A DNA stretch of 64,000 bases from Gilvimarinus sp. DA14. GTDB lineage: Bacteria; Pseudomonadota; Gammaproteobacteria; Pseudomonadales; Cellvibrionaceae. Shown piece by piece: positions 1 to 64,000 of this stretch (positions are counted from its first letter, which is position 1; each line of letters opens with the position of its first letter). Where the stretch lies: positions 2,396,501 through 2,460,500 of the forward strand of contig NZ_CP100350.1 of the NCBI RefSeq assembly GCF_024204685.1, written 5' to 3'. Under the pieces are notes generated by a model. That model saw nothing but the letters and a program-made list of their open reading frames with translations, was not told the origin of the DNA and did not search any database. A program made the position numbers and the translations under genes.

Positions 1-195
1 CTGCGCATGAGCGGCTTTCAGCCGGGCACCCGGGGCGAAGTGCGTGTCAGGCTGGATAACGTCAACTACAGCGCCATGATGCAGTGGCTGTATGATCTGG
101 AATACAAGCACGATGTCAGTGTCAGAGATCTCTCCATGGCATCCACAACTACCCCAGGGCAGGTCACGGCCAACGTGCGCCTGAGTAAAAACTGA
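1..195 (+). CDS. gspM: Type II secretion protein GspM, C-terminal part
   Basis: Partial gene entering from the left edge; the frame is open from base 1, and the ATG at 7 is an internal Met. The visible residues have the ferredoxin-like ending of GspM, with an alternating pattern around EVRVRLDNVNYSAMMQWLYDL and a final beta strand before the stop at 193-195. GspM is the inner-membrane assembly-platform protein that works with GspL in the type II secretion system. The assignment is supported by gspN about 1.1 kb downstream in the same direction. The TGA stop shares its last base with the ATG of the next gene, so the two are translationally coupled. Only about 64 residues are visible, so the call leans on context. 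Confidence 0.75.
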   Translation: MRMSGFQPGTRGEVRVRLDNVNYSAMMQWLYDLEYKHDVSVRDLSMASTTTPGQVTANVRLSKN

Positions 196-1340
196 TGCGC
201 TCGCTGTTGCTATTAACCGCCTTAATAACCGGCCTGTGTCAGGCCCAAGAGGCACCTATTCGCGCCGCCGAGGACCTGTTCGATGCCAAGGCCCTAAACC
301 TGGGGCTGGAAATGGCGCCGGGCACCGAGACCTATACCGTTTTTAAGGCAGAGGATCACACGCATCAATATAACCATGGCGCAGTACCCTTTGCTTTCAA
401 TGGCAAGCTGTACGTGCAGTGGCAAAGTTCGCCCAAAGACGAAGACGCCCCCATGACCCAGGTGCGCTACGCCATGAGCGTAGACGGTAAACGCTGGAGT
501 GATGCCATTATTCTCGCCGAGCCCCGCGCCGATGCCACGGTCACCAACGGTGGCTGGTGGGCCTACGGCGACACTCTGGTGGCCTACATCAATGTCTGGC
601 CCCACGCCACCGAGCCGCGCGGGGGCCACGTTGAATACCGCACCAGTAAAGACGGCATTCACTGGAGCGCAGCCAAGCCGGTGCTCGACCACCAAGGCGA
701 GCCCTTGCAAGGCATACTGGAGCAGGACGTACGCGCCCTGCAAGACGGCCGCCTGCTCACCGCCGCGCACCTGCAGCCGGGCCTAAAGGTGGCACCGCTG
801 TTTACTGACGATGCCACAGGCCTTACCGGCTGGCAGGCAGGTGAGATGAACAACTTGCCCAGCGACTCGGACGTGAGCCGCGAAATCGAACCCAGCTGGT
901 TCAGCCGCGGCGACGAGCTGGTGATGATCTTTCGCGATCAGGACTCCAGTTTCCGCATTCTCGCCTCGCTCAGCGACGATCGCGGGGAAACCTGGAGCAC
1001 CCCGGCAGTTACCAATATCCCCGACTCGCGCGCCAAACAAAGCGCGGGCAATTTACCGGGCGGCGGCGCCTTTATTATCAATAACCCCAGTGCCAGCAAG
1101 GAGCGCTACCCACTGGTCATTACTACCAGTGCAGACGGCCAGCTGTTTGATCGCGCCTACATCCTGCGCGGCGAGGGCGATGACGTGCCGGCGCAGAAAT
1201 ACCCCGGCCGCTACAAGCGCATTGGCTACAGCTACCCAAAATCGACAGTGCACAACGGCTATGTCTACACCACTTACGGTACGGGCAAAGAAGACATTGA
1301 TATCACCCGGGTGCCGATCGCCGCACTGCAATACAAATAA
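195..1340 (+). CDS. Secreted sialidase-like (BNR/beta-propeller) protein inside the gsp operon
   Basis: 381 residues with a clean signal peptide (Met, Arg, hydrophobic core to about residue 17, then Ala-Gln-Ala-like cleavage). The body shows repeated Asp-box-like segments typical of sialidase-fold propellers: VDGKRWSDA near 95, SKDGIHWSA near 150 and DDRGETWSTP near 265. The C-terminal YPKSTVHNGYVYTTYGTGKE segment, with DIDITRVPIAAL after it, is characteristic of the sialidase-superfamily proteins found in polysaccharide-use loci. Substrate and activity cannot be read from the sequence. It starts on the last base of the gspM stop and ends 12 bases before gspN, so it is co-transcribed with the secretion genes. 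It may be a secreted substrate of that system (inference). Canonical gsp operons do not carry such a gene at this place. Confidence 0.75.
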   Translation: MRSLLLLTALITGLCQAQEAPIRAAEDLFDAKALNLGLEMAPGTETYTVFKAEDHTHQYNHGAVPFAFNGKLYVQWQSSPKDEDAPMTQVRYAMSVDGKRWSDAIILAEPRADATVTNGGWWAYGDTLVAYINVWPHATEPRGGHVEYRTSKDGIHWSAAKPVLDHQGEPLQGILEQDVRALQDGRLLTAAHLQPGLKVAPLFTDDATGLTGWQAGEMNNLPSDSDVSREIEPSWFSRGDELVMIFRDQDSSFRILASLSDDRGETWSTPAVTNIPDSRAKQSAGNLPGGGAFIINNPSASKERYPLVITTSADGQLFDRAYILRGEGDDVPAQKYPGRYKRIGYSYPKSTVHNGYVYTTYGTGKEDIDITRVPIAALQYK

Positions 1341-1352
1341 CGGTTAGAGTTT

Positions 1353-2102
1353 ATGATTCGCTGGATTCTGTTTGGTCTTGTTTGCACCCTTGTGTTCGCG
1401 GTAACGCAAATTCCCGCCACTTGGGGCGCGTATCTAATGACAAAGGGCACGGGCCTGGGGCTGTCGGGTATTTCTGGCAGCTTGTGGAATGGCAAGGCCG
1501 GTATGGCCTCGGTGCGTATTGACGGGCACAGCTACTCGCTGGGCGAGCTCAGTTGGCAACTCAAGCCCCTGAGCCTTCTCACCCTGCAGCCCTGTGCAGA
1601 TATCGCCGCCAGCCTGGAGCGCCAACAAATTAACGGCCGCGCCTGTGCCGGTACTGGCAACACCTTGAAGCTGAGTGACGCCAATATCGCCATTCCCGCC
1701 ACACTCATTCAGGACATACCCGAACCCACCAAGTTAAACGGCCAGGTATCCGCGCATATCGACACCCTGAAACTCAAGGGCCAGGCCCTGCAAGCCCTAA
1801 AGGGCAATCTAAGCTGGACCAACGCGCGCCTGCACAATGGCCAGAACTGGCTCAACCTGGGTGCTTTCGCCGCCGACTTATCGGCCACCGATGAAGGGCA
1901 TATTCGCGCCGATATTTTCTCGCTGGAGGGACCGGTAGATTTGACCGGCAATGTGGTAATGCCGCTGACGGGCGGTATTATTATCGACGCCAATTTTAGT
2001 TTCAGCGACGAATTCGCCCGCGAAGTGCAAGCTGACCAATGGCTGCCGATGGTCGCCGAACCATTAGACGACAACCGCCACCGTTTGCGGATGACGCTGT
2101 AA
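1353..2102 (+). CDS. gspN: Type II secretion protein GspN
   Basis: 249 residues with an N-terminal membrane anchor (about residues 4-22) followed by a periplasmic domain rich in amphipathic beta strands. Family features include the early LGLSGISGSLWNGKAG segment and repeated short strand-turn units, as in GspN, whose length is usually near 250. GspN is an inner-membrane accessory component of type II secretion, present in only some systems and related in fold to AsmA-like proteins. The gene begins 12 bases after the sialidase-like gene and ends the visible operon. No clear terminator follows; the next gene starts 82 bases later. Confidence 0.85.
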   Translation: MIRWILFGLVCTLVFAVTQIPATWGAYLMTKGTGLGLSGISGSLWNGKAGMASVRIDGHSYSLGELSWQLKPLSLLTLQPCADIAASLERQQINGRACAGTGNTLKLSDANIAIPATLIQDIPEPTKLNGQVSAHIDTLKLKGQALQALKGNLSWTNARLHNGQNWLNLGAFAADLSATDEGHIRADIFSLEGPVDLTGNVVMPLTGGIIIDANFSFSDEFAREVQADQWLPMVAEPLDDNRHRLRMTL

Positions 2103-2184
2103 CCGCACTGGCGCTGCGCACGCAATAAGCCGCGCTTAAGCGCTAAGCAGGGCGCGGCGACTGGGCTATTACCGGAGTCATTGT

Positions 2185-2535
2185 ATGCGAACGATCATTG
2201 TCCTTTTGCTTTTCCCCTTGCTGGCCAGTGCAGCCGAACTGGAAACGGCGCAGTTTCGCATCGCGATTGCAACACACTGTGAAGAAGGCGAGGTAACCTG
2301 CGCTGACGTTGCGGCAAGCATCACCGATAAGCAATCACAACACACCCAGTTTATTCAGGGAGGCACGCAGCACACCACTTGCGCCGACGGCATTAGCCCC
2401 TGCCGTTTTTTAGGTTATCGCTTTGTCGCTGAAGACAAGTATTACTCAGTATCTGAAGGTGGGCTGCTAACGGTCACTACACATCAAGGTAAAGAAATTT
2501 ATCGCGAGCAAGGTCGCTGGGACTATGAAAAATAG
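2185..2535 (+). CDS. Small secreted protein of unknown function
   Basis: 116 residues. The first 16 form a signal peptide (Met-Arg, hydrophobic core, Ala-Ser-Ala cleavage). The mature part has four Cys residues (HCEEGEVTCAD and TTCADGISPC), suggesting two disulfides in the periplasm. A GGAG motif sits about 8 bases before the ATG. I do not recognise a family. It lies downstream of gspN in the same direction, separated by 82 bases, so it may be a separate unit. Confidence 0.6.
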   Translation: MRTIIVLLLFPLLASAAELETAQFRIAIATHCEEGEVTCADVAASITDKQSQHTQFIQGGTQHTTCADGISPCRFLGYRFVAEDKYYSVSEGGLLTVTTHQGKEIYREQGRWDYEK

Positions 2536-2859
2536 TCATTGCCGATCAATCCCAAATCGCCACTTGCATCAATTCGTAATCGTTCAGCGCATCGTGCAAT
2601 ACCCACAAGGGCATTTTTTAACAAGGTTCGTAGAAGCCATTACGTGAACAAATTAAGGCAAGCCGACTAACGGCCTGCACGTTTTATCACCCCCGTTTCT
2701 CCGCAAAACTCAGAAACTCGCTGCAGCTTAGAGACTATCTATAATCACCGCGTGTGCTTTGTCTACCCCTAAGCTTTAGGGTTATTTATGCGCCGTCCTC
2801 CTAATATCATTGCCCTGGACACTTAATACCTATGGAAAATAATTTGGGGGAGTTAGGGC
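2536..2859 (+). other. Intergenic region with a short inverted repeat
   Basis: About 324 bases with no supported gene. The only structure I see is a palindromic stretch at 2767-2781 (CCCTAA, 3-base spacer, TTAGGG), about 80 bases before the DUF2135 lipoprotein start. It could be an operator but has no other support. The immediate leader of the next gene contains a strong GGGGGAG ribosome-binding site. Confidence 0.4.
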
Positions 2860-4413
2860 ATGGAAATCAATTCTGTAACAAAAAAATGGCGCAAACATTC
2901 AGCGCTTTATTCGGTGGCAGTGGTATCAAGCATTTTGCTTACGGCCTGCGGCGGCGGTGGTGGCTCCGGTGGTGATAGCGGGGGTGGCGGTGGCGTCCAG
3001 TCGAGCAGCTCAGTGGAATCTTCGCTCAGCTCATCCAGCGAAGCCTCAAGCAGCAGTCAGGTAACACAAAGCAGCTCGAGCGAGGCCAGCGAACAACCCT
3101 TTACCGTCAACAGCCCCGACGCTCTGTCTAAAGGACTCGAGTTTGACGGCGCCATTAAAATGAATCGCGCTATTCCCGCTCCCGGCAATGCCAGTGGTGG
3201 CAGCCTGGAGGTCAGCCGCGAGGTGGCCATTACCGCCGGCGGTGGCAGCCAATTGTTGGTCAAGCCCGTGCTTGAAGACGGCTACTATGTACACGCCTAT
3301 ATGGTTCAGCTGGAAGGCGTAGAGGAAACATTCGTAATTCCCGTGGGGTCCGATGGCCTACCCATGTATCAACAGTCGCGCAGCCTGGCAGCGTCAGACT
3401 TGCCGGGTAAAGTGGACAACCAGCTTCTCGCCCTGAAAACCGGCGCCTCGGGGCCGGTCGCCAATGATCTCAGCGGTGACGATCGCATCCAACTCAGCTG
3501 CTTCGGCCGCCCTGTAATCCGTTTTGACGCACCGAGCTACTCCGCTCCGGCGCGGGTACAAGCCTATGTGCAACCGCAACCGCCAGTGCAAAGCATGGAC
3601 TACGACGCCTTTCGCGACGGCCTGTCCATTCCCACAGACTTTTGGAGCATCGACACCTCTAGCTGGACTCAGCCAGCCGAAGTTGAAATTAAAGCGGTAG
3701 AGGTAGGTTCGGGTGAGCTGCAAATCACTCTGTCTTGGGACAGCAATGCTGATGTAGACCTGCATTTGGAAGAGCCAGGTGGCAATACCATTTACTACGG
3801 CAATCCTAATTCAGCCGAAGGTGATGGCTATTTAGACGTAGATGACATCGATGGCTTCGGTCCAGAGAATATCTTTTTTGATACAGATATTCCCGGTGGG
3901 GAATACACCATTAAAGTACATATGTACTCAGCATATTCTCCCAGCGATCTGCCTACTTCATACACAGTGACACTGAAAAACGACGGCTCGGTAAACACTT
4001 TTAACGGCACCCTCACCGCCGATGATGAAATGGATGTTATTACTAACTTTACCCAGGCGGGCAGCGTCAGCGGTGGCAATGGCCAGAGCAGCAGCGCCGG
4101 TGGCGGCCAAGGGCGGGATAACGGGCAGGGCAATGGTAACGGCGGCTCCGGCGACGGCTCGGGTATTATCGATGACGTTGACAGTGGTAGCGGCGATCTA
4201 CAGCTGGGCGCCTGTGGCGTGAAGCAGTACGGCTTTACCAATATCTGTTATACCAACTATCCAACCGAAGCCTGCGACTTGTTGGCCGATGAAATGGCCG
4301 GGCTCGCCGATGTATTTACTTATCACAGTACCGATTGCGGCAGTGGTTATAACTGCAGTATCGATCTACTCACCTACGACGGGCAGAGCATTCCCGCCGA
4401 TTGCTTAGACTAG
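2860..4413 (+). CDS. Lipoprotein with polyserine linker and YfaP/DUF2135-type domain
   Basis: 517 residues. A lipoprotein signal ends in LLTAC with the acylated Cys at residue 30, followed by a Gly-rich stretch and then a Ser/Glu linker (about 45-80) of the kind common in Cellvibrionaceae secreted proteins. Around residues 285-395 is a DUF2135/YfaP-like beta domain with the segments SWDSNADVDLHLEEPGG, DIPGGEYTIKV and YTVTLKNDG. A second Gly/Ser/Asn-rich linker (about 405-440) leads to a Cys-rich C-terminal region with six Cys, likely disulfide bonded. Probably anchored in the outer membrane. A GGGGGAG motif precedes the ATG. Function unknown; related domains occur in chaperone or inhibitor-like periplasmic proteins. 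Confidence 0.75.
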   Translation: MEINSVTKKWRKHSALYSVAVVSSILLTACGGGGGSGGDSGGGGGVQSSSSVESSLSSSSEASSSSQVTQSSSSEASEQPFTVNSPDALSKGLEFDGAIKMNRAIPAPGNASGGSLEVSREVAITAGGGSQLLVKPVLEDGYYVHAYMVQLEGVEETFVIPVGSDGLPMYQQSRSLAASDLPGKVDNQLLALKTGASGPVANDLSGDDRIQLSCFGRPVIRFDAPSYSAPARVQAYVQPQPPVQSMDYDAFRDGLSIPTDFWSIDTSSWTQPAEVEIKAVEVGSGELQITLSWDSNADVDLHLEEPGGNTIYYGNPNSAEGDGYLDVDDIDGFGPENIFFDTDIPGGEYTIKVHMYSAYSPSDLPTSYTVTLKNDGSVNTFNGTLTADDEMDVITNFTQAGSVSGGNGQSSSAGGGQGRDNGQGNGNGGSGDGSGIIDDVDSGSGDLQLGACGVKQYGFTNICYTNYPTEACDLLADEMAGLADVFTYHSTDCGSGYNCSIDLLTYDGQSIPADCLD

Positions 4414-4443
4414 TTTGAAGCGCTGCGTATTAAGCGCTCTTTG

Positions 4444-4477
4444 CCGGCCGCTTCTTCTCGGAGCGGCCGGTTTTTTC
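4444..4477 (+). terminator. Rho-independent terminator after the DUF2135 lipoprotein
   Basis: A perfect 9-bp stem (CCGGCCGCT at 4444-4452 with AGCGGCCGG at 4462-4470), 9-base loop, followed by six T. It ends the plus-strand lipoprotein gene and lies between convergent genes. Confidence 0.9.
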
Positions 4478-5569
4478 TTACAGTGCTTCGCGCTGCCACC
4501 ACTGGTGCGCGGGCAGCTCTTCGCCAAGGGTCATTATCTCGCCGACTAACGGCGTGGTAAGACTGACGCCGCGGCGCTCGGCTTCGGCGGTTGCTCGCTG
4601 CAGCGGGTCGTACCAGGTATGAAAGGCCAAGTTAAAAGTGCCGTTGTGGATGGGCATCATTACCCTGCCGCGCAAGTCTATATGCGCCGCTACAGACTCT
4701 TCCGGCGTCATATGAATTTCAGCCCAGTCTTTGTCGTAAGCACCGGTTTCTATCATGGTTAAGTCAAACGGACCAAACCGCTCGCCGATAGTTTTAAATC
4801 CGGGAAAGTAACCCGAGTCGCCGCTGAAATAAATTTTTCCCGCTGCCGTTTCAATAACCCACGAACCCCATAAGGCTTCGTTGGCATCCCCCAAACCACG
4901 GCCGGAAAAATGCTGCGTGGGGGTAAAGGTAACGCGCGCGCTTTTGTCTTCAGTCTCTTGCCACCAGTCAAACGCTAGGATTTTTTCTTCCGCAACGCCC
5001 CAGTCGCGCAGCTCGGTATCCACATTCAGCGGTACCAAAAATCGCTCGGTTTTATCGGCCAGAGCCGCCACAGCTTTTTTATCCAGATGATCGTAATGAT
5101 TGTGGGAAATCAGCACCTTGGCGATGGGTGGCAATTGCTCAATAGTAATGGGGGTGGGCTGAAATCGCTTCGGGCCCATAAAACTAAAGGGCGACGCGCG
5201 CTCGGAAAAGACCGGATCAATCAGCCAGTACTCGCCCATCACTTTTAACAACAGCGAAGAGTGACCGAGCTTGACGATGTGCAGCTGGTTATCGCTCAAC
5301 TGTTCTAACTGCGCGCGGGCCAGTGTTTGCATGGGCAGCTCGTTTTCAGGCTCCGGGTCGGTGCGGCTTTCGGTGAGAAAACGCCAAAAAATCTCTACCG
5401 TGCGCCAGAAAGAGGAGGGCTCGGTGGGCTTTTGATTGACGAACTTACCGCCTTCGCGGGGTGCGGGTGCATATTCAGCTGCGCCTGCAGCGAAAGAACC
5501 TTGAGCCATATACACACCTCCGAGTGTTAACGCGGACAAAGCCAGCGCAGCCATTGTTAAACGGGTCAT
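4478..5569 (-). CDS. MBL-fold hydrolase, NAPE-PLD/UlaG-like, exported
   Basis: 363 residues from the ATG at 5569. An upstream in-frame ATG at 5620 exists, but it would place non-signal residues ahead of a good signal peptide and run through the operator region. The N-terminus is hydrophobic (MTRLTMAALALSALTLGGV) and then turns polar, indicating export. The metallo-beta-lactamase motif SHNHYDHLD (HxHxDH) is near residue 150; further metal ligands are likely in FSGDSGYFPGF and the MPIHNGTF segment. The layout matches the Zn-dependent phospholipase-D-like branch that includes NAPE-PLD and UlaG. The substrate is unknown. It is transcribed divergently from a TetR gene, which probably represses it through the repeats at 5579-5643. 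Confidence 0.85.
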   Translation of the reverse strand: MTRLTMAALALSALTLGGVYMAQGSFAAGAAEYAPAPREGGKFVNQKPTEPSSFWRTVEIFWRFLTESRTDPEPENELPMQTLARAQLEQLSDNQLHIVKLGHSSLLLKVMGEYWLIDPVFSERASPFSFMGPKRFQPTPITIEQLPPIAKVLISHNHYDHLDKKAVAALADKTERFLVPLNVDTELRDWGVAEEKILAFDWWQETEDKSARVTFTPTQHFSGRGLGDANEALWGSWVIETAAGKIYFSGDSGYFPGFKTIGERFGPFDLTMIETGAYDKDWAEIHMTPEESVAAHIDLRGRVMMPIHNGTFNLAFHTWYDPLQRATAEAERRGVSLTTPLVGEIMTLGEELPAHQWWQREAL

Positions 5570-5578
5570 AGTTACACC

Positions 5579-5643
5579 AAAAGTAAACTGTCCAGTGTAG
5601 TTTAATATCATCCACCGCAAAAAGTAAACTGATTAGTGTAATT
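5579..5643. promoter_or_regulatory. Paired operator-like repeats between the MBL and TetR genes
   Basis: Two direct copies of a 24-base unit beginning AAAAGTAAACTG, at 5579-5602 and 5620-5643, spaced 41 bases start to start (about four helical turns). The first copy contains nested dyads: ACTG-TC-CAGT inside TAAACT...AGTTTA. The second keeps ACT-GATT-AGT. Position between divergent promoters and dyad form fit binding sites for the adjacent TetR repressor (inference). Confidence 0.65.
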
Positions 5644-5692
5644 AAACCCGCAGTCCGCTAAAATGCCCTAAAGTTTGAATATTCCCACGCCT

Positions 5693-6283
5693 ATGAAATT
5701 GTCCGAGAAGAAACGCCTGCAAATTCTTGAAGCCGCCGAGAACCTGTTTGCGCAGGAAGGGCTGGACGCTACCAGCATGGATCAGGTGGCCGCCGTGGCT
5801 CAGGTTTCCAAACGCACGGTATACAACCACTTTGCCACCAAAACAGACCTTTTTGTCGCCATGTTAGAGGGTATGTTCCACAAGCTTAAGCAGGGCGATA
5901 TTCTCAGCTACGACCCAGCCCGGAGCATTGCTGCACAGCTTACCGAAGTCGCGCAGCAAGAGGCAGAGCTACTGAGCTCGGAAGAATTTTTGCAACTTGC
6001 CCGGGTTACTTTTATCCAGCTTCTGCAAGATCAAACCCTGGCGCAGTCACTCAATAAATCGTCTATTGGCTGTTTGCGCTATCTGGAGCCATTACTGACA
6101 GCGGCACTGGCAGATGGCGTGCTGAAGATTGAAGACATCCCGCTGGCGGCGCGGCAGTTTGTGTATCAGCTCAAATCGCTGATTTTTTACCCGCGCCTTT
6201 ATGGTGTGCAAGAGCTGAATAACGATACGCAGACGATTATCAACGAAACCGTAAAAATGTTTATGGCGCGCTACGGCGCCTAG
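5693..6283 (+). CDS. TetR/AcrR-family transcriptional regulator
   Basis: 196 residues from the ATG at 5693; an in-frame TTG at 5675 adds only six residues and is less likely. The N-terminal helix-turn-helix is canonical: KKRLQILEAAENLFAQEGLD, then TSMDQVAAVAQVSKRTVYNHF at about residues 28-48, followed by ATKTDLFVAML. The C-terminal part is all-helical and ligand binding, resembling the AcrR-type C-terminal families. It probably autoregulates and represses the divergent MBL hydrolase. A bidirectional terminator follows the stop. Confidence 0.92.
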   Translation: MKLSEKKRLQILEAAENLFAQEGLDATSMDQVAAVAQVSKRTVYNHFATKTDLFVAMLEGMFHKLKQGDILSYDPARSIAAQLTEVAQQEAELLSSEEFLQLARVTFIQLLQDQTLAQSLNKSSIGCLRYLEPLLTAALADGVLKIEDIPLAARQFVYQLKSLIFYPRLYGVQELNNDTQTIINETVKMFMARYGA

Positions 6284-6299
6284 CCTTTGAGATCAAAAT

Positions 6300-6329
6300 A
6301 CGCCCACCCATAAGATGGGCGTTTTTTTA
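6300..6329 (+). terminator. Terminator after tetR (probably bidirectional)
   Basis: Stem ACGCCCA/TGGGCGT (6300-6306 with 6316-6322) and a run of T directly after it. It overlaps the stop codon of the convergent SPFH gene, whose strand also reads a hairpin here with a weaker T tract. Confidence 0.85.
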
Positions 6330-7202
6330 GCGCGAAGCGGCCTCACGCATATCCATAATGGGCATGGCGCCATCGCCCATCATGGTGCTGGGCAGCTTGC
6401 CATCCCACGCCTGGGCCTCGGTGAGTTTTACAATCAACGGGTTATCGCGCAGCGCCTTGGCTTTGGCCTCAATCGCTTTTGCTTCCGCTTCACCTTTTAA
6501 CGTGATGGATTGCGCTTCGGCCTCGGCCACTTTAATAATGCCCTGGGCTTTGGCATCGGCGGTGTTCACTTCGCGCAACGCCTCTAAACGCTGGCGCTCC
6601 AGCTTATGCTCTTCAGCGGCCGCCAGGTTTTTCTCGGTTTGTTTGGTTTCAATGGACTGAATGTATTTACGCGGCAGGACTATATTCTCAATTTGAATGT
6701 TATCGACAATAACCGGAAACTCCGCCATTTCCTCAATCAAGCGCTGCTCGATCCCCGTAATGGCCAGGGCACGGTCTTGAATTAACTGCTCGGCTTCAAA
6801 TTTGGGAATGGTATCTTTGGTCGCAGAGCGAAAGCGCGGGTCGAGAATGCGCTGCTCAAATTGCATCAGACCACCATAGCGACGGTATAAGTCCAAGGCG
6901 GCTTCTTTATTCACGGTCCAGTTAACCGATACCTCAACAGTCACCGGCATTTGCTCGGCGGTACTGCTGGCCATTTTCTCACCGTTTTTACGCGTGCGCA
7001 CCTCGATAGACTCCACCGAATCCATAAACGGCACTTTAAAATGCAGGCCGGGGTTTTCTTGATATTTCGCCTCGCCAAAGCGTTTAACAATGCCCACGTG
7101 CCCCTCTTCAACGGTATATACCGCGCTTAAAGCAACCATCAGAGCGATAAAAGCCACGACACCAATGGCTATCCATTTAACATTTAATTGTTTTTGAAAC
7201 AT
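6327..7202 (-). CDS. SPFH/band-7 (prohibitin/HflC-like) membrane protein
   Basis: 291 residues from the ATG at 7202; upstream in-frame codons to 7310 are excluded because they lie across the preceding small gene. One membrane span lies near residues 9-27 (IAIGVVAFIALMVALSAVY), then the SPFH domain starting TVEEGHVGIVKRFGE, with PGLHFKVPFMDSV, and a long Ala/Glu-rich coiled coil (KVAEAEAQSITLKGEAEAKA). Such proteins form membrane cages that organise proteases or lipid domains. It is third in a likely minus-strand unit after a BON-MscS channel and a 55-residue membrane peptide, suggesting an envelope-stress role (inference). Confidence 0.88.
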   Translation of the reverse strand: MFQKQLNVKWIAIGVVAFIALMVALSAVYTVEEGHVGIVKRFGEAKYQENPGLHFKVPFMDSVESIEVRTRKNGEKMASSTAEQMPVTVEVSVNWTVNKEAALDLYRRYGGLMQFEQRILDPRFRSATKDTIPKFEAEQLIQDRALAITGIEQRLIEEMAEFPVIVDNIQIENIVLPRKYIQSIETKQTEKNLAAAEEHKLERQRLEALREVNTADAKAQGIIKVAEAEAQSITLKGEAEAKAIEAKAKALRDNPLIVKLTEAQAWDGKLPSTMMGDGAMPIMDMREAASR

Positions 7203-7245
7203 AAGAGGTAGATTCCTTTTTGTTTTAGAGTAATTCCTGAAGTTT

Positions 7246-7413
7246 TCAACGAGATTTAATTCGCGTAATCGCATTAACTGAAACTGCGGCAGCAAAGGCT
7301 GTAATGCCACAGATCAAAACCAATGACCAACTAAATTTGCCAAAATACCAGGAAACCAGTGACTGACCCAAAGAAACTGCTAAGGTTACGGATAGGATGA
7401 GTGTCCATTTCAT
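7246..7413 (-). CDS. Small two-helix membrane protein (55 residues)
   Basis: Translated by hand: 55 codons from an ATG at 7411-7413 to a TGA at 7246-7248. A strong AAAAGGAAAATAA ribosome-binding region stands directly before the ATG. The product begins MKWTLILSVTLAVSLGQSLV and has two hydrophobic segments, about residues 3-24 and 28-46, joined by a short turn (YFGKFS) and ending in a basic tail. It lies 52 bases after the MscS gene and 43 bases before the SPFH gene, on the same strand. Function unknown. It may be a small partner of the channel or the SPFH protein. Confidence 0.65.
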   Translation of the reverse strand: MKWTLILSVTLAVSLGQSLVSWYFGKFSWSLVLICGITAFAAAVSVNAITRIKSR

Positions 7414-7465
7414 TTATTTTCCTTTTAAACCAATAATTATTTTTGTATCAGAATTATACCGCTAT

Positions 7466-8881
7466 TCAAATAATATTTTTACCCTCTTCGGGCTCGCGTG
7501 AGTTTTGGGCCTGCTTCTGGATATTTTCGGTGTCGCTGGCCAGATCGTCCAGCAAACGCTCGGTAGCCTCTGGGTGGGTCGCGGTCTGTTCGGGTTTATG
7601 ATCTTGCCGCTCGGTAACAGCAGGCGCCGGCAATTCAGGTTCTGTGGCATTAGGCTCGTCCTGCGGCTCCCAGGGTACACCCTGGGGAAAGATAATCTCG
7701 CGGGCATCGTCCGGCATGGATACATCCGCCGCTTCAAAGGCGCGCACTACCTGACGCATAAGCGCCGAGGCGACTTTAATCACACTGTATTGGGTGGCAT
7801 CTACCCAGAAATACACCCGTAAGTTAATGGTGGAAGAGCCCAGGTCTTCGATTAACACTTGAGGCTCGGGGTCTGCCAACACCGCTGGGTGCTCCAGCAT
7901 AACCGCCATGGCGGTTTCCTGGGCAAAACGCACCTTTGAGTCGTAGCCCACACCAATTAAAAAATTACCGCGCACATTGGGGTTGGCAGAAAAATTCTGT
8001 ATCACGCTTTTATAAATGGTGGCATTGGGCACCTGTATATGATTGCCGTCAAAGTCCACCAGCGTTGTGCCCCGCGTGGTGACTTTTTGCACCACACCGC
8101 GAAAGCCACTGACCTCAATCACATCACCCAAACGAAATGGCCGCTGCATACTAATTAACAAGCTGGCAATAAAATTTTCGGCAATATCGCGAAAGGCAAA
8201 GCCCACCACCAGGCCCAAAAGGCCGGTACCGCTCATTACCGCAACGGCGAACTGAGTTAAGCCCGCAATGCGCAAAAAGAAGTACAGCCCCAGCAGAACA
8301 ACTAGCACGGCGACGATACGCTGCAACACAACTTTAATAAGCGCACTGTCGGTTACGTAGCGAACCGGGCCCACTAAAAATGCCGATACAGGCCGAGAGA
8401 TAAAAAAGAACACCACAAAGGTCAACGCAGCGGCCAGCAGCAAGGGTAGGGCGTGGAGAAATTTATACCAGGCTTTAAGCAGTTCGGACTTGAACACTGA
8501 GACGCTAAAGTAGTTGCCCGGGCTCTGCTCCAGGTTATTCACCACCGCCACAACACCCTGGGTATTATTGGCAATGTCACCGGCCCACTGAACAAAAGCG
8601 CGCTTGTCCGTGTAGCCTTTTAAAAAGACCAGGCCGTTATCCACCCGAACCTCCAGCTGGGTAAACTGCTCCGAGCTGGTTAAAATTGCTTGTAAGCGAG
8701 CCTGTATCTGGCTATCCGTTGCACTGGCATTCGCCTCAATCACCTGGCCGGTATTGTGAATACTACCGGCATCTATATCGGCCTCGTTGGTCGATTCTGG
8801 ATCGGCAAACGCGGCTGAGGCGCTCAGCAACAGCGCAACCAGCGCGCCGATAATAATATGAACACTCAGGTCATATCGCAT
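7466..8881 (-). CDS. MscS-family mechanosensitive channel with N-terminal BON domain
   Basis: 471 residues from the ATG at 8881; a longer reading to 8935 is unlikely because the signal peptide starts at this Met (MRYDLSVHIIIGALVALLL). After cleavage near AFA comes a BON domain (about 45-120) with KGYTDKRAFVQWAGDIANNT. Three or more membrane helices span about 150-245. The MscS pore and beta domain follow: GFAFRDIAENFIASLLISMQ, RPFRLGDVIEV and VPNATIYKSVIQNFS. The C-terminal tail of about 80 residues is Pro/Glu-rich and charged. It would open under membrane tension; the periplasmic BON domain may bind lipid. First gene of a unit with the small membrane protein and the SPFH gene. Confidence 0.9.
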   Translation of the reverse strand: MRYDLSVHIIIGALVALLLSASAAFADPESTNEADIDAGSIHNTGQVIEANASATDSQIQARLQAILTSSEQFTQLEVRVDNGLVFLKGYTDKRAFVQWAGDIANNTQGVVAVVNNLEQSPGNYFSVSVFKSELLKAWYKFLHALPLLLAAALTFVVFFFISRPVSAFLVGPVRYVTDSALIKVVLQRIVAVLVVLLGLYFFLRIAGLTQFAVAVMSGTGLLGLVVGFAFRDIAENFIASLLISMQRPFRLGDVIEVSGFRGVVQKVTTRGTTLVDFDGNHIQVPNATIYKSVIQNFSANPNVRGNFLIGVGYDSKVRFAQETAMAVMLEHPAVLADPEPQVLIEDLGSSTINLRVYFWVDATQYSVIKVASALMRQVVRAFEAADVSMPDDAREIIFPQGVPWEPQDEPNATEPELPAPAVTERQDHKPEQTATHPEATERLLDDLASDTENIQKQAQNSREPEEGKNII

Positions 8882-9011
8882 TGTATTATCCCTATCCGTG
8901 ATTCTACCCCTTAGCCTAACGTATTCCTCTTGCACCGGCCATCTCCAGGGCCTTTGTATCTGTGATACATTGGATTAAACAATCACGGGAAACAATACAC
9001 ACGATAATCTT

Positions 9012-9311
9012 ATGCAGCTGGTCTACACCCACGAAAATAAAATTCTGGTCGAGAATGCCCGCAACCTGCTGCGGGAGAACGGCATTGATAGCAGGCTAAA
9101 AAACGAGTACGCCGCAGGCGCCATGGGCGATCTTTCTCCCATTCAGACCTGGCCAGAGCTGTGGGCAGACGAGGCCGACTACGCTAAAGCCAAAGCGATT
9201 ATCGACGATTTACTAAACCGCCCAGCGGGCCAGGCCTGGTACTGCCCGCAATGCGGCGAAGAGAACGACGCCAGCTTTGAGGTTTGCTGGCACTGTCAAT
9301 CTGAGCGATAA
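9012..9311 (+). CDS. DUF2007 domain protein with C-terminal zinc ribbon
   Basis: 99 residues. The first about 65 match the DUF2007 (putative signal-transducing) fold: MQLVYTHENKILVENARNLL, then GIDSRLKNEY and a DEADYAKAKAIIDDLL helix. The C-terminal 25 residues form a CPQC...CWHC zinc ribbon (YCPQCGEENDASFEVCWHC). Small, cytoplasmic, of unknown molecular role. It is monocistronic, divergent from the MscS gene and convergent with the TauE gene; a GC hairpin (9322-9340) without a T run follows. Confidence 0.85.
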   Translation: MQLVYTHENKILVENARNLLRENGIDSRLKNEYAAGAMGDLSPIQTWPELWADEADYAKAKAIIDDLLNRPAGQAWYCPQCGEENDASFEVCWHCQSER

Positions 9312-9372
9312 GCTCAAAGTGGCCGCCAGCAAGTGGCGGTAGCCTGTAAATACTTAGCTAAGCGCACCTTAT

Positions 9373-10161
9373 TTAAGCCAGTAAAAAACGAATACCGACC
9401 ACAAACAGCAGTACCGCAAATAATTTTTTCAGCAACTTGGCGTCCAGCGAGTGAGCCAGCTTTGCGCCTATGCGCGCACAAGGCACACTGGCAATGGCGA
9501 TACCCAACACCGCAGGCCAGTAAACATAGCCGGTACTCCACTGGGGTAAGTCCGGATGGTTCCACCCGGCAACGATATTGGCGAAGGTAGCCGCCACCGC
9601 AATAGGCAAACCACAGGCTGCAGACGTTGCCACGGCGTTTCGCATATTAATGCGCAGCCAGGATAAATAAGGCACAGTAAAGGTGCCGCCACCAATGCCA
9701 AACCACGACGAACCAAACCCAATCACACCACCTGCTATGCTTAACCCTCCAGCGCCCGGCTCTTTGCCTTCACCGGGTGGCTGCCAGTTAAGCAGCATTT
9801 TCAACGATAACAGCAAAGCGAATAGGCCAATCAGTTTTTGCAGTACGGGGCCAGGCACCGAGGAGATAAAAAACACCCCAATCGCGGTACCAATGATTAA
9901 CCCCAACGTCATCAGCTTAACAATTCGCCAAATAACCGCCTGTTTACGGTGATGTGCCCAGACAGAACTGATGGAGGTGAAAACAATACTCGCCAGCGAC
10001 GTCGCCACCGCCATATGAGTCAGTACGTCGGGGGAGAGACCGGCACCAATAAAGCTGAAAATAAGTACCGGCACAATCACCATACCGCCGCCGATGCCAA
10101 ACAAACCCGCTAGCAGCCCGGCAAAGGCGCCAACCAATAAATACAAAAGAATAACGAACAT
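9373..10161 (-). CDS. TauE/SafE-family sulfite or sulfonate exporter
   Basis: 262 residues, almost entirely hydrophobic with about eight predicted membrane helices. It carries the paired Gly-rich signatures of the family: GLFGIGGGMVIVPVL near residue 19 and WFGIGGGTFTVPYLSWL near 155, related by the internal duplication. TauE/SafE members move sulfite, sulfoacetate or other organosulfur anions out of the cell; which one cannot be told here. A neighbouring methionine synthase pair on the same strand hints at sulfur metabolism, but about 100 bases separate them. Confidence 0.9.
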   Translation of the reverse strand: MFVILLYLLVGAFAGLLAGLFGIGGGMVIVPVLIFSFIGAGLSPDVLTHMAVATSLASIVFTSISSVWAHHRKQAVIWRIVKLMTLGLIIGTAIGVFFISSVPGPVLQKLIGLFALLLSLKMLLNWQPPGEGKEPGAGGLSIAGGVIGFGSSWFGIGGGTFTVPYLSWLRINMRNAVATSAACGLPIAVAATFANIVAGWNHPDLPQWSTGYVYWPAVLGIAIASVPCARIGAKLAHSLDAKLLKKLFAVLLFVVGIRFLLA

Positions 10162-10263
10162 GAATACCCTTAATCGCTCTAACTTTATTATTCACCAAAG
10201 CAAGAAAACCCCAGCGCATTCAAGCTGAGGTTTCTGCTACAAGAGATTTTTAGAACCTGTGAA

Positions 10264-11298
10264 TCAACTGTGACCCGCAAGCTCTTTACGCACAATTTCC
10301 GCGCCCGCGCTTAGGGCGCTAAGCTTGCCTCTGGCAACTTGTCGCGGCAATGGCGCCATACCACAGTTGGTGCATGGGTAAAGCTTGTCCGCGTCCACAA
10401 ACCTTAGGGCTTGGCGCAGGGTATCAGCAACCTCCTCGGGCGTTTCGATGTTGTGGCTTGCCACATCAATGGCCCCCACCATCACTTTTTTACCGCGAAT
10501 CAGCTCCAGCAAATCCATTGGCACGCGGGAGTTTTGACACTCCAGCGAGACGATATCGATACTGGAGCTTTGCAGTTTGGGAAACACCTCTTCGTACTGG
10601 CGCCACTCAGAACCCAGAGTTTTCTTCCAATCGGTGTTCGCCTTAATGCCATAGCCGTAGCAAATATGCATCGCCGTCTCACACTGAAGCCCTTCAACCG
10701 CTTTTTCCAATGCAGCGATCCCCCAGTCGTTGACCTCATCAAAAAATACGTTAAACGCGGGTTCGTCAAATTGAATAATATCGACACCCGCCGCTTCCAG
10801 CTCTTTGGCTTCTTGGTTAAGAATTTTGGCGAACTCCCAGGCCAGCTTTTCACGGCTCTTGTAGTGGTCGTCGTACAGGGTATCAATCATGGTCATGGGA
10901 CCGGGCAGGGCCCATTTAATCGGCTGCTGAGTTTGCTGGCGCAAGAACTTCGCATCGTCCACAAATACAGGTTTTTGTCTGGCCACAGCACCCACCACCA
11001 CGGGCACGCTTGCCTCGTAGCGATCGCGAATTTTTACCGTTTTGCGCTGTTCAAAATCCACACCGCTTAAGTGCTCAATAAAGGTCGTGACAAAGTGCTG
11101 ACGGGTCTGCTCGCCATCACTAACGATATCAATACCGGCCTGTTGCTGTTCTTGTAGGGCCACACGTAAAGCGTCTTGTATGCCTTCAATCAGTTCGTCG
11201 CCCTGCAGTTTCCAGGGGGACCACAGTTTTTCAGGTTCGGCAATCCAGCCGGGCTTGGGCAAGCTGCCCGCCGTTGAGGTGGGTAATAGTTTTTTCAT
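10264..11298 (-). CDS. mesD: Core MetE-like methionine synthase, MesD type
   Basis: 344 residues from the ATG at 11298; the longer TTG reading to 11352 is disfavoured because the family begins MKKLLPTSTAGSLPKP. It corresponds only to the C-terminal catalytic barrel of MetE and lacks the N-terminal half. Zn ligands are apparent: His in METAMHICYGYG-type sequence (here ETAMHICYGYG) and Cys in YPCTNCGMAPL. Other family marks are WALPGPMTMIDTLYDDHY and DIIQFDEPAF. Short core-MetE proteins next to a DUF1852 gene were described as MesD, which methylates homocysteine without folate and needs MesX and oxygen. The DUF1852 gene lies 66 bases upstream, so this assignment is firm. Confidence 0.87.
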   Translation of the reverse strand: MKKLLPTSTAGSLPKPGWIAEPEKLWSPWKLQGDELIEGIQDALRVALQEQQQAGIDIVSDGEQTRQHFVTTFIEHLSGVDFEQRKTVKIRDRYEASVPVVVGAVARQKPVFVDDAKFLRQQTQQPIKWALPGPMTMIDTLYDDHYKSREKLAWEFAKILNQEAKELEAAGVDIIQFDEPAFNVFFDEVNDWGIAALEKAVEGLQCETAMHICYGYGIKANTDWKKTLGSEWRQYEEVFPKLQSSSIDIVSLECQNSRVPMDLLELIRGKKVMVGAIDVASHNIETPEEVADTLRQALRFVDADKLYPCTNCGMAPLPRQVARGKLSALSAGAEIVRKELAGHS

Positions 11299-11364
11299 TG
11301 CTATCTCAGTACTTGAATAGATGGCTGCTGAGAACCCTAAGTAGTTTTTCAACAGCCTAATAGA

Positions 11365-12342
11365 TCAAACCGCGCAGTTAGCTGCCCAGTGTTCCAAAAC
11401 GCCTTGATACGGCCTTATAAAATGTTCTTCGGCGTATTTTCCCTGTTCAACGCCCAGCTTGCTGCGCTCTTCGCGGTCGTACTCAATCCGAGTTAAGGAG
11501 TAGTCACGATGCTGCAAGCTCGGCTGGTAAAATGCACCTGCCTCGCTGTTAGCGTTGTAAATTTCCGGGCGATAAATTTTCTGGAAAGTCTCCATGGTGC
11601 TGATGGTGCTGATAAGCTCAAGGTTTGTGTAATCGCTAAGCAAATCGCCAAAAAAGTAAAATGCCAAAGGCGCCGCACTGTTGGGCGGCATAAAATAGCG
11701 CACCTGCAGCCCCATTTTTTTAAAGTACTGCTCGGTTAACGAAGGCACATTGGGCTGATACTCAACCCCCAATACCGGATGCTGATTTTCAGTTCGTGTA
11801 TAAGTTTTGTTATCCGACACGCTCAAGCAAATTACAGGCGGCTTACTAAAATTCTGCTTGTAGGCCGCAGAGCTGATAAAGCTTTTAAAAATTTTGCCAT
11901 GCAAGTCGCCAAAGTCTGCCGGAACGCTAAACTTCGCTTGATTTTTATTGTGCTCGCGCAGCACCACACTAAAATCATAGTCGCGCACGTAAGAGGAAAA
12001 ATTATTCCCCACCACGCCTTCAATACGCCTGTTGGTTTCATGATCAACAATCTGCGTTTTTAACACCTCAATCGCTGGAAAGGCTTCATCGCTGCCTTCA
12101 ATATGCAGATCGACGGAAATAATCTCCAGCTCAAGCGAGTAGCGATCACCCCTAGGGTTGTCCCAATTGGCCAAGGCGTTGAATCGGTTATCGATCATTC
12201 GCAGCGCGTTGCGCAGATTCTCCTGCCGACTTTCCCCGCGCGCCAAATTGGCAAAGTTCGTGGTAATACGCGTACTGTCCGCTGGGTGATAATTCTCATC
12301 GAAATCAATGCGTTTAATCGAAAACGTAAACTCGCTGTTCAT
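11365..12342 (-). CDS. mesX: MesX (DUF1852) partner of the MesD methionine synthase
   Basis: 325 residues from an ATG preceded by GGTGG. It is soluble with no signal peptide, beginning MNSEFTFSIKRIDFDENYHP and running the length expected for DUF1852, with conserved-looking stretches SSYVRDYDFSVVLREHNKNQ and ALAFYFFGDLLSDYTNLELI. Members are found almost always beside core-MetE genes, and genetic work assigned them as MesX, needed for MesD activity. It is the first gene of the two-gene unit. No cobalamin or SAM riboswitch was recognised in the leader; a 16-base palindrome lies 155 bases upstream. Confidence 0.85.
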   Translation of the reverse strand: MNSEFTFSIKRIDFDENYHPADSTRITTNFANLARGESRQENLRNALRMIDNRFNALANWDNPRGDRYSLELEIISVDLHIEGSDEAFPAIEVLKTQIVDHETNRRIEGVVGNNFSSYVRDYDFSVVLREHNKNQAKFSVPADFGDLHGKIFKSFISSAAYKQNFSKPPVICLSVSDNKTYTRTENQHPVLGVEYQPNVPSLTEQYFKKMGLQVRYFMPPNSAAPLAFYFFGDLLSDYTNLELISTISTMETFQKIYRPEIYNANSEAGAFYQPSLQHRDYSLTRIEYDREERSKLGVEQGKYAEEHFIRPYQGVLEHWAANCAV

Positions 12343-12706
12343 GGTAATCCACCGTCCTTAATCTGAGGCTCAACCCAATGTAACTTTCTGGCTTACAAGG
12401 CGAATAAGCATCCTAGTCAGCGTCAACTTGCCTTAAGCCGAAAACAGGTGTGATTTATACGCGAGGGAAAGCATGAACGAAAATGGTATTAATTCATTTA
12501 TACATGTATAAAATTCATATTTATAACCAAAATGCTCGATTTAAGGCATTTATAAGGGTTGATAGGCGGTCTGGGTGAGCCGGAGAACCTTCTGGATGGA
12601 GCTGTAATGGTCTGGGGTGTCAGTGCTGTTGGGGAAAAGTGCAAAACGCTTAAAATTCATGGATCTTTTGACGTTTATATGCCCGTATCGCCGGGCGTGC
12701 GAGTTC
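12343..12706. promoter_or_regulatory. mesX upstream region with a perfect 16-bp palindrome
   Basis: A gene-free stretch of about 360 bases. It holds TTTATACATGTATAAA at 12497-12512, an exact palindrome within AT-rich sequence, suited to a dimeric regulator. It does not match the MetJ box (AGACGTCT). No RNA element was recognised. The small plus-strand reading frame at 12559-12750 has no ribosome-binding site or homology I can see. Confidence 0.45.
12678..12706 (-). repeat. Fragment of the structured 240-bp repeat family
   Basis: The 29 bases beginning TATGCCCGTATCGCCGGGCG closely match the terminal hairpin (helix P5 and flank) of the repeats at 18986-20418, in the same orientation as copy 19867-20057. 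It abuts the stop codon of the zinc-ribbon gene. Only this end is recognisable. Confidence 0.6.
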
Positions 12707-13072
12707 TCACATTGCAACCAATGCCAAGATTACCAGTAGCACAAAAGTAAGAAGACCAATCAGCGCGGGGGTATTTTCTTTGGCTATTTCATCCATTCTC
12801 AACTTCATCAGTTGTCGTTCGTTATCGCAAATCTCATCCCCGCAGCCTCTGCAGTACGCATCCTTGATGGCAACGTGTTCTTGGCAATGGACGCAGCGGT
12901 ACACATCGCGCAAGTTCCATGGCAAGGCCCCCACCACAGACTGAATATTGTCTTTCATATGATCGATATCGGCAGCCGTAAACCGCACTCCGCACCCTCG
13001 GCAGTGCCTATTTCCATGAGCCACTACCGCTTTGCATTGGATACACTGATATATGTCGTTTAGAGTTCTCAT
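12707..13072 (-). CDS. Double zinc-ribbon protein with C-terminal membrane anchor
   Basis: 121 residues. Two similar zinc ribbons occur in tandem: YQCIQCKAVVAHGNRHCRGC near residue 8 and YRCVHCQEHVAIKDAYCRGC near 58, each CxxC-x11-CxxC and evidently an internal duplication. A hydrophobic helix (LIGLLTFVLLVILALVAM) ends the protein, giving a tail-anchored layout with the ribbons in the cytoplasm. Function unknown. It stands alone on the minus strand; its 3' end touches a repeat fragment. Confidence 0.72.
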   Translation of the reverse strand: MRTLNDIYQCIQCKAVVAHGNRHCRGCGVRFTAADIDHMKDNIQSVVGALPWNLRDVYRCVHCQEHVAIKDAYCRGCGDEICDNERQLMKLRMDEIAKENTPALIGLLTFVLLVILALVAM

Positions 13073-13157
13073 ATTGCTATCCCTGCCGCTATGCAGATAG
13101 ATCGCTAGCCTGATCCCGATTTCTTATTATCCAAGCGCTAGGTTATTTCAAAGCTAT

Positions 13158-13176
13158 GGCAAATGTAAGGCCTGAT
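13158..13176. repeat. REP-like half-site
   Basis: The sequence CAAATGTAAGGCCTGA matches one arm of the palindromic element at 15459-15512 (GTAAGGCCTGACCCC). The second arm is missing, so this is a decayed or half copy just upstream of the lipocalin gene. Confidence 0.5.
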
Positions 13177-13251
13177 ACGAATCAGCATCGCTGATCCCGT
13201 AATACCATTTCGTCGTACTGAATCCTTTGTGCTACTGGATGGAGCTTTTTT

Positions 13252-13776
13252 ATGCGTTATTTCCTAATAACCCTTCTAACCGTCTTTTTATTAACTTCTT
13301 GCGTAAGCCAACCTGAAGGAGTAACACCCGTAGAGTCATTCGAGCTAAACCGATATTTAGGTAAGTGGTATGAAATCGCCCGGCTAGATCACAGCTTTGA
13401 AGAAGACCTAACCCACGTAACCGCCCACTACAGCTTGGACGAGGACGGAAATGTTACCGTGATCAACCGAGGCTATGACGCACAAAAATCTGAATGGAGT
13501 GAAGCAGAAGGAACCGCCAAATTCGTCGATTCGCCGGATGTCGGCTTTTTAAAAGTCTCCTTCTTTGGACCTTTCTACGGCTCCTACATCGTGTTTGAAC
13601 TGGACCAAGACTACCAGCACGCATTCGTCGCAGGCCCCAATACTGATTACCTTTGGCTGCTATCCCGCCAACCAACAGTACCGGACGCCTTAACACAAAA
13701 GTTTGAGAACCAGGCCCAAACGCTGGGTTTTCACATCGACCAACTGATTTACGTTGACCAAAGCGAAAGGCCTTAA
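13252..13776 (+). CDS. blc: Bacterial lipocalin (Blc-type outer-membrane lipoprotein)
   Basis: 174 residues. A lipoprotein signal ends LLTSC with Cys at about residue 17. The lipocalin signature follows: YLGKWYEIARLDHSFE (GxWYE motif), then NVTVINRGYD and the third motif around YLWLLSRQP, where the Arg is typical. The length matches Blc. Blc is an outer-membrane lipoprotein that binds lysophospholipids or fatty acids, often induced in stationary phase or under envelope stress. GGATGGAGC lies upstream of the ATG. REP-like half-sites flank the gene on both sides. Confidence 0.93.
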   Translation: MRYFLITLLTVFLLTSCVSQPEGVTPVESFELNRYLGKWYEIARLDHSFEEDLTHVTAHYSLDEDGNVTVINRGYDAQKSEWSEAEGTAKFVDSPDVGFLKVSFFGPFYGSYIVFELDQDYQHAFVAGPNTDYLWLLSRQPTVPDALTQKFENQAQTLGFHIDQLIYVDQSERP

Positions 13777-14071
13777 CGCTATTGCTTAAACTGAGTTGTT
13801 CAAACAGCTTACTGGGGTAGGTACTTACTTTCGTTACACTAATATAAATTGTAGGCCCTGCCCCAGTGACTCGCGGACTTCAACAAATATATTCAAGTAA
13901 ACCGTCCCTGGCATTCCTGTATTGACTCGCCAAACCGCTCATCGACGGTTGGCGCATGGTTTGCAGCTTTTTAAGCGATTGGCTCAGCCGCCTTTAGCTC
14001 ACCCCCTCTAATCTCCCAGACATGTCGTAGCGCGGCGTTTTGCGCGCTTTGTTGATAAACAGGAGACCACT
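13777..14071. other. Intergenic region with a second degenerate REP-like half-site
   Basis: About 295 bases between the lipocalin and MFS genes. At 13848-13864 ATTGTAGGCCCTGCCCC resembles the right arm of the 15459-15512 palindrome with a few changes. An AGGAG ribosome-binding site stands at about 14060, before the MFS start. Nothing else is evident. Confidence 0.4.
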
Positions 14072-15325
14072 ATGTGGACCATTGTGCACCCTATAAGTGC
14101 AATACTGGGTAGCGTCGCGCTATTACTGTTAGGCGGCGGACTACTGAACACTCTGTTAACAGTGTCGGGCAGCCAGGCCGGATTCTCGACGGCAACCGTC
14201 GGGTTTATCATGTCGGGCTACTTTGTTGGCTTTATGGGCGGCACATTTGTCAGTGGCCGGCTGATCGCTCAGATTGGGCATATCCGGGCTTTTGCGTTTT
14301 GCGCCGCGCTGTCTTCCTCTATCGCGTTAATGCACAGCTTGTGGCACAACCCGTACTTCTGGTTTTTGCTAAGAGTTATCTACGGGGTGTCGTTTGTCAC
14401 CCTCGTGACCGTCACCGAAAGCTGGCTTAATGCGCGCGCCTCTAAAGAAGAGCGCGGCAAAGTGTTTGCTTCTTATATGGTGGTAAACTTAAGTGCCATC
14501 GCGCTGGCTCAGCAGCTACTGGGTATTCAAGCTGACGGCCCGCACTTGCTGTTTTCTCTAACGGCCATTTTTATTTGCCTGGCGGTTTTGCCCATCACGA
14601 TCACCTCCCGCAGCCAACCCCAGGTACCTTCCCGCCCCAAAAGCACACTCAAAAAAGTCTTCCGCTTGTCGCCCCTGGCCGTCGCGGCTGCGGTACTGTC
14701 GGGTTTAGCCATGGGAGCGTTTTGGAGCATGGCGCCACTATTCGCCGCAAGCCGAGACTTTGACTTGTCTCAAGTGGGTTGGTTAATGAGCATAACCATC
14801 ATTGGTGGTGCATTATTGCAAATGCCCATAGGGCGATATTCAGACAAACACGATCGGCGCAGAGTATTAACCGTGGTCTGTGCGGTTGCGGCTATTGCGG
14901 CGCTGGCGATGACAGTAACTACCAGCGATAAGTTACTGCTGGCTTTATTTTTTCTTTGGGGCGGAATGTCATTCTCAGTCTACCCGCTTGCCGTTGCCCT
15001 AATCATTGACCTGTTAGAGCCCGAGGACGTGGTATCTGGATCAACCGATATGCTCGTCTTACACGGCGCAGGGTCTGTATTCGCGCCCATTGTAGCGGGC
15101 AACTTAATGAACCTGACAGGCCCCAATGCCCTGCCTATTTATATTGCCATCGTATTCTTGGTGCTTGGTAGCTATGCCGTCTTCCAAGTGCGAAAACTGT
15201 CGACCATACCCGCCGGTGATCCGGCTCACTTCGAACCAATGGTCCAGACTTCTCCCGAGATATTGGAAATGACGGCAGCCCAAGAGGAGTCATCTCAGGT
15301 TCCAAATGATGAAGAAGTGAAATAG
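14072..15325 (+). CDS. Major facilitator superfamily transporter, YcaD-like
   Basis: 417 residues with 12 predicted membrane helices. MFS marks include the loop 2-3 region SGRLIAQIGHIRAFAF, the helix 4-5 segment LLRVIYGVSFVTLVTVTESW with LNARASKEERGKVFASY, and the second-half loop QMPIGRYSDKHDRRRVL. The pattern fits the YcaD group of putative drug or metabolite exporters; no substrate is established. The C-terminal 40 residues are polar and Glu-rich. The start is supported by CAGGAGACC upstream. Confidence 0.85.
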   Translation: MWTIVHPISAILGSVALLLLGGGLLNTLLTVSGSQAGFSTATVGFIMSGYFVGFMGGTFVSGRLIAQIGHIRAFAFCAALSSSIALMHSLWHNPYFWFLLRVIYGVSFVTLVTVTESWLNARASKEERGKVFASYMVVNLSAIALAQQLLGIQADGPHLLFSLTAIFICLAVLPITITSRSQPQVPSRPKSTLKKVFRLSPLAVAAAVLSGLAMGAFWSMAPLFAASRDFDLSQVGWLMSITIIGGALLQMPIGRYSDKHDRRRVLTVVCAVAAIAALAMTVTTSDKLLLALFFLWGGMSFSVYPLAVALIIDLLEPEDVVSGSTDMLVLHGAGSVFAPIVAGNLMNLTGPNALPIYIAIVFLVLGSYAVFQVRKLSTIPAGDPAHFEPMVQTSPEILEMTAAQEESSQVPNDEEVK

Positions 15326-15458
15326 CACCTTTAGCTGCGGAAAATCTGCACGCAGAGAATGAGTTCCCGACTTCCTTCACTTTGGGATAAATTGTGTTGG
15401 CCGAATCCAGCCTTTCTTATGGTTGATTGAATCTAAATAGGTTAAGTCAAGGGAGACT

Positions 15459-15512
15459 CGGGGTCAGGCCTTACGTTTGACGGTTTTATGTCAATTGTAA
15501 GGCCTGACCCCG
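15459..15512. repeat. REP/RAYT-type palindromic element
   Basis: A 16-base inverted repeat: CGGGGTCAGGCCTTAC at 15459-15474 pairs perfectly with the complement at 15497-15512, with a 22-base centre holding a nested TTGAC/GTCAA pair. GGGGTCAGGYCTTAC-type palindromes are common in gammaproteobacterial intergenic DNA near IS200-like REP-associated transposases (recalled knowledge). No transposase is present here. It marks the left edge of the AT-rich cassette island and could also end transcription from both sides. Confidence 0.7.
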
Positions 15513-15524
15513 GAAGCTCGTTCG

Positions 15525-15977
15525 CTATGCATTGTAGTCTTCGATTGTTATTAGGTACTCAATACTTGATATAAAAATCTTGTAATCACTATTGAGCGCT
15601 TGTACTAAGCTTTCTTCAATTCGTTCGATACGCTCTTCCGGGGTTTCATTATTATTGGAAGCTGGTTTAACCATTCTTTGAACGTGCTTTTCAGCAGCAT
15701 ATCGCATTTGAGTTAAATGACCTACTGCTGATTTAGGAAACAATAACTTCGCTTTTGCAATATGTGCATCAAAGCTAGACAACACATCAAAATCCCAGTT
15801 TCTGTAAACAAAAAAACTCGTATCGTTGATGAAGTCGTATCGCCTGCCAAATAGTTCATGCTTAAGGCGTTCTCGATCAAGATACGCTTGCCTACCCGAA
15901 AGTTGATATTGTTTCCAAGCTACAAAAGCTACTGACGTAGCTATAAGTATTTGCGATATCGAAGCGATTAATTCCAT
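15525..15977 (-). CDS. Single-TM protein of unknown function (cassette 3)
   Basis: 150 residues from the ATG at 15977, with GAGGG seven bases upstream; a TTG one codon earlier is also possible. The N-terminal 20 residues (MELIASISQILIATSVAFVA) form a membrane helix, followed by a basic stretch (WKQYQLSGRQAYLDRERLKH) and a soluble, mostly helical cytoplasmic domain with a Glu-rich segment near 115-125. This shape recurs in membrane proteins of unknown function from defence islands and cassettes. It starts 17 bases after the R' box of attC-2, as expected for a cassette gene. No family recognised. Confidence 0.6.
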   Translation of the reverse strand: MELIASISQILIATSVAFVAWKQYQLSGRQAYLDRERLKHELFGRRYDFINDTSFFVYRNWDFDVLSSFDAHIAKAKLLFPKSAVGHLTQMRYAAEKHVQRMVKPASNNNETPEERIERIEESLVQALNSDYKIFISSIEYLITIEDYNA

Positions 15978-15991
15978 CAACTACCCTCTAG

Positions 15992-16066
15992 ATACAACGC
16001 CTCAATAATCGGCGCGGCTTTTTCGCGTCCGGCCCCGAAGGAGCTTAGTTAATTGACTTGTTGTGG
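15992..16066 (-). mobile_element. attC-like recombination site 2 (between cassettes 2 and 3)
   Basis: Read on the minus strand: R'' box ACAAC, spacer AAG, L'' box TCAAT, extrahelical T, then AA; the other side is TTATTGA (L'), spacer GGC, R' box GTTGTAT. R''/R' and L''/L' pair perfectly, and an inner GC-rich hairpin (GGACGCG/CGCGCC) completes the site. Length about 71 bases between R boxes. It begins about seven bases after the SIR2 stop codon. Box sequences depart from the strict RYYYAAC/GTTRRRY consensus, but the fold is the same as attC-1. Confidence 0.72.
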
Positions 16067-16071
16067 TGAAT

Positions 16072-16890
16072 TTAAGGCTCCAGCCTCTTGCCGTAGGCTT
16101 CTTGTAATAACTCCACAAGGAATTTTTGTAATGACTCTTTTGGATTATCAGTTTCAGCAACTATCGGCACCACCCCTCTAGCGCGAAGTATTTCTTCCTG
16201 GACCACATTTGGACGAGCTAAAAAGATATACGACTTTGGTCTTGTTTTATCGCAACCTTCTTTCTCCCACTGCTTCTGTAACCTAAAAAGAAGATAGCGG
16301 ATATTGATATCAGACAAGCTGTATCCTAAAAACAAGACAGTCTTACCTAGAACATCGCTCCTTAGCTTTATATCTAGCGGAGATTCAAAGTTCATTCTTT
16401 CGAAGTAACTAGATTCCGTGAGAACAATAGACTCATCGTCGTCAAAATCTCCATGAAATTTTATTATTTGAGTCTGATCCTCTTTCGCCGATGCTATATC
16501 AGAAACATTAGCAATTTTGCTATAAGGTACTTTCCAATAATCAAAGGACCTTTCGATCCATCTGTCATAGTTTGTTGTATAGATCGCTGATAATTCAAGA
16601 TCTACAATTGCCTTGTGAATAAGGGATTCAGAAATATTTACATCACCAGAGTGCCAAGTAGTATCCATCCAGCTTCTCAATGGGCCAAGCTTTCCTTTGA
16701 CTTGATAGTAGTACTCAGCGAGCGTCAGGTAGTCACCCGACATACGGAAAAGCTCTGAATCAAATTCTAACTCTTCTGCCAACTTGCCAATCAGAGAATT
16801 AAAAGACGGCAGTCCAAGATTCATTGATAATCCTGCGCCGGCAAAAAGCACTGCTTTCTTATTTCGAATTGCCTCAGCTAACTCATGCAT
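16072..16890 (-). CDS. SIR2-like NADase effector (KomC-like)
   Basis: 272 residues. Complete SIR2-type motifs in order: AVLFAGAGLSMNLGLPSF (GAGxS, residues 18-22), IYTTNYD (104-109), IIKFHGD with the likely catalytic His146, and FLGYSLSDINIRYLL (188-201). This set is typical of the SIR2_2 domains that hydrolyse NAD in anti-phage systems, rather than of protein deacetylases. There is no membrane segment and no large sensor domain of its own, so it presumably depends on a partner. Its ATG directly follows the stop of the HAM1-like gene with no spacer, implying coupled translation and a complex. A HAM1 plus SIR2 pair forms the sensor/effector module of Kongming immunity; the match here is by architecture only. 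Confidence 0.85.
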   Translation of the reverse strand: MHELAEAIRNKKAVLFAGAGLSMNLGLPSFNSLIGKLAEELEFDSELFRMSGDYLTLAEYYYQVKGKLGPLRSWMDTTWHSGDVNISESLIHKAIVDLELSAIYTTNYDRWIERSFDYWKVPYSKIANVSDIASAKEDQTQIIKFHGDFDDDESIVLTESSYFERMNFESPLDIKLRSDVLGKTVLFLGYSLSDINIRYLLFRLQKQWEKEGCDKTRPKSYIFLARPNVVQEEILRARGVVPIVAETDNPKESLQKFLVELLQEAYGKRLEP

Positions 16891-17451
16891 TTATACGTGG
16901 CCCCTAATTTTCAGAAACGAGGCGAATTGATCCAGCGCTTTTTTTCTCATGGATATTTCATTCTTTCTCTCTCCAAGCTCGGCGAAAGTCTTTGATTCAC
17001 CCTCTGGAACGAAGACGCAATCCCATTGAAAGTCTCGGTTGCCAATGGGTTCAGTTGGGACATAGCCTTTCACACAGCCCTCAAACAAGTGGAATCTCTT
17101 TCCATCAACAAACCCTATTACGGTCTTTGCCACCAAAGTATTCTCACCACCTTTACCGAAGAGTTGCGTAAATTTATCTGCTTGTAATGTGTCCCAAAAT
17201 ATTTGAGTAAGACCGCCTGGGAGCCCGTTCATGTAATCAATATATAAACCAGTGTGTTCTACAAATAGTGGACGCCCAATTTTCTCAAAAGCCTTAAGCG
17301 CTTTATCTTTTACTAGCCGCGATGTGTCCTCAGTTTGCAGCTCTTCGACTTTTGCTTTAACCGGAACAACAGAAACCCCAGCACCTTTAAGAATAAGTGA
17401 GGCTTCTTTGATCTTGAATTTATTTCCAGACAGAAATCTTATTTCTAGCAA
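16891..17451 (-). CDS. HAM1/RdgB-ITPase-like protein with altered catalytic site (KomB-like)
   Basis: 186 residues from a TTG at 17451, preceded by AAGGA eight bases upstream. The GTG at 17496 gives a longer frame but lies inside the attC site, so it is rejected. Family motifs: FLSGNKFKIKEASLI (TGNxxKxxE, residues 6-16), LFVEHTGLYIDYMNGLPGG (62-80), FQWDCVFVPEG (141-151) and ERKNEISMRKKAL (161-173). Active ITPases have Asp where this protein has His66 (EDT/DDSG becomes EHTG), and base-recognising SHR has become SMR. I infer binding without hydrolysis of a noncanonical purine nucleotide, that is, a sensor. It abuts the SIR2 gene. Confidence 0.85.
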   Translation of the reverse strand: MLEIRFLSGNKFKIKEASLILKGAGVSVVPVKAKVEELQTEDTSRLVKDKALKAFEKIGRPLFVEHTGLYIDYMNGLPGGLTQIFWDTLQADKFTQLFGKGGENTLVAKTVIGFVDGKRFHLFEGCVKGYVPTEPIGNRDFQWDCVFVPEGESKTFAELGERKNEISMRKKALDQFASFLKIRGHV

Positions 17452-17478
17452 CTCTATTTTCCTTGTACGATGTAAGGA

Positions 17479-17550
17479 CTCTAACGCCCACAACACCGGG
17501 CAAATTGGAGCGCAGCGGAGATTTGATCCGAGTGATTGCGCTTGTTAGCT
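17479..17550 (-). mobile_element. attC-like recombination site 1 (between cassettes 1 and 2)
   Basis: Read on the minus strand: R'' AGCTAAC, spacer AAG, L'' CGCAA, extrahelical T, CAC; opposite arm GTG, L' TTGTG, spacer GGC, R' GTTAGAG. Further helices CGG/CCG and CAAAT/ATTTG close toward the terminal CTCCGCTGCGCTCC loop, giving about 21 bp in all. This is the architecture of integron attC sites, including the AAC/GTT cores and a single unpaired base beside the L box. The stop codon of the GIY-YIG-like gene lies inside R''. Confidence 0.82.
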
Positions 17551-18555
17551 TTTTCGATAAGAGCTAGGCTCAATACAATCACTCACTTTAACCATGTTTC
17601 CAGCACCTAAGGTTACATAAAAAAATCCAGCTCTACTTTTCTCATCCACTATATCAACATTACAGATATGATAATGACTGCGCGCTCTGGAGTCTGAATA
17701 GAGGCGAAATCTTAGTTCTTCCGTATTTATTTCCACCACAAGACCAGAGAAGTCAAGTTCGTAGCACTTCCTCAAAACTTTTACTTTTGGAGAAGGGAAT
17801 TTAATTTTGAACTTATCATTGTAGAGCGGTTGAAAATATCTAATTAGCGCGGCTTCAACGAGATCTATTTGTTGCTTTTCCGTTAGAGGGTTTTCTTGAA
17901 TACTACGAAATCGATTATTTTCTACTTTATTGTCATTCTTTACGCCTGATCTACCATCCATGGTTATAAGTAGTTGGCATGGCTCAAACTTTACCATCAA
18001 TACTGATATTTCACCGTCAGGATATTTGTGATGGCTATCGGCAAGTATTTTTTGCAATGTTGAGTGGCTTTTAAGCCTTTCATGAGCGGACCTTGAACCA
18101 TTTCCAAATGCCTGCCCAACGTAAAGGACTTCTAATTGCTTCAGCGGGCTATCCCAATCCTGATTTATTGATATTAAATTTGCGGGTAAGCGCCTTACTT
18201 CTCTCCCATCTTTATCATATGTAATGATTTCCCTGTAAGGGTAATCACTTACAGCAAGACTAACTGCACCATCTAATAATGGGAACTTACCTTTATAGCC
18301 AAAGTTTTCTTCCTTCCCATCAATTTTGTAGGCAACATCAACTTCTAAAATTTCGCCATCATACTTCATTGTATCTTTGAGGAAGTACGTGGATGGCCTC
18401 CTGCAAATTAAATAGATATGACAGGATTTCGAAACGTTTTCTGTCTCCTCATCCATTGTTGCATCAGATTGGATCTGATCTGATGGCATCATAATCCACT
18501 TTGAGCTACAAATATGTACGCTATATTCTGAAAGATACTTCCTAGTTTTCTTCAT
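17545..18555 (-). CDS. GIY-YIG-like nuclease-fold protein (cassette 1)
   Basis: 336 residues, soluble. The central part reads as a GIY-YIG domain: LEVLYVGQAFGNGSRSAHER (residues 141-160), then LKSHSTLQKIL with an Arg160/His164 pair, and DLVEAALIRYFQPLYNDKFK (231-250), which carries the metal-binding Glu234 and the closing Asn246. The first half of the motif (GIY) is weak, replaced by the preceding strand EVLY. About 140 N-terminal residues and 85 C-terminal residues are beta-rich and unfamiliar to me. GIY-YIG domains are mostly Mg-dependent DNA endonucleases. As cassette 1 it precedes the HAM1-SIR2 cassette in the same direction and would be co-transcribed. Whether it acts with them is unknown. 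Confidence 0.65.
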   Translation of the reverse strand: MKKTRKYLSEYSVHICSSKWIMMPSDQIQSDATMDEETENVSKSCHIYLICRRPSTYFLKDTMKYDGEILEVDVAYKIDGKEENFGYKGKFPLLDGAVSLAVSDYPYREIITYDKDGREVRRLPANLISINQDWDSPLKQLEVLYVGQAFGNGSRSAHERLKSHSTLQKILADSHHKYPDGEISVLMVKFEPCQLLITMDGRSGVKNDNKVENNRFRSIQENPLTEKQQIDLVEAALIRYFQPLYNDKFKIKFPSPKVKVLRKCYELDFSGLVVEINTEELRFRLYSDSRARSHYHICNVDIVDEKSRAGFFYVTLGAGNMVKVSDCIEPSSYRKS

Positions 18556-18985
18556 CTACTTCTCAATCTGAAAGCTAACAGCTAATTCATAAGCATGATC
18601 AGATATAGACATTATGTGTATATCTGATCATGTATTCCTATATGTAGACATGTCTACATATGAACATGCAAGAAACTGCAGGGGCCTGTTACCCTCTATT
18701 CGTTATTTCTAGCAGGCCGCTCAAGCGGCTTTCCTGAACAACAAGCAAAAGGGGAATATAAATGAAGGGCATGCGTCAATTTCTAGATACTGCCCTGTCC
18801 TATTCCCAGCCTCCTGGCTACGCCACTGTTTTATAGTTGTGCTGCGTGACAATAAATAAACGTATATTTTGATGAGGAAAATAGTGCCATGGGCTAACCC
18901 CTTTTGCAACGGGTTGCTGTCTGATGTCTGACGTTAGACACTTCAGCAAGGACTTTGCCTTTTGACGATCCGAAGTACGTGGCCT
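18556..18985. other. Gene-free leader of the cassette array
   Basis: 430 bases without a supported gene. It holds the candidate cassette boundary GTTAGCT (minus strand, 18573-18579), two palindromes described separately (18594-18661), a small GC hairpin GCCGC-TCAA-GCGGC at 18716-18729, and a direct repeat GTCTGATGTCTGACG near 18919-18935 that resembles sequence at 62804-62831. The 62-codon minus-strand frame at 18721-18909 has no convincing ribosome-binding site or recognisable product. Confidence 0.45.
18594..18661. promoter_or_regulatory. Two adjacent palindromes upstream of the defence-like cassettes
   Basis: First: 14-base perfect arms, CATGATCAGATATA (18594-18607) and TATATCTGATCATG (18619-18632), around an 11-base centre. 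Second, eight bases on: TATGTAGACATGTCTACATA at 18641-18660, a perfect palindrome that extends one more pair to 18640-18661. They sit 40-105 bases upstream of the first cassette gene, where a promoter and operators would lie. The bound regulator is not known. Confidence 0.6.
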
Positions 18986-19229
18986 TACTACGAAGTACCG
19001 CTTTTTGCCCCCTTTACATCTAGGCCGAATGGAAATCGGTTTTAGCGGGTAAGCGAACAGGAAGTTTGCGCAAGTATCGTTAGGCCATGGACGGCCTATC
19101 GATACAGCCCGCTAAAATCGATTGGAATGAGGGTACCCGCAGGGCCAGATGTTGGAGCGCGGCTTTTGGGTACTTTTGGCCAAGACCAAAAGTACCTCGC
19201 AACGCCCGGCGACACGGGCATACAAACCA
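18986..19229 (+). repeat. Structured repeat family, copy A
   Basis: About 244 bases. Predicted helices: P1 TTTTAGCGGG (19040-19049) with CCCGCTAAAA (19108-19117), enclosing P2 GCGAAC/GTTTGC (19053-19069, loop AGGAA) and P3 GTATCG-T-TAGGCC with GGCCTA-T-CGATAC (19074-19105, loop ATGGAC). Then comes GGGTACCCGCAGGGCCAGAT, P4 GGTACTTTTGG/CCAAAAGTACC (19169-19196) and P5 GCCCG/CGGGC (19204-19219). The same plan is present in copies B and C with compensatory changes. It lies just downstream of the toxin gene of the ParDE pair. Confidence 0.75.
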
Positions 19230-19264
19230 GCCCGCCCGGGCAATCCAATTAAAAATTATGAGAG

Positions 19265-19555
19265 TTACCCATTCCCCGGCCACTGCTGCGAACAATGCAA
19301 AGTTCTAAGCACCTCCACCCCACTACCCCCTTCACGATAAATAACCACAAAGGGCAAACCGTCAATGACGAGTTCTCGGGTATTTCTAACTCGGCCCTGC
19401 CGACCCGCACGAGGGTGCTGGGACAGGATCAGCTCGGCGGTGTTAATAATGGACAGCACGACATCTATTGCAATACTCGGGTCGCTGTCTTCGGCGATAT
19501 ACTGCTCTATTATTTCTAAATCCTGCGCCGCCAGATCAGTCCACTTTAGCGGCAC
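19265..19555 (-). CDS. RelE/ParE-family toxin
   Basis: 96 residues from a GTG at 19555, preceded by GGGAGG six to seven bases upstream. It reads as a ParE-type toxin: LKWTDLAAQDLEIIEQYIAE at the N-terminus, SIINTAELILSQHPRAGRQG in the middle, then RELVIDGLPFVVIYREGG and VEVLRTLHCSQQW at the end, the usual beta strands and terminal His-containing motif. ParE toxins inhibit gyrase; RelE relatives cut mRNA on the ribosome, and sequence alone favours the ParE side. The start overlaps the antitoxin gene by 20 bases. It is followed by repeat copy A in the opposite direction. Confidence 0.9.
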   Translation of the reverse strand: MPLKWTDLAAQDLEIIEQYIAEDSDPSIAIDVVLSIINTAELILSQHPRAGRQGRVRNTRELVIDGLPFVVIYREGGSGVEVLRTLHCSQQWPGNG

Positions 19556-19784
19556 GCTTTGCCTCCCAGCGGGCTTTTAAATCCGCATGGTCGATCAGGC
19601 GGTTGGCATCGGCGGCGGCTACGCCTTGCTCCACCTCGCGGATAAACCATTCCTCGCGGGCGATATACTGTTTAATCGCCTCGGCCATTAACCAGGCACG
19701 CGGCCTGTCCATAGCGTCTGCCATCTGCCCGATTCGGGCGAGGGTTTCATCGTCCAGCCTTACCGACGTTGCTTTAAGAGACAT
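19536..19784 (-). CDS. Ribbon-helix-helix (CopG/ParD-like) antitoxin
   Basis: 82 residues. The N-terminal ribbon-helix-helix is clear: TSVRLDDETLARIGQMADAM, then DRPRAWLMAEAIKQYIAREE. The C-terminal 35 residues are the charged, probably disordered toxin-binding tail. It would neutralise the toxin and repress the operon as a DNA-binding dimer. GGAG precedes the ATG, and three phased AGGTTCT repeats overlap this leader. The stop overlaps the toxin start by 20 bases, ensuring antitoxin is made first. Confidence 0.9.
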   Translation of the reverse strand: MSLKATSVRLDDETLARIGQMADAMDRPRAWLMAEAIKQYIAREEWFIREVEQGVAAADANRLIDHADLKARWEAKRAAKVD

Positions 19785-19785
19785 G

Positions 19786-19812
19786 AGGTTCTCCGAGGTT
19801 CTAAAAGGTTCT
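19786..19812. promoter_or_regulatory. Iterated operator of the toxin-antitoxin operon
   Basis: Three copies of AGGTTCT at 19786-19792, 19796-19802 and 19806-19812 with exact 10-base periodicity, hence on one face of the helix. They overlap the ribosome-binding site of the antitoxin gene. Phased short direct repeats are what cooperative ribbon-helix-helix dimers bind, so autoregulation is likely. Confidence 0.65.
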
Positions 19813-19866
19813 TAGTATATCTGAGGGGGTTGGAGCTGTATATTATTTGTACTTTGGCTGATGAGT

Positions 19867-20057
19867 TTTGTATGCCCGTGTCGCCGGGCGTTGCGAGTTA
19901 CTTTTTTCGGCAAAAAGTAACCAAAAACCTCGCCCAACATCTGGCCCCTTCGGGGTCCCCTCCCTCCGGCCAATTTTAGCGGTCGGTCTAAACCGCACGT
20001 CCATGTGCGCTTAGACCTTTCGCGCTCGTCCAGAGCGCTCAACCCCTAAAATCGGCC
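19867..20057 (-). repeat. Structured repeat family, copy C (inverted)
   Basis: Read on the minus strand it follows the plan of copy A. P1 is GGCCGATTTTAG (20057-20046) with CTAAAATTGGCC (19979-19968). P2 is GCGCTC-TGGAC-GAGCGC (20038-20022). P3 is GGTCTAA-GCGCAC, loop ATGGAC, closing GTGCG and TTTAGACC. A GGGGACCCC stretch follows, then P4 GTTACTTTTT/AAAAAGTAAC and P5 GCCCG/CGGGC. Stem sequences differ almost entirely from copies A and B while loops and pairing are kept. It lies upstream of the antitoxin gene, inverted relative to copy A. Confidence 0.72.
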
Positions 20058-20177
20058 TCCGCTCGGCTCAGCTGTAAACGGGCGAAAACCCCAATTGGCT
20101 CCACGCTTATACCCCTGAAAAAAGCCAAATAAATTAATTTCAACCGACATAAAGGCAAGGGCTTGATTCTAAATTCA

Positions 20178-20418
20178 ACTACGAAGTGCCGCTTTCGGCC
20201 CCCGTAGAGCCCGCCGAACGGAAGTCTGTTTTTGGGGGTACGCGCACAGGACGTGCGCACAAGCATCGTCAGGCCAGGGACGGCCTGTCGATGCGGCCCG
20301 CAAAAACAGGCTGGAGTGAGGGTACCCGTAGGGCGGGATCTCCGGGGAAGGGTTTTTGGTTACTTTTTACACCTAAAAAGTAACTCGCAACGCCCGGCGA
20401 CACGGGCCTACAAACCTT
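20178..20418 (+). repeat. Structured repeat family, copy B
   Basis: About 241 bases, aligned with copy A from ACTACGAAGT to the CGGGC end. P2 is GCGCAC-AGGAC-GTGCGC, P3 GCATCG-T-CAGGCC with GGCCTG-T-CGATGC (loop AGGGAC), P4 GTTACTTTTTA/TAAAAAGTAAC, P5 GCCCG/CGGGC; P1 pairs TGTTTTTG with CAAAAACA. The pairs GTATCG/CGATAC of copy A versus GCATCG/CGATGC here are compensatory. Its 3' end meets the stop codon of the tonB-like gene, so it may help end that operon. Confidence 0.75.
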
Positions 20419-21394
20419 ACAGTTGCGGCAAAAAATTCAAAGTATAATTCCGTGTAGTAACAACCACATCACTACGCGCCGGGAAGGTAATCAACTTAAC
20501 CCGCGCCAAAACCTTCGCCTCCAAATCCGGATCGTTCAGGCCAGAGCTGACGATGCTGACATCCGCCAAGGTACCGTCGGGATTAATCACCAGTTTTAAC
20601 ACCACCTTGCCCTGCAGCGCGGGGTTGCTGCGCAGGGCGCGGCGGTAGTAGCGATCCAGCGCGCTGGCGTGTTGGCTCATGATTTGGCGAATTTCTTCGT
20701 CGGTGCGCTCGGATGCAGCGCGGCTTTTGGCGGGCGCGGCTGAGGCCACGGCATCTTCACCGCCCAGCGGGCTTTCTACCTGCGTGGTTTCGCGGCCCGA
20801 CAGGGCGACACCACCGGTGTCGGTGGAAAGCGCTGCAGTGTTGATACCGCCGCTGTCGGCTTCAGCATTACTAGTAATTAAATCGCGCTGGGCGCGTTCG
20901 GCTTCGGCCTGGCCACGGGTTATGTTTTCGCTGGCAACGGCTTTGGTATCGATGGCCTCGCGCATATCCGCCAGGGCGTCTTGAAACTGCAGTACGCCGG
21001 TGGTTTTGGCTTTTTCCCGCGCTTTATCCACTTCGGTGATGGGCTCTGGCTCGGGTTGTTCTTCCGGTTCGGGTTCCGGCTCCGGTTCGGGCACCTCTTC
21101 CGGCTCCGGCGGCTCTTCGGGCTCGGGTTCTTCTTCCGGTTCTGGCTCGGGCTCTGGTTCAGGCGGCGGTGGGGGCGGCTCGATTTCCTGTTTTTCTAAC
21201 AGTACCCGCGCCAGTTGCGGCGGCAGCTCTTCTTTTTCGGCGCGTTCAATTTCCGGCAGTTGAATAAGCGGCACCACCACCCCGGCGATGGCAAATACGG
21301 CCACGGCGCCGATCAGGATTTTGCCAAAGCGCGAGTCGTCGGCCGCGCTGCGGGCAAAGGGCGATTGCCATTCTGGTGTCTGCCTGCGAGCCAT
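20417..21394 (-). CDS. TonB/AgmX-type energy transducer
   Basis: 325 residues. A basic N-terminus is followed by one membrane helix (about 25-45, ILIGAVAVFAIAGVVVPLI), then a long Pro/Glu/Pro repeat (about 70-120) that would span the periplasm. A helical linker leads to a C-terminal TonB/AgmX-like domain (about 235-325) with YYRRALRSNPALQGKVVLKL, INPDGTLADVSIVSSGLND and a final strand. Such proteins carry proton-motive energy from ExbB/ExbD to outer-membrane partners. Last gene of a nine-gene operon; its start touches the stop of the upstream exbD-like gene. Confidence 0.88.
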   Translation of the reverse strand: MARRQTPEWQSPFARSAADDSRFGKILIGAVAVFAIAGVVVPLIQLPEIERAEKEELPPQLARVLLEKQEIEPPPPPPEPEPEPEPEEEPEPEEPPEPEEVPEPEPEPEPEEQPEPEPITEVDKAREKAKTTGVLQFQDALADMREAIDTKAVASENITRGQAEAERAQRDLITSNAEADSGGINTAALSTDTGGVALSGRETTQVESPLGGEDAVASAAPAKSRAASERTDEEIRQIMSQHASALDRYYRRALRSNPALQGKVVLKLVINPDGTLADVSIVSSGLNDPDLEAKVLARVKLITFPARSDVVVTTRNYTLNFLPQL

Positions 21395-21915
21395 TACTGC
21401 ACGGCCCCCTCAAGCGCTTCGCCGCGTTTGTCGGCGGTTTTGTTAACCGCTAAAGCGATATCGCGGTAGCCCGCCTGGGCGCAGGTATTCATAACCTGTT
21501 TGAGCAGGGTATAGGGAATGGCTTTGTCGCCCATAATTGTGATGGGCAGGCCCTTGGCCTGTTGCTCGGGGGTGATGTTGCGGCGCGAGGCGCGGTATTC
21601 CAGCTCGGCTAGCAGGGGCTCGATTTCCGGGTCTTCGCCAATGCTGGCAATGTCGGTTACCGGGCGGCCGCCCACCAGAATGTTCTCGTCGTTTACCATG
21701 ACCACCAAGGTGGTTTCGGGCACTGTGTCGGCGATAGAGGCTGGCAGCTTGATGGATTTGTCGTTGGTCAGTACCTCAACGTCAGACGAGTTGACCAACA
21801 AAAAGAACACCAGGATGGTGAAAATATCCATCAGCGATACCAGGTTCAGCTTGGGTACCTTCTGGTTGCGGCGATGGTGCTTGGCCATGCGCTTGGCGCG
21901 CAGTGATTGTTTCAT
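21394..21915 (-). CDS. ExbD/TolR-family protein (second copy)
   Basis: 173 residues. A basic N-terminus (KRMAKHHRRNQKVPKLNLVS) leads to the ExbD/TolR membrane helix LMDIFTILVFFLLVNSSD (about 27-44), which carries the proton-path Asp in LMDIFT. A periplasmic domain with GDKAIPYTLLKQVMNTCAQA near the end follows. It partners ExbB as a proton-driven stator. It overlaps the preceding exbD-like gene by four bases and the tonB-like gene by one. Two ExbD-like subunits in one operon suggest a heteromeric stator. Confidence 0.9.
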   Translation of the reverse strand: MKQSLRAKRMAKHHRRNQKVPKLNLVSLMDIFTILVFFLLVNSSDVEVLTNDKSIKLPASIADTVPETTLVVMVNDENILVGGRPVTDIASIGEDPEIEPLLAELEYRASRRNITPEQQAKGLPITIMGDKAIPYTLLKQVMNTCAQAGYRDIALAVNKTADKRGEALEGAVQ

Positions 21916-22484
21916 GGCGCACCTCCGCTCACCGTGTCGCAGGGCACTTGATCGCGCAGCGGGTCATTGTCGGGGGCATCGCCCAGAGAGATTTGCGGAA
22001 ACAGCGAGGCATCCACCACGTTGGCGGCCACCACGGCTTTAAACGAGCGCACCGCATCCATGGTACTGACAATGGTTTGGTAATCCGTGTCTGGCTGGGC
22101 CAAGAGGACAATGTCGTTTTTCTCGATCTGGTATTCGTCTTCGAGGCGGATTTTGATTTGCTTGAGCGCCTCGGTCAGCTCGGCGTAGTTGTGAGTACCG
22201 GCCATGTCGCCATCGATGTGCGGGCAGACGGAAAACGCGCGGTTGCCCGCCGGGTGATTAATACCCAGGTAATCCGGGTAGAGAACCACTTCCAGAAAGT
22301 CCATATCCTCGGAGTCTTCGGCGCTGCTGGCCGAGACGGAATCCGGCAGGTTGAGCTCCAGCACGGTAATGCGCGAGAACACCATGCTCAGCAACAGCAC
22401 CGGCACCAATACGATCATCAGATTCATAAAGGAGGTGATGTTGAGCTCGGCTTCCTCGTTGTGGCGCCGTCTTCTAAAGCGCAT
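21912..22484 (-). CDS. ExbD/TolR-family protein (first copy)
   Basis: 190 residues, beginning MRFRRRRHNEEAELNITSFM with a membrane helix (LMIVLVPVLLLSMVFSRI). The usual Asp of the helix is replaced: the sequence reads TSFMNLMIVL, with Asn at the position that is normally Asp in ExbD/TolR. That makes this copy a likely structural rather than proton-carrying subunit (inference). The periplasmic domain includes DIVLLAQPDTDYQTIVSTMD, typical of ExbD. It starts ten bases after the exbB-like stop and overlaps the next gene by four bases. Confidence 0.86.
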   Translation of the reverse strand: MRFRRRRHNEEAELNITSFMNLMIVLVPVLLLSMVFSRITVLELNLPDSVSASSAEDSEDMDFLEVVLYPDYLGINHPAGNRAFSVCPHIDGDMAGTHNYAELTEALKQIKIRLEDEYQIEKNDIVLLAQPDTDYQTIVSTMDAVRSFKAVVAANVVDASLFPQISLGDAPDNDPLRDQVPCDTVSGGAP

Positions 22485-22493
22485 GGGCCAGCC

Positions 22494-23174
22494 TTACACC
22501 CCGGCTCTGGGAGCGGGCTGACTGGCGGCGGCCGCTTTGGGCTGGGCGCTGCCGGTCAGAAGGTTAAGGCACTTCACCCCGGTCATTTCCAGCGAGTCTA
22601 CAAGCTCGGTGGTTTTGGTTTGCAGCATGGCGTGAAACAGCAGCAGCGGAATGGCGGAAATAAGACCGAAGGCGGTGGTGTTCATGGCCACCGAAATACT
22701 GTTAGAGAGCAAGGTGGCTTTCTCGGCGGGGTCGGCCTCGGCCACGGCGGTAAACGCGGCAATCAGGCCGATAATGGTACCTAAAAGCCCTAAAAGGGTG
22801 GCGATATTCGCCAAAGTCGCTAAGTAAGGCGTGCGTTTCTCAAGCCGCGGCATGGCCTCTAATACGCCCTCTTCCATGGCCAGTTCGATGTCGTCGCGAT
22901 TGCCCGACTGGCCCATGCGCGCCACCCCGGCGGCTACGATGCGAGCGATGGGGGCATCGTCTGAGCGGCCCAGTTGCACTACGCCCTGATAGTCGCGTTT
23001 TTTCAGCAGCGGCATCACCCGGTTAAACGCCTGGCTGTTGGCGCGGCGCGCGGCGCTGAGCACCAGATAGCGTTCTACCGCAATCACCAGGCCGATAATC
23101 AGCACCAGCGCGATGGGGTACATAAAAGGCCCACCGTTTTGGAAAAAGCGCACGATTGTGGAGAAAAAATCCAT
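22494..23174 (-). CDS. ExbB/TolQ/MotA-family proton channel protein
   Basis: 226 residues with three membrane helices. The first is near residues 15-37 (GPFMYPIALVLIIGLVIAVE). The second and third, about 120-190, contain the family core TLANIATLLGLLGTIIGLIA and VAMNTTAFGLISAIPLLLF. The large cytoplasmic loop lies between helices 1 and 2, with RLEKRTPYLATLANIATLLG just before helix 2. It forms the channel ring that surrounds ExbD-type subunits. It begins 65 bases after the small upstream gene of the operon. Confidence 0.92.
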   Translation of the reverse strand: MDFFSTIVRFFQNGGPFMYPIALVLIIGLVIAVERYLVLSAARRANSQAFNRVMPLLKKRDYQGVVQLGRSDDAPIARIVAAGVARMGQSGNRDDIELAMEEGVLEAMPRLEKRTPYLATLANIATLLGLLGTIIGLIAAFTAVAEADPAEKATLLSNSISVAMNTTAFGLISAIPLLLFHAMLQTKTTELVDSLEMTGVKCLNLLTGSAQPKAAAASQPAPRAGV

Positions 23175-23239
23175 AGTTATTTACCTTGTGTGTTGCTCTG
23201 CGCCGCTGGGCGTCCCCCAAAATACCGGCGCATTATGCC

Positions 23240-23581
23240 TCAGTTGTCTGTCTCGGTTGATGTAGGTTGCGGCGTTTCTGTTACCTGTGTCTCATTTTTA
23301 TCGCTCGCTTGCGATGCCGGCTCAATCTGATCCAGCAGGTTTAACTCGCGGTGAAGCTCAGAGCGCTCTAAATGCTCAAATACAGCGGCGGACTGATCGC
23401 GTACCACATCGTACTTAAGCGTGGGGCTGTCGGGCGTTTGCCAGGGCACAATGTACAGCACCTGGGGCTGCTCCTGATTACCGGTGATGGTACTTTCCAG
23501 GCGCTCATCCTGCGCTTGTGCCGCCAGCGGCAATAACAGCGCGGCGATTAACACTGCTGAGTTTAAAACTAAGGGTTTCAC
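23240..23581 (-). CDS. Small secreted protein of the ExbBD operon
   Basis: 113 residues from a GTG at 23581 that overlaps the stop of the upstream gene (GTGA). The longer open frame to 23773 lacks a plausible start. The N-terminal 22 residues are a signal peptide (MKPLVLNSAVLIAALLLPLA, cleavage after AQA). The mature part, with QVLYIVPWQTPDSPTLKYDV, resembles the short periplasmic proteins that accompany TPR/ExbB clusters. The C-terminal tail is Thr/Glu-rich and low complexity. No established function. Confidence 0.7.
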   Translation of the reverse strand: MKPLVLNSAVLIAALLLPLAAQAQDERLESTITGNQEQPQVLYIVPWQTPDSPTLKYDVVRDQSAAVFEHLERSELHRELNLLDQIEPASQASDKNETQVTETPQPTSTETDN

Positions 23582-24279
23582 TGCACCCCCTGTGCGGCCA
23601 TGCGCCGCTGTAAGTCGATAATCCAACCCGCCAGCTGCGTATCCGGCGCGCCCTGGGTTTGCTCGGTCAGGTACTGGGCGGCCTGATAGTGCAGCAGCGC
23701 CTGGGGCCAGTCGCCGGTGTAAATATCTTGCAAAATGCCCAGGTTTTTGTGGCTGGCGATTGAGTGCGGCCACACCGCCAGTGCCTGCTCGTACAGCTTT
23801 TGCGCCTCGGCAAAATTGCCTTCGCGCCGCTCTAGCGCCGCCAAATGGTTGTAGGCATCCACATTCAGCGGGTTGGCGGCCAGGGCGCGGTCAAAGGCGG
23901 CGCGGGCCTGACCCGGCTCATTCAGCTGTACCCAGACAATACCGAGGTTAAGCCAGGGGCCGGATAACTCGGGCGCCTGTACCACCAGCGCCTGTAAAGT
24001 GTGGCGCGCATCGCTCCAGCGCTGTTGCGTCATTTGCTGTTGGGCGGTGGCAAAATCGCTTTGTATGTTGGCGCTTACCTTGGGTGCGGGGCTTTGCAGG
24101 TAAGGATTAATGGTAACAGGGCCCGGCGGTAGCGCGGCGTTAAAGGCCGGCTCGCTGGCTTCCGCCTCGGCCATGTCCGCCTCGGCGGTGGCGGCATCAT
24201 TAGGCTGCTCGGGGGAGCTGGCGCAGGCGCTCAGCAGCAACACACCCCATAACCCCAGCAGTGGCTTAGCGAATCTCAC
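23578..24279 (-). CDS. TPR-repeat lipoprotein of the ExbBD operon
   Basis: 233 residues from the GTG at 24279, which overlaps the upstream stop by 14 bases; the open frame to 24429 lies wholly inside the upstream gene. The signal peptide ends LLLSAC, so it is a lipoprotein with Cys at about residue 18. Residues about 75-205 hold three to four tetratricopeptide repeats, including LGIVWVQLNEPGQARAAFDR, AALERREGNFAEAQKLYEQA and LGILQDIYTGDWPQALLHYQ. TPR scaffolds of this sort link ExbB/TonB machines to other envelope proteins. Confidence 0.82.
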   Translation of the reverse strand: MRFAKPLLGLWGVLLLSACASSPEQPNDAATAEADMAEAEASEPAFNAALPPGPVTINPYLQSPAPKVSANIQSDFATAQQQMTQQRWSDARHTLQALVVQAPELSGPWLNLGIVWVQLNEPGQARAAFDRALAANPLNVDAYNHLAALERREGNFAEAQKLYEQALAVWPHSIASHKNLGILQDIYTGDWPQALLHYQAAQYLTEQTQGAPDTQLAGWIIDLQRRMAAQGVQ

Positions 24280-27247
24280 GGGCCACCTCCACGATTTGTT
24301 CCTGTTTGCCGTAGCGCGCGGGCAGTAACTTTGCCAGCGACTGAATGCTGGCCGCGACCCAGTCGTCGTAAAGCCCCTGCCAGCTGCGCTGGGCATTGGC
24401 TTCGTGTAAGTCGATGGCTTTTTCTTCAAAGGGGTAGGTCTGTTCTTCCAGCAGAATATCGTATTGCTCCAACTCCAGCGCGTTGAGGTTGGCGGGCCGT
24501 TCGGAGTCCATTAAATCGCGCGCCAGCGAGGTGTAAATTTCGCCGATAAAGAAATTCGCGCGGGTGGTAAAGTCCGCCACTTTAAAATCCAGCACCCGCT
24601 GTTGCGCGGCCAGGGCCGCATCCAGCGCGCTGCGCTTTTGCCCCAGGCTCTGTTTGATAGGCAGAGTGAGGGCGATATTTTTAAACCGGTGGTAGGGCGC
24701 TTCGGCCAGCGTGGTCGCCGCCTGCGCGCCCAAATAGCGACTGCGCTCGGTGGGATTTTGCTGCGCGGTTTTAACAATGCGCGCCAGCCAAAAATCCCGG
24801 CTTTCGCTATCGCCCACCTCGTTGTAAAGCTCGGACAGGCGCAGCTCTACCTCCAGCCGCTCGCTGACGGGTTCGGCGTAATTGTGGGCGTAGTCGCGGT
24901 AGTGGTCGCGGGCCTGCTCCCAGTCGCCTTCTTTGTCGTAGTACTCGGCGGCGCTTAGCAGCGACTGGCGGCCCAGCTCGGTGCCGGCGTTGGCGCTGGC
25001 CTGGGCACTCAGCAGCGTAGCGGCGGCGGCCCAGTTGCCCTGCGCCTCGTGAATCACAATCAGTTTGGCGGGCAGGCGGGCGCTCAGTTCGTGGTTGGGA
25101 TAGGCGGTTTTAAACTCGCTTAAGAGCTGTTGCGCCTGGGCATAGTCACCGGCCATTTGCGCGGTGTGCCCGGCATCGAACAAGGCGGTGGCGGCAATGC
25201 TGGTGCCCGGCAGCTCGGTGTGAATGCGCAGCAGCTGGTTAATAGCGGTGGCGTTATCGCCACTGGCCAGGGCTAACTGCGCCTGCTGGTAAATACTGGC
25301 GGCAATGCGCTCGCGCAGCTCGGCGGCGGTGGGCGAGCCGGGCTTTTGGCCGTAGTTGGCGTGTAGCTCCAGCGCCTGCCAGTAGGCGGCCTCGGCCTCG
25401 GGGTAAAGCTGTTGTTCAAACTCTGAATGCCCCAGGGTCAGCCAGGCGGTGTAGAGCAAGTCGCCCTCTGGGGCGGGCTGCCAGGTAATCACCCGCCGCG
25501 CCACCTGCGAGGCGCGCGCCAGCTCGCCCTGGTACATCAGCTCGGGGGCGGCCTGGGTTAATACCGCAATGGCGCGCTCATCCTGTGGGTAGGTGTCGGC
25601 AAATTTAATGGCGTTGTCGATTTTGCGCTCTTGCCACTGCCACAGTTTGCTCTGCACCGGCTCATCGGTCAGCGAATCGGTGGGCAGGTTTTCGCCCGCC
25701 TTCGAGCGCTCAATCAGGTTTTGGCTCAGCAGTACCGCGCTGTAGCCGGCATCGGCGCCATAGGTTGGGTCTATGCGCTCAAACGCCACGGTTTCGTAGG
25801 CGCCCAGCGCCGCGATGGTGCGGCCGCTTTCGTTGTAGGCCTCGGCCATCAGGAAGTTGACCTCGCCGGCGCGTTCATCCAGCGGGAAAGTGAGCAGAAA
25901 TTCTTCGTACAGCTCGGCGGCATCGGCGTAGGCACGGCGCACATCCGCGCGGGATGGGGCCAGGGCATCGGCATCGTCTTGCGCTTTGGCCAGGCGCTGC
26001 GCTTCGGCATGGTTGTGGCGCGCCAGCTCTTCCAGATACAGCTTGAGCTTACCCAAAGCCTGCGCACTCATATTGCGCGGCCGGTTGCTGCGCACCACCT
26101 GCCGCGCCGCCAGACCGGTGGCGGGGGTGGCAATACCGGCGCGGGCCTGCCAGTAGTTGCTGTAAATACCATAGTGATTCACGTAAGCGCGCTTGGCGGG
26201 CAGCACCAGGGAGGGAAAGCCGCCCGCCTGATACACCTCAATTTCGCGAATGGAAAAGTCGGGCGCGATGTCTGCACTGGGGTTATTGCTGACAAAGCGG
26301 GCGTAGGTATCGGCGCTGTCCAGGTAGCGCTCTTGGCTCAGGTACAGCTCGCCCAGCTGCTGGTAGAGCAAGTATTGATAGGGCCGGGCGCCGATGTCTT
26401 GCTGCTGTTCGGCAATAGACTGGGCGCCGTCGAGGTTGGCGTAGGTAAAGCTGAGCACCCGCAGGGTGTCGTCTACCAGATTGCGCTGATTGGGGTCCAT
26501 ACGCGACATCGCCGTGGCCACTTGCGAGGGCAGTACCGCGCCTGCAAAGGCGTCGTCCAACAGCTGGGTAAACTGACCCAGCGCATCGCTGTAGCGCGAT
26601 TGCTTGTAAGCGGCCCAGCCCTGCATGTACAGGGCATTATCGGCAAAGGCGCTGGTGGGGCTGGTGGCAACTTCAAGGTACAGGGCCTCGGCCAGTTCGT
26701 AATCGCCTGCGGCAAAGGCGCGCTCGGCGCGGCGGAACTGCGCCTCGTGAATGTAGGGGGACTCGGGAAAGCGCTGCGCCAGCTCGTCCAGAGTGGCGGC
26801 GGCTTCGCGGTCGCGACCGTCCAGTGCGTAGGCTTTGGCGAGTTTGTAGTAAAGGGCATCCGGCGCGCTCGCCACCGATTGCGCCGGGTCTGCCTCGTAG
26901 GTGGCTACCAGCGCTTGATAGTGACTGATGGGCTCGGCGAAAAAGGCGGTTAACGTGCGAGCCTCTTGCTGGGCCTGTTCGCTGCGGGCCATTTCCAAAT
27001 CCGCCAGGCGCACCTGAATGTGGTGGCGCACTTCGGGGTCGGTGGCCACCAGCAGGGCGGCGCGGTATTGGGCCTCTATCTGCTCCAGATTTTCAGCGGC
27101 CACACCTTCGTCGTGCCTAGGGATGACGGGCTCGGGCAGGTCTGCCAGGGTGCGGCTGTCCTCTACCGGGTTATGGCCGCAGGCCGACAACACCAGCAAT
27201 AGCGCCAACGGCAAGATGAACGAGGACGGCGCGCGATGCCAATTCAT
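24266..27247 (-). CDS. Large TPR-repeat lipoprotein of the ExbBD operon
   Basis: 993 residues. The lipoprotein signal ends LVLSAC with Cys at about residue 24. The rest is helical with many tetratricopeptide-like repeats, for example YELAEALYLEVATSPTSAFA, YKQSRYSDALGQFTQLLDD, YLSQERYLDSADTYARFVSN and AEAYNESGRTIAALGAYETV. Probably a periplasmic scaffold anchored in the outer or inner membrane. It overlaps its upstream neighbour by four bases and its downstream neighbour by 14. Large TPR proteins beside ExbB/ExbD/AgmX genes recall the myxobacterial Agl/Glt cluster and TtpC-type TonB systems, but an equivalent role is only an inference. Confidence 0.85.
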   Translation of the reverse strand: MNWHRAPSSFILPLALLLVLSACGHNPVEDSRTLADLPEPVIPRHDEGVAAENLEQIEAQYRAALLVATDPEVRHHIQVRLADLEMARSEQAQQEARTLTAFFAEPISHYQALVATYEADPAQSVASAPDALYYKLAKAYALDGRDREAAATLDELAQRFPESPYIHEAQFRRAERAFAAGDYELAEALYLEVATSPTSAFADNALYMQGWAAYKQSRYSDALGQFTQLLDDAFAGAVLPSQVATAMSRMDPNQRNLVDDTLRVLSFTYANLDGAQSIAEQQQDIGARPYQYLLYQQLGELYLSQERYLDSADTYARFVSNNPSADIAPDFSIREIEVYQAGGFPSLVLPAKRAYVNHYGIYSNYWQARAGIATPATGLAARQVVRSNRPRNMSAQALGKLKLYLEELARHNHAEAQRLAKAQDDADALAPSRADVRRAYADAAELYEEFLLTFPLDERAGEVNFLMAEAYNESGRTIAALGAYETVAFERIDPTYGADAGYSAVLLSQNLIERSKAGENLPTDSLTDEPVQSKLWQWQERKIDNAIKFADTYPQDERAIAVLTQAAPELMYQGELARASQVARRVITWQPAPEGDLLYTAWLTLGHSEFEQQLYPEAEAAYWQALELHANYGQKPGSPTAAELRERIAASIYQQAQLALASGDNATAINQLLRIHTELPGTSIAATALFDAGHTAQMAGDYAQAQQLLSEFKTAYPNHELSARLPAKLIVIHEAQGNWAAAATLLSAQASANAGTELGRQSLLSAAEYYDKEGDWEQARDHYRDYAHNYAEPVSERLEVELRLSELYNEVGDSESRDFWLARIVKTAQQNPTERSRYLGAQAATTLAEAPYHRFKNIALTLPIKQSLGQKRSALDAALAAQQRVLDFKVADFTTRANFFIGEIYTSLARDLMDSERPANLNALELEQYDILLEEQTYPFEEKAIDLHEANAQRSWQGLYDDWVAASIQSLAKLLPARYGKQEQIVEVAREIR

Positions 27248-29184
27248 TGCGCCACCTCAGGCAGTTGCGGGCCGTCTGTGGGGGTATCGGCGCGATAGGC
27301 ATCGTCCAGCAGGCGCGCGATACTGAGGCGCGTTTGCGCCAGATAGTCGTTAAGGCGGGCGCGGTGCCCCTGTAAATGCTCGGTTAACGTAGTGGCTAAG
27401 GCCTCGGCGCGGGCGTTGATGGCGCTGCGCAACCCGGCCAGCTGCTGGCTGTTTTGCTGGCTTACTTGCGCCAAACGGGCGAGATCGGCGTCGATATCCG
27501 GGTCTTCTGCCAGCAATTGCTCAATACTTGCTGCACGGGTTTGTGACTGTTCGAGTGTGGTATCAATCTGATGCAAACGCTTTTGAATCTGCCAGGTGTT
27601 GTGGGCGAAGTTCTGCTCGGCGCGCCAACTTAAAATACCGCGATAGAGCTCGAGCTTAGCAGCGGCATCCGCTGGGGCGCGGCCACTGGCCGCCAGCCGC
27701 TGCAGGGCGGTTTCGGCGTTTTGTAAACGCTGATACAAAGCCGCGGTGTCGCCTTCGGCCAGGGCCAAAGCATCACGCTGCTGGCGCACATTGGCCAGGG
27801 TATTGGCCAGTTGATCGCGCTCTTGCATCAGTTCGGCGGGCTGTTGCAGCAGGCCGCTGTCGGCCACCTGCTGGGCGCGGGCGGCGCGGCGGCTGCGTTT
27901 TTCCTCCAGCAGTTGACTGTAAATGGCGAGCTTGTGGCTCCAATGATCGAGCTTATCCGCCAAGCCGAGTAAGTCCCGCAGGTTTTGCACCTGAGCTTGA
28001 AATTCGTCGCTGATTAACAGCCCATCCAGATAGGTTAAATCGCTGCTCATCACGCTTACGCTATCCAGCGTGAGCCAGTTTTGTTTTTGTGCGCCCGGGG
28101 CGCTGCTAAGACTGGGGTGCGGCGCATCGCCGGTTAATTGCGCCAGCAACGCCTCGCGGCTCATGGCGCTGATGGCGGTATCGAGATTCGCAAGCTCGGT
28201 GTTAAGCAGCTGCTCCGACTCGCGGTAGGCACCCAGGGCGGCGCCGGTGGCATCAATTTGCTCGTAGGCCCAGGGCACGGCGAGTAAGGATTCCTGCACC
28301 GCCGGGTCCAGCAGTGAACGCTGGCGCAGCGCCTGCCAGGGCTTTAGCGCCAGTACATAGTCGTGGTAGCTGGCGGCGGCCCAGCCATAGCCCAGCAGGG
28401 CGCGATTGGCCAGGGCGTTATCCAGCCGTACCTCGCGAAATGCGGCCTTGGCCGAGGCGTAATCGCGCTGGCCCAAGTAGCTGTAGCCGAGGGCGGTATA
28501 GGTTTTGTCGCGCACCGCGAGGTACTCTTCTACCCGGTTGTTATCCTCGGGCGGCTCGGCCTCGAGCATGGCGTTGTAATAGCTTTGCGCGCGAATGGGA
28601 TCGCCTGCGCGGGCCGCGCTATTGCCCAAGTTAAGCAGCGCCAGATACAGGTTATCGCCTAGGGGTTCGAGCAAGCTCTGGGCGCTGTTTAAGCTGGGCG
28701 CGCCGCTGGATTGAATTTGTAAATGCACCGCGAGCAGCGCCGCTTCGTCTTGCAGTGACGCGGGCAAAGCGCCTTCTAACGCCTGTAGATGATTCGCCGC
28801 TGCGGGGTAGTCGCCCGCCTGATAGCTGAGCCGCGCGAGAAAGAAATGCGCGGTATCGCGTACCTCGGGGGCTTCGCCCTGGCCTAAGTGGGCGGCGAAT
28901 TCGGCGCGGGCTTTGTCGGTCATGCCGAAGGCCAGGTACATACCGGCGCGCATTAATTCTGGGTAGTGCCCATGGCCGCTGATGCCGCCCTGCTGGCGGG
29001 CAAGCTCAAGGGTCGAGAGCGCCTCGGCGTAGTCGCCCTGGTAGTAGTGGTACAGGCCCTCGCCGTAGTCCAGGTTTTGCGCCGCGCTGTGCTTGTCGCT
29101 GGCACCGGGGGTTTCTGCAGCGCTCGCAACACTGCTGAGGCACATCACTAATGCCAGGCACAGGCTGTGGCTTACAGCTCCCAT
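27244..29184 (-). CDS. TPR and coiled-coil periplasmic protein of the ExbBD operon
   Basis: 646 residues with a signal peptide (about 1-22, cleavage near ASA). The first half has tetratricopeptide-like repeats: EGLYHYYQGDYAEALSTLEL, FFLARLSYQAGDYPAAANHL and LGYSYLGQRDYASAKAAFRE. The second half (about 430-620) is a long coiled coil rich in Leu, Gln, Ala and Arg. It may cross part of the periplasm. It overlaps the preceding gene by 13 bases and the following one by four. Confidence 0.82.
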   Translation of the reverse strand: MGAVSHSLCLALVMCLSSVASAAETPGASDKHSAAQNLDYGEGLYHYYQGDYAEALSTLELARQQGGISGHGHYPELMRAGMYLAFGMTDKARAEFAAHLGQGEAPEVRDTAHFFLARLSYQAGDYPAAANHLQALEGALPASLQDEAALLAVHLQIQSSGAPSLNSAQSLLEPLGDNLYLALLNLGNSAARAGDPIRAQSYYNAMLEAEPPEDNNRVEEYLAVRDKTYTALGYSYLGQRDYASAKAAFREVRLDNALANRALLGYGWAAASYHDYVLALKPWQALRQRSLLDPAVQESLLAVPWAYEQIDATGAALGAYRESEQLLNTELANLDTAISAMSREALLAQLTGDAPHPSLSSAPGAQKQNWLTLDSVSVMSSDLTYLDGLLISDEFQAQVQNLRDLLGLADKLDHWSHKLAIYSQLLEEKRSRRAARAQQVADSGLLQQPAELMQERDQLANTLANVRQQRDALALAEGDTAALYQRLQNAETALQRLAASGRAPADAAAKLELYRGILSWRAEQNFAHNTWQIQKRLHQIDTTLEQSQTRAASIEQLLAEDPDIDADLARLAQVSQQNSQQLAGLRSAINARAEALATTLTEHLQGHRARLNDYLAQTRLSIARLLDDAYRADTPTDGPQLPEVAQ

Positions 29185-29675
29185 TGTTTGATTTCAAACA
29201 CCGGTTGCAGCTTGGCGGTGGAGTCGACAATTTTTAACTCCAGCACCACGGGCGCTGTGGATTTATCAATGGTGATGGCGGCAGCGCGCTTGTAGGGCTG
29301 GCCCTGCGGGCCAATGCCGGTAAAAAAGGCGCTGATTTCGTGACTGCCGCTTTTGACGTTACCGATATACAGCTTTTGGATACCGCCGCGAATCAGGGCA
29401 TCGACCTGTTTTTCGGTATAGAGCTCGGCGGCGACAAAGGTGTCGTCGATTTTGAGTTTCACCGCATCCAGGGCGAAGTACTCGGCCACATCCATGCTGA
29501 GATACACCGCCACCTGGCTGTTGGGCGGGTAGAGCAACTCTTCTTCAAGAATCAGCAAATCGCGATTGAGATTAAGCGCGCTCTGCTTCAGCGCCTCGGC
29601 ATCGTCTGCGCTGGCCTGCGCGAAAGCTGGCGCCGCCCCCAAGCAAAGCGCCAGCAGTAAGAGAATTCGAATCAT
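29172..29675 (-). CDS. Secreted protein, first gene of the ExbBD/TonB/TPR operon
   Basis: 167 residues with a signal peptide (MIRILLLLALCLGAAPAFA, cleavage after AFA). The mature protein is predicted mixed alpha/beta: an early helix (DDAEALKQSALNLNRDLLIL) followed by strands including QVAVYLSMDVAEYFALDAVK and LYIGNVKSGSHEISAFFTG. This pattern occurs in the uncharacterised periplasmic proteins that lead such operons. It precedes eight overlapping genes, with the promoter presumably within 29676-29802. Confidence 0.75.
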   Translation of the reverse strand: MIRILLLLALCLGAAPAFAQASADDAEALKQSALNLNRDLLILEEELLYPPNSQVAVYLSMDVAEYFALDAVKLKIDDTFVAAELYTEKQVDALIRGGIQKLYIGNVKSGSHEISAFFTGIGPQGQPYKRAAAITIDKSTAPVVLELKIVDSTAKLQPVFEIKQWEL

Positions 29676-29802
29676 GGTGTCTTCCTATGAGGCGAGCCTT
29701 ATTCTGTGGTTATGGCCCGCACGATCTTGCCCTATTGTAGAGACATGCGCCGCGCACGGCTGTGACTGGCGTCACCTCTTACTATTGCCTATCGGTAGCC
29801 GG

Positions 29803-31299
29803 CTAGTCAAACGCCTTCATCTTATGACGAATGCCGGGATTCCAGACGGTGACCCGGTTGCGCCCCCCTTGCTTGGAATAATAAAGCGCTTCGTCGGCGT
29901 GCTGGATCAAATCGTTGGGTGAATCGGCATCGGGCATTAAAAACGCTACGCCAAAACTGCAGCTCACGTTTACCCCTTCTATTGGCTCGGCGGCAATTAA
30001 CTCCCGACAGCGCTCAGCGATTTTTGCGCTTTGCTCGCTGTCGCTATCGGGCAGCAAAATACAAAACTCTTCGCCGCCGAACCGGGCCAGTAAATCGCCC
30101 TGACGCACTTGCTGGCGCACCCTCTCGGCCACTTGCTGGATGACCGTATCGCCCTGGCTATGGCCGTAGGTATCGTTAATGCGTTTAAAGTGGTCGATGT
30201 CTAACATAATGCAGCACAGTGGCGTGCGCTTGGTGGTGGCGGCGGTGAATAGTCGCTCTAATTGTTCGCGCAGAGCGCGGCGGTTAAGGCAATTGGTCAG
30301 CGCGTCGTGCGCGGCCATATGTTCCAGCTCGCGATTTTTTTCTTCAATGGCGCTCTGGCTGCGAGCCAACTCCACCAGCATTTGCTCCAGCTGTTGGTTT
30401 TTATGCTCCAGCTCCGAGACATCGTCAAAGCTGGCAATGACGCCTTGTGTTGCGCCTTTGCCATCCATAATCGGCACCGCATTAACATTAAAAACCGTGG
30501 TATTGCCATTGCCCTGCACCAGGGTTAATCGCTGCGCGACCACTTTGTCGCCGCTTTGCAGTGCCTGGCTCCAGGGCAGCTGTTCGCTTTGCCCCCGCCA
30601 CTGCAGCTGCCCGGCTTTGCGGCCCAGCAGTTGTTTTTCCGACACGCCCAAACGCTGCAGTAAAATGGTATTTACCAACACAATATGCTCGCGCCGATCG
30701 AGAATAAACACGCCTTCGGCGAGTACGTTTAACGCGTTGCGCACCCTGGCTGGCACCACTGCGCTGGGATCAAGATGGCGCAGCGCACGGCCGATGAACA
30801 GGCGATAGCTGACAAAGCCCGCGAGCACAATAAAACCGCCCAGCAACACTGTGCGCGGCAAGCCCCAGTAGCTGGCATCGGCTTGTACCAATGGTTGATA
30901 CACCAGCTGTAACTCTCCCACTTTTCGCTCCCCGAGGGTGAGAGGCACGTTGACGTATTCAGGCGTAGAGCGGCCATTAAAATCTGCAGGCCAAAGCGAC
31001 TGATGCTGCGCCGTTACCACAAAAGGATCGCGATTACCGGTAGGGTAAACAGCGGCGGATTTTAGCTCGGGCGTGGCCTGCACTGCATGTTGCAATAACT
31101 GCTCTACCAGGGCGCGGTCCGAGCGCGAGTAACCCACCAGGGTTTGAAACGCCAGCGCCTGAGACAAATTTTGCCGCCCTTCAATTTGTTTTTGCTTCGC
31201 GTCTGGGGTTAAACCTAAGGCATCAGCAAATAACAATATGGATACCGTAAGTACCACCAAACCAAAACTTAAGCGCACTGCCGGCGTTATGTTAATCAT
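29803..31299 (-). CDS. Membrane PAS-GGDEF diguanylate cyclase
   Basis: 498 residues from the ATG at 31299, which overlaps the end of the giant gene upstream by eight bases; a longer frame to 31365 lacks support. Two membrane helices (about 6-27 and 150-170) bracket a periplasmic sensor region. A PAS domain follows (about 190-310: GVFILDRREHIVLVNTILLQ, then VIASFDDVSELEHKNQ), then a coiled coil and a GGDEF domain. The active site is GGEEF, and the RQGD five residues earlier is a classic inhibitory I-site, so it should make cyclic-di-GMP with product feedback. Co-transcribed with the LEPR giant, which suggests control of surface attachment (inference). Confidence 0.9.
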   Translation of the reverse strand: MINITPAVRLSFGLVVLTVSILLFADALGLTPDAKQKQIEGRQNLSQALAFQTLVGYSRSDRALVEQLLQHAVQATPELKSAAVYPTGNRDPFVVTAQHQSLWPADFNGRSTPEYVNVPLTLGERKVGELQLVYQPLVQADASYWGLPRTVLLGGFIVLAGFVSYRLFIGRALRHLDPSAVVPARVRNALNVLAEGVFILDRREHIVLVNTILLQRLGVSEKQLLGRKAGQLQWRGQSEQLPWSQALQSGDKVVAQRLTLVQGNGNTTVFNVNAVPIMDGKGATQGVIASFDDVSELEHKNQQLEQMLVELARSQSAIEEKNRELEHMAAHDALTNCLNRRALREQLERLFTAATTKRTPLCCIMLDIDHFKRINDTYGHSQGDTVIQQVAERVRQQVRQGDLLARFGGEEFCILLPDSDSEQSAKIAERCRELIAAEPIEGVNVSCSFGVAFLMPDADSPNDLIQHADEALYYSKQGGRNRVTVWNPGIRHKMKAFD

Positions 31300-34200
31300 G
31301 CTTAGCCCCGGGACTTGGCACTGCTGACTGATCGAATAGGTAACCCACTTCGCCCGCGCTGGCATCTTCGCGGCGGCGATCTTTTTTCTGGCGGGCCAAG
31401 AGTTTCTTTTTCTTTTCTATGTTTTCTAAAATCGGCAGCGGATCAACCCCGCGCCAAAGCGGCAGTACCGACATCAACGCAAACAGCAAGCTGCTTGCAC
31501 GCAAAGCCCATAAAATTAATCCGGTGCCCAGTGACAAGGATACGGCGGCAATCATATTTTGCTGCTGTTGTTGTTCGCGATACACCTGCTCAATTTGCTG
31601 ACGTGATTCGCTCAGCGCCTGGTTAAACTCGGCAATGTCACTGACACTTAAGTGGGTGTTTAAACCTGGCTCTAAACCAATAAGTGGTAGCTCCGCAGAG
31701 GCCGTCAAATCAGTTGCGCCGGGGCTTGTTTCTTCCGTCTGCGAATCACTGACAGCTCGGTCATCGGTACTTTGCTGGTAACTGAATAGGTCGTCGCTGG
31801 CAGGCAAGTCTGTGACGGTTACGGGCACATCTATTTCAAGCGCCGGTGTGGATTCCACTGTACCGGAAATACCCGGCACCACGGGTGCAGAAGGTTCGCT
31901 GGGCACAACTGTGTCGGGCTGTGGAGGTTCAACTACCACAGGAGCGCCCGGCTCTGGTTGTAACCTAATTGTATCGTCGTTATCACCCCTAGGAGGCGGG
32001 GTATTTGGGTCGGGCGGAGCCTGCTGCACGCCCACCACTAACGTATGTTCTACCCAGCTGCCCTGGCTATCGGTGGCGCGCAGAGTAATTTCCGTAACCC
32101 CTGGGGTATCGCCACTGCTAAGCTCCAACTGACCGGTTTCACTGTCTATGGCACTGATAACGGCAACCTGCGGGTAGCTATTTGCTACCACAGAGAAATT
32201 CAAATCAAAGCCATCTTCCTGATCAAAAAAACTGCCCCAAACGCTGTGCGGAATTTGATAGCGGCCGGTTTCGGTGGTTAGCAGCTGCAACGCCGTGTCG
32301 GTCACAACAGGCGCATCGTTTACAGCGCCAACATGCACGGTTAAGTGCGCCGTAATCGCCTGCCCGTTATTGTCCACCCCGGCAAACGATAGATCAGCGC
32401 GGCCAAATTCATTGGCGTTTAATGCAATTTGCAAGTTCCCTGTTGCAGAATCAAAGGCCAAACGCGAAAAAAGCTCGGGGGCCGAATTGTCATTAAGGCG
32501 AATATCGGAAACGCCTGCGGGAAATTTTTCTTGCAAAGCTGACAGCAGCGCATGATTGTATGCCGGCGCATCTTCTTGCAAGTAGACGTCGGCTAGGCGG
32601 GCAACCTGAGAGGTGGCGTCATCCACCGTCAGCAAAAAGCTGTCAGTGACCGAGTGCTCGCCGTCGGACGCGCTAACCTCGAGCGCGTAACGCCCGGCGC
32701 TGTCCAGAGGTGCTTGGCCACTTAATAATCCGGTATTCGAGTCAAATTGCAGCCAATCGGGTAGAGCATCACCGGCAGCCAAGCGCACAGTAAAGTGCAA
32801 AGTATCTGCATCGGGATCGGAGAAACTCTGCGCTATGTTGAGCTGGACAAAATCGCCCACCGATAGCTGTTGATCGGTAAGCGGCTGTTGCACAATGGGC
32901 GCCCGATTCGATGCAATAATATTCAGCACAAAGGAATCTTGCACCTGGCCCACGCCGTCGCTTGCCAGCACTGTAATGTTTAGCTCGCCCGCAGCGTCCT
33001 GAGGCGCCATGCCGGTAAATTCACCGCTCACCGCATCAAAAGTTAACCATGCTGGCAGTGCGCTGCCATCTGCCAATCGGGCACTATAGTGCAACACGTC
33101 ACCATCTGCATCCACAAAGGTATCGCTAGGCAGACGAAAACTATACGCCTGACCAATTTCTGTTTGTTGATCGGCGAGCGGCGTTTTTAATTCGGGCACC
33201 TCATTGACATTGCGCACCTCCAAATTAAAACCGGTGGTTATCGACGCGCCCTGGGCATCACTGGCGCTAACGCTAAGGCTGTAATCACCCAGATCATCGT
33301 TGCCAGGTGTACCGCTAAAAGTGCGCGTAGCAGTATCAAAATCCAACCAATCTGGCAGCGCAGCGCCATCGCTGAGCGTCACTTGAAAAGCCAAGTCGTC
33401 ACCATCGGGATCGAAAAACGCATCTGTCGGCAAAGTGTAATTAAAGTCGCTGCCTTGCAATATCAACTGATCAGGCAGCGGATAATTTAAGCCGGGCGCA
33501 TCATTAATATTCAGAATTTGTAGCGCTAAATTGACACCAGCGACTCCTCCCTGACCGTCGTGTGCTTGAATTAAAATTTCTTCGCTGCCGACATCATTGT
33601 TTCTGGGAGTGCCAGAAAATACTCCGGTACTGCTATCAAACCTCAACCAGGCAGGCAGAGGATCGCCATTCGTTAAAATGGCGGTATAAGTTAGCGCATC
33701 GTTATCGCTATCGGTGAAAGTGCCCTGGGGAAGTTGATAAAACCACTGGCTGTCTTGGGTAGCGGTTTGCGCCGGCAGTGCATTAACTAAAACCGGCGCG
33801 TCATTCACATTGATGACATTGATAGAAAAGTAGTCAAAGCTGGTGGCACTGGCATCACTGGCCGCCAGGCGTAGGTCGAGCAAGCCCACATCGGCGTTGC
33901 CAGGCGTACCAGAGAGCGTGCGACTTGCCGCATCAAAATTCAACCAAGCGGGCAGTTGCTCGCCTGCAGCAGTTTCTAATGCATAGGTCAGAATTTCGCC
34001 ATCGTCATCCGTAAAAGTATTGGCCGGAATCTGTAAATAAAAGTCCGCGTCCTGCTCCACCGTTTGGTCCGCTATGGGATTAACCACTCGCGGTCCATCG
34101 TTGGTATTATCAACGTGCAAAATAAAAGATGTGGTTGCCGATGCGCTTTGTGGGTCGGTGGCTGTCAGCTGAATCGCTACACTGCCAACATCTTCATTAG

Positions 34201-37200
34201 CGGGTGTGCCGCTAAAGGTTCTTGTATCTGCAGCAAACGTTAACCAGTTGGGCAGCGATCCACCCCCCACGAGCTGGACTTGCAACGCTAGTACATCGCC
34301 ATCTTCATCGCTAAAGGTATCTGACGGCAGCTGAAAACTAAAGGCAGAATCTTCAGTGGCAAACTGCTCGCCAATGGGCCTCGTCAAGGATGGCCCGTCA
34401 TTAATATTGCTGACGGTGAGAGTAAACGTTTGTGTGGCTGGCGTACCGCCATTGCCGTCACTGGCCTGCACGTCAATATCAATACGGCCAACATCTGCCT
34501 GCAAGGGCGTACCGCTAAAACTGCGAGTACTGGAGTCAAATTGTAGCCAAGCCGGCAGCACGCCGCCCGAGGATAATCTGGCGGTATAACTTAGAGTATC
34601 ACCATCGCTATCGGTGAAAGTATTTGCGGCAAACTGAAAATAAAAATTCGCACCTTCATCCACAAACTGATCGGCAATGGCACTATTTGGTTCGGGATTA
34701 TCGTTAAGATTATTCACCGTCAAGGTGAAGGTGTCCGACGCCGACGCACCACCACTGCCATCGCTGGCTTGCACCTGAATATTCAGGCTGCCCACATTCT
34801 CTTGCAACGGAGTACCACTGAAGGTACGTGTGGCCGCATCAAACAGTAGCCAGGAAGGTAGGGCTGCACCACCGACTAATTGAGCGCTGTAACTCAGAGT
34901 GTCGCCGTCTGCATCGAAAAACGTATTGAGCGGAACCTGCCAGCTGTAAGGTGAATCTTCGTTGATGGACTGATCCGGCAAGCTATTAGCCAGTTCTGGA
35001 TTGTCGTTAACGTTATTGACCGTGAGGGTAAAACTATCGCGCGCATCTGTACCGCCGTTACTGTCACTGGCGCTAACCTCTATTTGCAACTCGCCCACAT
35101 CTGCCTGCGAGGGTGTTCCACTAAAGGTACGGGTAGCGGCATCAAAATTAAGCCAGGTTGGCAGCGCCGCGCCTCCCACTAAGGCCGCTTGATAACTTAG
35201 GCTGTCCCCGTCTTCATCGCTAAAGGTTGCCGCCGAAAACTGCCAGCTAAACGGAGAATCTTCATGGGCGGTTTGATCAGACAAACTGCCTGTAAGCGCA
35301 GGATCATCATTTACATGACTCACCGTTAATACAAACGAGTCGGTTGCTTCAGACCCGCCATTGCCGTCACTGGCACTTACCTCTATCTGCAAACTGCCAG
35401 CATCCGCCTGTAAAGGTGTGCCGCTGAAGGTGCGGGTGCTTGCGTCAAAGCTCAACCAGCTTGGCAAAGCCCCGCCGCCGGCCAAACGAGCCGTGTAAAC
35501 GAGCGTGTCATTGTCGTAATCGGTAAAGGTATTGGCTGCGAACTGATAGCTGAAAGCCACGTCTTCACTGGCGGTTTGATCCACAAGCGCATTGCTGAGC
35601 AGCGGATCATCATTGGTATCCACAACCTGTAATTGAAAGGTATCTGAAGCCGGTGTGCCGCCGTTACCATCGTCGGCGTAAACGGTGATATCAATGCTGC
35701 CTACATCGCTGGAGCCAGGCGTACCTGAAAACGTTCGTGTGGATTCATTAAACGTAAGCCATGCAGGTAACGCACCTCCGCCTGCAAGCTCAGCGGTATA
35801 CGTAAGCGTATCCAGATCAGAGTCGCCAAAAGTGTTTTCGGTGAAGGTATAGCTAAAGGCTTCATTGTCATTGGCCGACTGGTCCACTAACGGAAATTCT
35901 AAGTGTGGGTCGTCGTTGGTATTGGCGATAACCAAATCAAACGATTCGTCGGTTTGCCCACCCTTGCCATCACTGGCGAATATGTCTATTTCCCAGGTAA
36001 TGGAGTCACTCTCACCCGGCGTACCATAAAAACGACGCGCCGCAGCATCAAAATTTAACCACGGCGGAAGCGAGCTTCCGTCACTGAGCTTGGCTTCATA
36101 AAAAAGTGTATCGCCATCGGCGTCGGTAAAAGTGTCGGCGGCAAAAATAAATTCAAAGTATGAGTCTTCTGCCCCGGTTTGGTCGCTGATTGGTCGGTTT
36201 AAAACAGGTGCATTGTTGGCCGTATGGCTGACAGAAAACGCTAAATCTCTGCCTGCATCCGCCACTCCATTATGATTAAAGTACTGACCATTCGCGTAAA
36301 CGTCTGTGTTGTGTATGCCGATATACACAAAAGGGTCTAAATCAGAGCCCGTTGCGCTGGCCTTGATATAGTAATCTTGACCGCGGTTTAGCTCTACGCT
36401 GCCAAAAGAGAACTCGACCCATTCTAAGGAGTCACTTAACGCATCTGAGGTTTGAGCTGTACTGGCGAGAATATCGCCGCTAATGCCATCGCGCAATTCC
36501 AATGTGATGGTTTGCGTTGTTTGATCTGCAGCAAAAGGGTTAATACGAAGTTGCACCGATACAGTATCAACATAATAGGTTGAGCTGCCATCGGTTTGAG
36601 AAAAGCTCTGGTAGACATCCTGCCCGTTCGCTAAGCCGGTGCTCTCTGCTGCAGGTGGTGTGGCTTCATGCACCTGATGGGTAGAATCCGGCTCGTTGGC
36701 TATCACAATGTTAAATTGATCTTGCGCTGCCGTACCCCCATTGCCATCGTCCGCTATCACGTTGATGGCAATCGTTCCTACATCTGAATCTGTTGGCGTA
36801 CCGCTAAAGGTTCTACTATTGGCATCAAAGCTTAGCCAAGCAGGTAGACTGCCCCCATCTATGAGCTGCGCGCTATAAGTTAATAAATCGCCATCGTTAT
36901 CCGTAAAGGTATCAGCAGCAAACTGAAAGTTAAAAGCATCGTTCTCGGTAGCGGCTTGATCGGCAATAGGGTCATTAACGGTGGGGGGGGAATTGGGCGC
37001 AGCGCCACCGACTTTAAAAATCAGATCCCAACCACTGGGATGGGCGCTAGAGCTGTTCTCTAATAGGGCTCCGTCACTGTACTGATCAACGTCTTGATAA
37101 CGGACAAAGACACTGTCCGAATCCGTGCCATTCGTACTCACCCGGATAGTATAAGTTTGCGCGTCGGTCAGGGTAACTTCAGAAAATTCGAATGTTTGTT

Positions 37201-38182
37201 CTGCAAACCCAGTATCACTAATTTGACTCGAAGCGACGGTGCTACTCGCCAGTATCGCCCCTCCCCAGCTGTCAAGAAGTTCAACTGTTATAAGCTGACT
37301 GTCGGCCGCTGATAGGCGCTCGAGCACAAGTGAAATTTCGCTAACTTCATAACTACCATTGCCGCTGACATAGGAAAATGTTTGTCCTACATCGTAGCCA
37401 GTGTAAATATCAAATTCCCGGTTTCCGCCAGTCGTTTCCACAAACGTAGTTTCAGCCAAGGTGCTCTTCCACGCCTGCTGCGCAATCTGGTCGATAGCTA
37501 TCTCACTTTCGATAAGACCGTGCCGGTACTCTAAATCCCAATCGCCCCCCAAGGTGCTGTGGCCAGTGGTATCCGCACTGGCGGCAATGTCGGCCCCGGT
37601 AAGGTCACCCCAACGCTGCAGCAAAAGCTCTCCCGTTGGGGTTTGCGCCAGATCGCAGCCGTAAAACAGAATATCGGCGTTCTCTGACAGCACCGAGCGC
37701 CACTGCTTTAACACCTCGGAATACTGCTCGATGGTGGCATCGTTAATCTGTGTATTGCCCAGGCTGATGGCTCCGGGAGTGGCATGGGAAATTACGTGAA
37801 TACTGTCGATGCCCTGCGCCCCAGCTAGGGCCTCGCTCATTTGCACCAGACCATCGTCGGTACTTTGCAAAAATACAACGCGGGTATGCGAGTCTTGCCC
37901 CAGCTCTTGCAGCAAGGTCTCTGTGTCCGCCACGCGAGAATCGACAAAAACGAAACGGGTGAGATGCTCGGCAGTGCGGGTATCGGGGTTTATGGCATCA
38001 TCGGCTGCACTGACACCGGGATAGACCTGCAGCAAATCCACCTCGGCGGCAAATTGCTGCAGCTGCGCCTGTTCCAGATCACCATCATCAAACAGCAAGG
38101 CGTCAGCCGTTGCCGAGAACAAAAGCCGCGGCTCTAAAGGTTCAATGATGGGCCGACGCTTACGCCGCGATCTGTCCGACAT
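31292..38182 (-). CDS. Giant LEPR/DUF4347 protein with 13 He_PIG/cadherin-like Ig repeats
   Basis: 2296 residues. The N-terminus carries the LEPR-type motif PLEPRLLFSA (residues 15-24) after a very basic start. A DUF4347 domain follows (about 70-235: VFVDSRVADTETLLQELG, HVISHATPGAISLGN and DILFYGCDLAQTPTGELLLQ). Two beta-sandwich segments are interleaved with 13 repeats of about 100 residues of the form DQT-(about 20)-FTDxDGDxLxYxA-LPxWLxFDxxTRTFSGTP, ending NVND. Near the C-terminus come a Gln-rich stretch, one or two membrane helices (about 2209-2243) and a basic tail (KKKKLLARQKKDRRRED). I see no RTX nonapeptides. Probably a surface or envelope adhesin. Confidence 0.88.
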   Translation of the reverse strand: MSDRSRRKRRPIIEPLEPRLLFSATADALLFDDGDLEQAQLQQFAAEVDLLQVYPGVSAADDAINPDTRTAEHLTRFVFVDSRVADTETLLQELGQDSHTRVVFLQSTDDGLVQMSEALAGAQGIDSIHVISHATPGAISLGNTQINDATIEQYSEVLKQWRSVLSENADILFYGCDLAQTPTGELLLQRWGDLTGADIAASADTTGHSTLGGDWDLEYRHGLIESEIAIDQIAQQAWKSTLAETTFVETTGGNREFDIYTGYDVGQTFSYVSGNGSYEVSEISLVLERLSAADSQLITVELLDSWGGAILASSTVASSQISDTGFAEQTFEFSEVTLTDAQTYTIRVSTNGTDSDSVFVRYQDVDQYSDGALLENSSSAHPSGWDLIFKVGGAAPNSPPTVNDPIADQAATENDAFNFQFAADTFTDNDGDLLTYSAQLIDGGSLPAWLSFDANSRTFSGTPTDSDVGTIAINVIADDGNGGTAAQDQFNIVIANEPDSTHQVHEATPPAAESTGLANGQDVYQSFSQTDGSSTYYVDTVSVQLRINPFAADQTTQTITLELRDGISGDILASTAQTSDALSDSLEWVEFSFGSVELNRGQDYYIKASATGSDLDPFVYIGIHNTDVYANGQYFNHNGVADAGRDLAFSVSHTANNAPVLNRPISDQTGAEDSYFEFIFAADTFTDADGDTLFYEAKLSDGSSLPPWLNFDAAARRFYGTPGESDSITWEIDIFASDGKGGQTDESFDLVIANTNDDPHLEFPLVDQSANDNEAFSYTFTENTFGDSDLDTLTYTAELAGGGALPAWLTFNESTRTFSGTPGSSDVGSIDITVYADDGNGGTPASDTFQLQVVDTNDDPLLSNALVDQTASEDVAFSYQFAANTFTDYDNDTLVYTARLAGGGALPSWLSFDASTRTFSGTPLQADAGSLQIEVSASDGNGGSEATDSFVLTVSHVNDDPALTGSLSDQTAHEDSPFSWQFSAATFSDEDGDSLSYQAALVGGAALPTWLNFDAATRTFSGTPSQADVGELQIEVSASDSNGGTDARDSFTLTVNNVNDNPELANSLPDQSINEDSPYSWQVPLNTFFDADGDTLSYSAQLVGGAALPSWLLFDAATRTFSGTPLQENVGSLNIQVQASDGSGGASASDTFTLTVNNLNDNPEPNSAIADQFVDEGANFYFQFAANTFTDSDGDTLSYTARLSSGGVLPAWLQFDSSTRSFSGTPLQADVGRIDIDVQASDGNGGTPATQTFTLTVSNINDGPSLTRPIGEQFATEDSAFSFQLPSDTFSDEDGDVLALQVQLVGGGSLPNWLTFAADTRTFSGTPANEDVGSVAIQLTATDPQSASATTSFILHVDNTNDGPRVVNPIADQTVEQDADFYLQIPANTFTDDDGEILTYALETAAGEQLPAWLNFDAASRTLSGTPGNADVGLLDLRLAASDASATSFDYFSINVINVNDAPVLVNALPAQTATQDSQWFYQLPQGTFTDSDNDALTYTAILTNGDPLPAWLRFDSSTGVFSGTPRNNDVGSEEILIQAHDGQGGVAGVNLALQILNINDAPGLNYPLPDQLILQGSDFNYTLPTDAFFDPDGDDLAFQVTLSDGAALPDWLDFDTATRTFSGTPGNDDLGDYSLSVSASDAQGASITTGFNLEVRNVNEVPELKTPLADQQTEIGQAYSFRLPSDTFVDADGDVLHYSARLADGSALPAWLTFDAVSGEFTGMAPQDAAGELNITVLASDGVGQVQDSFVLNIIASNRAPIVQQPLTDQQLSVGDFVQLNIAQSFSDPDADTLHFTVRLAAGDALPDWLQFDSNTGLLSGQAPLDSAGRYALEVSASDGEHSVTDSFLLTVDDATSQVARLADVYLQEDAPAYNHALLSALQEKFPAGVSDIRLNDNSAPELFSRLAFDSATGNLQIALNANEFGRADLSFAGVDNNGQAITAHLTVHVGAVNDAPVVTDTALQLLTTETGRYQIPHSVWGSFFDQEDGFDLNFSVVANSYPQVAVISAIDSETGQLELSSGDTPGVTEITLRATDSQGSWVEHTLVVGVQQAPPDPNTPPPRGDNDDTIRLQPEPGAPVVVEPPQPDTVVPSEPSAPVVPGISGTVESTPALEIDVPVTVTDLPASDDLFSYQQSTDDRAVSDSQTEETSPGATDLTASAELPLIGLEPGLNTHLSVSDIAEFNQALSESRQQIEQVYREQQQQQNMIAAVSLSLGTGLILWALRASSLLFALMSVLPLWRGVDPLPILENIEKKKKLLARQKKDRRREDASAGEVGYLFDQSAVPSPGAKHD

Positions 38183-38349
38183 TCAGCTTTCCCCTCGGGA
38201 GTCTGGGTAACTGCGATCCTTCAGGTTGGCCCCACAGGGCCTGGCAGGGTTCCTAACAACAACTGTTGATTCTAGCGCCAAGCGTGACAGCCTAGTAGCC
38301 ATCGGTTAGATCGTATCAGCGTTAAAACCAAAGATTTATAACCGAAAAA

Positions 38350-39177
38350 TTACACCTCAGGAAAGGTCACGCTACAGCGCTGGCCGCTAGGAACGCTCTG
38401 CTCGGCATTGGCGATTTCCAGGCGGACCCCAAAGGTATTACTGGGGCCATCGATCATGCGGTCGACACGAGCCACCGCAACCCGATACCCCTGCGCCGGG
38501 CCTATGTCTGGCTGTACTAAGGCGCGGCTGCCCGGGTGAATTTTTCCAAACAGATTTGCCGGTGCGTACACCTCTACCAGCAGGGGGTTTAACTGCGACA
38601 ACTGCAAAATAGGCTCGTTATCAATGTGTTCACCCGGCTCTTTGTAGCGCTCGGTGACTACCGCATCGATAGGGCTAACAATGGTATAGCGCTTCAGATT
38701 TTCCTGGGCACGCTTGTGCTCCAATTGCGCCTGGCGTTTGCGGTCTTTGGCCTGCTCCAGCCGCTGCAAAGCCAGCGCGTGTTCGGTTTTGGCCTTGTCC
38801 AGCTCGGCAAACGAGGCCACCTTTTGGCCGTACAAATCCTCCACGCGCTTGAGGGCACGCTCGGCAAACTCCAACGCCAGTTGCTGCGAGGAAATATCGC
38901 TTTCAACCTCGGCCTGTACCCGGCGTAAATCCACCGTAGCGGCTTCAAGCCCAGACTCCAGCCGCGCCAGCACATCGCCAGCGGCAACGACATCGTTTTT
39001 CTCGACCAAGACTTCCGCAATCACACCTTCAACGGCGGTGCTCATTTCCACCTGAGTAAAGGGTTCGATGCGACAATCCAGCGTCACCCCCTGCTGGGCA
39101 TATGCCCCAAGCGGCAGGCAAGCCGTCAGTAAAATGGCTGATAAAGCGCGGGTAATGGAATTCATTTGGCTGTGCAT
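38350..39177 (-). CDS. HlyD/RND-type periplasmic adaptor
   Basis: 275 residues with an N-terminal signal peptide (cleavage near AYA; a second Met at residue 5 is an alternative start). A split biotinyl-lipoyl-like domain (GVIAEVLVEKNDVVAAGDVL, later RYTIVSPIDAVVTERYKEPG) flanks a coiled-coil hairpin (about 75-165), followed by a beta-barrel domain. This is a short adaptor of the membrane-fusion type. No inner-membrane pump gene is adjacent. It lies 168 bases upstream of the giant LEPR gene and downstream of the M50-HlyD gene in the same direction. Confidence 0.86.
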   Translation of the reverse strand: MHSQMNSITRALSAILLTACLPLGAYAQQGVTLDCRIEPFTQVEMSTAVEGVIAEVLVEKNDVVAAGDVLARLESGLEAATVDLRRVQAEVESDISSQQLALEFAERALKRVEDLYGQKVASFAELDKAKTEHALALQRLEQAKDRKRQAQLEHKRAQENLKRYTIVSPIDAVVTERYKEPGEHIDNEPILQLSQLNPLLVEVYAPANLFGKIHPGSRALVQPDIGPAQGYRVAVARVDRMIDGPSNTFGVRLEIANAEQSVPSGQRCSVTFPEV

Positions 39178-39289
39178 ACGGTTGTACTTCGCGGTTTCTT
39201 ATAATGTGTATCGGCAGCTCGGGCAGCGCCTTTATAACTGTGATACTTATCACAAAATCAGTTTAGCACAGGCATGAAATGGCTGGGCG

Positions 39290-41497
39290 TTATTTATACA
39301 GCTGACGGATAAATAGCTGATGCAGCTGGCGATACCAGCGCTTTATCAGCGGTTCGGGAGGATGGATGAATTTGACGTAAGCGCGCTGACCATAGTGAAC
39401 CTGGCCATCGGGTTTAGGAATTTGAATGTCCAGCAAAAATATTTGCTGCTGTGTTTGCAGGCCTCTGGCGTCATCGCTTTTAACCGCCAAACGCCCTCCA
39501 CCAGCGGCGCCCAGCGCAGCACTGGGCAATTGATAGCCCACCGCGGGTAGCTGAGACAACCTCTTGCCGGGCAGCACCGACTCCCTATTGCCCGCCAAGC
39601 GTACATCAATATTAACAGCGGCCTTTTGCACCAGCCCGGCTTGCTCTTGAGTGAGCGCAGTGCGCACCCGCAAATCACGCCGCGAACTCAGGCCCGAGGT
39701 GTCTACGTAGGCCAGCAAGTCGCCACGCTCTAGGTACCGGCCGGGCAAAATATCCGGGCTGGCCCAATACACCGTGCCGTCCGCAGGGCTTGCCACCTGT
39801 AGCTGCTCGACTTGCTGTTGTAAATCCGCAAGCTCCGCCCGCAGTACGGCTAAGTCTTCGCGCAGCAGGGCGGCACGCGGCCGGTCACTGCTAAAAAATT
39901 GTTCCGCCCGCAGCTGGTATTCCTGCACTTGCGCGCGCTTAACCGCCAGCTGCGAGCGTAACTGGGGATTGTGCAGCTCAAGCAAGCGCTGCCCCGCCGC
40001 GACCGTTTGACCATCGCTGACCGCCATGTGCGCGACCTGGCCCGCAGCGCCTGCGCGCAGGCGGCTGTCCTCTGGGAGCCAAATGACCCCGTCCACACGA
40101 GTACTCAGCGGCACAGGCACCACCGAGGTGAATAACGCCACCGCGATTAAAAACAGTGCCGTAACGGCGCCTATGCGGCGGCGCTCAGAGCTGTTTTCGG
40201 TATGGCCGAACAGCTGATAAAAGTAACGCACCAACGGCCAAAACAGTTGCAGGCTCAGCACCCACACAGCCAACAACAGCGCCAATGGCAAAGACACCCG
40301 GGCCAACAGCATAAAAATAAAGCCGAAGATCACAAACCGATACGCGGTGGCCGCCAGGCCATACGCCGTTAACCAGCAGGCGCCTACAGCGGTGCGTGCC
40401 TCGCCCTGGCAGGCAGTCAAACCATACCCATAACGCTCCAGTAAATAGCGCAACTGGGCGCGGGCACGCGATGCCAGGTTGGGGGTTTCAAGCCAGTCGC
40501 ACAGCAGGTGATAGCCATCAAACTTTAACAGCGGGTTGCCGTTAAACAGCAAGGTCGAGACGCTGCCGAGAATCACTATATTGAGCAGCAGCGCCTGTAA
40601 AAAAGCGTTTTCTACCGCCAGCCACAGCATAAACGCCAGCGCCGCCAGCAGCATTTCCAAAGCCATACCGGCAGCGCCTACCATCAGCCGCTGGGCTTTT
40701 GAGCTAAAACCAGTAGCGGCCGTGGCATCCACGTACGGCAGTGGAACGCCCACTACAAACACTACCCCGCACTCGTACACATTGCCGCCAAAGGCTTTGG
40801 TAAACAAACCGTGGGATAGCTCGTGAAGAATTTTCATGGCCGGGTAGGTCAACCACAACAACAGCAAGTTGGTGGGGCTGAGTAAATCGCTAAAGCTAAC
40901 GGCCGCCACACGGGGCCAATGCACCACAGCCAAGGCCAACGCCAGTCCCACCACCACCAGCCACAGCACGCCAACCCAGGGCTTGGCCAGCTCCAGCGCT
41001 AAAGGCTGCAAGCGATCGAGCAAAGCGTTGGGGTTACCCAGGCGGATTCGCCAGGTGAGCGGGTTTGCCCACATCCGTCGCCACCCGGCGCGACGGCTTT
41101 GCTGGCGCCGGGCGAACAGCGCCTGGGTGCTGGGGGGCATATCGCAGATTAATAAATCGGCCACCTGCAGATACTGCAGAAGCTCCAGTAAATCTTCAGC
41201 GTCGGGTAAATCGTCTGCTCCGCTGTGGCTCAGTCCTTGGCGCGCCACATGCAAAATTTGCGGCAGGGTGCGCTCGCCATTCATGGCACCCAACAACTCG
41301 TAGGCGGAGGCCGTCAGGCGATGAAAACGGGCGCCGGCTTTATCGTGTAAAACGTAGTAAAGCTCGCCGCGATAGTTCCGTGGCGTCAGCTCGGCGTGGC
41401 TGGCCAGTTGCGGCTTGAGGTTTTGTAACTGCTGCCACAGGGGACTGCGCTGAAGATCACTGTCGGCCATTTCTACCACAAGTTCACTCGCAGCCAA
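39290..41497 (-). CDS. PqqD-like / M50 metalloprotease / HlyD fusion membrane protein
   Basis: 735 residues. The N-terminal about 125 residues form a PqqD-like winged helix (YYVLHDKAGARFHRLTASAY). A multi-span M50 (site-2 protease-like) unit follows, about 155-460, with Zn motif KILHELSHGLF (HExxH) and LLFNGNPLLKFDGYHLL as the second metal motif. From about 460 come a membrane helix, a HlyD-type lipoyl domain and coiled coil, then a short barrel (SPADGTVYWASPDILPG). Such M50-HlyD fusions occur in gene clusters with LEPR proteins and are thought to process or export them. The start overlaps the next upstream gene by 25 bases. Confidence 0.88.
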   Translation of the reverse strand: MAASELVVEMADSDLQRSPLWQQLQNLKPQLASHAELTPRNYRGELYYVLHDKAGARFHRLTASAYELLGAMNGERTLPQILHVARQGLSHSGADDLPDAEDLLELLQYLQVADLLICDMPPSTQALFARRQQSRRAGWRRMWANPLTWRIRLGNPNALLDRLQPLALELAKPWVGVLWLVVVGLALALAVVHWPRVAAVSFSDLLSPTNLLLLWLTYPAMKILHELSHGLFTKAFGGNVYECGVVFVVGVPLPYVDATAATGFSSKAQRLMVGAAGMALEMLLAALAFMLWLAVENAFLQALLLNIVILGSVSTLLFNGNPLLKFDGYHLLCDWLETPNLASRARAQLRYLLERYGYGLTACQGEARTAVGACWLTAYGLAATAYRFVIFGFIFMLLARVSLPLALLLAVWVLSLQLFWPLVRYFYQLFGHTENSSERRRIGAVTALFLIAVALFTSVVPVPLSTRVDGVIWLPEDSRLRAGAAGQVAHMAVSDGQTVAAGQRLLELHNPQLRSQLAVKRAQVQEYQLRAEQFFSSDRPRAALLREDLAVLRAELADLQQQVEQLQVASPADGTVYWASPDILPGRYLERGDLLAYVDTSGLSSRRDLRVRTALTQEQAGLVQKAAVNIDVRLAGNRESVLPGKRLSQLPAVGYQLPSAALGAAGGGRLAVKSDDARGLQTQQQIFLLDIQIPKPDGQVHYGQRAYVKFIHPPEPLIKRWYRQLHQLFIRQLYK

Positions 41498-43155
41498 TCG
41501 ATGCCATCGCCGAATAAAATCCAGCCGATACTGGCACGGCCAACCCGCACCTTCGCGGTGCCCGTCATGCCAGGTAGCAATCGGTCAACCGGGCCGGGCA
41601 AAGCGCACTCAACGCGAAATACATTGCGCCCTTCACGCACCTCGCTAACCGGGGTAATGCGCTCCACCGAGAGAGGAATCTGGCGGTCGGGCAAGCTGGA
41701 CAACACCAGCGACCCGCTTTGACCTTTGCTCAGGCGGTTGATGTGCCGCTCGTCAATATAGGCAATCACCCGATAAGCACGGGTAGAGGAAATCTCGAAT
41801 AACACCTCACCGCGCTCTAAAGGCTTGCCCACGCTCTGGCGAATATCGTCAGAGACCACCACACCGCCAATGGGCGCACGAATTTGCGCACGCAACAGCT
41901 GCTGCTCCAAGAGCGCCAGCTTAGCCTCGGCCTGATCGACCTCGGCGGCAATCACGGCGGCCTGAGCACGCTCGGAGCTTGCCAGAGCGTTGTTGTACCT
42001 TTGCTGCAGCTGCTGCAATTCGGCCAGCAATTGGCGCCGCTCAAGGCGCAATTCGCGCTCTTGCATTTGTGCCAGCAGCTGTCCCTGCTTCACCGCATCC
42101 CCCGGGCCGACCAACACTTGCTCCAAATAGCCCTGGTCTGTGGCCACCACCAGGTTTTTCTCTTCGCCCTGCAGTAACGCATCGCCACTGATGCGATAGG
42201 GCACCGGTATGAGCGCAATGGCTAACACCAGCGCCGCTATTGCCGCCATGCGCAGGGCGCGTTTGCGCGCTGAAGATGTACGTAAAGTGATTGTCTCTCG
42301 GCTTTTGGCGCGCTCGGCGCTGGCGCGCAAACTTAACAACCGACCCACCGGGCGCAGTCGTTCTTGGCATTGGTTAAGTTGCGTCTTTACGACCTCAGCA
42401 TCCACCGCCCCGGTCCATTGCAAAACCAACACCGCTACGGGCTCACGCCCTTGCCACAGCAAACAACTGGCCAGGGCACTGGCGCCAGTGTGTTGGCCAA
42501 CATCAGCAAGATAAGGCAAGTCGGCTGAGGGCTCGCCCGAGATAAGCCAAGCGTCCCGGCGCCTTAGCAGGGCTTCATCCATCGCGCGGCGCAGGGTTTC
42601 GTTCACCTGGGTGCGCGGGTCAAAACTCGCACTGTGAGACAAAGCCTGAACCTTCACCCGGCGCCCGTCACTTAACCCCAGCGCTGCCTGGCTACAGTCC
42701 AGTTCAAACGACAGCTGATTGACCAGAGTAAGGCAGGCTTCTTCAAGAGAATGTTCGTTGAGCAAACGCAACACTAAATCAGGGTCGGCACCCTCGGCTT
42801 CATCCACCTCAATCGCGTATTGCAACCAGGGTTCGGCCAATTTGAAGCGCTTGCTACACACACTCAGGTGCTGGCGATCACGGCTATTGAGGCGCAACAC
42901 CAGAGCCCAGCTCGTACTAGCACCGCAGGGGAGAGCCATTAACATATCGGAATCGCCGTGCGGTTGCAGCGCCATGCGCTGTGTACTCAGCGCCCGCGCC
43001 GCCAGCGAATGAAACTCATCATCCATCGGCGCATTGGCGGGCCAAATGACGGGGCGACGCGCGCTGTCGGCGCAATGCAGTACCCCTAACTCAACCTCGT
43101 GGTTGGCCTGACAAAACCTTTGAAGCCATAACTGAGCGCAATTGGATACGGACAT
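41473..43155 (-). CDS. GAF-like / HlyD membrane adaptor
   Basis: 560 residues. The N-terminal about 290 residues are cytoplasmic and GAF-like (DLVLRLLNEHSLEEACLTLV, SASFDPRTQVNETLRRAMDE), followed by one membrane helix (about 302-322, LRMAAIAALVLAIALIPVPY). The periplasmic HlyD part has the lipoyl halves LEQVLVGPGDAVKQGQLLAQ and RAPIGGVVVSDDIRQSVGKP around a coiled coil, then a barrel ending PGPVDRLLPGMTGTAKVRVG. An unusual adaptor, since it joins a cytoplasmic sensor-like domain to a periplasmic arm. It starts ten bases after the apbE stop and overlaps the M50 gene. Confidence 0.85.
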   Translation of the reverse strand: MSVSNCAQLWLQRFCQANHEVELGVLHCADSARRPVIWPANAPMDDEFHSLAARALSTQRMALQPHGDSDMLMALPCGASTSWALVLRLNSRDRQHLSVCSKRFKLAEPWLQYAIEVDEAEGADPDLVLRLLNEHSLEEACLTLVNQLSFELDCSQAALGLSDGRRVKVQALSHSASFDPRTQVNETLRRAMDEALLRRRDAWLISGEPSADLPYLADVGQHTGASALASCLLWQGREPVAVLVLQWTGAVDAEVVKTQLNQCQERLRPVGRLLSLRASAERAKSRETITLRTSSARKRALRMAAIAALVLAIALIPVPYRISGDALLQGEEKNLVVATDQGYLEQVLVGPGDAVKQGQLLAQMQERELRLERRQLLAELQQLQQRYNNALASSERAQAAVIAAEVDQAEAKLALLEQQLLRAQIRAPIGGVVVSDDIRQSVGKPLERGEVLFEISSTRAYRVIAYIDERHINRLSKGQSGSLVLSSLPDRQIPLSVERITPVSEVREGRNVFRVECALPGPVDRLLPGMTGTAKVRVGRASIGWILFGDGIDWLRVNLW

Positions 43156-43165
43156 AACAATATTA

Positions 43166-44158
43166 TTATTCGCCTGCGGCTAAACCACTACTGTAATGCA
43201 CTTTGCCCTTGCGGGTAATCACTACCGCATCAAAGCCAGACAGTCGATTGATAAGTGTCAGCCCTTTTTCCACACCCAGCACAAATACGCTGGTGGACAG
43301 GGCGTCGGTATCAAAACCCTCGGGGCCGATAATACTAACGCTGGCCAGCTCACCAGCACTTTTACCACTTTGCGGGTTGATGATGTGGTGCACCCACTCA
43401 CCCTTGTCATCGATAAAATAGCGCTCGTAATCGCCCGAGGTGGAAATAGCGGCGTCCGTTAAAGGCAAGGTAATGGCTACACCATCGCCGCCACGGGGTT
43501 TTTTAATGCCTACCATCCAGGGGCGGCCGCGCCGGTCGCCCAGCACCCGGCTGTCGCCACCGGCGCTGACACTGGCGTGCTCGACCCCGTTTTTTCGCAG
43601 CAGCTCGATGGCCTGATCCACCGCATAGCCTTTGGCGATACCGCCTAAATCCACGTACACCGCCGGATGACGGTAGTAAACCGTGTGCGCCTCGGTATCC
43701 AGAACGACGTGTTTGTAATCGATGGCCGGTAGCAGCTCGGCACGCTGCTCGGCACTGGGCTGCTCGCCTTTGCGGTAATCGTAATAGCGCGCGAGCGACG
43801 CATAGGTAATATCGAACGCGCCTTCGGTAAGCTCACCGTAAAACAACGCTTTGTCTAGCAAGCGCGTCATTTCGCCGCTAATGGCCCAGGGGTTGGCGGC
43901 ATCGGCCACAGCGGCTTCGCGGTTCATTAGCGACAGATCACTTTGGGTTTTGTAGGGGCTGTACTGATCGTCAATACGGCGCATCTGTGTGAGCACCTGG
44001 GCAGCCAGGGTTTCGCCTTGCGTCAGGTTCTCGTGCCACAGGGTAACCGTCACTTGGGTGCCCATTATCTCGGCCTGACGGTAAATCCATTCAGCCCGCA
44101 CGACAGTGCTCAGTAGTGGCAGCACTAGCCACAAAATAATCAGTATTAACGGTCTCAT
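43166..44158 (-). CDS. apbE: FAD:protein FMN transferase
   Basis: 330 residues with a signal peptide or anchor (about 1-22). Typical ApbE motifs: IMGTQVTVTLWHENL near the start, DLGGIAKGYAVDQAIELL (about 172-190), ASVSAGGDSRVLGDRRGRPW, and FDTDALSTSVFVLGVEKGL near 290, whose Asp and Thr bind Mg2+. It transfers FMN from FAD onto a Thr of target redox proteins in the periplasm (Nqr or Rnf subunits, for example). No target gene is in the window. It lies immediately upstream of the HlyD/M50 genes and may share their transcript. Confidence 0.93.
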   Translation of the reverse strand: MRPLILIILWLVLPLLSTVVRAEWIYRQAEIMGTQVTVTLWHENLTQGETLAAQVLTQMRRIDDQYSPYKTQSDLSLMNREAAVADAANPWAISGEMTRLLDKALFYGELTEGAFDITYASLARYYDYRKGEQPSAEQRAELLPAIDYKHVVLDTEAHTVYYRHPAVYVDLGGIAKGYAVDQAIELLRKNGVEHASVSAGGDSRVLGDRRGRPWMVGIKKPRGGDGVAITLPLTDAAISTSGDYERYFIDDKGEWVHHIINPQSGKSAGELASVSIIGPEGFDTDALSTSVFVLGVEKGLTLINRLSGFDAVVITRKGKVHYSSGLAAGE

Positions 44159-44207
44159 GAGTAAGGCTCCGACGCAGGTGGAGCTATCTTAGCGGAGCCT
44201 TGGGTGC

Positions 44208-46589
44208 CTAAGCTACCGGCTCGGTGTTTGTGTCTTTCAGCAGCTCGAGAAAACAGGCGGGTTTGTGCAAGCCATAGCCCTGGGCGGCGTCGACGCCCAT
44301 GGTTTTTAGTACCTGCAGGCTCGCGTCGTTTTCGACAAACTCGGCAATGGTGTACTTGCCCAACGTTTGCCCCACTTCGTTAATCGCGCGCACCATAGCC
44401 AAATCGGTTTTGTCCGCGACGATATCGCGCACAAATACGCCGTCTATTTTTAAAGTATCGACCGGCAAACGCCGCAAGTAGCTAAACGACGACAGCCCAG
44501 TGCCAAAATCATCCAACGCGAAGCTGCAGCCGATTTTGCCCAGACTTTCCATCAGCGCGATAGCATCCAGCAAATTATTGACCGCCGCAGTCTCGGTAAT
44601 TTCAAAACAGATTTTCTCTGGCGGCACGGCGTAGCGCTGAAAACACTCGGCCACGTAGGTGTAAAAATCTGGTTGATCCAAAGACACGCCCGACAAATTG
44701 ATATGGCATTTATACAGGCGCTGCACATGCAGTGGGTGAGCCGCCAATAGCGAAAGAGTTTTATCAATTACCCAGCGATCAATTTGATTGGCCACGCCAA
44801 ATCTCTCGGCGGCGGGCAAAAAAGCCGAGGGCGGAACCACCTTTCCCGTCTCGTCTTTTAAGCGCACCAGCACCTCGTAGGAAATACTGTCGTCCTGTTG
44901 CTGGATAGGTATAATTTTTTGCGCATCGAGAAACAGTCGGTCGGAGTTCATCGCATCGCGGATGCGCCCCAGCCAGTTCATTTCGCCCTCGCGCTGACGC
45001 TGATGCTGATCGTCATCGCGCGACACATACACCCGGTTGCGCCCTTTTTCTTTCGCGAGATAACAGGCAATATCCGCCGCCCGCATAATCGATTCGGTAT
45101 CTTTATCATTGGCGGATATCGACACCACCCCCACACTGCAACTGATGTTGTAACTGTTGCCGTCCCAGGCGAAGTGAAACTCTTCGAGCGCTGCGCGCAG
45201 TTTTTCGGTAATGCGCCCCGCCACATCCAAAGGGCAGTTTTCTAAAATCATGGCAAACTCGTCGCCCCCCAGGCGGGCGAGCATATCGCAATCGCGCAGC
45301 TCGCGGCGAAATACATCCACCACCTGTTGCAACAAGCGGTCGCCGGCAAAATGGCCGGAGGTGTCATTCACCACTTTAAACTGATCCAGGTCGATAAAGC
45401 ACAGCGAGTGCTGTGTCGACTCAGCGCGCGCCCGTTTCAGTGAATCGGTGAGGCGCCGTTCAAAAGCGCGACGGTTGTACAAGCCTGTAAGGGCATCGTG
45501 GGTGGCCTGAAAACTCAACTCTTTAGACAGACGTCGCGATTCGGAAATATCCTCGACAATCACCACGCTCTCGCGGGCGTCGTGCGCGCGCGAATAAGTC
45601 AATCTGGCCCATAGCACTCGATTTTGCGAGCGCATTAAACGCTGCTCGACCGTAAAGCGCGACAATTCCCCCTGCGCCAGAGCGTCGCGCTGGGATTTAT
45701 CCAGACTCCAATCTTCCGGATGAATAAGATTCTGCAAACTGTGGCCTTTTAAATCTGGGCTCTCGCGATGCAGAATCTCGGCAATAGCGGGGTTGGCGCG
45801 GGTGATTACCCCCTTATTATCGAGATGTAAAATGCCGACCGCAGCCTGTTCAAAAATTGCCTGAAACTGACGCTGCGCGCCCTGCAGCAAATTCACCAAG
45901 CGCCAGATAAGCCAGCTGGCAAGCAGGGCAAAAACAATAAAAAAGATAATGCTGGCCAGCGTTAGTGTTTCGGTCAGCCAGCGGCTGGTGTCGGTCATTA
46001 CCCGACGAAAATCGGCCGCCAGTTGTTGTAACTCGATGTTGGTTTGATTGAGATTTTGATCCAACTGCTGCAGGTACTGGTCGTCGGTGGGGTTTTGCCA
46101 GTGGCCTTCCAGCTGATCGGCGATGTCAGTGAGAGTGAGAATGTACCGATCTGAATCGCGCCAGACAGAAAAGGCTCGCTGCAGAGCGCCCAGCTCACCA
46201 AAATCTTCGTACAGCCAGACCATCAGTGCGACATCGTCGGGGTGATTGCCACCGCGCACAAAAGCCTGGGTGATTTGATCGCCGGGGGCCTGCGCCTCCA
46301 TATACAAACGACCTTCGCGATCGGACAGAGGTATCACCAAGTACTCGCGCGCGCGCAGCAAATCGGCTTCATCGCCGTATTGGGCGTAGCGGCTTAAACT
46401 GTGCACTGCGCCTATCTGTGCCTGGTTCCAAACACTTAGACCACTTAAATAGGCGCTGGCTGCAGCCTGCAATTGCACCATGTTAACCGTAAGGCTGGTA
46501 GCCAAACCCAACAACGCCACCAGGCCCGCCACCAAGAGGGTCACCTTAAAAGGGTAAGTTAAGTTTGGCTGCGAACTATCCTTGGCCAT
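44208..46589 (-). CDS. Membrane PAS-GGDEF-EAL protein
   Basis: 793 residues. Two membrane helices (about 14-34 and 210-235) surround a helical CHASE3-like periplasmic domain. A PAS domain spans about 245-355. GGDEF follows, with an intact LARLGGDEFAMIL and an I-site-like RDCD upstream, and the EAL domain runs from about 540. The EAL signature reads YEVLVRL, with Val for Ala; catalytic-looking downstream motifs remain (CFEITETAAV, ALDDFGTGLSSFSYL, LKIDGVFV, AEFVEN). It could be bifunctional, or the cyclase may dominate. It stands alone, upstream of apbE by 49 bases on the same strand. Confidence 0.92.
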   Translation of the reverse strand: MAKDSSQPNLTYPFKVTLLVAGLVALLGLATSLTVNMVQLQAAASAYLSGLSVWNQAQIGAVHSLSRYAQYGDEADLLRAREYLVIPLSDREGRLYMEAQAPGDQITQAFVRGGNHPDDVALMVWLYEDFGELGALQRAFSVWRDSDRYILTLTDIADQLEGHWQNPTDDQYLQQLDQNLNQTNIELQQLAADFRRVMTDTSRWLTETLTLASIIFFIVFALLASWLIWRLVNLLQGAQRQFQAIFEQAAVGILHLDNKGVITRANPAIAEILHRESPDLKGHSLQNLIHPEDWSLDKSQRDALAQGELSRFTVEQRLMRSQNRVLWARLTYSRAHDARESVVIVEDISESRRLSKELSFQATHDALTGLYNRRAFERRLTDSLKRARAESTQHSLCFIDLDQFKVVNDTSGHFAGDRLLQQVVDVFRRELRDCDMLARLGGDEFAMILENCPLDVAGRITEKLRAALEEFHFAWDGNSYNISCSVGVVSISANDKDTESIMRAADIACYLAKEKGRNRVYVSRDDDQHQRQREGEMNWLGRIRDAMNSDRLFLDAQKIIPIQQQDDSISYEVLVRLKDETGKVVPPSAFLPAAERFGVANQIDRWVIDKTLSLLAAHPLHVQRLYKCHINLSGVSLDQPDFYTYVAECFQRYAVPPEKICFEITETAAVNNLLDAIALMESLGKIGCSFALDDFGTGLSSFSYLRRLPVDTLKIDGVFVRDIVADKTDLAMVRAINEVGQTLGKYTIAEFVENDASLQVLKTMGVDAAQGYGLHKPACFLELLKDTNTEPVA

Positions 46590-47246
46590 GGTCCTTGCTT
46601 AGTTCGATGTAAGATTCAGAGCTCATTGGTTACTCAGTTAAGCAGTCTTGCATTAAAATTTCCATTTTAGTGGAACCTTGATTTACAGCTTCCCCTACCG
46701 CTTCGAGAGGAAGGAAACAACCATTATCTGCCCTGCCCACTTACAAAACACCTTACGCAGAAGCGATACAATTGACAAGTTAGCACCGACCAGCAGCGAA
46801 AACTCCCAAGCTAAAGCCACCACTTGCCTCTTGCGGTTACTTTCACGAACATTCAAACCATAGCCTACCGCTCCTGCTTTAGGTCAAAACGTCTCATCGC
46901 GCCGGCAGCCAAATCGATACTTCAGCCAATGTATAGCTTATAGCTCTTGCTTCGATATACAGACCCACGGCGGAGCCAGATCGATGATGGCAGGGCCCTA
47001 AACAGATGCCGAATTTCTTCTTCGTTGTAGCGGGGCAGGATCACGAACAAGAAGGCTGCATCCTGGTTAGAGCATCGTTTAACTCGGCGCTAGCAGATAC
47101 GCCGACTGTTATTTAACTCTCTTTATCCGCAACAGATATGACCCGGCATCACACATCCACTGTGTAATCTAGGCCAGAAAAAGTAACCCATCATTCCTAA
47201 CAGGCCAACAAGCCCTTGTCGATCGTATTCTCATGCCTTTTACAGT
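46590..47246. other. Gene-poor intergenic region
   Basis: About 657 bases with no convincing gene. The only notable reading is an open minus-strand frame at 46922-47089 without a start codon or ribosome-binding site. Its predicted product (centre ILPRYNEEEIRHLFRALP) could be a decayed gene remnant. Plus-strand 46678-46863 also looks non-coding. No tRNA or riboswitch was recognised. Confidence 0.4.
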
Positions 47247-47666
47247 CTATTTTTTCCCTCGCTCTTTTACCAAACGCACATAGCTGTACCAGCAAAATAC
47301 TACGGTGCCTATAAACAACGCATAAAACACACTCGATAGAGTCAGCGCAATTTCTAACGAACCGGGAGCTTCATTGATAAAAGCCATCGTACCTAAAGAT
47401 AGGTCCGCTAGTGCTTCCAGCTCGGCGACAAAGCCTTTAACCACATCGCCATTAAATCGTATAAGCCGGGCAGTAAAAAAGGAAAAATCAATATATAGAA
47501 AAGTAATTATAATTAGAAAACCGGCATTTAAATGTCGTATAGCTAATTGTGCTATCGCCAGTAGACCGAACGTGATACTGACCCAAAACTGAAGAATATT
47601 CCAACTTCGATTGATGTATTCACTGGCCAGATACACATACTCGTACTCCTGCATAAATCTATTCAC
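47247..47666 (-). CDS. Small multi-span membrane protein of unknown function
   Basis: 139 residues with three hydrophobic segments: FWVSITFGLLAIAQLAI (about 27-43), AGFLIIITFLYIDFSFF (48-64) and VFYALFIGTVVFCWYSYV (113-130). Between helices 2 and 3 lies a soluble stretch with VVKGFVAELEALADLSLGTM. The C-terminus is basic. Isolated gene; codon use and AT content are a little higher than its neighbours. No family recognised. Confidence 0.6.
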   Translation of the reverse strand: MNRFMQEYEYVYLASEYINRSWNILQFWVSITFGLLAIAQLAIRHLNAGFLIIITFLYIDFSFFTARLIRFNGDVVKGFVAELEALADLSLGTMAFINEAPGSLEIALTLSSVFYALFIGTVVFCWYSYVRLVKERGKK

Positions 47667-48008
47667 TCCCTTCGTAAAAACTGACTACAGCACTGAATCG
47701 GATAGCCGATTAGCTCGCTATTTATATCGGTCAACACAGCAATAACGTAGCCGCCCGTGGAAGCTTAGGGTGGTAACGATCGCTTACAAATTTATCAAGC
47801 ACTCGCACAATATAGCGCGCTTAAAATTATGTTAGGACACCCAATTAACTGTGAGTTTTCGGCTAATGATTAATGGCACGATCGGCAACTTTCGCAGAAG
47901 GTTTAGCCAAGGGGCGCTTTCTCAACTTTCTGCAATATTCACATAGATCTCACAAAACGGACCGCAATGGTTTCATTCCTATAACTTCAAGCCTTAACGA
48001 GAATTAGA
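47667..48008. other. Intergenic region, no recognised elements
   Basis: About 340 bases between two minus-strand genes. It should contain the promoter of the small membrane protein gene, but I see no clear conserved boxes, repeats or coding frame. Confidence 0.4.
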
Positions 48009-48029
48009 AAGCCCGGCGATACCGGGCTT
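48009..48029 (-). terminator. Terminator-like hairpin after the sulfatase gene
   Basis: Minus-strand stem AAGCCCGG with CCGGGCTT around a TATCG loop, seven bases past the sulfatase stop, followed by TCTAATTC, a weak T tract. Confidence 0.65.
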
Positions 48030-48036
48030 GGAGAGC

Positions 48037-50391
48037 TTACAAGTACTTAATGTAAAATCTTTCGATATCGCTGTTGAACTTAAACGGCGCTCTATCAAAG
48101 TAGGCCATAGAGACGGGGGAATAGCTGTCCATACCTACATCGAAGGAATCGTTTGCGGTAAACGCAAGCGCCGCGGTTCTGGGAACCTTCGTGCTTGCCA
48201 CTTCTTTACCGTTAATCGATATAGAAATGTTCGCCTCGCCGCGCACTTTAGGAATTAAGGTTTTCACCTGAATATTGACTTTGCCTTGCGGCAGTTTTTC
48301 GTCAATGACCAGCGAGGTTCGCTCAATTTCAAAAAGGTTGTATTCGTAATTGAGTTTGCCTTTATCAAGCCATAACGACACACCGCCAGAGAAAGCGCCC
48401 AGGGCGTAGAGAACACCTTCGGAATCTTTGTTTAAGTTTACGTCTATATCCACCAGGTTACTGCGCGAGCCCACTTTAGGCCCGGCAAATTCAGGCACGC
48501 CGGTAACGTCTTGGGTATAGTGAAACTCGGTAGCGGGATTGCTTGGCGCAGATTGCGGGCTCCAGATAATAGACCACAAGCCGCCGCCAATGGGGTAGAC
48601 GTTATTGGCCTTGGCTTCTTTATCAAACAGCTTTTGCATTTGCTGCAGTTTTTTCGGGTTTTTCGCGGCTAAATCATTAGCCTGGGAAAAGTCTTCCTGC
48701 AAGTTATAAAGCTGCCAAGTGTCGTTTTCAGGTGTCCACTTTAATGCTTCTGGTGAAATTCCCGGCACCCATGGCACGCGAGGCCCCCAGGCGGAGGCAA
48801 ACCAGCCGTCGGCGTAAATGCCTCGATCCCCCATCACCTCAAAGTACTGCGCTTTTTTCTGGCCTTTGGCGTCTGCCTTATCGAAGGTGTACGCCATGCT
48901 GATACCATCCATGGGCTGCTGTGATACGCCATCCACCAACTTGGGCGGTTCAATGCCAATCACGTCGTAAATCGTGGGGACGATGTCGTTAACGTGGTGA
49001 AATTGCGCACGGGGTTTGTTATCAGGCTTGATGTGCCCGGGCCAAGACACCACCAAGGGGGTGCGGGTGCCGCCAAAGTGCGAGGCATTTAGCTTAGTGC
49101 CCTGAAACGGGGTTGACCCGGCCCAGGCCCAACCGGCGTGGTACATATTGTCGGTTTTGTTGCTGCCCAAAACATCCAAACCGCCCAGCTCATTTAGGGC
49201 CTTGATGTGATCTTTAATTTCCGTGGCGATACCATTTTGCGCTAACAGCTCGCTGATAGAGCCGTACTGGCCCTCCGAGCTGGAGCCGTTGTCGCCCCAG
49301 ATATAAAATATTAACGTGTTTTCGCGCAGGCCCAGTTTTTCAACTTCGTCCACTAACTTGCCAGCGTGAACATCGGCGTGCTCAGTGTAGCCCGCAAACA
49401 CTTCCATTAGACGGCGCTGAAACGCGCGCTCATCTTCCGGAATGCTATCCCACGCGGCCATGGTATCGGCCCTTGGGGTTAGCTGGGTATTTTCAGGTAT
49501 CCAACCCAGCTCTTTTTGTTGCGCAAAAATGTCTTTGCGCAGTTCATCCCAGCCTTCATCAAACTGGCCTTTGTACTTGTCTGCCCACTCTTTAAAAATA
49601 TGGTGCGGACCGTGGGATGCACCGGGTGCCCAGTACATTAAAAAGGGTTTGTCGGGCTGTAAGGCTGTATGGTTGCGCAGCCAGGATATAGCCTTGTCGG
49701 TCATATCTTCGGTGAAGTGGTAGCCCTCTTCGTGTACCGCAGGTAAACGCACGGTGTTTTCAACAATCGCTGGCTCCCACTGAGACGATTCACCCGCTAA
49801 GAAGCCGTAAAAATAGTCAAAGCCTACCAGCCGGCCCGTGGGCCAGCGCTCGTAGGGGCCCTGGCTGGTGGTCTGCTCGGCTGGGGTGTTGTGCCATTTG
49901 CCAAAGGCCGAAGTGGCATAACCGTAATACCCCAACACTTTCGCCACCGAGGCGGTTGTCGCGGGCCAGTGGCCGCTATAACCATCCCAATCATTAGCCA
50001 GTTCGGCAATTTGGCCAAAGCCTGAGCGGTGATGATTGCGCCCGGTTAACACCGATGCCCGGGTAGGAGAACACATGGCCGCATTGTGAAAGCTGTTGTA
50101 GGCAATACCTTCATTGGCTAGACGGCTCACGGTAGGGGTATTGATTGGCCCACCAAAGGTACTGGGCAAAGCGGGGCCCACATCATCGAGCATGATGATG
50201 AGAATATTTGGTGAGTTGTCGGGTAAATGTTGTTTCGGTTTTTGCGGGGAGTAAACAGAATCGGCAATGGTGGGGCCGGCTTTACTGCCCGAAGGGGTGG
50301 GCGAAAATGGCAGAGACTCTTGGGCGACTGCGGTCCCGCCAAACATTAACAATGCCGCCAGGCAGGCGGTGCGTCTGAGTTTTTGTAACAT
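48037..50391 (-). CDS. Secreted arylsulfatase (formylglycine type)
   Basis: 784 residues with a signal peptide (about 1-23, cleavage near AVA). Sulfatase hallmarks: NILIIMLDDVGPALPSTFGG (metal-binding DD), the CSPTRASVLTGR sequence near residue 105 whose Cys matures to formylglycine, FGKWHNTPAEQ, and MYWAPGASHGPHH. The remaining Asp/Asn metal ligand is in FYIWGDNGSSSEGQYGS. The C-terminal 170 residues are a beta-rich accessory domain. It resembles the large arylsulfatases of S1 subfamily 4. The natural substrate is unknown. The ribosome-binding site AAGGAGAAGG is strong. No anaerobic maturase lies adjacent. Confidence 0.92.
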   Translation of the reverse strand: MLQKLRRTACLAALLMFGGTAVAQESLPFSPTPSGSKAGPTIADSVYSPQKPKQHLPDNSPNILIIMLDDVGPALPSTFGGPINTPTVSRLANEGIAYNSFHNAAMCSPTRASVLTGRNHHRSGFGQIAELANDWDGYSGHWPATTASVAKVLGYYGYATSAFGKWHNTPAEQTTSQGPYERWPTGRLVGFDYFYGFLAGESSQWEPAIVENTVRLPAVHEEGYHFTEDMTDKAISWLRNHTALQPDKPFLMYWAPGASHGPHHIFKEWADKYKGQFDEGWDELRKDIFAQQKELGWIPENTQLTPRADTMAAWDSIPEDERAFQRRLMEVFAGYTEHADVHAGKLVDEVEKLGLRENTLIFYIWGDNGSSSEGQYGSISELLAQNGIATEIKDHIKALNELGGLDVLGSNKTDNMYHAGWAWAGSTPFQGTKLNASHFGGTRTPLVVSWPGHIKPDNKPRAQFHHVNDIVPTIYDVIGIEPPKLVDGVSQQPMDGISMAYTFDKADAKGQKKAQYFEVMGDRGIYADGWFASAWGPRVPWVPGISPEALKWTPENDTWQLYNLQEDFSQANDLAAKNPKKLQQMQKLFDKEAKANNVYPIGGGLWSIIWSPQSAPSNPATEFHYTQDVTGVPEFAGPKVGSRSNLVDIDVNLNKDSEGVLYALGAFSGGVSLWLDKGKLNYEYNLFEIERTSLVIDEKLPQGKVNIQVKTLIPKVRGEANISISINGKEVASTKVPRTAALAFTANDSFDVGMDSYSPVSMAYFDRAPFKFNSDIERFYIKYL

Positions 50392-50519
50392 CGTCCTTCT
50401 CCTTGTTAGCTATGCCTGCCACGTAAGTACCCTGCAGCACGCGGTAAAAACCCTAAGTTTAGTTAGGGTTAGGGTGTTTAAAAGTGAGCATTACCCGTCG
50501 CACGGGAATTGTCGTCTAA

Positions 50520-51059
50520 CTAATCCATTCCCGTGGGCAAGCCATCAATACTTTGCCGGTTTTTCTGCTGCCAGTATTCCTTGATACCTTCTTCGCCTTT
50601 ATTTTCAGCCCACTGATTTAATTGCTCGCGCTCGCCACGGTAATCGAAAAAGGGCACCGCCATACCGCAGGAGGTTTGCACCAGATCGACCGCAACATCA
50701 AATATTTGCCGCGCACCCGGCAGCGGGTTGAAGTGGGCGTAAAGAGTCGCCCAATCGGCATCGTCCGGGTGTATAACTCGCGCGCTTCCGTACAGGCGCA
50801 AAATCATCGGCGCACCTTCAAAAGCACAAAACATTATGGTCATGCGAGGGTTTACACGAATGTGGGCGGCGGTTTCATTACCCGAGCCAGTAACGTTGAG
50901 CCAAATGACCCGGTTGGCATCCAACACGCGCAGTGAATCCATACCCTTGGGTGAAACATTGACCCGGCTGTCATCGCTCGCGGTGGCGACAAAAAAGAGT
51001 TGTTGACGATCGATAAAATTCGCCAGTTCTGTACTTATTGTTTGGTATTGGCGTCCCAC
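50520..51059 (-). CDS. Pyridoxamine 5'-phosphate oxidase-family protein
   Basis: 179 residues from the GTG at 51059, which is preceded by AGGAG eight bases away; the ATG at 51125 would overlap the upstream gene and add residues foreign to the family. The FMN-binding split barrel is evident: LANFIDRQQLFFVATASDDS, VNVSPKGMDSLRVLDANRVI, then NPRMTIMFCAFEGAPMILRL. The protein resembles small PPOX proteins that bind flavin or F420, not PdxH itself. Role unknown. It starts 29 bases after a lipoprotein gene on the same strand. Confidence 0.85.
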   Translation of the reverse strand: MGRQYQTISTELANFIDRQQLFFVATASDDSRVNVSPKGMDSLRVLDANRVIWLNVTGSGNETAAHIRVNPRMTIMFCAFEGAPMILRLYGSARVIHPDDADWATLYAHFNPLPGARQIFDVAVDLVQTSCGMAVPFFDYRGEREQLNQWAENKGEEGIKEYWQQKNRQSIDGLPTGMD

Positions 51060-51088
51060 TTGCCACTCCTGCTTGCAGAAATTTTTAC

Positions 51089-51739
51089 TTATAAAGCGCT
51101 GAGGTTTTTTAATCCTTTTTGCCACTGGGCGGTAATATCAAAGTACCAGGTAAATTCTCGCCCGGTGACCGGCTCTTTGACCTCCATAATATCGAAGGCG
51201 CGACCATTGTCGCCCTCGCTTAACGCCTGACCGATGATCTCCAGCCCCTGAATTTGAATAAACGCCTGCAGCTCGGGGGTACTGGTGCAAAAGAAGGCCT
51301 CGGCCTCGCTGGTACCATTGCCCGAGGACCAGATGGCCTCCATCAGGCCGTCTAGTAATATCTGATGAAAACTGCTGGCATCGCTGTCGCCCAGCATTTC
51401 TTCGCACACCATGGCGGCATAGTGTGCGGAGAGGCTAATAAAGTTGCTGTCCAGAATGGTTTGGGCGTGGCGTTGGCAAGTGTCCCAATCCTCGGTACCC
51501 ATAGCTTCAAACATCACCTGCGACAACACCAGTTCGGGCCCCGTGTAGGGCTGGTAGTAACTGGTTTGTACATAAATTTCCCGCAGGCTGATTAAATCCG
51601 GCAGGGTAGTGTGTGTGCTGACACTATCGACCAGCTCATGGTAGGTGACATCTGCCTGGGTGCGACTGTGATCTTCTGTTGGAGTGCTACTGCAAGCCGC
51701 CACTAACAAAAATACTACCGCCAATCCTATTGCGCGCAT
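51089..51739 (-). CDS. DUF4919-like lipoprotein
   Basis: 216 residues. A lipoprotein signal ends LLVAACSS with Cys at about 16. The mature helical protein has YHELVDSVSTHTTLPDLISL, VQTSYYQPYTGPEL and a Cys pair, and ends with EFTWYFDITAQWQKGL. This resembles DUF4919 proteins from memory, of unknown function. First gene of a short minus-strand unit with the PPOX gene; divergent from the PepSY-TM gene. Confidence 0.7.
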   Translation of the reverse strand: MRAIGLAVVFLLVAACSSTPTEDHSRTQADVTYHELVDSVSTHTTLPDLISLREIYVQTSYYQPYTGPELVLSQVMFEAMGTEDWDTCQRHAQTILDSNFISLSAHYAAMVCEEMLGDSDASSFHQILLDGLMEAIWSSGNGTSEAEAFFCTSTPELQAFIQIQGLEIIGQALSEGDNGRAFDIMEVKEPVTGREFTWYFDITAQWQKGLKNLSAL

Positions 51740-51870
51740 CGTCCGACTTTGGCCTCTTCCTTTTCGTTAATGCCGTGAAGCGGCCAGCATAGCACGAGCG
51801 CCGGGAAAAAAGCTGACTCAGCTCGCGTTAACACAGCCACAAAGAGCAAGAGATATGCATTGCACAAGTA

Positions 51871-51889
51871 AATAAGAATAGTTTGTATT
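51871..51889. promoter_or_regulatory. Possible Fur box upstream of the PepSY-TM gene
   Basis: AATAAGAATAGTTTGTATT matches about 11 of 19 positions of the Fur consensus dyad. It lies 45-63 bases before the PepSY-TM start codon, between divergent genes. PepSY-TM proteins often belong to iron-uptake regulons, which raises the chance slightly; the match is modest. Confidence 0.35.
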
Positions 51890-51933
51890 ACAATGCGCCA
51901 TCGAGTGAACAAATCAACACAGTGGTAACTGAC

Positions 51934-53193
51934 ATGCGTTCTTTTATGCTGCGCCTGCACCGGTATATGGGGCTGACCATTGCGGTCTTTCTGGTAATTA
52001 CCGGCCTGACAGGGGCAATTATTTCCTGGGATCACGAGCTGGACGAATGGCTCAACCCCCACCTGAACGAGACGCACACGGAAGGCACCCCCATTGCGGC
52101 CACCGAGCTGGCCGCAATGGTTGAAAAGGAATTTCCCAAGGTAGAAGTCACCTATTTTGAGCTAGACCCAGAGCCCGGCCACTCGCAATACTTTTGGGTG
52201 GCGCCCCGGGTCAACCCGCAAACCGGGCACTTGTACAAACCTGAGTTTAACCAGGTGTATGTGGACCCGGTCAGCGGCGAAATTATGGGCAAGCGCCTGT
52301 GGGGCCAGGTGTGGCCTATTACCGGCGAGACGTTTATGTCTTTCCTGTACAAGCTGCACTTCAGTCTGCACATCCCCGAGTTTTTCGACATAGACCACTG
52401 GGGTATTTGGCTACTGGGCGTAATCGCACTGATTTGGACCTTTGACTGTTTTGTGGGTTTTTACCTCACCTTGCCGCGCAACAAAGGTCGCGAGCGCAAA
52501 AACGGCCGCGGCTGGATGAGCCGCTGGGCACCAGCGTGGAAAATCCGCCGCACCGCAGGGCCCATACGTTTTAACTTTGATTTGCACCGCGCCCTGGGCC
52601 TGTGGACCTGGCTGCTGCTGTTTATCATTGCCTTTACCGCCTTCTCGCTCAACCTGTATCGCGAGGTGTTTTTTCCGGTGATGTCCATGGTGTCGGATGT
52701 AACGCCATCGCCGCTGGAGGAGCGCGTGCCCAACGACCACGACGAGCCCATTACACCGACACTGACTTTCAGCGATATCGAGACTCTGGCACGCACCGAG
52801 GGTGATGCCATCGGCTGGACTCAGCCCGTGGGCTCTATTTGGTACGCCCGCGAGTGGGGTATGTACCGGGTAGAGTATTTCGCCGGTGGTGACAGCCACG
52901 GCTCGGGCGGCGTGGGCCACGAAGCCCTGTTCTTTGATGGCCATACCGGCGAAGTACTGGGCGATTTTGTGCCCTGGGAAGGCACGGCCGCCGATATTTT
53001 TGTGCAGGCGCAATTCCCCTTGCACTCGGGCCGTATTCTCGGCTTACCCGGTCGCATTTTAATTTCCATTATGGGTATCGTGGTGGCCGCACTCAGCATC
53101 ACCGGGGTGATTATCTGGTGGCGCAAAGTGAAGGCAAAAGAAAAGCGCATTGCACAAATGCAAGCCGAGGCGCAGCCTGCTACCGCCTCTTAA
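51934..53193 (+). CDS. PepSY-associated TM-helix protein
   Basis: 419 residues from the ATG at 51934; the upstream TTG at 51883 is unlikely. Four membrane spans: residues about 9-30 (MGLTIAVFLVITGLTGAIIS), 150-175, 220-245 and 365-390. It is a PepSY_TM protein with the early LRLHRYMGL and the periplasmic PepSY loop (VDPVSGEIMGKRLWGQVW). His residues (HRYMG, KLHFSLHIPEFF, LHRALGLWTWLLL) fit the heme or quinone-binding pattern seen in PiuB-like proteins, often encoded beside TonB-dependent siderophore receptors. No receptor is adjacent here. A strong terminator follows. Confidence 0.9.
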   Translation: MRSFMLRLHRYMGLTIAVFLVITGLTGAIISWDHELDEWLNPHLNETHTEGTPIAATELAAMVEKEFPKVEVTYFELDPEPGHSQYFWVAPRVNPQTGHLYKPEFNQVYVDPVSGEIMGKRLWGQVWPITGETFMSFLYKLHFSLHIPEFFDIDHWGIWLLGVIALIWTFDCFVGFYLTLPRNKGRERKNGRGWMSRWAPAWKIRRTAGPIRFNFDLHRALGLWTWLLLFIIAFTAFSLNLYREVFFPVMSMVSDVTPSPLEERVPNDHDEPITPTLTFSDIETLARTEGDAIGWTQPVGSIWYAREWGMYRVEYFAGGDSHGSGGVGHEALFFDGHTGEVLGDFVPWEGTAADIFVQAQFPLHSGRILGLPGRILISIMGIVVAALSITGVIIWWRKVKAKEKRIAQMQAEAQPATAS

Positions 53194-53202
53194 ACACCGA
53201 TA

Positions 53203-53227
53203 AAGGCCAGCTTAGCTGGCCTTTTTT
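53203..53227 (+). terminator. Terminator after the PepSY-TM gene
   Basis: Stem AAGGCCAGC with GCTGGCCTT, loop TTA, then a run of T. Ten bases past the stop codon. Confidence 0.92.
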
Positions 53228-53309
53228 GTGGGCATAGACAAGCGGACTTTCAAACGCAAAGTTTACGCGCTATTTTTACTGTTCACCCGCGCGGCAAAGG
53301 AACTTAGCC

Positions 53310-54398
53310 ATGCCATATAGCCCAGGTACTAACCTTTTACGTCGTCTCGCCATGGGCGTAGCCTTTAGCATGAGCACCTCACTCGCCTGCGCCCAAACCA
53401 CCGGCGACGCGAGTACCGAGGCAAATAAAGAATCCCCCTGGCTGCTGGTACCCAAAATCAGCAGCAACCCCAAAATTGGCACTTCGGTGGGCGGCGTGGG
53501 CGGTTACCTGTTTCAGCTCGATAAAGAGTCCACCGCCTCAATGGCGGCGCTGATGGCCAACTACAGCGATACCGACTCGGTGACCGCCTCGGGATTTTTT
53601 AAAGGCTTTTGGGACGGCGACAGCAAACGTTTGATTGCCGGCGTGGCCGGAGGAAAAATTCGCAACGATTACGAAGATTACCTGGGCACCGGTCAGGAAG
53701 TCTCCACCACCGATGACATGAAATTTGCGTTTGTGCGCTACCTGCAAGAGGTACACAAAAACTGGTTTTTGGGCGGTCAGGCGGTCTACACCAATTACTA
53801 CATCGACGGCGAAGGTTTACTCACCAATGAAATTTTCTCGCTGCTGGGTCTTACCGGTTATACCTCGGGTGGGGTGGGCTTAACCGCTATGTACGATAGC
53901 CGCGACAATCAGAACTCACCCCTTCGGGGGATGAACCTGAACCTTAGCAACATCGCCTACCGGGAAAATTTAGGGGGTGATCAGGACTTCGACACCTACC
54001 GGTTGCAGTTTAAACACTACTTACCCGTGGGCGCCAAATCGGTCTTTGCCTACCGCGCGGTGGGCCGCTGGAGCGATGATGCCCCAACAGGCGCTTACTC
54101 AAGCGTGACCCTGCGCGGCTACACTCGAGGCCAATACCTGGCGCCTAACTCGGTGATGGCCGAGGGCGAACTGCGCTGGAACCTCACCGGCAAATGGGGG
54201 CTGCACCTGTTTGGCGGTGTGTCTTGCCTGTATGGCGACGACAAAAGCTGCGGCGACAGTGAGAATATTTACACCAGTGGCGGTGTGGGTGGCGAGTATA
54301 TGCTTAAGCCCTCGCAGCGCATGGTAGTCTCGGCTGACTATGCCGTGGGCGAGGGGGATAACCAGGGGTTTTATTTACGCTTTGGTCAGGCGTTTTAA
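53310..54398 (+). CDS. Omp85/surface-antigen-type outer membrane barrel
   Basis: 362 residues with a signal peptide (about 1-28, cleavage near ACA). The rest is a beta barrel: alternating strands, GGVGLTAMYDSRDNQNSPLR (Omp85-type signature), YRLQFKHYLPVGAKSVFAYR and SVTLRGYTRGQYLAPNS (VRGY-like motif that plugs the lumen). The C-terminal residue is Phe, as in outer-membrane barrels. There are no POTRA domains, so it resembles the short barrel-only bacterial surface antigen family. Function unknown. It follows the PepSY-TM gene after a terminator. Confidence 0.85.
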   Translation: MPYSPGTNLLRRLAMGVAFSMSTSLACAQTTGDASTEANKESPWLLVPKISSNPKIGTSVGGVGGYLFQLDKESTASMAALMANYSDTDSVTASGFFKGFWDGDSKRLIAGVAGGKIRNDYEDYLGTGQEVSTTDDMKFAFVRYLQEVHKNWFLGGQAVYTNYYIDGEGLLTNEIFSLLGLTGYTSGGVGLTAMYDSRDNQNSPLRGMNLNLSNIAYRENLGGDQDFDTYRLQFKHYLPVGAKSVFAYRAVGRWSDDAPTGAYSSVTLRGYTRGQYLAPNSVMAEGELRWNLTGKWGLHLFGGVSCLYGDDKSCGDSENIYTSGGVGGEYMLKPSQRMVVSADYAVGEGDNQGFYLRFGQAF

Positions 54399-54483
54399 CG
54401 TTTTACGTTAGTTTACCTGCCCACATTCAACTGCCAACACAATTCACTGGTCTACACAGGCAACTTTTCATTAGGAGTTGTCT

Positions 54484-54936
54484 ATGCCTCGTTTATTGCT
54501 TTGCAGCCTTACCGTGCTTCTTACCGCCTGCGCCAACGGCCCGGATCGCGAGCCACCGCCCATGGAACATAAGCTTCATACCAGTATTTACGACAACGGC
54601 TCGAAGCTGTTTGTGTTCCAGATGTTACGTGCCTCTGGGCCGGATGGGGCTAGAGAAGGCGCCGGGCCGAGGGGCGGCGGCCATGGCGGGCCGCCACCGG
54701 GCGGTGGCCGCGGAGGTAAACCCGGCAAGGGGCCAGCCCCGGACAAAATGCTCACGCAAGCCCACGAGGCCTTAGCACTTACGCTGGCAGAAACCGGCTA
54801 CTGCCGCGAGGGCTATATGACGCTGGAAGAAAAAACCGACCGCGGCCAGCTGGCCATTCGCGGTGAGTGCACCGAAACCGCGACCGAGGCGGATAGAGAA
54901 GAATTCGGCAAGAGCAAACTGCCCCTGTGGTACTAA
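54484..54936 (+). CDS. Gly-rich lipoprotein of unknown function
   Basis: 150 residues from the ATG at 54484 (AGGAG six to seven bases upstream; a TTG two codons earlier is less likely). The lipobox LLTACAN gives an acylated Cys at about 15. A Gly/Pro-rich segment (about 55-85, GGGHGGPPPGGGRGGKPG) is probably unstructured, followed by a small domain with two Cys (GYCREG and RGECTE), which may bond. Family not recognised. It is downstream of the barrel gene in the same direction. Confidence 0.65.
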   Translation: MPRLLLCSLTVLLTACANGPDREPPPMEHKLHTSIYDNGSKLFVFQMLRASGPDGAREGAGPRGGGHGGPPPGGGRGGKPGKGPAPDKMLTQAHEALALTLAETGYCREGYMTLEEKTDRGQLAIRGECTETATEADREEFGKSKLPLWY

Positions 54937-54999
54937 AGCCGCCGAGTTGCTCCAACGCAAAATCGTACTCAATCGAAAAGATGTGCTTATTCGGGCGGT

Positions 55000-55467
55000 C
55001 TAATAAAGTGTTTTTTCGGCATTAACCTGCCATTCGTTAAACGGCCGCTCGCTCTGGGGCGCCTCAATATGCTGAAAGGGAATCTGCCGCTGTGCTAAAG
55101 GCTGGGAGACCTCGCGGTAGATAAGCGAGTCATCAAAACCCGCCGCGGCTGCCTGATCGCGGGTTGCGGCGAAGTAAACGGCATCGAGCCGCGCCCAGTA
55201 TATGGCGCCCAGGCACATGGGGCAGGGTTCGCAACTGCTGTAGAGCGTACAGCCCGTCAGTTGGTGATCGCCCAGGCGCTCGCAGGCTAAACGAATGGCT
55301 GCCACTTCGGCGTGGGCCGTCGGGTCACAGCTGCCGGTAACCTGATTACTGGCCTCGGCCAGCACCTGCCCGTCTTTAACAATCACCGCGCCAAAGGGAC
55401 CGCCGCCACTGGCAGCAGACGCCGCCGCCAGTTCGATACTGCGGGCTATAAAATCATTGTGATTCAT
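55000..55467 (-). CDS. Nucleoside/guanine deaminase (CDA superfamily)
   Basis: 155 residues. The Zn site is intact: DPTAHAEVAAIRLA (HAE, catalytic Glu) and SSCEPCPMCLGAIYWAR (PCxxC). Spacing and the C-terminal DDSLIYREVSQPL region resemble bacterial guanine deaminase (GuaD/YkoA type) more than tRNA TadA. It would convert guanine to xanthine. Start ATG overlaps the stop of the response-regulator gene (ATGA), so the two are co-translated, an unusual pairing. Confidence 0.87.
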   Translation of the reverse strand: MNHNDFIARSIELAAASAASGGGPFGAVIVKDGQVLAEASNQVTGSCDPTAHAEVAAIRLACERLGDHQLTGCTLYSSCEPCPMCLGAIYWARLDAVYFAATRDQAAAAGFDDSLIYREVSQPLAQRQIPFQHIEAPQSERPFNEWQVNAEKTLY

Positions 55468-56291
55468 CAGCGGCCTATTAAGTGAGACAGCTGCTCGGCT
55501 TTGGCGCCGTCGTTATCCACAAAGCGCAGCTGGATTTTTACCAATCGGCTATCGGGGCGCGCCTCGGCGGCCTGCAGGCTGTGGGTGTAAGCGTTAAGTT
55601 GCACCGTCTCGCTGCCGTCCTCAGTGCCAATATCCACCACCACCTGGTCGAATAACCCCGGCAAACCATTGTCTTTGGCAATAGCCGCCGACAGCACCTG
55701 TAAATTTACATCGCGAATTACGCAGGCGACGGGCGGCTTGTTGCTGTCAAAGCGCAATTGCGCGCGCAATTTTTTCGCCTTGGTTTTCACCTCGGGAGCA
55801 GAGGCGGGCACTTCGGCACTGCCGCTGGTCAGCACATCTACCGAGCCGAAGGCGTGACCTTTTGCCTGGGCTTGTGCCTGGCCCGCCCCCTTGCCCGGCG
55901 GGCCGGGGAGCTTGCCGATTTTTTGCAGTTGCTTAAACACTTTGCGAATCAGCTCTTCAGGGGTGAAGGGCTTGGTGATGTAGTCCGTCACCCCCGCCTG
56001 CACGGCTTTAACCACGTGAGCGCGATCGCCCCGGCTGGAAATCATAATAAATGGGGTGGCCTGGTAGCGGGCATCTTCGCGCAGGCTGCGCAGCAACTCT
56101 TCACCACTGAGGTTGGGCATTTCCCAGTCGGACAAAATTAAGTCCATGGTTTGCCCCTTGGAAGCGGCCAGTGCCCGGCTGCCATCGGGCGCTTCGTATA
56201 TCTCTACACCGGGCAGTTTGTCGCGCAGGTGCTTTTTCACCATATCGCGGATAAAGCTGGCGTCATCGGCCACAAGTATTCGCAGTGCCAT
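55467..56291 (-). CDS. Response regulator with C-terminal unknown domain
   Basis: 274 residues. The REC domain (about 1-125) has ILVADDASFIRDMV, phosphoacceptor Asp in LILSDWEMPNLSG, ISSRGDRAHVVKAV (Ser in the Thr position) and YITKPFTPEEL with the conserved Lys. A linker (about 130-175) is Gly/Ala/Gln-rich. The C-terminal about 95 residues (LRAQLRFDSNKPPVACVIRD, KIQLRFVDNDG) are beta-rich and distantly PilZ-like, though its key Arg motifs are not clear. No kinase is adjacent. Overlaps the deaminase gene by one base. Confidence 0.8.
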   Translation of the reverse strand: MALRILVADDASFIRDMVKKHLRDKLPGVEIYEAPDGSRALAASKGQTMDLILSDWEMPNLSGEELLRSLREDARYQATPFIMISSRGDRAHVVKAVQAGVTDYITKPFTPEELIRKVFKQLQKIGKLPGPPGKGAGQAQAQAKGHAFGSVDVLTSGSAEVPASAPEVKTKAKKLRAQLRFDSNKPPVACVIRDVNLQVLSAAIAKDNGLPGLFDQVVVDIGTEDGSETVQLNAYTHSLQAAEARPDSRLVKIQLRFVDNDGAKAEQLSHLIGR

Positions 56292-56357
56292 TGCCGGCCC
56301 TCTGTTGATATTGCGTCAAATTTCTCCCTAACAGAATAGCCGACTTTGGCGCGTCAT

Positions 56358-57128
56358 TTATTCTTTACGGGTAAATACCCATTCTCGCTCTTTGGACAGC
56401 TCGGGCGCAAAGCCGTAGCCATCTACATCAAAGCCTTTTAGGTCTTCGGCCGATGTGAGGCGATTTTTAATAATATAGGCGCTCATTAAACCGCGCGCTT
56501 TTTTGGCGTAAAAGCTGATGATTTTGTACTGACCATTTTTCCAGTCTTTAAACACCGGGGTAATAATATCGGCATTCACCTGCTTGGGTTTAACCGCTTT
56601 AAAGTATTCATTGGAGGCCAAATTCACCAGGGTTTTGCTTTTGTTCGTGGCCAGTTGGTCGTTCACCGCGTTGGTAATAATGTCGCCCCAAAACTGGTAC
56701 AGATTATCGCCGCGCTGGTTATTAAACTTGGTGCCCATCTCCAGCCGGTAAGGCTGAATCAAATCCAGCGGCCGCAGCAAACCATAAAGACCCGAGAGAA
56801 TGCGCAGGTGCTTTTGCGCAAAGTCAAAATCCCGCGCTTTGAAAGTCTCGGCAGCCAGCCCCGTATAAACATCGCCCTGAAACGCCAGCGCCGCTTGTTT
56901 GGCATTGGCCTGGGTGAAAGGTGTTTTAAAGGCGTGGTAGCGATCGAAATTCAGCACCCCCAGCTTATCGGAGATTTTCATCAGCCCGGAGACATCCGCC
57001 GGCGACAGCTCGCGCAGCTCTTTAATTAGGGCGCGCGAGTCTTTGAGAAAATCCGGCTGGGTAAACTTGTCGGTGACCGCCGGGGTGTCAAAATCCAGCG
57101 TTTTCGCCGGAGAAATCAATATCAGCAT
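56358..57128 (-). CDS. yaaA: Peroxide stress protein YaaA
   Basis: 256 residues, full length for the family. It starts [20 protein letters not shown], the diagnostic N-terminus, and continues with [37 protein letters not shown] and [15 protein letters not shown]. YaaA limits free iron and protects DNA from hydrogen peroxide in E. coli, where OxyR controls it. The start is shared by 16 bases of spacing with the DUF4265-like gene upstream, so they form a pair. Confidence 0.95.
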
Positions 57129-57143
57129 AGGTAAAAACTCGGT

Positions 57144-57620
57144 TTACTCGGGTTTGAGAATGTCCTGCCACCAGTTAAGCGGGGTGACACCGTCGGCCGG
57201 ATCATAGACATTGCCGTACAGCCACATGGCGTTATCGCCGTTGATGGGATTAAACACCTCTTCAATGGCGCTAAAACCGCAGCTGACGTGAATGGTGTAA
57301 ATCAACATGCGCGGGGTTTCAAAATCCAGCTCACCGCCCAGTTTGGCCACCGGGCCGTTCAGTTGATCGGCCAGTGCGGTGGTGTCGGTTTTACTGTAAA
57401 CCCGCACGCTCAGGTTGCCGCTGTGCTTTACTATTTCAAATTCGCGCTTGTCGTTGTCGGCCTTGATTACATCGCCACCGGCCAGGCCTTTGACAAACGC
57501 CGGTGAACGCACCAGCTGTACCGTGTTGTCGGGCAGGACTTTAACCGGCAGTCGCTCTACCATGGGCTGACCATCGGGTTTAAGGCCGGCGAACAGTTCT
57601 ATCGCTTGCAGTGATTCCAT
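57144..57620 (-). CDS. DUF4265-like cytosolic protein
   Basis: 158 residues, no signal peptide. It has ERLPVKVLPDNTVQLVRSPA near the N-terminus, FVKGLAGGDVIKADND, and a C-terminal part with HVSCGFSAIEEVFNPING and a final LNWWQDIL. The first half resembles DUF4265, from memory. Function unknown. It is 16 bases upstream of yaaA on the same strand and divergent from the M48 protease gene. Confidence 0.68.
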   Translation of the reverse strand: MESLQAIELFAGLKPDGQPMVERLPVKVLPDNTVQLVRSPAFVKGLAGGDVIKADNDKREFEIVKHSGNLSVRVYSKTDTTALADQLNGPVAKLGGELDFETPRMLIYTIHVSCGFSAIEEVFNPINGDNAMWLYGNVYDPADGVTPLNWWQDILKPE

Positions 57621-57723
57621 GTATCCTCTGTGCGGGTAAAATGCGGCATTATAAATGCTTAAGCTATCGCTTGAATAATCTTAGCGAGAGCGTCAAGAGT
57701 TATAACAACATAAGGAGTCGGTT

Positions 57724-59007
57724 GTGAAATTGCTTCATTCAATAGCGTTTATTGTACTGGCGGCCGCGCTGGCCACAGGCTGCAGCGTCAACCCGGTTAC
57801 CGGCAGCAGCGAACTGTCGCTGATGTCGCCCGAGCAAGAGGTCGCCATTGGCGAACAGCAGTACGAGCCCAGCCAGCAGTCACAGGGCGGGCGCTATGTG
57901 GTGGACCCGGACTTAAATGTCTACGTCAATAACGTGGGGCAAAAGCTTGCCCGAGTAAGCGACCGGCCCGATTTGCCCTACGAGTTTGTGGTACTCAACA
58001 ACAATGTGCCCAACGCCTGGGCGTTGCCCGGTGGCAAGATTGCCATTAACCGCGGCTTGCTGGTACTGCTGGATGACGAGTCTGAGCTGGCAGCGGTGCT
58101 GGGGCACGAAATTGTCCACGCAGCCGCCCGCCACGGTGCCCAACAGCAAACCCAGGGCACCCTGCTGAACGTGGGCCTGATGGCCGCCGGGGTAGCCCTG
58201 GCCACCCAGGACCACGAAGCCGCCGGCCTCGCCGTAGGCGCTTTAGGTGTGGGCGCCCAGGCCTGGCAGGCCCAGTATGGTCAGCGCCAGGAATTGCAGG
58301 CGGATAAATACGGCATTGAGTACATGGTACGCGCCGGTTACGACCCCCAGGGCGCGGTAGAATTGCAAAAAACTTTTGTAAAATTGTCCGAAGGTCAAAG
58401 CGCTAACTGGATGGAAAGCTTCTTTGCCAGTCACCCGCCTTCGCAAAAACGGGTTGAAGCCAACCGCGAAATGGCCGCCGAGAACCCCGGCGGGGTACGC
58501 AACCGGGCCGAATACCAAGCCGCTATTGCGCAACTGAAAGAAGACCAGAGCGCCTACAAAGACTATCAGCAAGCGCTTAAAGCCATGAGCGAGGAAAACT
58601 ACAGCGAGGCGCGCCGTCTGGCGGACAAGGCCGTAAAAGCCCAACCCAAAGAACCTCTGTTTTGGGAGCTGCAGGGGCGCCTGGAAGCCCAGCAAAAAGA
58701 TATGGACGGCGCCGCCAACGCCTTTAGTCGTGCCATCAGCGCCAACCCCGAGTACTTCCGGCCCTATGTCTATCGCGGCATGGCCTACAAACAGCTGGAC
58801 AAGCCGCAAGAGGCCGCCGCTGACTTCCAACAGAGCATGAATTTGCTGCCCACCCAAATCAGCGCCTATTACTTGGGCGAGTACGCCATGGAAAACGGTG
58901 ATCGACAAAAAGCCATTCAATATTTTCAAATGGCCGCCCAGGGCGATGGCGAAATCGCCAAAGCGGCTCAGGCTAAGTTGCAACAATTGCAGCAGCAGGG
59001 GGGCTGA
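57724..59007 (+). CDS. M48-family lipoprotein metalloprotease with TPR repeats
   Basis: 427 residues from a GTG preceded by AAGGAG at eight bases. The signal ends ATGCSV with Cys at 20. The peptidase domain (about 50-260) has the Zn motif GHEIVHAAARHG (HExxH), the third-ligand region ELQADKYGIEYMVRAGYDP and ALPGGKIAINRGLLV. From about 275, tetratricopeptide repeats cover the rest (EENYSEARRLADKAVKAQPK, LGEYAMENGDRQKAIQYFQM). This is the BepA-type layout: periplasmic protease-chaperone that repairs outer-membrane assembly. I assign a BepA-like role by architecture. Confidence 0.9.
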   Translation: MKLLHSIAFIVLAAALATGCSVNPVTGSSELSLMSPEQEVAIGEQQYEPSQQSQGGRYVVDPDLNVYVNNVGQKLARVSDRPDLPYEFVVLNNNVPNAWALPGGKIAINRGLLVLLDDESELAAVLGHEIVHAAARHGAQQQTQGTLLNVGLMAAGVALATQDHEAAGLAVGALGVGAQAWQAQYGQRQELQADKYGIEYMVRAGYDPQGAVELQKTFVKLSEGQSANWMESFFASHPPSQKRVEANREMAAENPGGVRNRAEYQAAIAQLKEDQSAYKDYQQALKAMSEENYSEARRLADKAVKAQPKEPLFWELQGRLEAQQKDMDGAANAFSRAISANPEYFRPYVYRGMAYKQLDKPQEAAADFQQSMNLLPTQISAYYLGEYAMENGDRQKAIQYFQMAAQGDGEIAKAAQAKLQQLQQQGG

Positions 59008-59075
59008 CCCTGCAATTCAGCGCAAGCGCCCGTTATAATGGGCGCTTTGCTTTTCGAGCCGATAATAATAACCCC

Positions 59076-59627
59076 ATGACTGAACACCCCAGCAAGTCCC
59101 TTACTCCCGCCATAGTTCGCCACTTGGATGTCATTACCGAATGGACCGGTCGCGGCTGCGCGTGGCTGACGTTACTTATGGTGCTCGCCACCCTTGCCGT
59201 AGTGCTAGTGCGCCGCTTTCTCGGTCTGGGCTCTATTGGCCTGCAAGAGTCGGTTATTTATATGCACGCGGCGGTGTTTTTGCTGGGGGCGGGTTATGCG
59301 CTTAAACACTCTGAACAAGTGCGCGTGGATATTTTCTACCGCCGTTTTACGCCCCGCACCCGCGCCTGGGTAGACGCCCTGGGCACCTTGCTATTTTTAC
59401 TGCCGCTGTGCGTATTTACCGCCGCTATCAGCTGGTCTTACGTGCTGGGCTCTTGGCAGGTGGGAGAAATTTCCACCGACGCGGGCGGCTTGCCGTTTGT
59501 CTATTTGCTTAAATCGCTGCTGCTGTTGTTCTCAGCCAGTTTACTGCTCGCGGGGCTGGCGGAATTTGGCCGCGCCCTGGCGACCTTGGTCTACGGCGAG
59601 CAAAGTAAAGGAGCAGCCCGTGATTGA
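59076..59627 (+). CDS. TRAP transporter small permease subunit (DctQ type)
   Basis: 183 residues with four membrane helices: CAWLTLLMVLATLAVVLVRR (about 29-48), a second near 62-82 (ESVIYMHAAVFLLGAGYALK), then two in the latter half. The order and the LGLGSIGLQESVIYMHAAVF segment are typical of DctQ. It forms the small membrane subunit beside DctM. It overlaps dctM by eight bases. No DctP-type binding-protein gene lies upstream or downstream. Confidence 0.9.
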   Translation: MTEHPSKSLTPAIVRHLDVITEWTGRGCAWLTLLMVLATLAVVLVRRFLGLGSIGLQESVIYMHAAVFLLGAGYALKHSEQVRVDIFYRRFTPRTRAWVDALGTLLFLLPLCVFTAAISWSYVLGSWQVGEISTDAGGLPFVYLLKSLLLLFSASLLLAGLAEFGRALATLVYGEQSKGAARD

Positions 59628-60978
59628 ATTGCTGCCCATCATTATGTTCGCGGTGGTATGCCTGGCGCTGATGCTGGGCTATCCGGTGGCCTTTACCCTG
59701 GCTGGGGTAGCGCTACTGTTTGCCGGCGGCGGTATTATCGGCGGGGTGTTCGACCCGGCGCTGATGCTCACCTTCCCCAGCCGGCTGTACGGCATTATGA
59801 GCAATTACACCCTGGTAGCGGTACCACTGTTTGTATTTATGGGCGTAATGCTGGAAAAATCCCGCCTGGCCGAAGAGCTGTTGGGCAATATGGCAAAGGT
59901 TTGCGGCCGGTTACCGGGCGGCTTAGGGCTGTCGGTGATTCTAGTGGGTGCACTGCTGGCCGCCAGCACCGGTATTGTGGGCGCAACAGTGGTCACCATG
60001 GGGCTGATGTCACTGCCCACCATGCTGCGTCACGGCTACAACCCCTCTTTGGCAACGGGCACCATTTGCGCCACCGGCACCCTGGGGCAAATTATTCCAC
60101 CCTCCATTGCGCTGGTACTGCTAGGCGATGTGATCTCCAGTGCCTACCAACAGGCGCAGCTGCGTTTGGGTGTGCTCAACCTGGATACCGTATCGGTGGG
60201 CGATTTATTCGTCGGCGCGGTGGTGCCGGGTTTGCTGCTGGTGTGCCTGTATATGTGCTATGTGCTCGGTAGCGCCTGGCTCAAACCCGAGCAGGCGCCT
60301 CGGGTGACGATAAGTGAAGAAGACGAAGCGGTATCGCGCACCCGCCTGCTGCTGTCGCTGGTGCCGGTGCTGGTGCTTATTACCCTCGTCTTGGGCTCGA
60401 TCTTAGGCGGCATTGCCACCCCCACTGAGGCCGCTGGCGTGGGCGCCGCCGGTGCGATGGTGTTGGCCGCGCTGAAGAAGCAGCTGACTCTGGCACGGCT
60501 GCGCGAGGTAATGACAGCCACGGTGCGCATTAGCGCGATGATTTTTACCATCTTGATCGGCGCCTCGCTGTTTTCGTTGGTGTTTCGCGGTTTTGGCGGT
60601 GAAGAGCTGGTACACCATTTGTTCTCCCAGCTGCCCGGCGGCGTGGTGGGCGCGGTGTTGGTGGTGATGCTAGTGATATTTCTGCTGGGCTTTATTCTCG
60701 ACTTTATCGAAATTACTTTTGTGGTAGTGCCCATTGTTGGGCCGGTGCTACTGGCCATGGGAGTGGACCCGGTATGGCTGGGCATTATGATCGCCATCAA
60801 CCTACAGACCTCGTTTTTAACCCCGCCGTTTGGCTTTGCCCTGTTTTACCTGCGCGGCGTCGCCCCGGACTCTGTGCCCACCGGCGCAATTTATCGCGGC
60901 GTGGCGCCGTTTATTGTCTTACAATTACTGCTACTACTGGCGCTGGCAATCTGGCCGGGACTGGTAACCTGGTTATAA
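59620..60978 (+). CDS. TRAP transporter large permease subunit (DctM type)
   Basis: 452 residues from the GTG at 59620, preceded by AAAGGAG; the open frame to 59497 reads into the DctQ gene out of phase and is rejected. It is highly hydrophobic with about 12 helices. DctM signatures include VFMGVMLEKSRLAEELLGNM, ASTGIVGATVVTMGLMSLP, TGTICATGTLGQIIPPSIAL, GGIATPTEAAGVGAAGAMVL and AINLQTSFLTPPFGFALFYL. It resembles the mannitol/chloroaromatic-type TRAP permeases. Import should need a periplasmic binding protein encoded elsewhere. Confidence 0.93.
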   Translation: MIELLPIIMFAVVCLALMLGYPVAFTLAGVALLFAGGGIIGGVFDPALMLTFPSRLYGIMSNYTLVAVPLFVFMGVMLEKSRLAEELLGNMAKVCGRLPGGLGLSVILVGALLAASTGIVGATVVTMGLMSLPTMLRHGYNPSLATGTICATGTLGQIIPPSIALVLLGDVISSAYQQAQLRLGVLNLDTVSVGDLFVGAVVPGLLLVCLYMCYVLGSAWLKPEQAPRVTISEEDEAVSRTRLLLSLVPVLVLITLVLGSILGGIATPTEAAGVGAAGAMVLAALKKQLTLARLREVMTATVRISAMIFTILIGASLFSLVFRGFGGEELVHHLFSQLPGGVVGAVLVVMLVIFLLGFILDFIEITFVVVPIVGPVLLAMGVDPVWLGIMIAINLQTSFLTPPFGFALFYLRGVAPDSVPTGAIYRGVAPFIVLQLLLLLALAIWPGLVTWL

Positions 60979-61079
60979 CGTCCATTCGCTATAACCGGAA
61001 CTGGCTTCGTATTTGCCTGTCGTTACTGCGGTAGCATTGATACGCCACTCATTCAGATAGATAGAAGGTAAGCACACAC

Positions 61080-61478
61080 ATGGCCATGCACGGTCTGGAC
61101 GACGACCCCACGCCCAACGGCGAATTAACCCTGCAAACACTTTCCATGCCCGCCGACACCAACCCCTATGGCGATATTTTTGGCGGCTGGTTGATGTCGC
61201 AAATGGACATCGGCGGCGCCATTCTGGCGCAGGACATAGCCCGTGGCCGCGTTACCACCGTCGCCGTAGGCAGTATGGTGTTTCTGCGCCCAGTACCTAT
61301 TGGCGCCACTGTGAGCGTCTACGCCGAGCAAGTGGAAGTCGGACGGTCATCTATCCGCATAATGATTGAGGTGTGGATTAAGGATCACCGCAACGGTGAA
61401 GTGGCGAAAGTTACCGAAGGCGAATTTGTCTATGTTGCCATTGACGACAATGGTCGCACCCGCCCGGTGCAGCGTTAA
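61080..61478 (+). CDS. yciA: Acyl-CoA thioesterase, YciA family
   Basis: 132 residues, a single hot-dog domain. Family marks: NPYGDIFGGWLMSQMDIGGA with the catalytic Asp, TTVAVGSMVFLRPVPIG, and VGRSSIRIMIEVWIKD. YciA cleaves a broad range of acyl-CoA thioesters in the cytosol as a hexamer. Standalone gene, about 100 bases after dctM; AGAAGG upstream of the start. Confidence 0.93.
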   Translation: MAMHGLDDDPTPNGELTLQTLSMPADTNPYGDIFGGWLMSQMDIGGAILAQDIARGRVTTVAVGSMVFLRPVPIGATVSVYAEQVEVGRSSIRIMIEVWIKDHRNGEVAKVTEGEFVYVAIDDNGRTRPVQR

Positions 61479-61609
61479 CCCTTCGGCACAAAGACAGTGA
61501 CAAAAAACGCGCATTTAGCGGCGCGTTTCTCACAGTTCTTAACCGCGCGGGCGGGCTTTCTCTGGTAGCTTATACTCACGTTTACCGGTAAGCGACAGGA
61601 CGACACTTT

Positions 61610-62170
61610 ATGCTGCAGGACAACCGCCAGGGCTACGGCCTGGTAAGCATTACCATTCACTGGGTCAGCGCTCTCGCCATTGTTTTTCTGTTTGGCCTCG
61701 GCCTGTATATGACCAGCCTTAGCTACTACGAACCCTGGTACCACAAAGGCCCGACGCTGCACGTCAGTATCGGCCTGCTGCTGTTTGCACTGACGCTGCT
61801 GCGCGTTTTGTGGCGCCTTGTTAGCCCCAAGCCGGCCGCACTACCCAACCACACCCCGCTGATGCGTCTGGGCGCTAGCGCCATCAAAATTCTGCTGTAT
61901 GCACTGCTTTTCACCCTGCTGATTACCGGCTATTTAATCAACACCGCCGAGGGCAAAGGCGCAGAAATCTTTGGCCTGGTTACCATACCCGCCGTGATCG
62001 AACTGGGCGCCGACAGCGTAGATCTCGCAGGCACAGTGCACCTTGTTTTTGCCTGGGCAATTATTGTTCTGGCATCTATACACGGCGCGGCGGCACTGCT
62101 GCATCATTTTGTGCACCGCGATAAAACTTTAGTACGTATGTTAAAACCCACTGGGGCTCGTTCAAACTAG
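61610..62170 (+). CDS. Cytochrome b561 family protein
   Basis: 186 residues with four membrane helices and paired His residues for two heme b groups: SITIHWVSALAIVFLFG, LHVSIGLLLFALTLLRVLW, and HLVFAWAIIVLASIHGAAAL with a second His before LHHFVHR. CybB-like proteins oxidise quinol or ascorbate-like donors, or deliver electrons to superoxide. It is followed 22 bases later by a yceI-like gene, a pairing that occurs widely and suggests shared lipid or quinone handling. Confidence 0.93.
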   Translation: MLQDNRQGYGLVSITIHWVSALAIVFLFGLGLYMTSLSYYEPWYHKGPTLHVSIGLLLFALTLLRVLWRLVSPKPAALPNHTPLMRLGASAIKILLYALLFTLLITGYLINTAEGKGAEIFGLVTIPAVIELGADSVDLAGTVHLVFAWAIIVLASIHGAAALLHHFVHRDKTLVRMLKPTGARSN

Positions 62171-62192
62171 CAAGCCCATCAAGGAGATAGAT

Positions 62193-62795
62193 ATGCAAGC
62201 GATTAAAACTCTGAGCAAAACCTTTGCCGCCGCTGCGGTATTAACTGGCGCGAGCTTAACCGCAAGCCAAGCTCTGGCAGACGAGTATGTCATTGACACC
62301 AAAGGCGCCCACGCCGCCATCAACTTTAAAATTAAGCATTTGGGTTACAGCTGGTTAACCGGCCGCTTCAACACATTTAGCGGTGACTTCAGCTACGACC
62401 CCGCCGATGTTGCCGCCAGTAAAATATCGGTTACCATCGACACCACCAGCATCGACAGTAACCACGCCGAGCGCGACAAACACCTGCGCGGCGGCGACTT
62501 TTTAGAAGTGAGCAAATACCCGGAAGCCAAATTTGTCAGTAAAAGCATTACCGACATTGACGATGACGGCGAAGAGTTCGACGTAGTGGGCGACTTAACC
62601 CTGCACGGGGTGACCAAAGAAATCACCATTGAAGTCGAAAAAGTCGGTGAAGGTAAAGACCCCTGGGGCGGCTACCGCGTCGGCTTTGAAGGCGAAACCA
62701 CCATTATGCTGAAAGACTTTGGTATCGACTATGACCTGGGCCCGGCCTCACGCTCGGTTGAGCTGGAACTGCATGTGGAAGGTATTAAGCAGTAG
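62193..62795 (+). CDS. YceI-family periplasmic lipid-binding protein
   Basis: 200 residues with a signal peptide (about 1-29, cleavage near ALA). The body is a lipocalin-like barrel with family marks YVIDTKGAHAAINFKIKHLG, FNTFSGDFSYDPAD, SNHAERDKHLRGGDFLEVSK and VGDLTLHGVTKEITIEVEKV. YceI proteins bind polyisoprenoid, for example the tail of ubiquinone precursors. AAGGAGATAG precedes the ATG. Forms an operon with the upstream b561 gene. Confidence 0.95.
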   Translation: MQAIKTLSKTFAAAAVLTGASLTASQALADEYVIDTKGAHAAINFKIKHLGYSWLTGRFNTFSGDFSYDPADVAASKISVTIDTTSIDSNHAERDKHLRGGDFLEVSKYPEAKFVSKSITDIDDDGEEFDVVGDLTLHGVTKEITIEVEKVGEGKDPWGGYRVGFEGETTIMLKDFGIDYDLGPASRSVELELHVEGIKQ

Positions 62796-62803
62796 GTTAG
62801 AGA

Positions 62804-62865
62804 GTCTGACGTCGGATGTCTGAGGTCAGATGCGGCTGTACGGTGAACGGTGAACGGTGAACGGT
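62804..62865. repeat. Short tandem repeats after yceI
   Basis: First, two 14-base near-copies (GTCTGACGTCGGAT at 62804, GTCTGAGGTCAGAT at 62818). Then 3.7 copies of the heptamer ACGGTGA at 62840-62865. Related GTCTGA repeats occur near 18919. No coding role is seen. Confidence 0.75.
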
Positions 62866-62880
62866 TCAGCTTAAAACTCA

Positions 62881-62905
62881 GCCAGCCTTCGGGCTGGCTT
62901 TTTTG
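62881..62905 (+). terminator. Terminator after yceI
   Basis: Stem GCCAGCC with GGCTGGC, loop TTCG-like, followed by six T. Confidence 0.9.
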
Positions 62906-63231
62906 TGTCCGCTGTAGACAATAGCGCCATAATGTTAAATATCCCACCCCGCTTTCTTGCGCCTACTCCGAGCGTCTTCTACTATACTCCCGCAAGGCTT
63001 ATGTTGACACGACTGCGCCAGGGACCCACGCAATTCATCTCAGAAACAATATCCCCCCGAGGGATTTCCCTTCGCGTCATAGACTGACGACCCATTCCAA
63101 AACCTTGCCATAGGTAGCACAGCCGTTTGTTTACCCAAAGACAGCTTGAAACTAAAGCCATTTATAAATCGATGCGATTTTATTAGGTGACGCTCTAAAC
63201 AGACCAGTAGGAAGGAACTCTATGATCTCTT
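62906..63231. other. Intergenic region before the last gene
   Basis: About 325 bases. Apart from the GAAGGAAC ribosome-binding site of the next gene at about 63221 I see no conserved element and no supported coding frame. Confidence 0.4.
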
Positions 63232-64000
63232 TAATCTCGCTGCGAATTAACCCTCGCATTATTGCCACCTCCATACTCACCGCCGCACTGACCTTGCCCT
63301 TAACTTTGCAGGCCAATGACACAGTCCCCGTCACCGATGAAAACTTTGCCTACGCCATGACTGACTTGGCGATGCAGAAAGAGTTTGTACAGGGCGCCGA
63401 CAACGCCTGGAACCACCATCGCAAACCCATGCCGCTGGACGAGCAGCCCGCCCCGCTGATGAACCGCGACACTCTGTACTCGTTTGCCATTCTCGACGGC
63501 CGTGGCGATGTGGCCATCACCCTGCCGGAAAACGATGGTCGCTATATGTCGCTGCACGTTATGAACCACGACCATGTCACCAACCGTGTGCTCTACGGCC
63601 CCGGCCGCTATGTGCTGCCGGCCGACGAGACCTCCAACTTTTACTACGCCAATGTGCGTATGCAACTGGACGCCAGCGACCCGGCCGATGTGGCCAAGGT
63701 CAACGGCTACCAGGATCAACTCAAAGTCGAACATTTAAGCGGCTACCAACCCGAATCCTTCCAGGTAACCAACTGGAACATGGAAGACTTTACGAAGGTG
63801 CGCAATAAGTATGTAGAAATTGCGCAGAAGGAAGGTGTTCTCGGCACCATGGGCACGGTGGAGCACCCGGTATCACTGGAAGATCGCAATCGCGGCGTCT
63901 CCATTGCCACGGGACTGCTGCCCGATAAAGACGCGGTTTATTTTACCGAAAAACACGAAGTGGAGATGGGCAAAGTCTATAAAGCCACCTTTAAGGTGCC
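63232..64000 (+). CDS. DUF1254/DUF1214-type secreted protein, cut by the window edge
   Basis: Translated by hand: the frame from the ATG at 63232 (GAAGGAACTCT upstream) stays open to the last base, giving 256 visible residues. A signal peptide covers about 1-31 (LPLTLQA cleavage region). Then come NFAYAMTDLAMQKEFVQGAD, the DUF1254-like NRDTLYSFAILDGRGDVAIT, and YMSLHVMNHDHVTNRVLYG. These proteins occur as tandem DUF1254-DUF1214 pairs in the periplasm; function is unclear. The C-terminal part is missing. Confidence 0.85.

What the first reader, a model, noticed from the sequence alone, without database searches (positions are those of the whole stretch)
16072..17451. HAM1-SIR2 pair with a disabled ITPase site: candidate nucleotide-sensing NADase immunity
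The HAM1-like protein keeps the nucleotide-binding motif (SGNKFKIKE) but has His66 where ITPases have the catalytic Asp, and SMR in place of the base-reading SHR. The SIR2 protein has all NAD-site motifs and starts directly on the end of the HAM1 gene. In Kongming (recalled), KomB (HAM1-like) and KomC (SIR2-like) form a complex that depletes NAD when phage-triggered dITP appears, with KomA deaminase supplying its precursor. No such deaminase is near here, so this is either a two-gene variant that senses another nucleotide or one that uses a host or phage deaminase.
Basis: partly seen in the sequence, partly recalled or inferred. Interest (0 to 1): 0.85.

Follow-up and report, generated by a model that had tools for sequence, protein, structure and literature searches.

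The report
Kongming sensor-killer pair without its deaminase
Two adjacent bacterial genes match the sensor and the NAD-destroying effector of a known phage-defence system (Kongming), but the kind of enzyme that normally makes their alarm molecule was not found anywhere in the genome, and several relatives lack it too.

Summary
The pair is the KomB-KomC half of Kongming: best solved matches are E. coli-type KomB (239 bits) and KomC (318 bits). The "disabled" features (His66 for the catalytic Asp, SMR for SHR) are not odd. Solved KomB has both; all 10 KomB that I aligned have EH[T/S]G and S-[M/N/T]-R, while the genome's own RdgB keeps DDSG and SHR. What is unusual is the missing KomA. The locus has none, and the complete 3.96-Mb genome has no PF00962 adenosine deaminase match, although that model scores real KomA at about 160 bits. 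Of 11 distinct komB-komC lineages opened, 4 have komA and 7 lack it; one of the 7 keeps a broken komA relic. Two komA-less comparisons show purifying selection. In 4 of the 11 a PF06189 5'-nucleotidase sits beside the pair. Best reading: KomB still gates the KomC NADase by binding a 6-oxopurine (d)NTP, but the signal comes from phage or host metabolism, not from KomA. Alternatively KomB senses another phage-made nucleotide. Neither was tested here. I file it as a KomA-less variant of Kongming, not as a full KomABC member.

The parts
16891..17451 (-). komB: HAM1/ITPase-like sensor, 186 aa from TTG; His66 for the catalytic Asp, SMR for SHR
16072..16890 (-). komC: SIR2-domain NADase effector, 272 aa, His146 conserved; ATG directly after the komB stop
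17480..17552 (-). attC-like element between the upstream gene and komB (cassette-like junction; unproven)
   Evidence: 66-67 bases at 79-80% identity to sites on an Acinetobacter and a Pseudoalteromonas plasmid; fold not better than shuffles; no IntI over cut-off in the genome
17545..18555 (-). upstream 336-aa ORF, sub-threshold Eco29kI (GIY-YIG type) match; neighbour, probably not part of the system
   Evidence: no match in any other locus
15525..15980 (-). downstream 151-aa ORF, unknown; neighbour, no match in any other locus

Best explanation
This is a KomA-less Kongming module. KomB is an ITPase fold that has lost its catalytic Asp and works as a sensor. It binds a 6-oxopurine (deoxy)nucleoside triphosphate such as dITP, and in a complex with KomC it switches on KomC, which cleaves NAD+ and kills or arrests the infected cell. 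In E. coli the dITP precursor is made by the neighbouring deaminase KomA. Here no deaminase of that family was found in the genome, so the (d)ITP-type signal would have to come from phage or host nucleotide metabolism: a phage-encoded deaminase, phage nucleotide kinases acting on host (d)IMP, or nucleotides that escape the housekeeping RdgB. Shown here: identity of both genes, catalytic-site substitutions, conserved pocket residues, absence of PF00962, repeated absence of komA in relatives. Inferred: ligand class, complex formation, NADase switch, phage defence, origin of the signal.
Against: No function was measured. Ten komC relatives have no komB in the stretch fetched, so the SIR2 protein may also work without a nucleotide sensor. 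The second-closest relative (Alcanivorax L002, komA-less) is frameshifted in both genes, which could mean decay after komA loss. G769 carries a komA relic, which also fits decay in progress. PF00962 is absent from 27 of 41 family genomes, so its absence here is not a specific loss. Two of five komA-less genomes checked do have a different adenosine deaminase.
Confidence: 0.6

Rival explanations
1. KomBC without KomA senses a different nucleotide: a modified purine dNTP made by the phage (for example deazapurine or 2-aminoadenine pathways) or XTP.
For: komA is missing in 7 of 11 lineages. The SHR-derived triad varies among komA-less KomB (SMR, SNR in Pantoea, STR in G635), and G635 also changes the segment before it (QSDLSTR) and FQWDC to FEWDN.
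Against: The window KomB has the E. coli KomB residues at these positions. No link to phages with modified bases was tested.
Confidence: 0.2
2. The pair is a relic of KomABC that lost komA and is decaying or inert.
For: komA relic directly upstream of komB in G769, in three frames. The Alcanivorax pair is frameshifted in both genes.
Against: The window pair is fully open. Low dN with high or uncomputable dS between komA-less pairs. 95 Pantoea plasmid records hold the komC relative; the two loci opened are intact and komA-less, and all five rows shown have the HAM1-like gene under the same match.
Confidence: 0.1
3. The pair works with a 5'-nucleotidase (PF06189) as an alternative or additional partner that sets the (d)IMP or (d)AMP pool; here the chromosomal copy at 632 kb would serve.
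For: PF06189 is the next gene to komBC in 4 of 11 lineages (L001, L002, L028, L057). In G657, G769 and G489 it is the genome's only copy. On the tree the four need three changes, which suggests repeated recruitment, or losses.
Against: No PF06189-like gene beside the pair in the window or the 6 other lineages, and none in the whole G635 genome. The own copy lies in the common chromosomal clade, and the family is in 100 of 145 order genomes. A 96% relative of the L002 copy sits without kom genes on a 10-kb contig. The tree has open forks and long-branch warnings.
Confidence: 0.15
4. Not phage defence but an addiction or stress module that lowers NAD when ITP or dITP builds up through chemical deamination.
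For: Present on many Pantoea plasmids, next to a YebG-like gene in the two opened; KomC-like proteins without komB exist.
Against: Kongming is described as a phage defence (passages in PMC12948488 and PMC12774641); five viral contigs carry komABC.
Confidence: 0.12

Closest known systems
Kongming (KomABC) phage defence; solved KomBC entries 8zsf/8zsg/8zsh/8zsi/9xvc
   Same: KomB and KomC homologous over nearly their whole length (57% and 55% identity to E. coli), same gene order, same substituted ITPase site, same His146
   Different: No komA upstream and no PF00962 deaminase in the genome
Second deposited KomBC (9v0g series, 'Helical structure of KomBC Complex')
   Same: HAM1-like plus SIR2-like partners; its HAM1-like chain also has EH in place of the catalytic Asp motif
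   Different: Much more distant (82 and 136 bits); its source organism and whether it has a KomA were not found here
RdgB / HAM1 ITPases (own genome L008; PH1917)
   Same: Fold and N..K nucleotide-binding segment
   Different: These keep the Asp (DDSG in L008, EDSG in PH1917) and SHR; this KomB has EHTG and SMR
Thoeris ThsA
   Same: SIR2 domain (PADLOC 121.9 bits)
   Different: KomC ends after the SIR2 domain (match covers 12-225 of 478); no TIR/ThsB among the 14 neighbouring window proteins typed

Membership tests
Kongming (KomABC) | KomB: HAM1 fold closest to solved KomB, catalytic Asp replaced | tested here: met
Kongming (KomABC) | KomC: SIR2 NADase closest to solved KomC, His146 kept | tested here: met
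Kongming (KomABC) | komB and komC adjacent, same strand | tested here: met
Kongming (KomABC) | KomA adenosine deaminase in the operon (or at least in the genome) | tested here: not met
   no PF00962 in G000; no KomA or relic near the window pair; PF00962 detects known KomA
Kongming (KomABC) | dITP-triggered NADase in a KomB-KomC complex | not testable with these tools
   needs protein
Kongming (KomABC) | phage protection by NAD depletion | not testable with these tools
   needs phage assay
RdgB/HAM1 ITPase (active enzyme) | catalytic Asp in the DDSG motif and SHR | tested here: not met
   EHTG and SMR
Thoeris | ThsA with C-terminal nucleotide-binding domain behind SIR2 | tested here: not met
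   272 aa, only the SIR2 part of the ThsA model matched

The most novel reading that the evidence does not exclude
KomBC is a self-sufficient two-gene immune module that reads non-canonical purine nucleotides produced directly by phage metabolism. KomA and 5'-nucleotidases are optional, repeatedly lost or recruited input modules that retune which phages trip it.
Probability: 0.35. Interest if true: 0.75.

Novelty: new variant of a known kind. Interest (0 to 1): 0.55.

Why it matters
In the published model (passages) dITP is made by phage kinases together with the system's own deaminase. If KomBC protects cells in genomes with no adenosine deaminase of that family, there is a second source of immune nucleotide signal, made by phage or host alone, and the sensor-effector pair is the true core of the system. 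That is directly testable: an rdgB deletion in laboratory E. coli should raise dITP without any KomA.

Tried and rejected
The upstream 336-aa ORF or the downstream 151-aa ORF as a replacement for KomA: neither matches anything beside the other loci at E 1e-6; the first has only a sub-threshold Eco29kI match (15.4 bits, cut-off 30.8).

KomA in trans in this genome: rejected at PF00962 level. Deaminases outside PF00962 (for example adenine deaminases) were not searched.

Integron cassette: only attC-like similarity, folds no better than shuffles, six sub-threshold matches and no IntI over cut-off; left open.

KomC in phages: five records, at about 30% identity or less; E. coli KomB in phages: no match. 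The window KomB itself was never searched in plasmids or phages. The first viral-contig scan with the single KomC protein found nothing; the alignment scan found 14 loci, 5 of them komABC.

Structure: the KomB model is poor (pLDDT 54.4, three-row alignment). It was used only to rank solved chains and read their titles. No complex was predicted.

dN/dS: of the two methods tried, YN00 failed in seven of eight comparisons, and NG86 gave no dS in five of eight.

Literature: seven searches listed no paper that I could see to be about a KomA-less Kongming, but the primary Kongming paper is not held. I saw passages only of PMC12948488 and PMC12774641; other papers only as search listings. So I cannot say the variant is unpublished.

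Full report

The supposed peculiarity. The PDB alignment shows the same EHTGLYI and ISMRKKA in solved KomB. In my alignment of 10 KomB sequences, EH[T/S]G is in 10 of 10 and the SHR triad is SMR, SNR or STR in 10 of 10; the genome's own RdgB (L008) has DDSG and SHR. The more distant deposited KomB 9v0g also has EH. These are marks of the KomB family, not of this pair. FQWDC and KNEISMR are identical between the window and E. coli KomB; that these positions contact the purine is recalled from ITPase structures, not shown here. Among the ten, G635 departs most (FEWDN, QSDLSTR).

The real peculiarity: no KomA. In E. coli (2 of 2 loci opened), in a Vibrio plasmid, in G489 and in a viral contig with 42% identical KomA an adenosine deaminase gene precedes komB. 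In the window none does, and the 3.96-Mb, single-contig, 100%-complete genome has no PF00962 match. That model scores known KomA at 159-164 bits against a cut-off of 27, so a KomA should have been seen. Within the family, 14 of 41 genomes have any PF00962 match, so the absence is normal for the lineage and not a specific loss.

How common is it? I opened 11 distinct komB-komC lineages. With komA: E. coli, V. parahaemolyticus plasmid, G489, viral contigs L043/L044. G769 keeps a broken piece of komA (matching its C-terminal third in three frames) directly upstream of komB, so at least there the two-gene locus came from a three-gene one. No relic was found at the six other upstream regions tested with it (window, L001, L002, L010, L011, L029; E up to 0.1), nor in L085 (E up to 0.001). 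Of five komA-less genomes checked for PF00962, three have none (G000, G627, G1076) and two have a different adenosine deaminase (G657, G635); G769 and the Pantoea hosts were not checked.

History. On the KomC tree (midpoint root), komA-less pairs need 3 changes, at least 2 forced by well-supported branches; the four komA-bearing ones group together only weakly (57/41). G1076 (not in the tree) is 88% (KomB) and 91% (KomC) identical to komA-bearing G489, which adds another loss or gain. komC is patchy: 1 of 369 class genomes at E 1e-25 (the own one); at E 1e-30, 4 of 293 in the order, 2 of 144 in the family (own included each time, none of the seven other same-genus genomes), and 6 of 389 in the order of G657, four of which have no komB beside it. 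The genes and their two neighbours are AT-rich (GC 0.38-0.42; window 0.54). Purifying selection shows in the two komA-less comparisons made: Pantoea KomC dN 0.026 and dS 2.41 (KomB dN 0.111, dS not computable); window against L001 dN 0.212 (KomB) and 0.164 (KomC), dS not computable. Against this, the Alcanivorax copy is frameshifted in both genes.

A recurrent neighbour. A PF06189 5'-nucleotidase is the next gene to komBC in Noviherbaspirillum, Alcanivorax, G489 and G769: 4 of 11 lineages, in different positions and orientations. In three of those genomes it is the only PF06189 gene. On a tree of 26 PF06189 proteins the four need three changes, which suggests repeated recruitment, or losses; that tree carries long-branch warnings. 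In this genome the family is present only as one chromosomal gene beside a LysR-type (CysB-like) regulator and an aminopeptidase-like gene (gene names mine), and it is in 100 of 145 order genomes. Two roles are plausible: a brake that removes (d)IMP or (d)AMP in uninfected cells, or a phosphotransferase that makes (d)IMP. Both are inference.

Mechanism. From the literature (passages of PMC12948488 and PMC12774641): phage kinases with KomA and host NDK turn dAMP into dITP, dITP activates KomB-KomC, and KomC cleaves NAD+. The window pair keeps the two parts downstream of dITP. I infer that it still answers a 6-oxopurine (d)NTP and that the signal arises without a dedicated deaminase. A different ligand is the main rival.

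Filing. One defining part of Kongming (KomA) was tested and is not met, so I do not call it a KomABC system; it is a KomBC module, a KomA-less variant that very probably works like Kongming downstream of the signal. I could not consult the primary paper, so I make no claim that this variant is unpublished.

Noticed in passing
L001:6036-6983, L002:3415-4386, L028:4172-5194, L057:4980-5930: PF06189 cytosolic-type 5'-nucleotidase next to komBC in four genomes, from more than one PF06189 lineage. Three phage records also encode a relative.
   Followed up: partly
L003, L013-L017, L054-L056, L058: Ten KomC-like SIR2 genes (about 41-61% identical to the best KomC query) with no komB match in the stretch fetched; in L013 a NUDIX gene lies directly upstream.
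   Followed up: partly
L057:7448-7761: Fragmentary komA relic in three frames directly upstream of an intact komB-komC.
   Followed up: yes
window 17480-17552: attC-like block (66-67 bases at 79-80% identity to sites on an Acinetobacter and a Pseudoalteromonas plasmid); no integron integrase over cut-off in the genome.
   Followed up: partly
window 17545-18555: 336-aa protein with a sub-threshold Eco29kI-type match and a 46% relative on an Acinetobacter plasmid, annotated there only as hypothetical.
   Followed up: partly
window 15460-15511: Perfect 15-base inverted repeat GGGGTCAGGCCTTAC / GTAAGGCCTGACCCC with a 22-base spacer at the edge of the AT-rich stretch.
   Followed up: no
window 19265-19784: ParE toxin (PF05016) and ribbon-helix-helix antitoxin pair upstream of the island.
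   Followed up: no
window 19080-20450: Related intergenic blocks that read as FGYF(L/W)P..RNARRHGHT in ORFs of both strands, probably a dispersed DNA repeat and not coding.
   Followed up: no
L010, L011: Pantoea large plasmids carry komBC followed by a YebG-like gene; 95 Pantoea records hold the komC relative, and a record labelled Acinetobacter venetianus has the L010 komC at 100% identity.
   Followed up: partly
L043:3345-6801: komABC directly behind what looks by eye like a phage integrase gene in a viral contig.
   Followed up: no
L009:3470-9423: komABC on a V. parahaemolyticus plasmid within a few kb of tet(B); described only.
   Followed up: no
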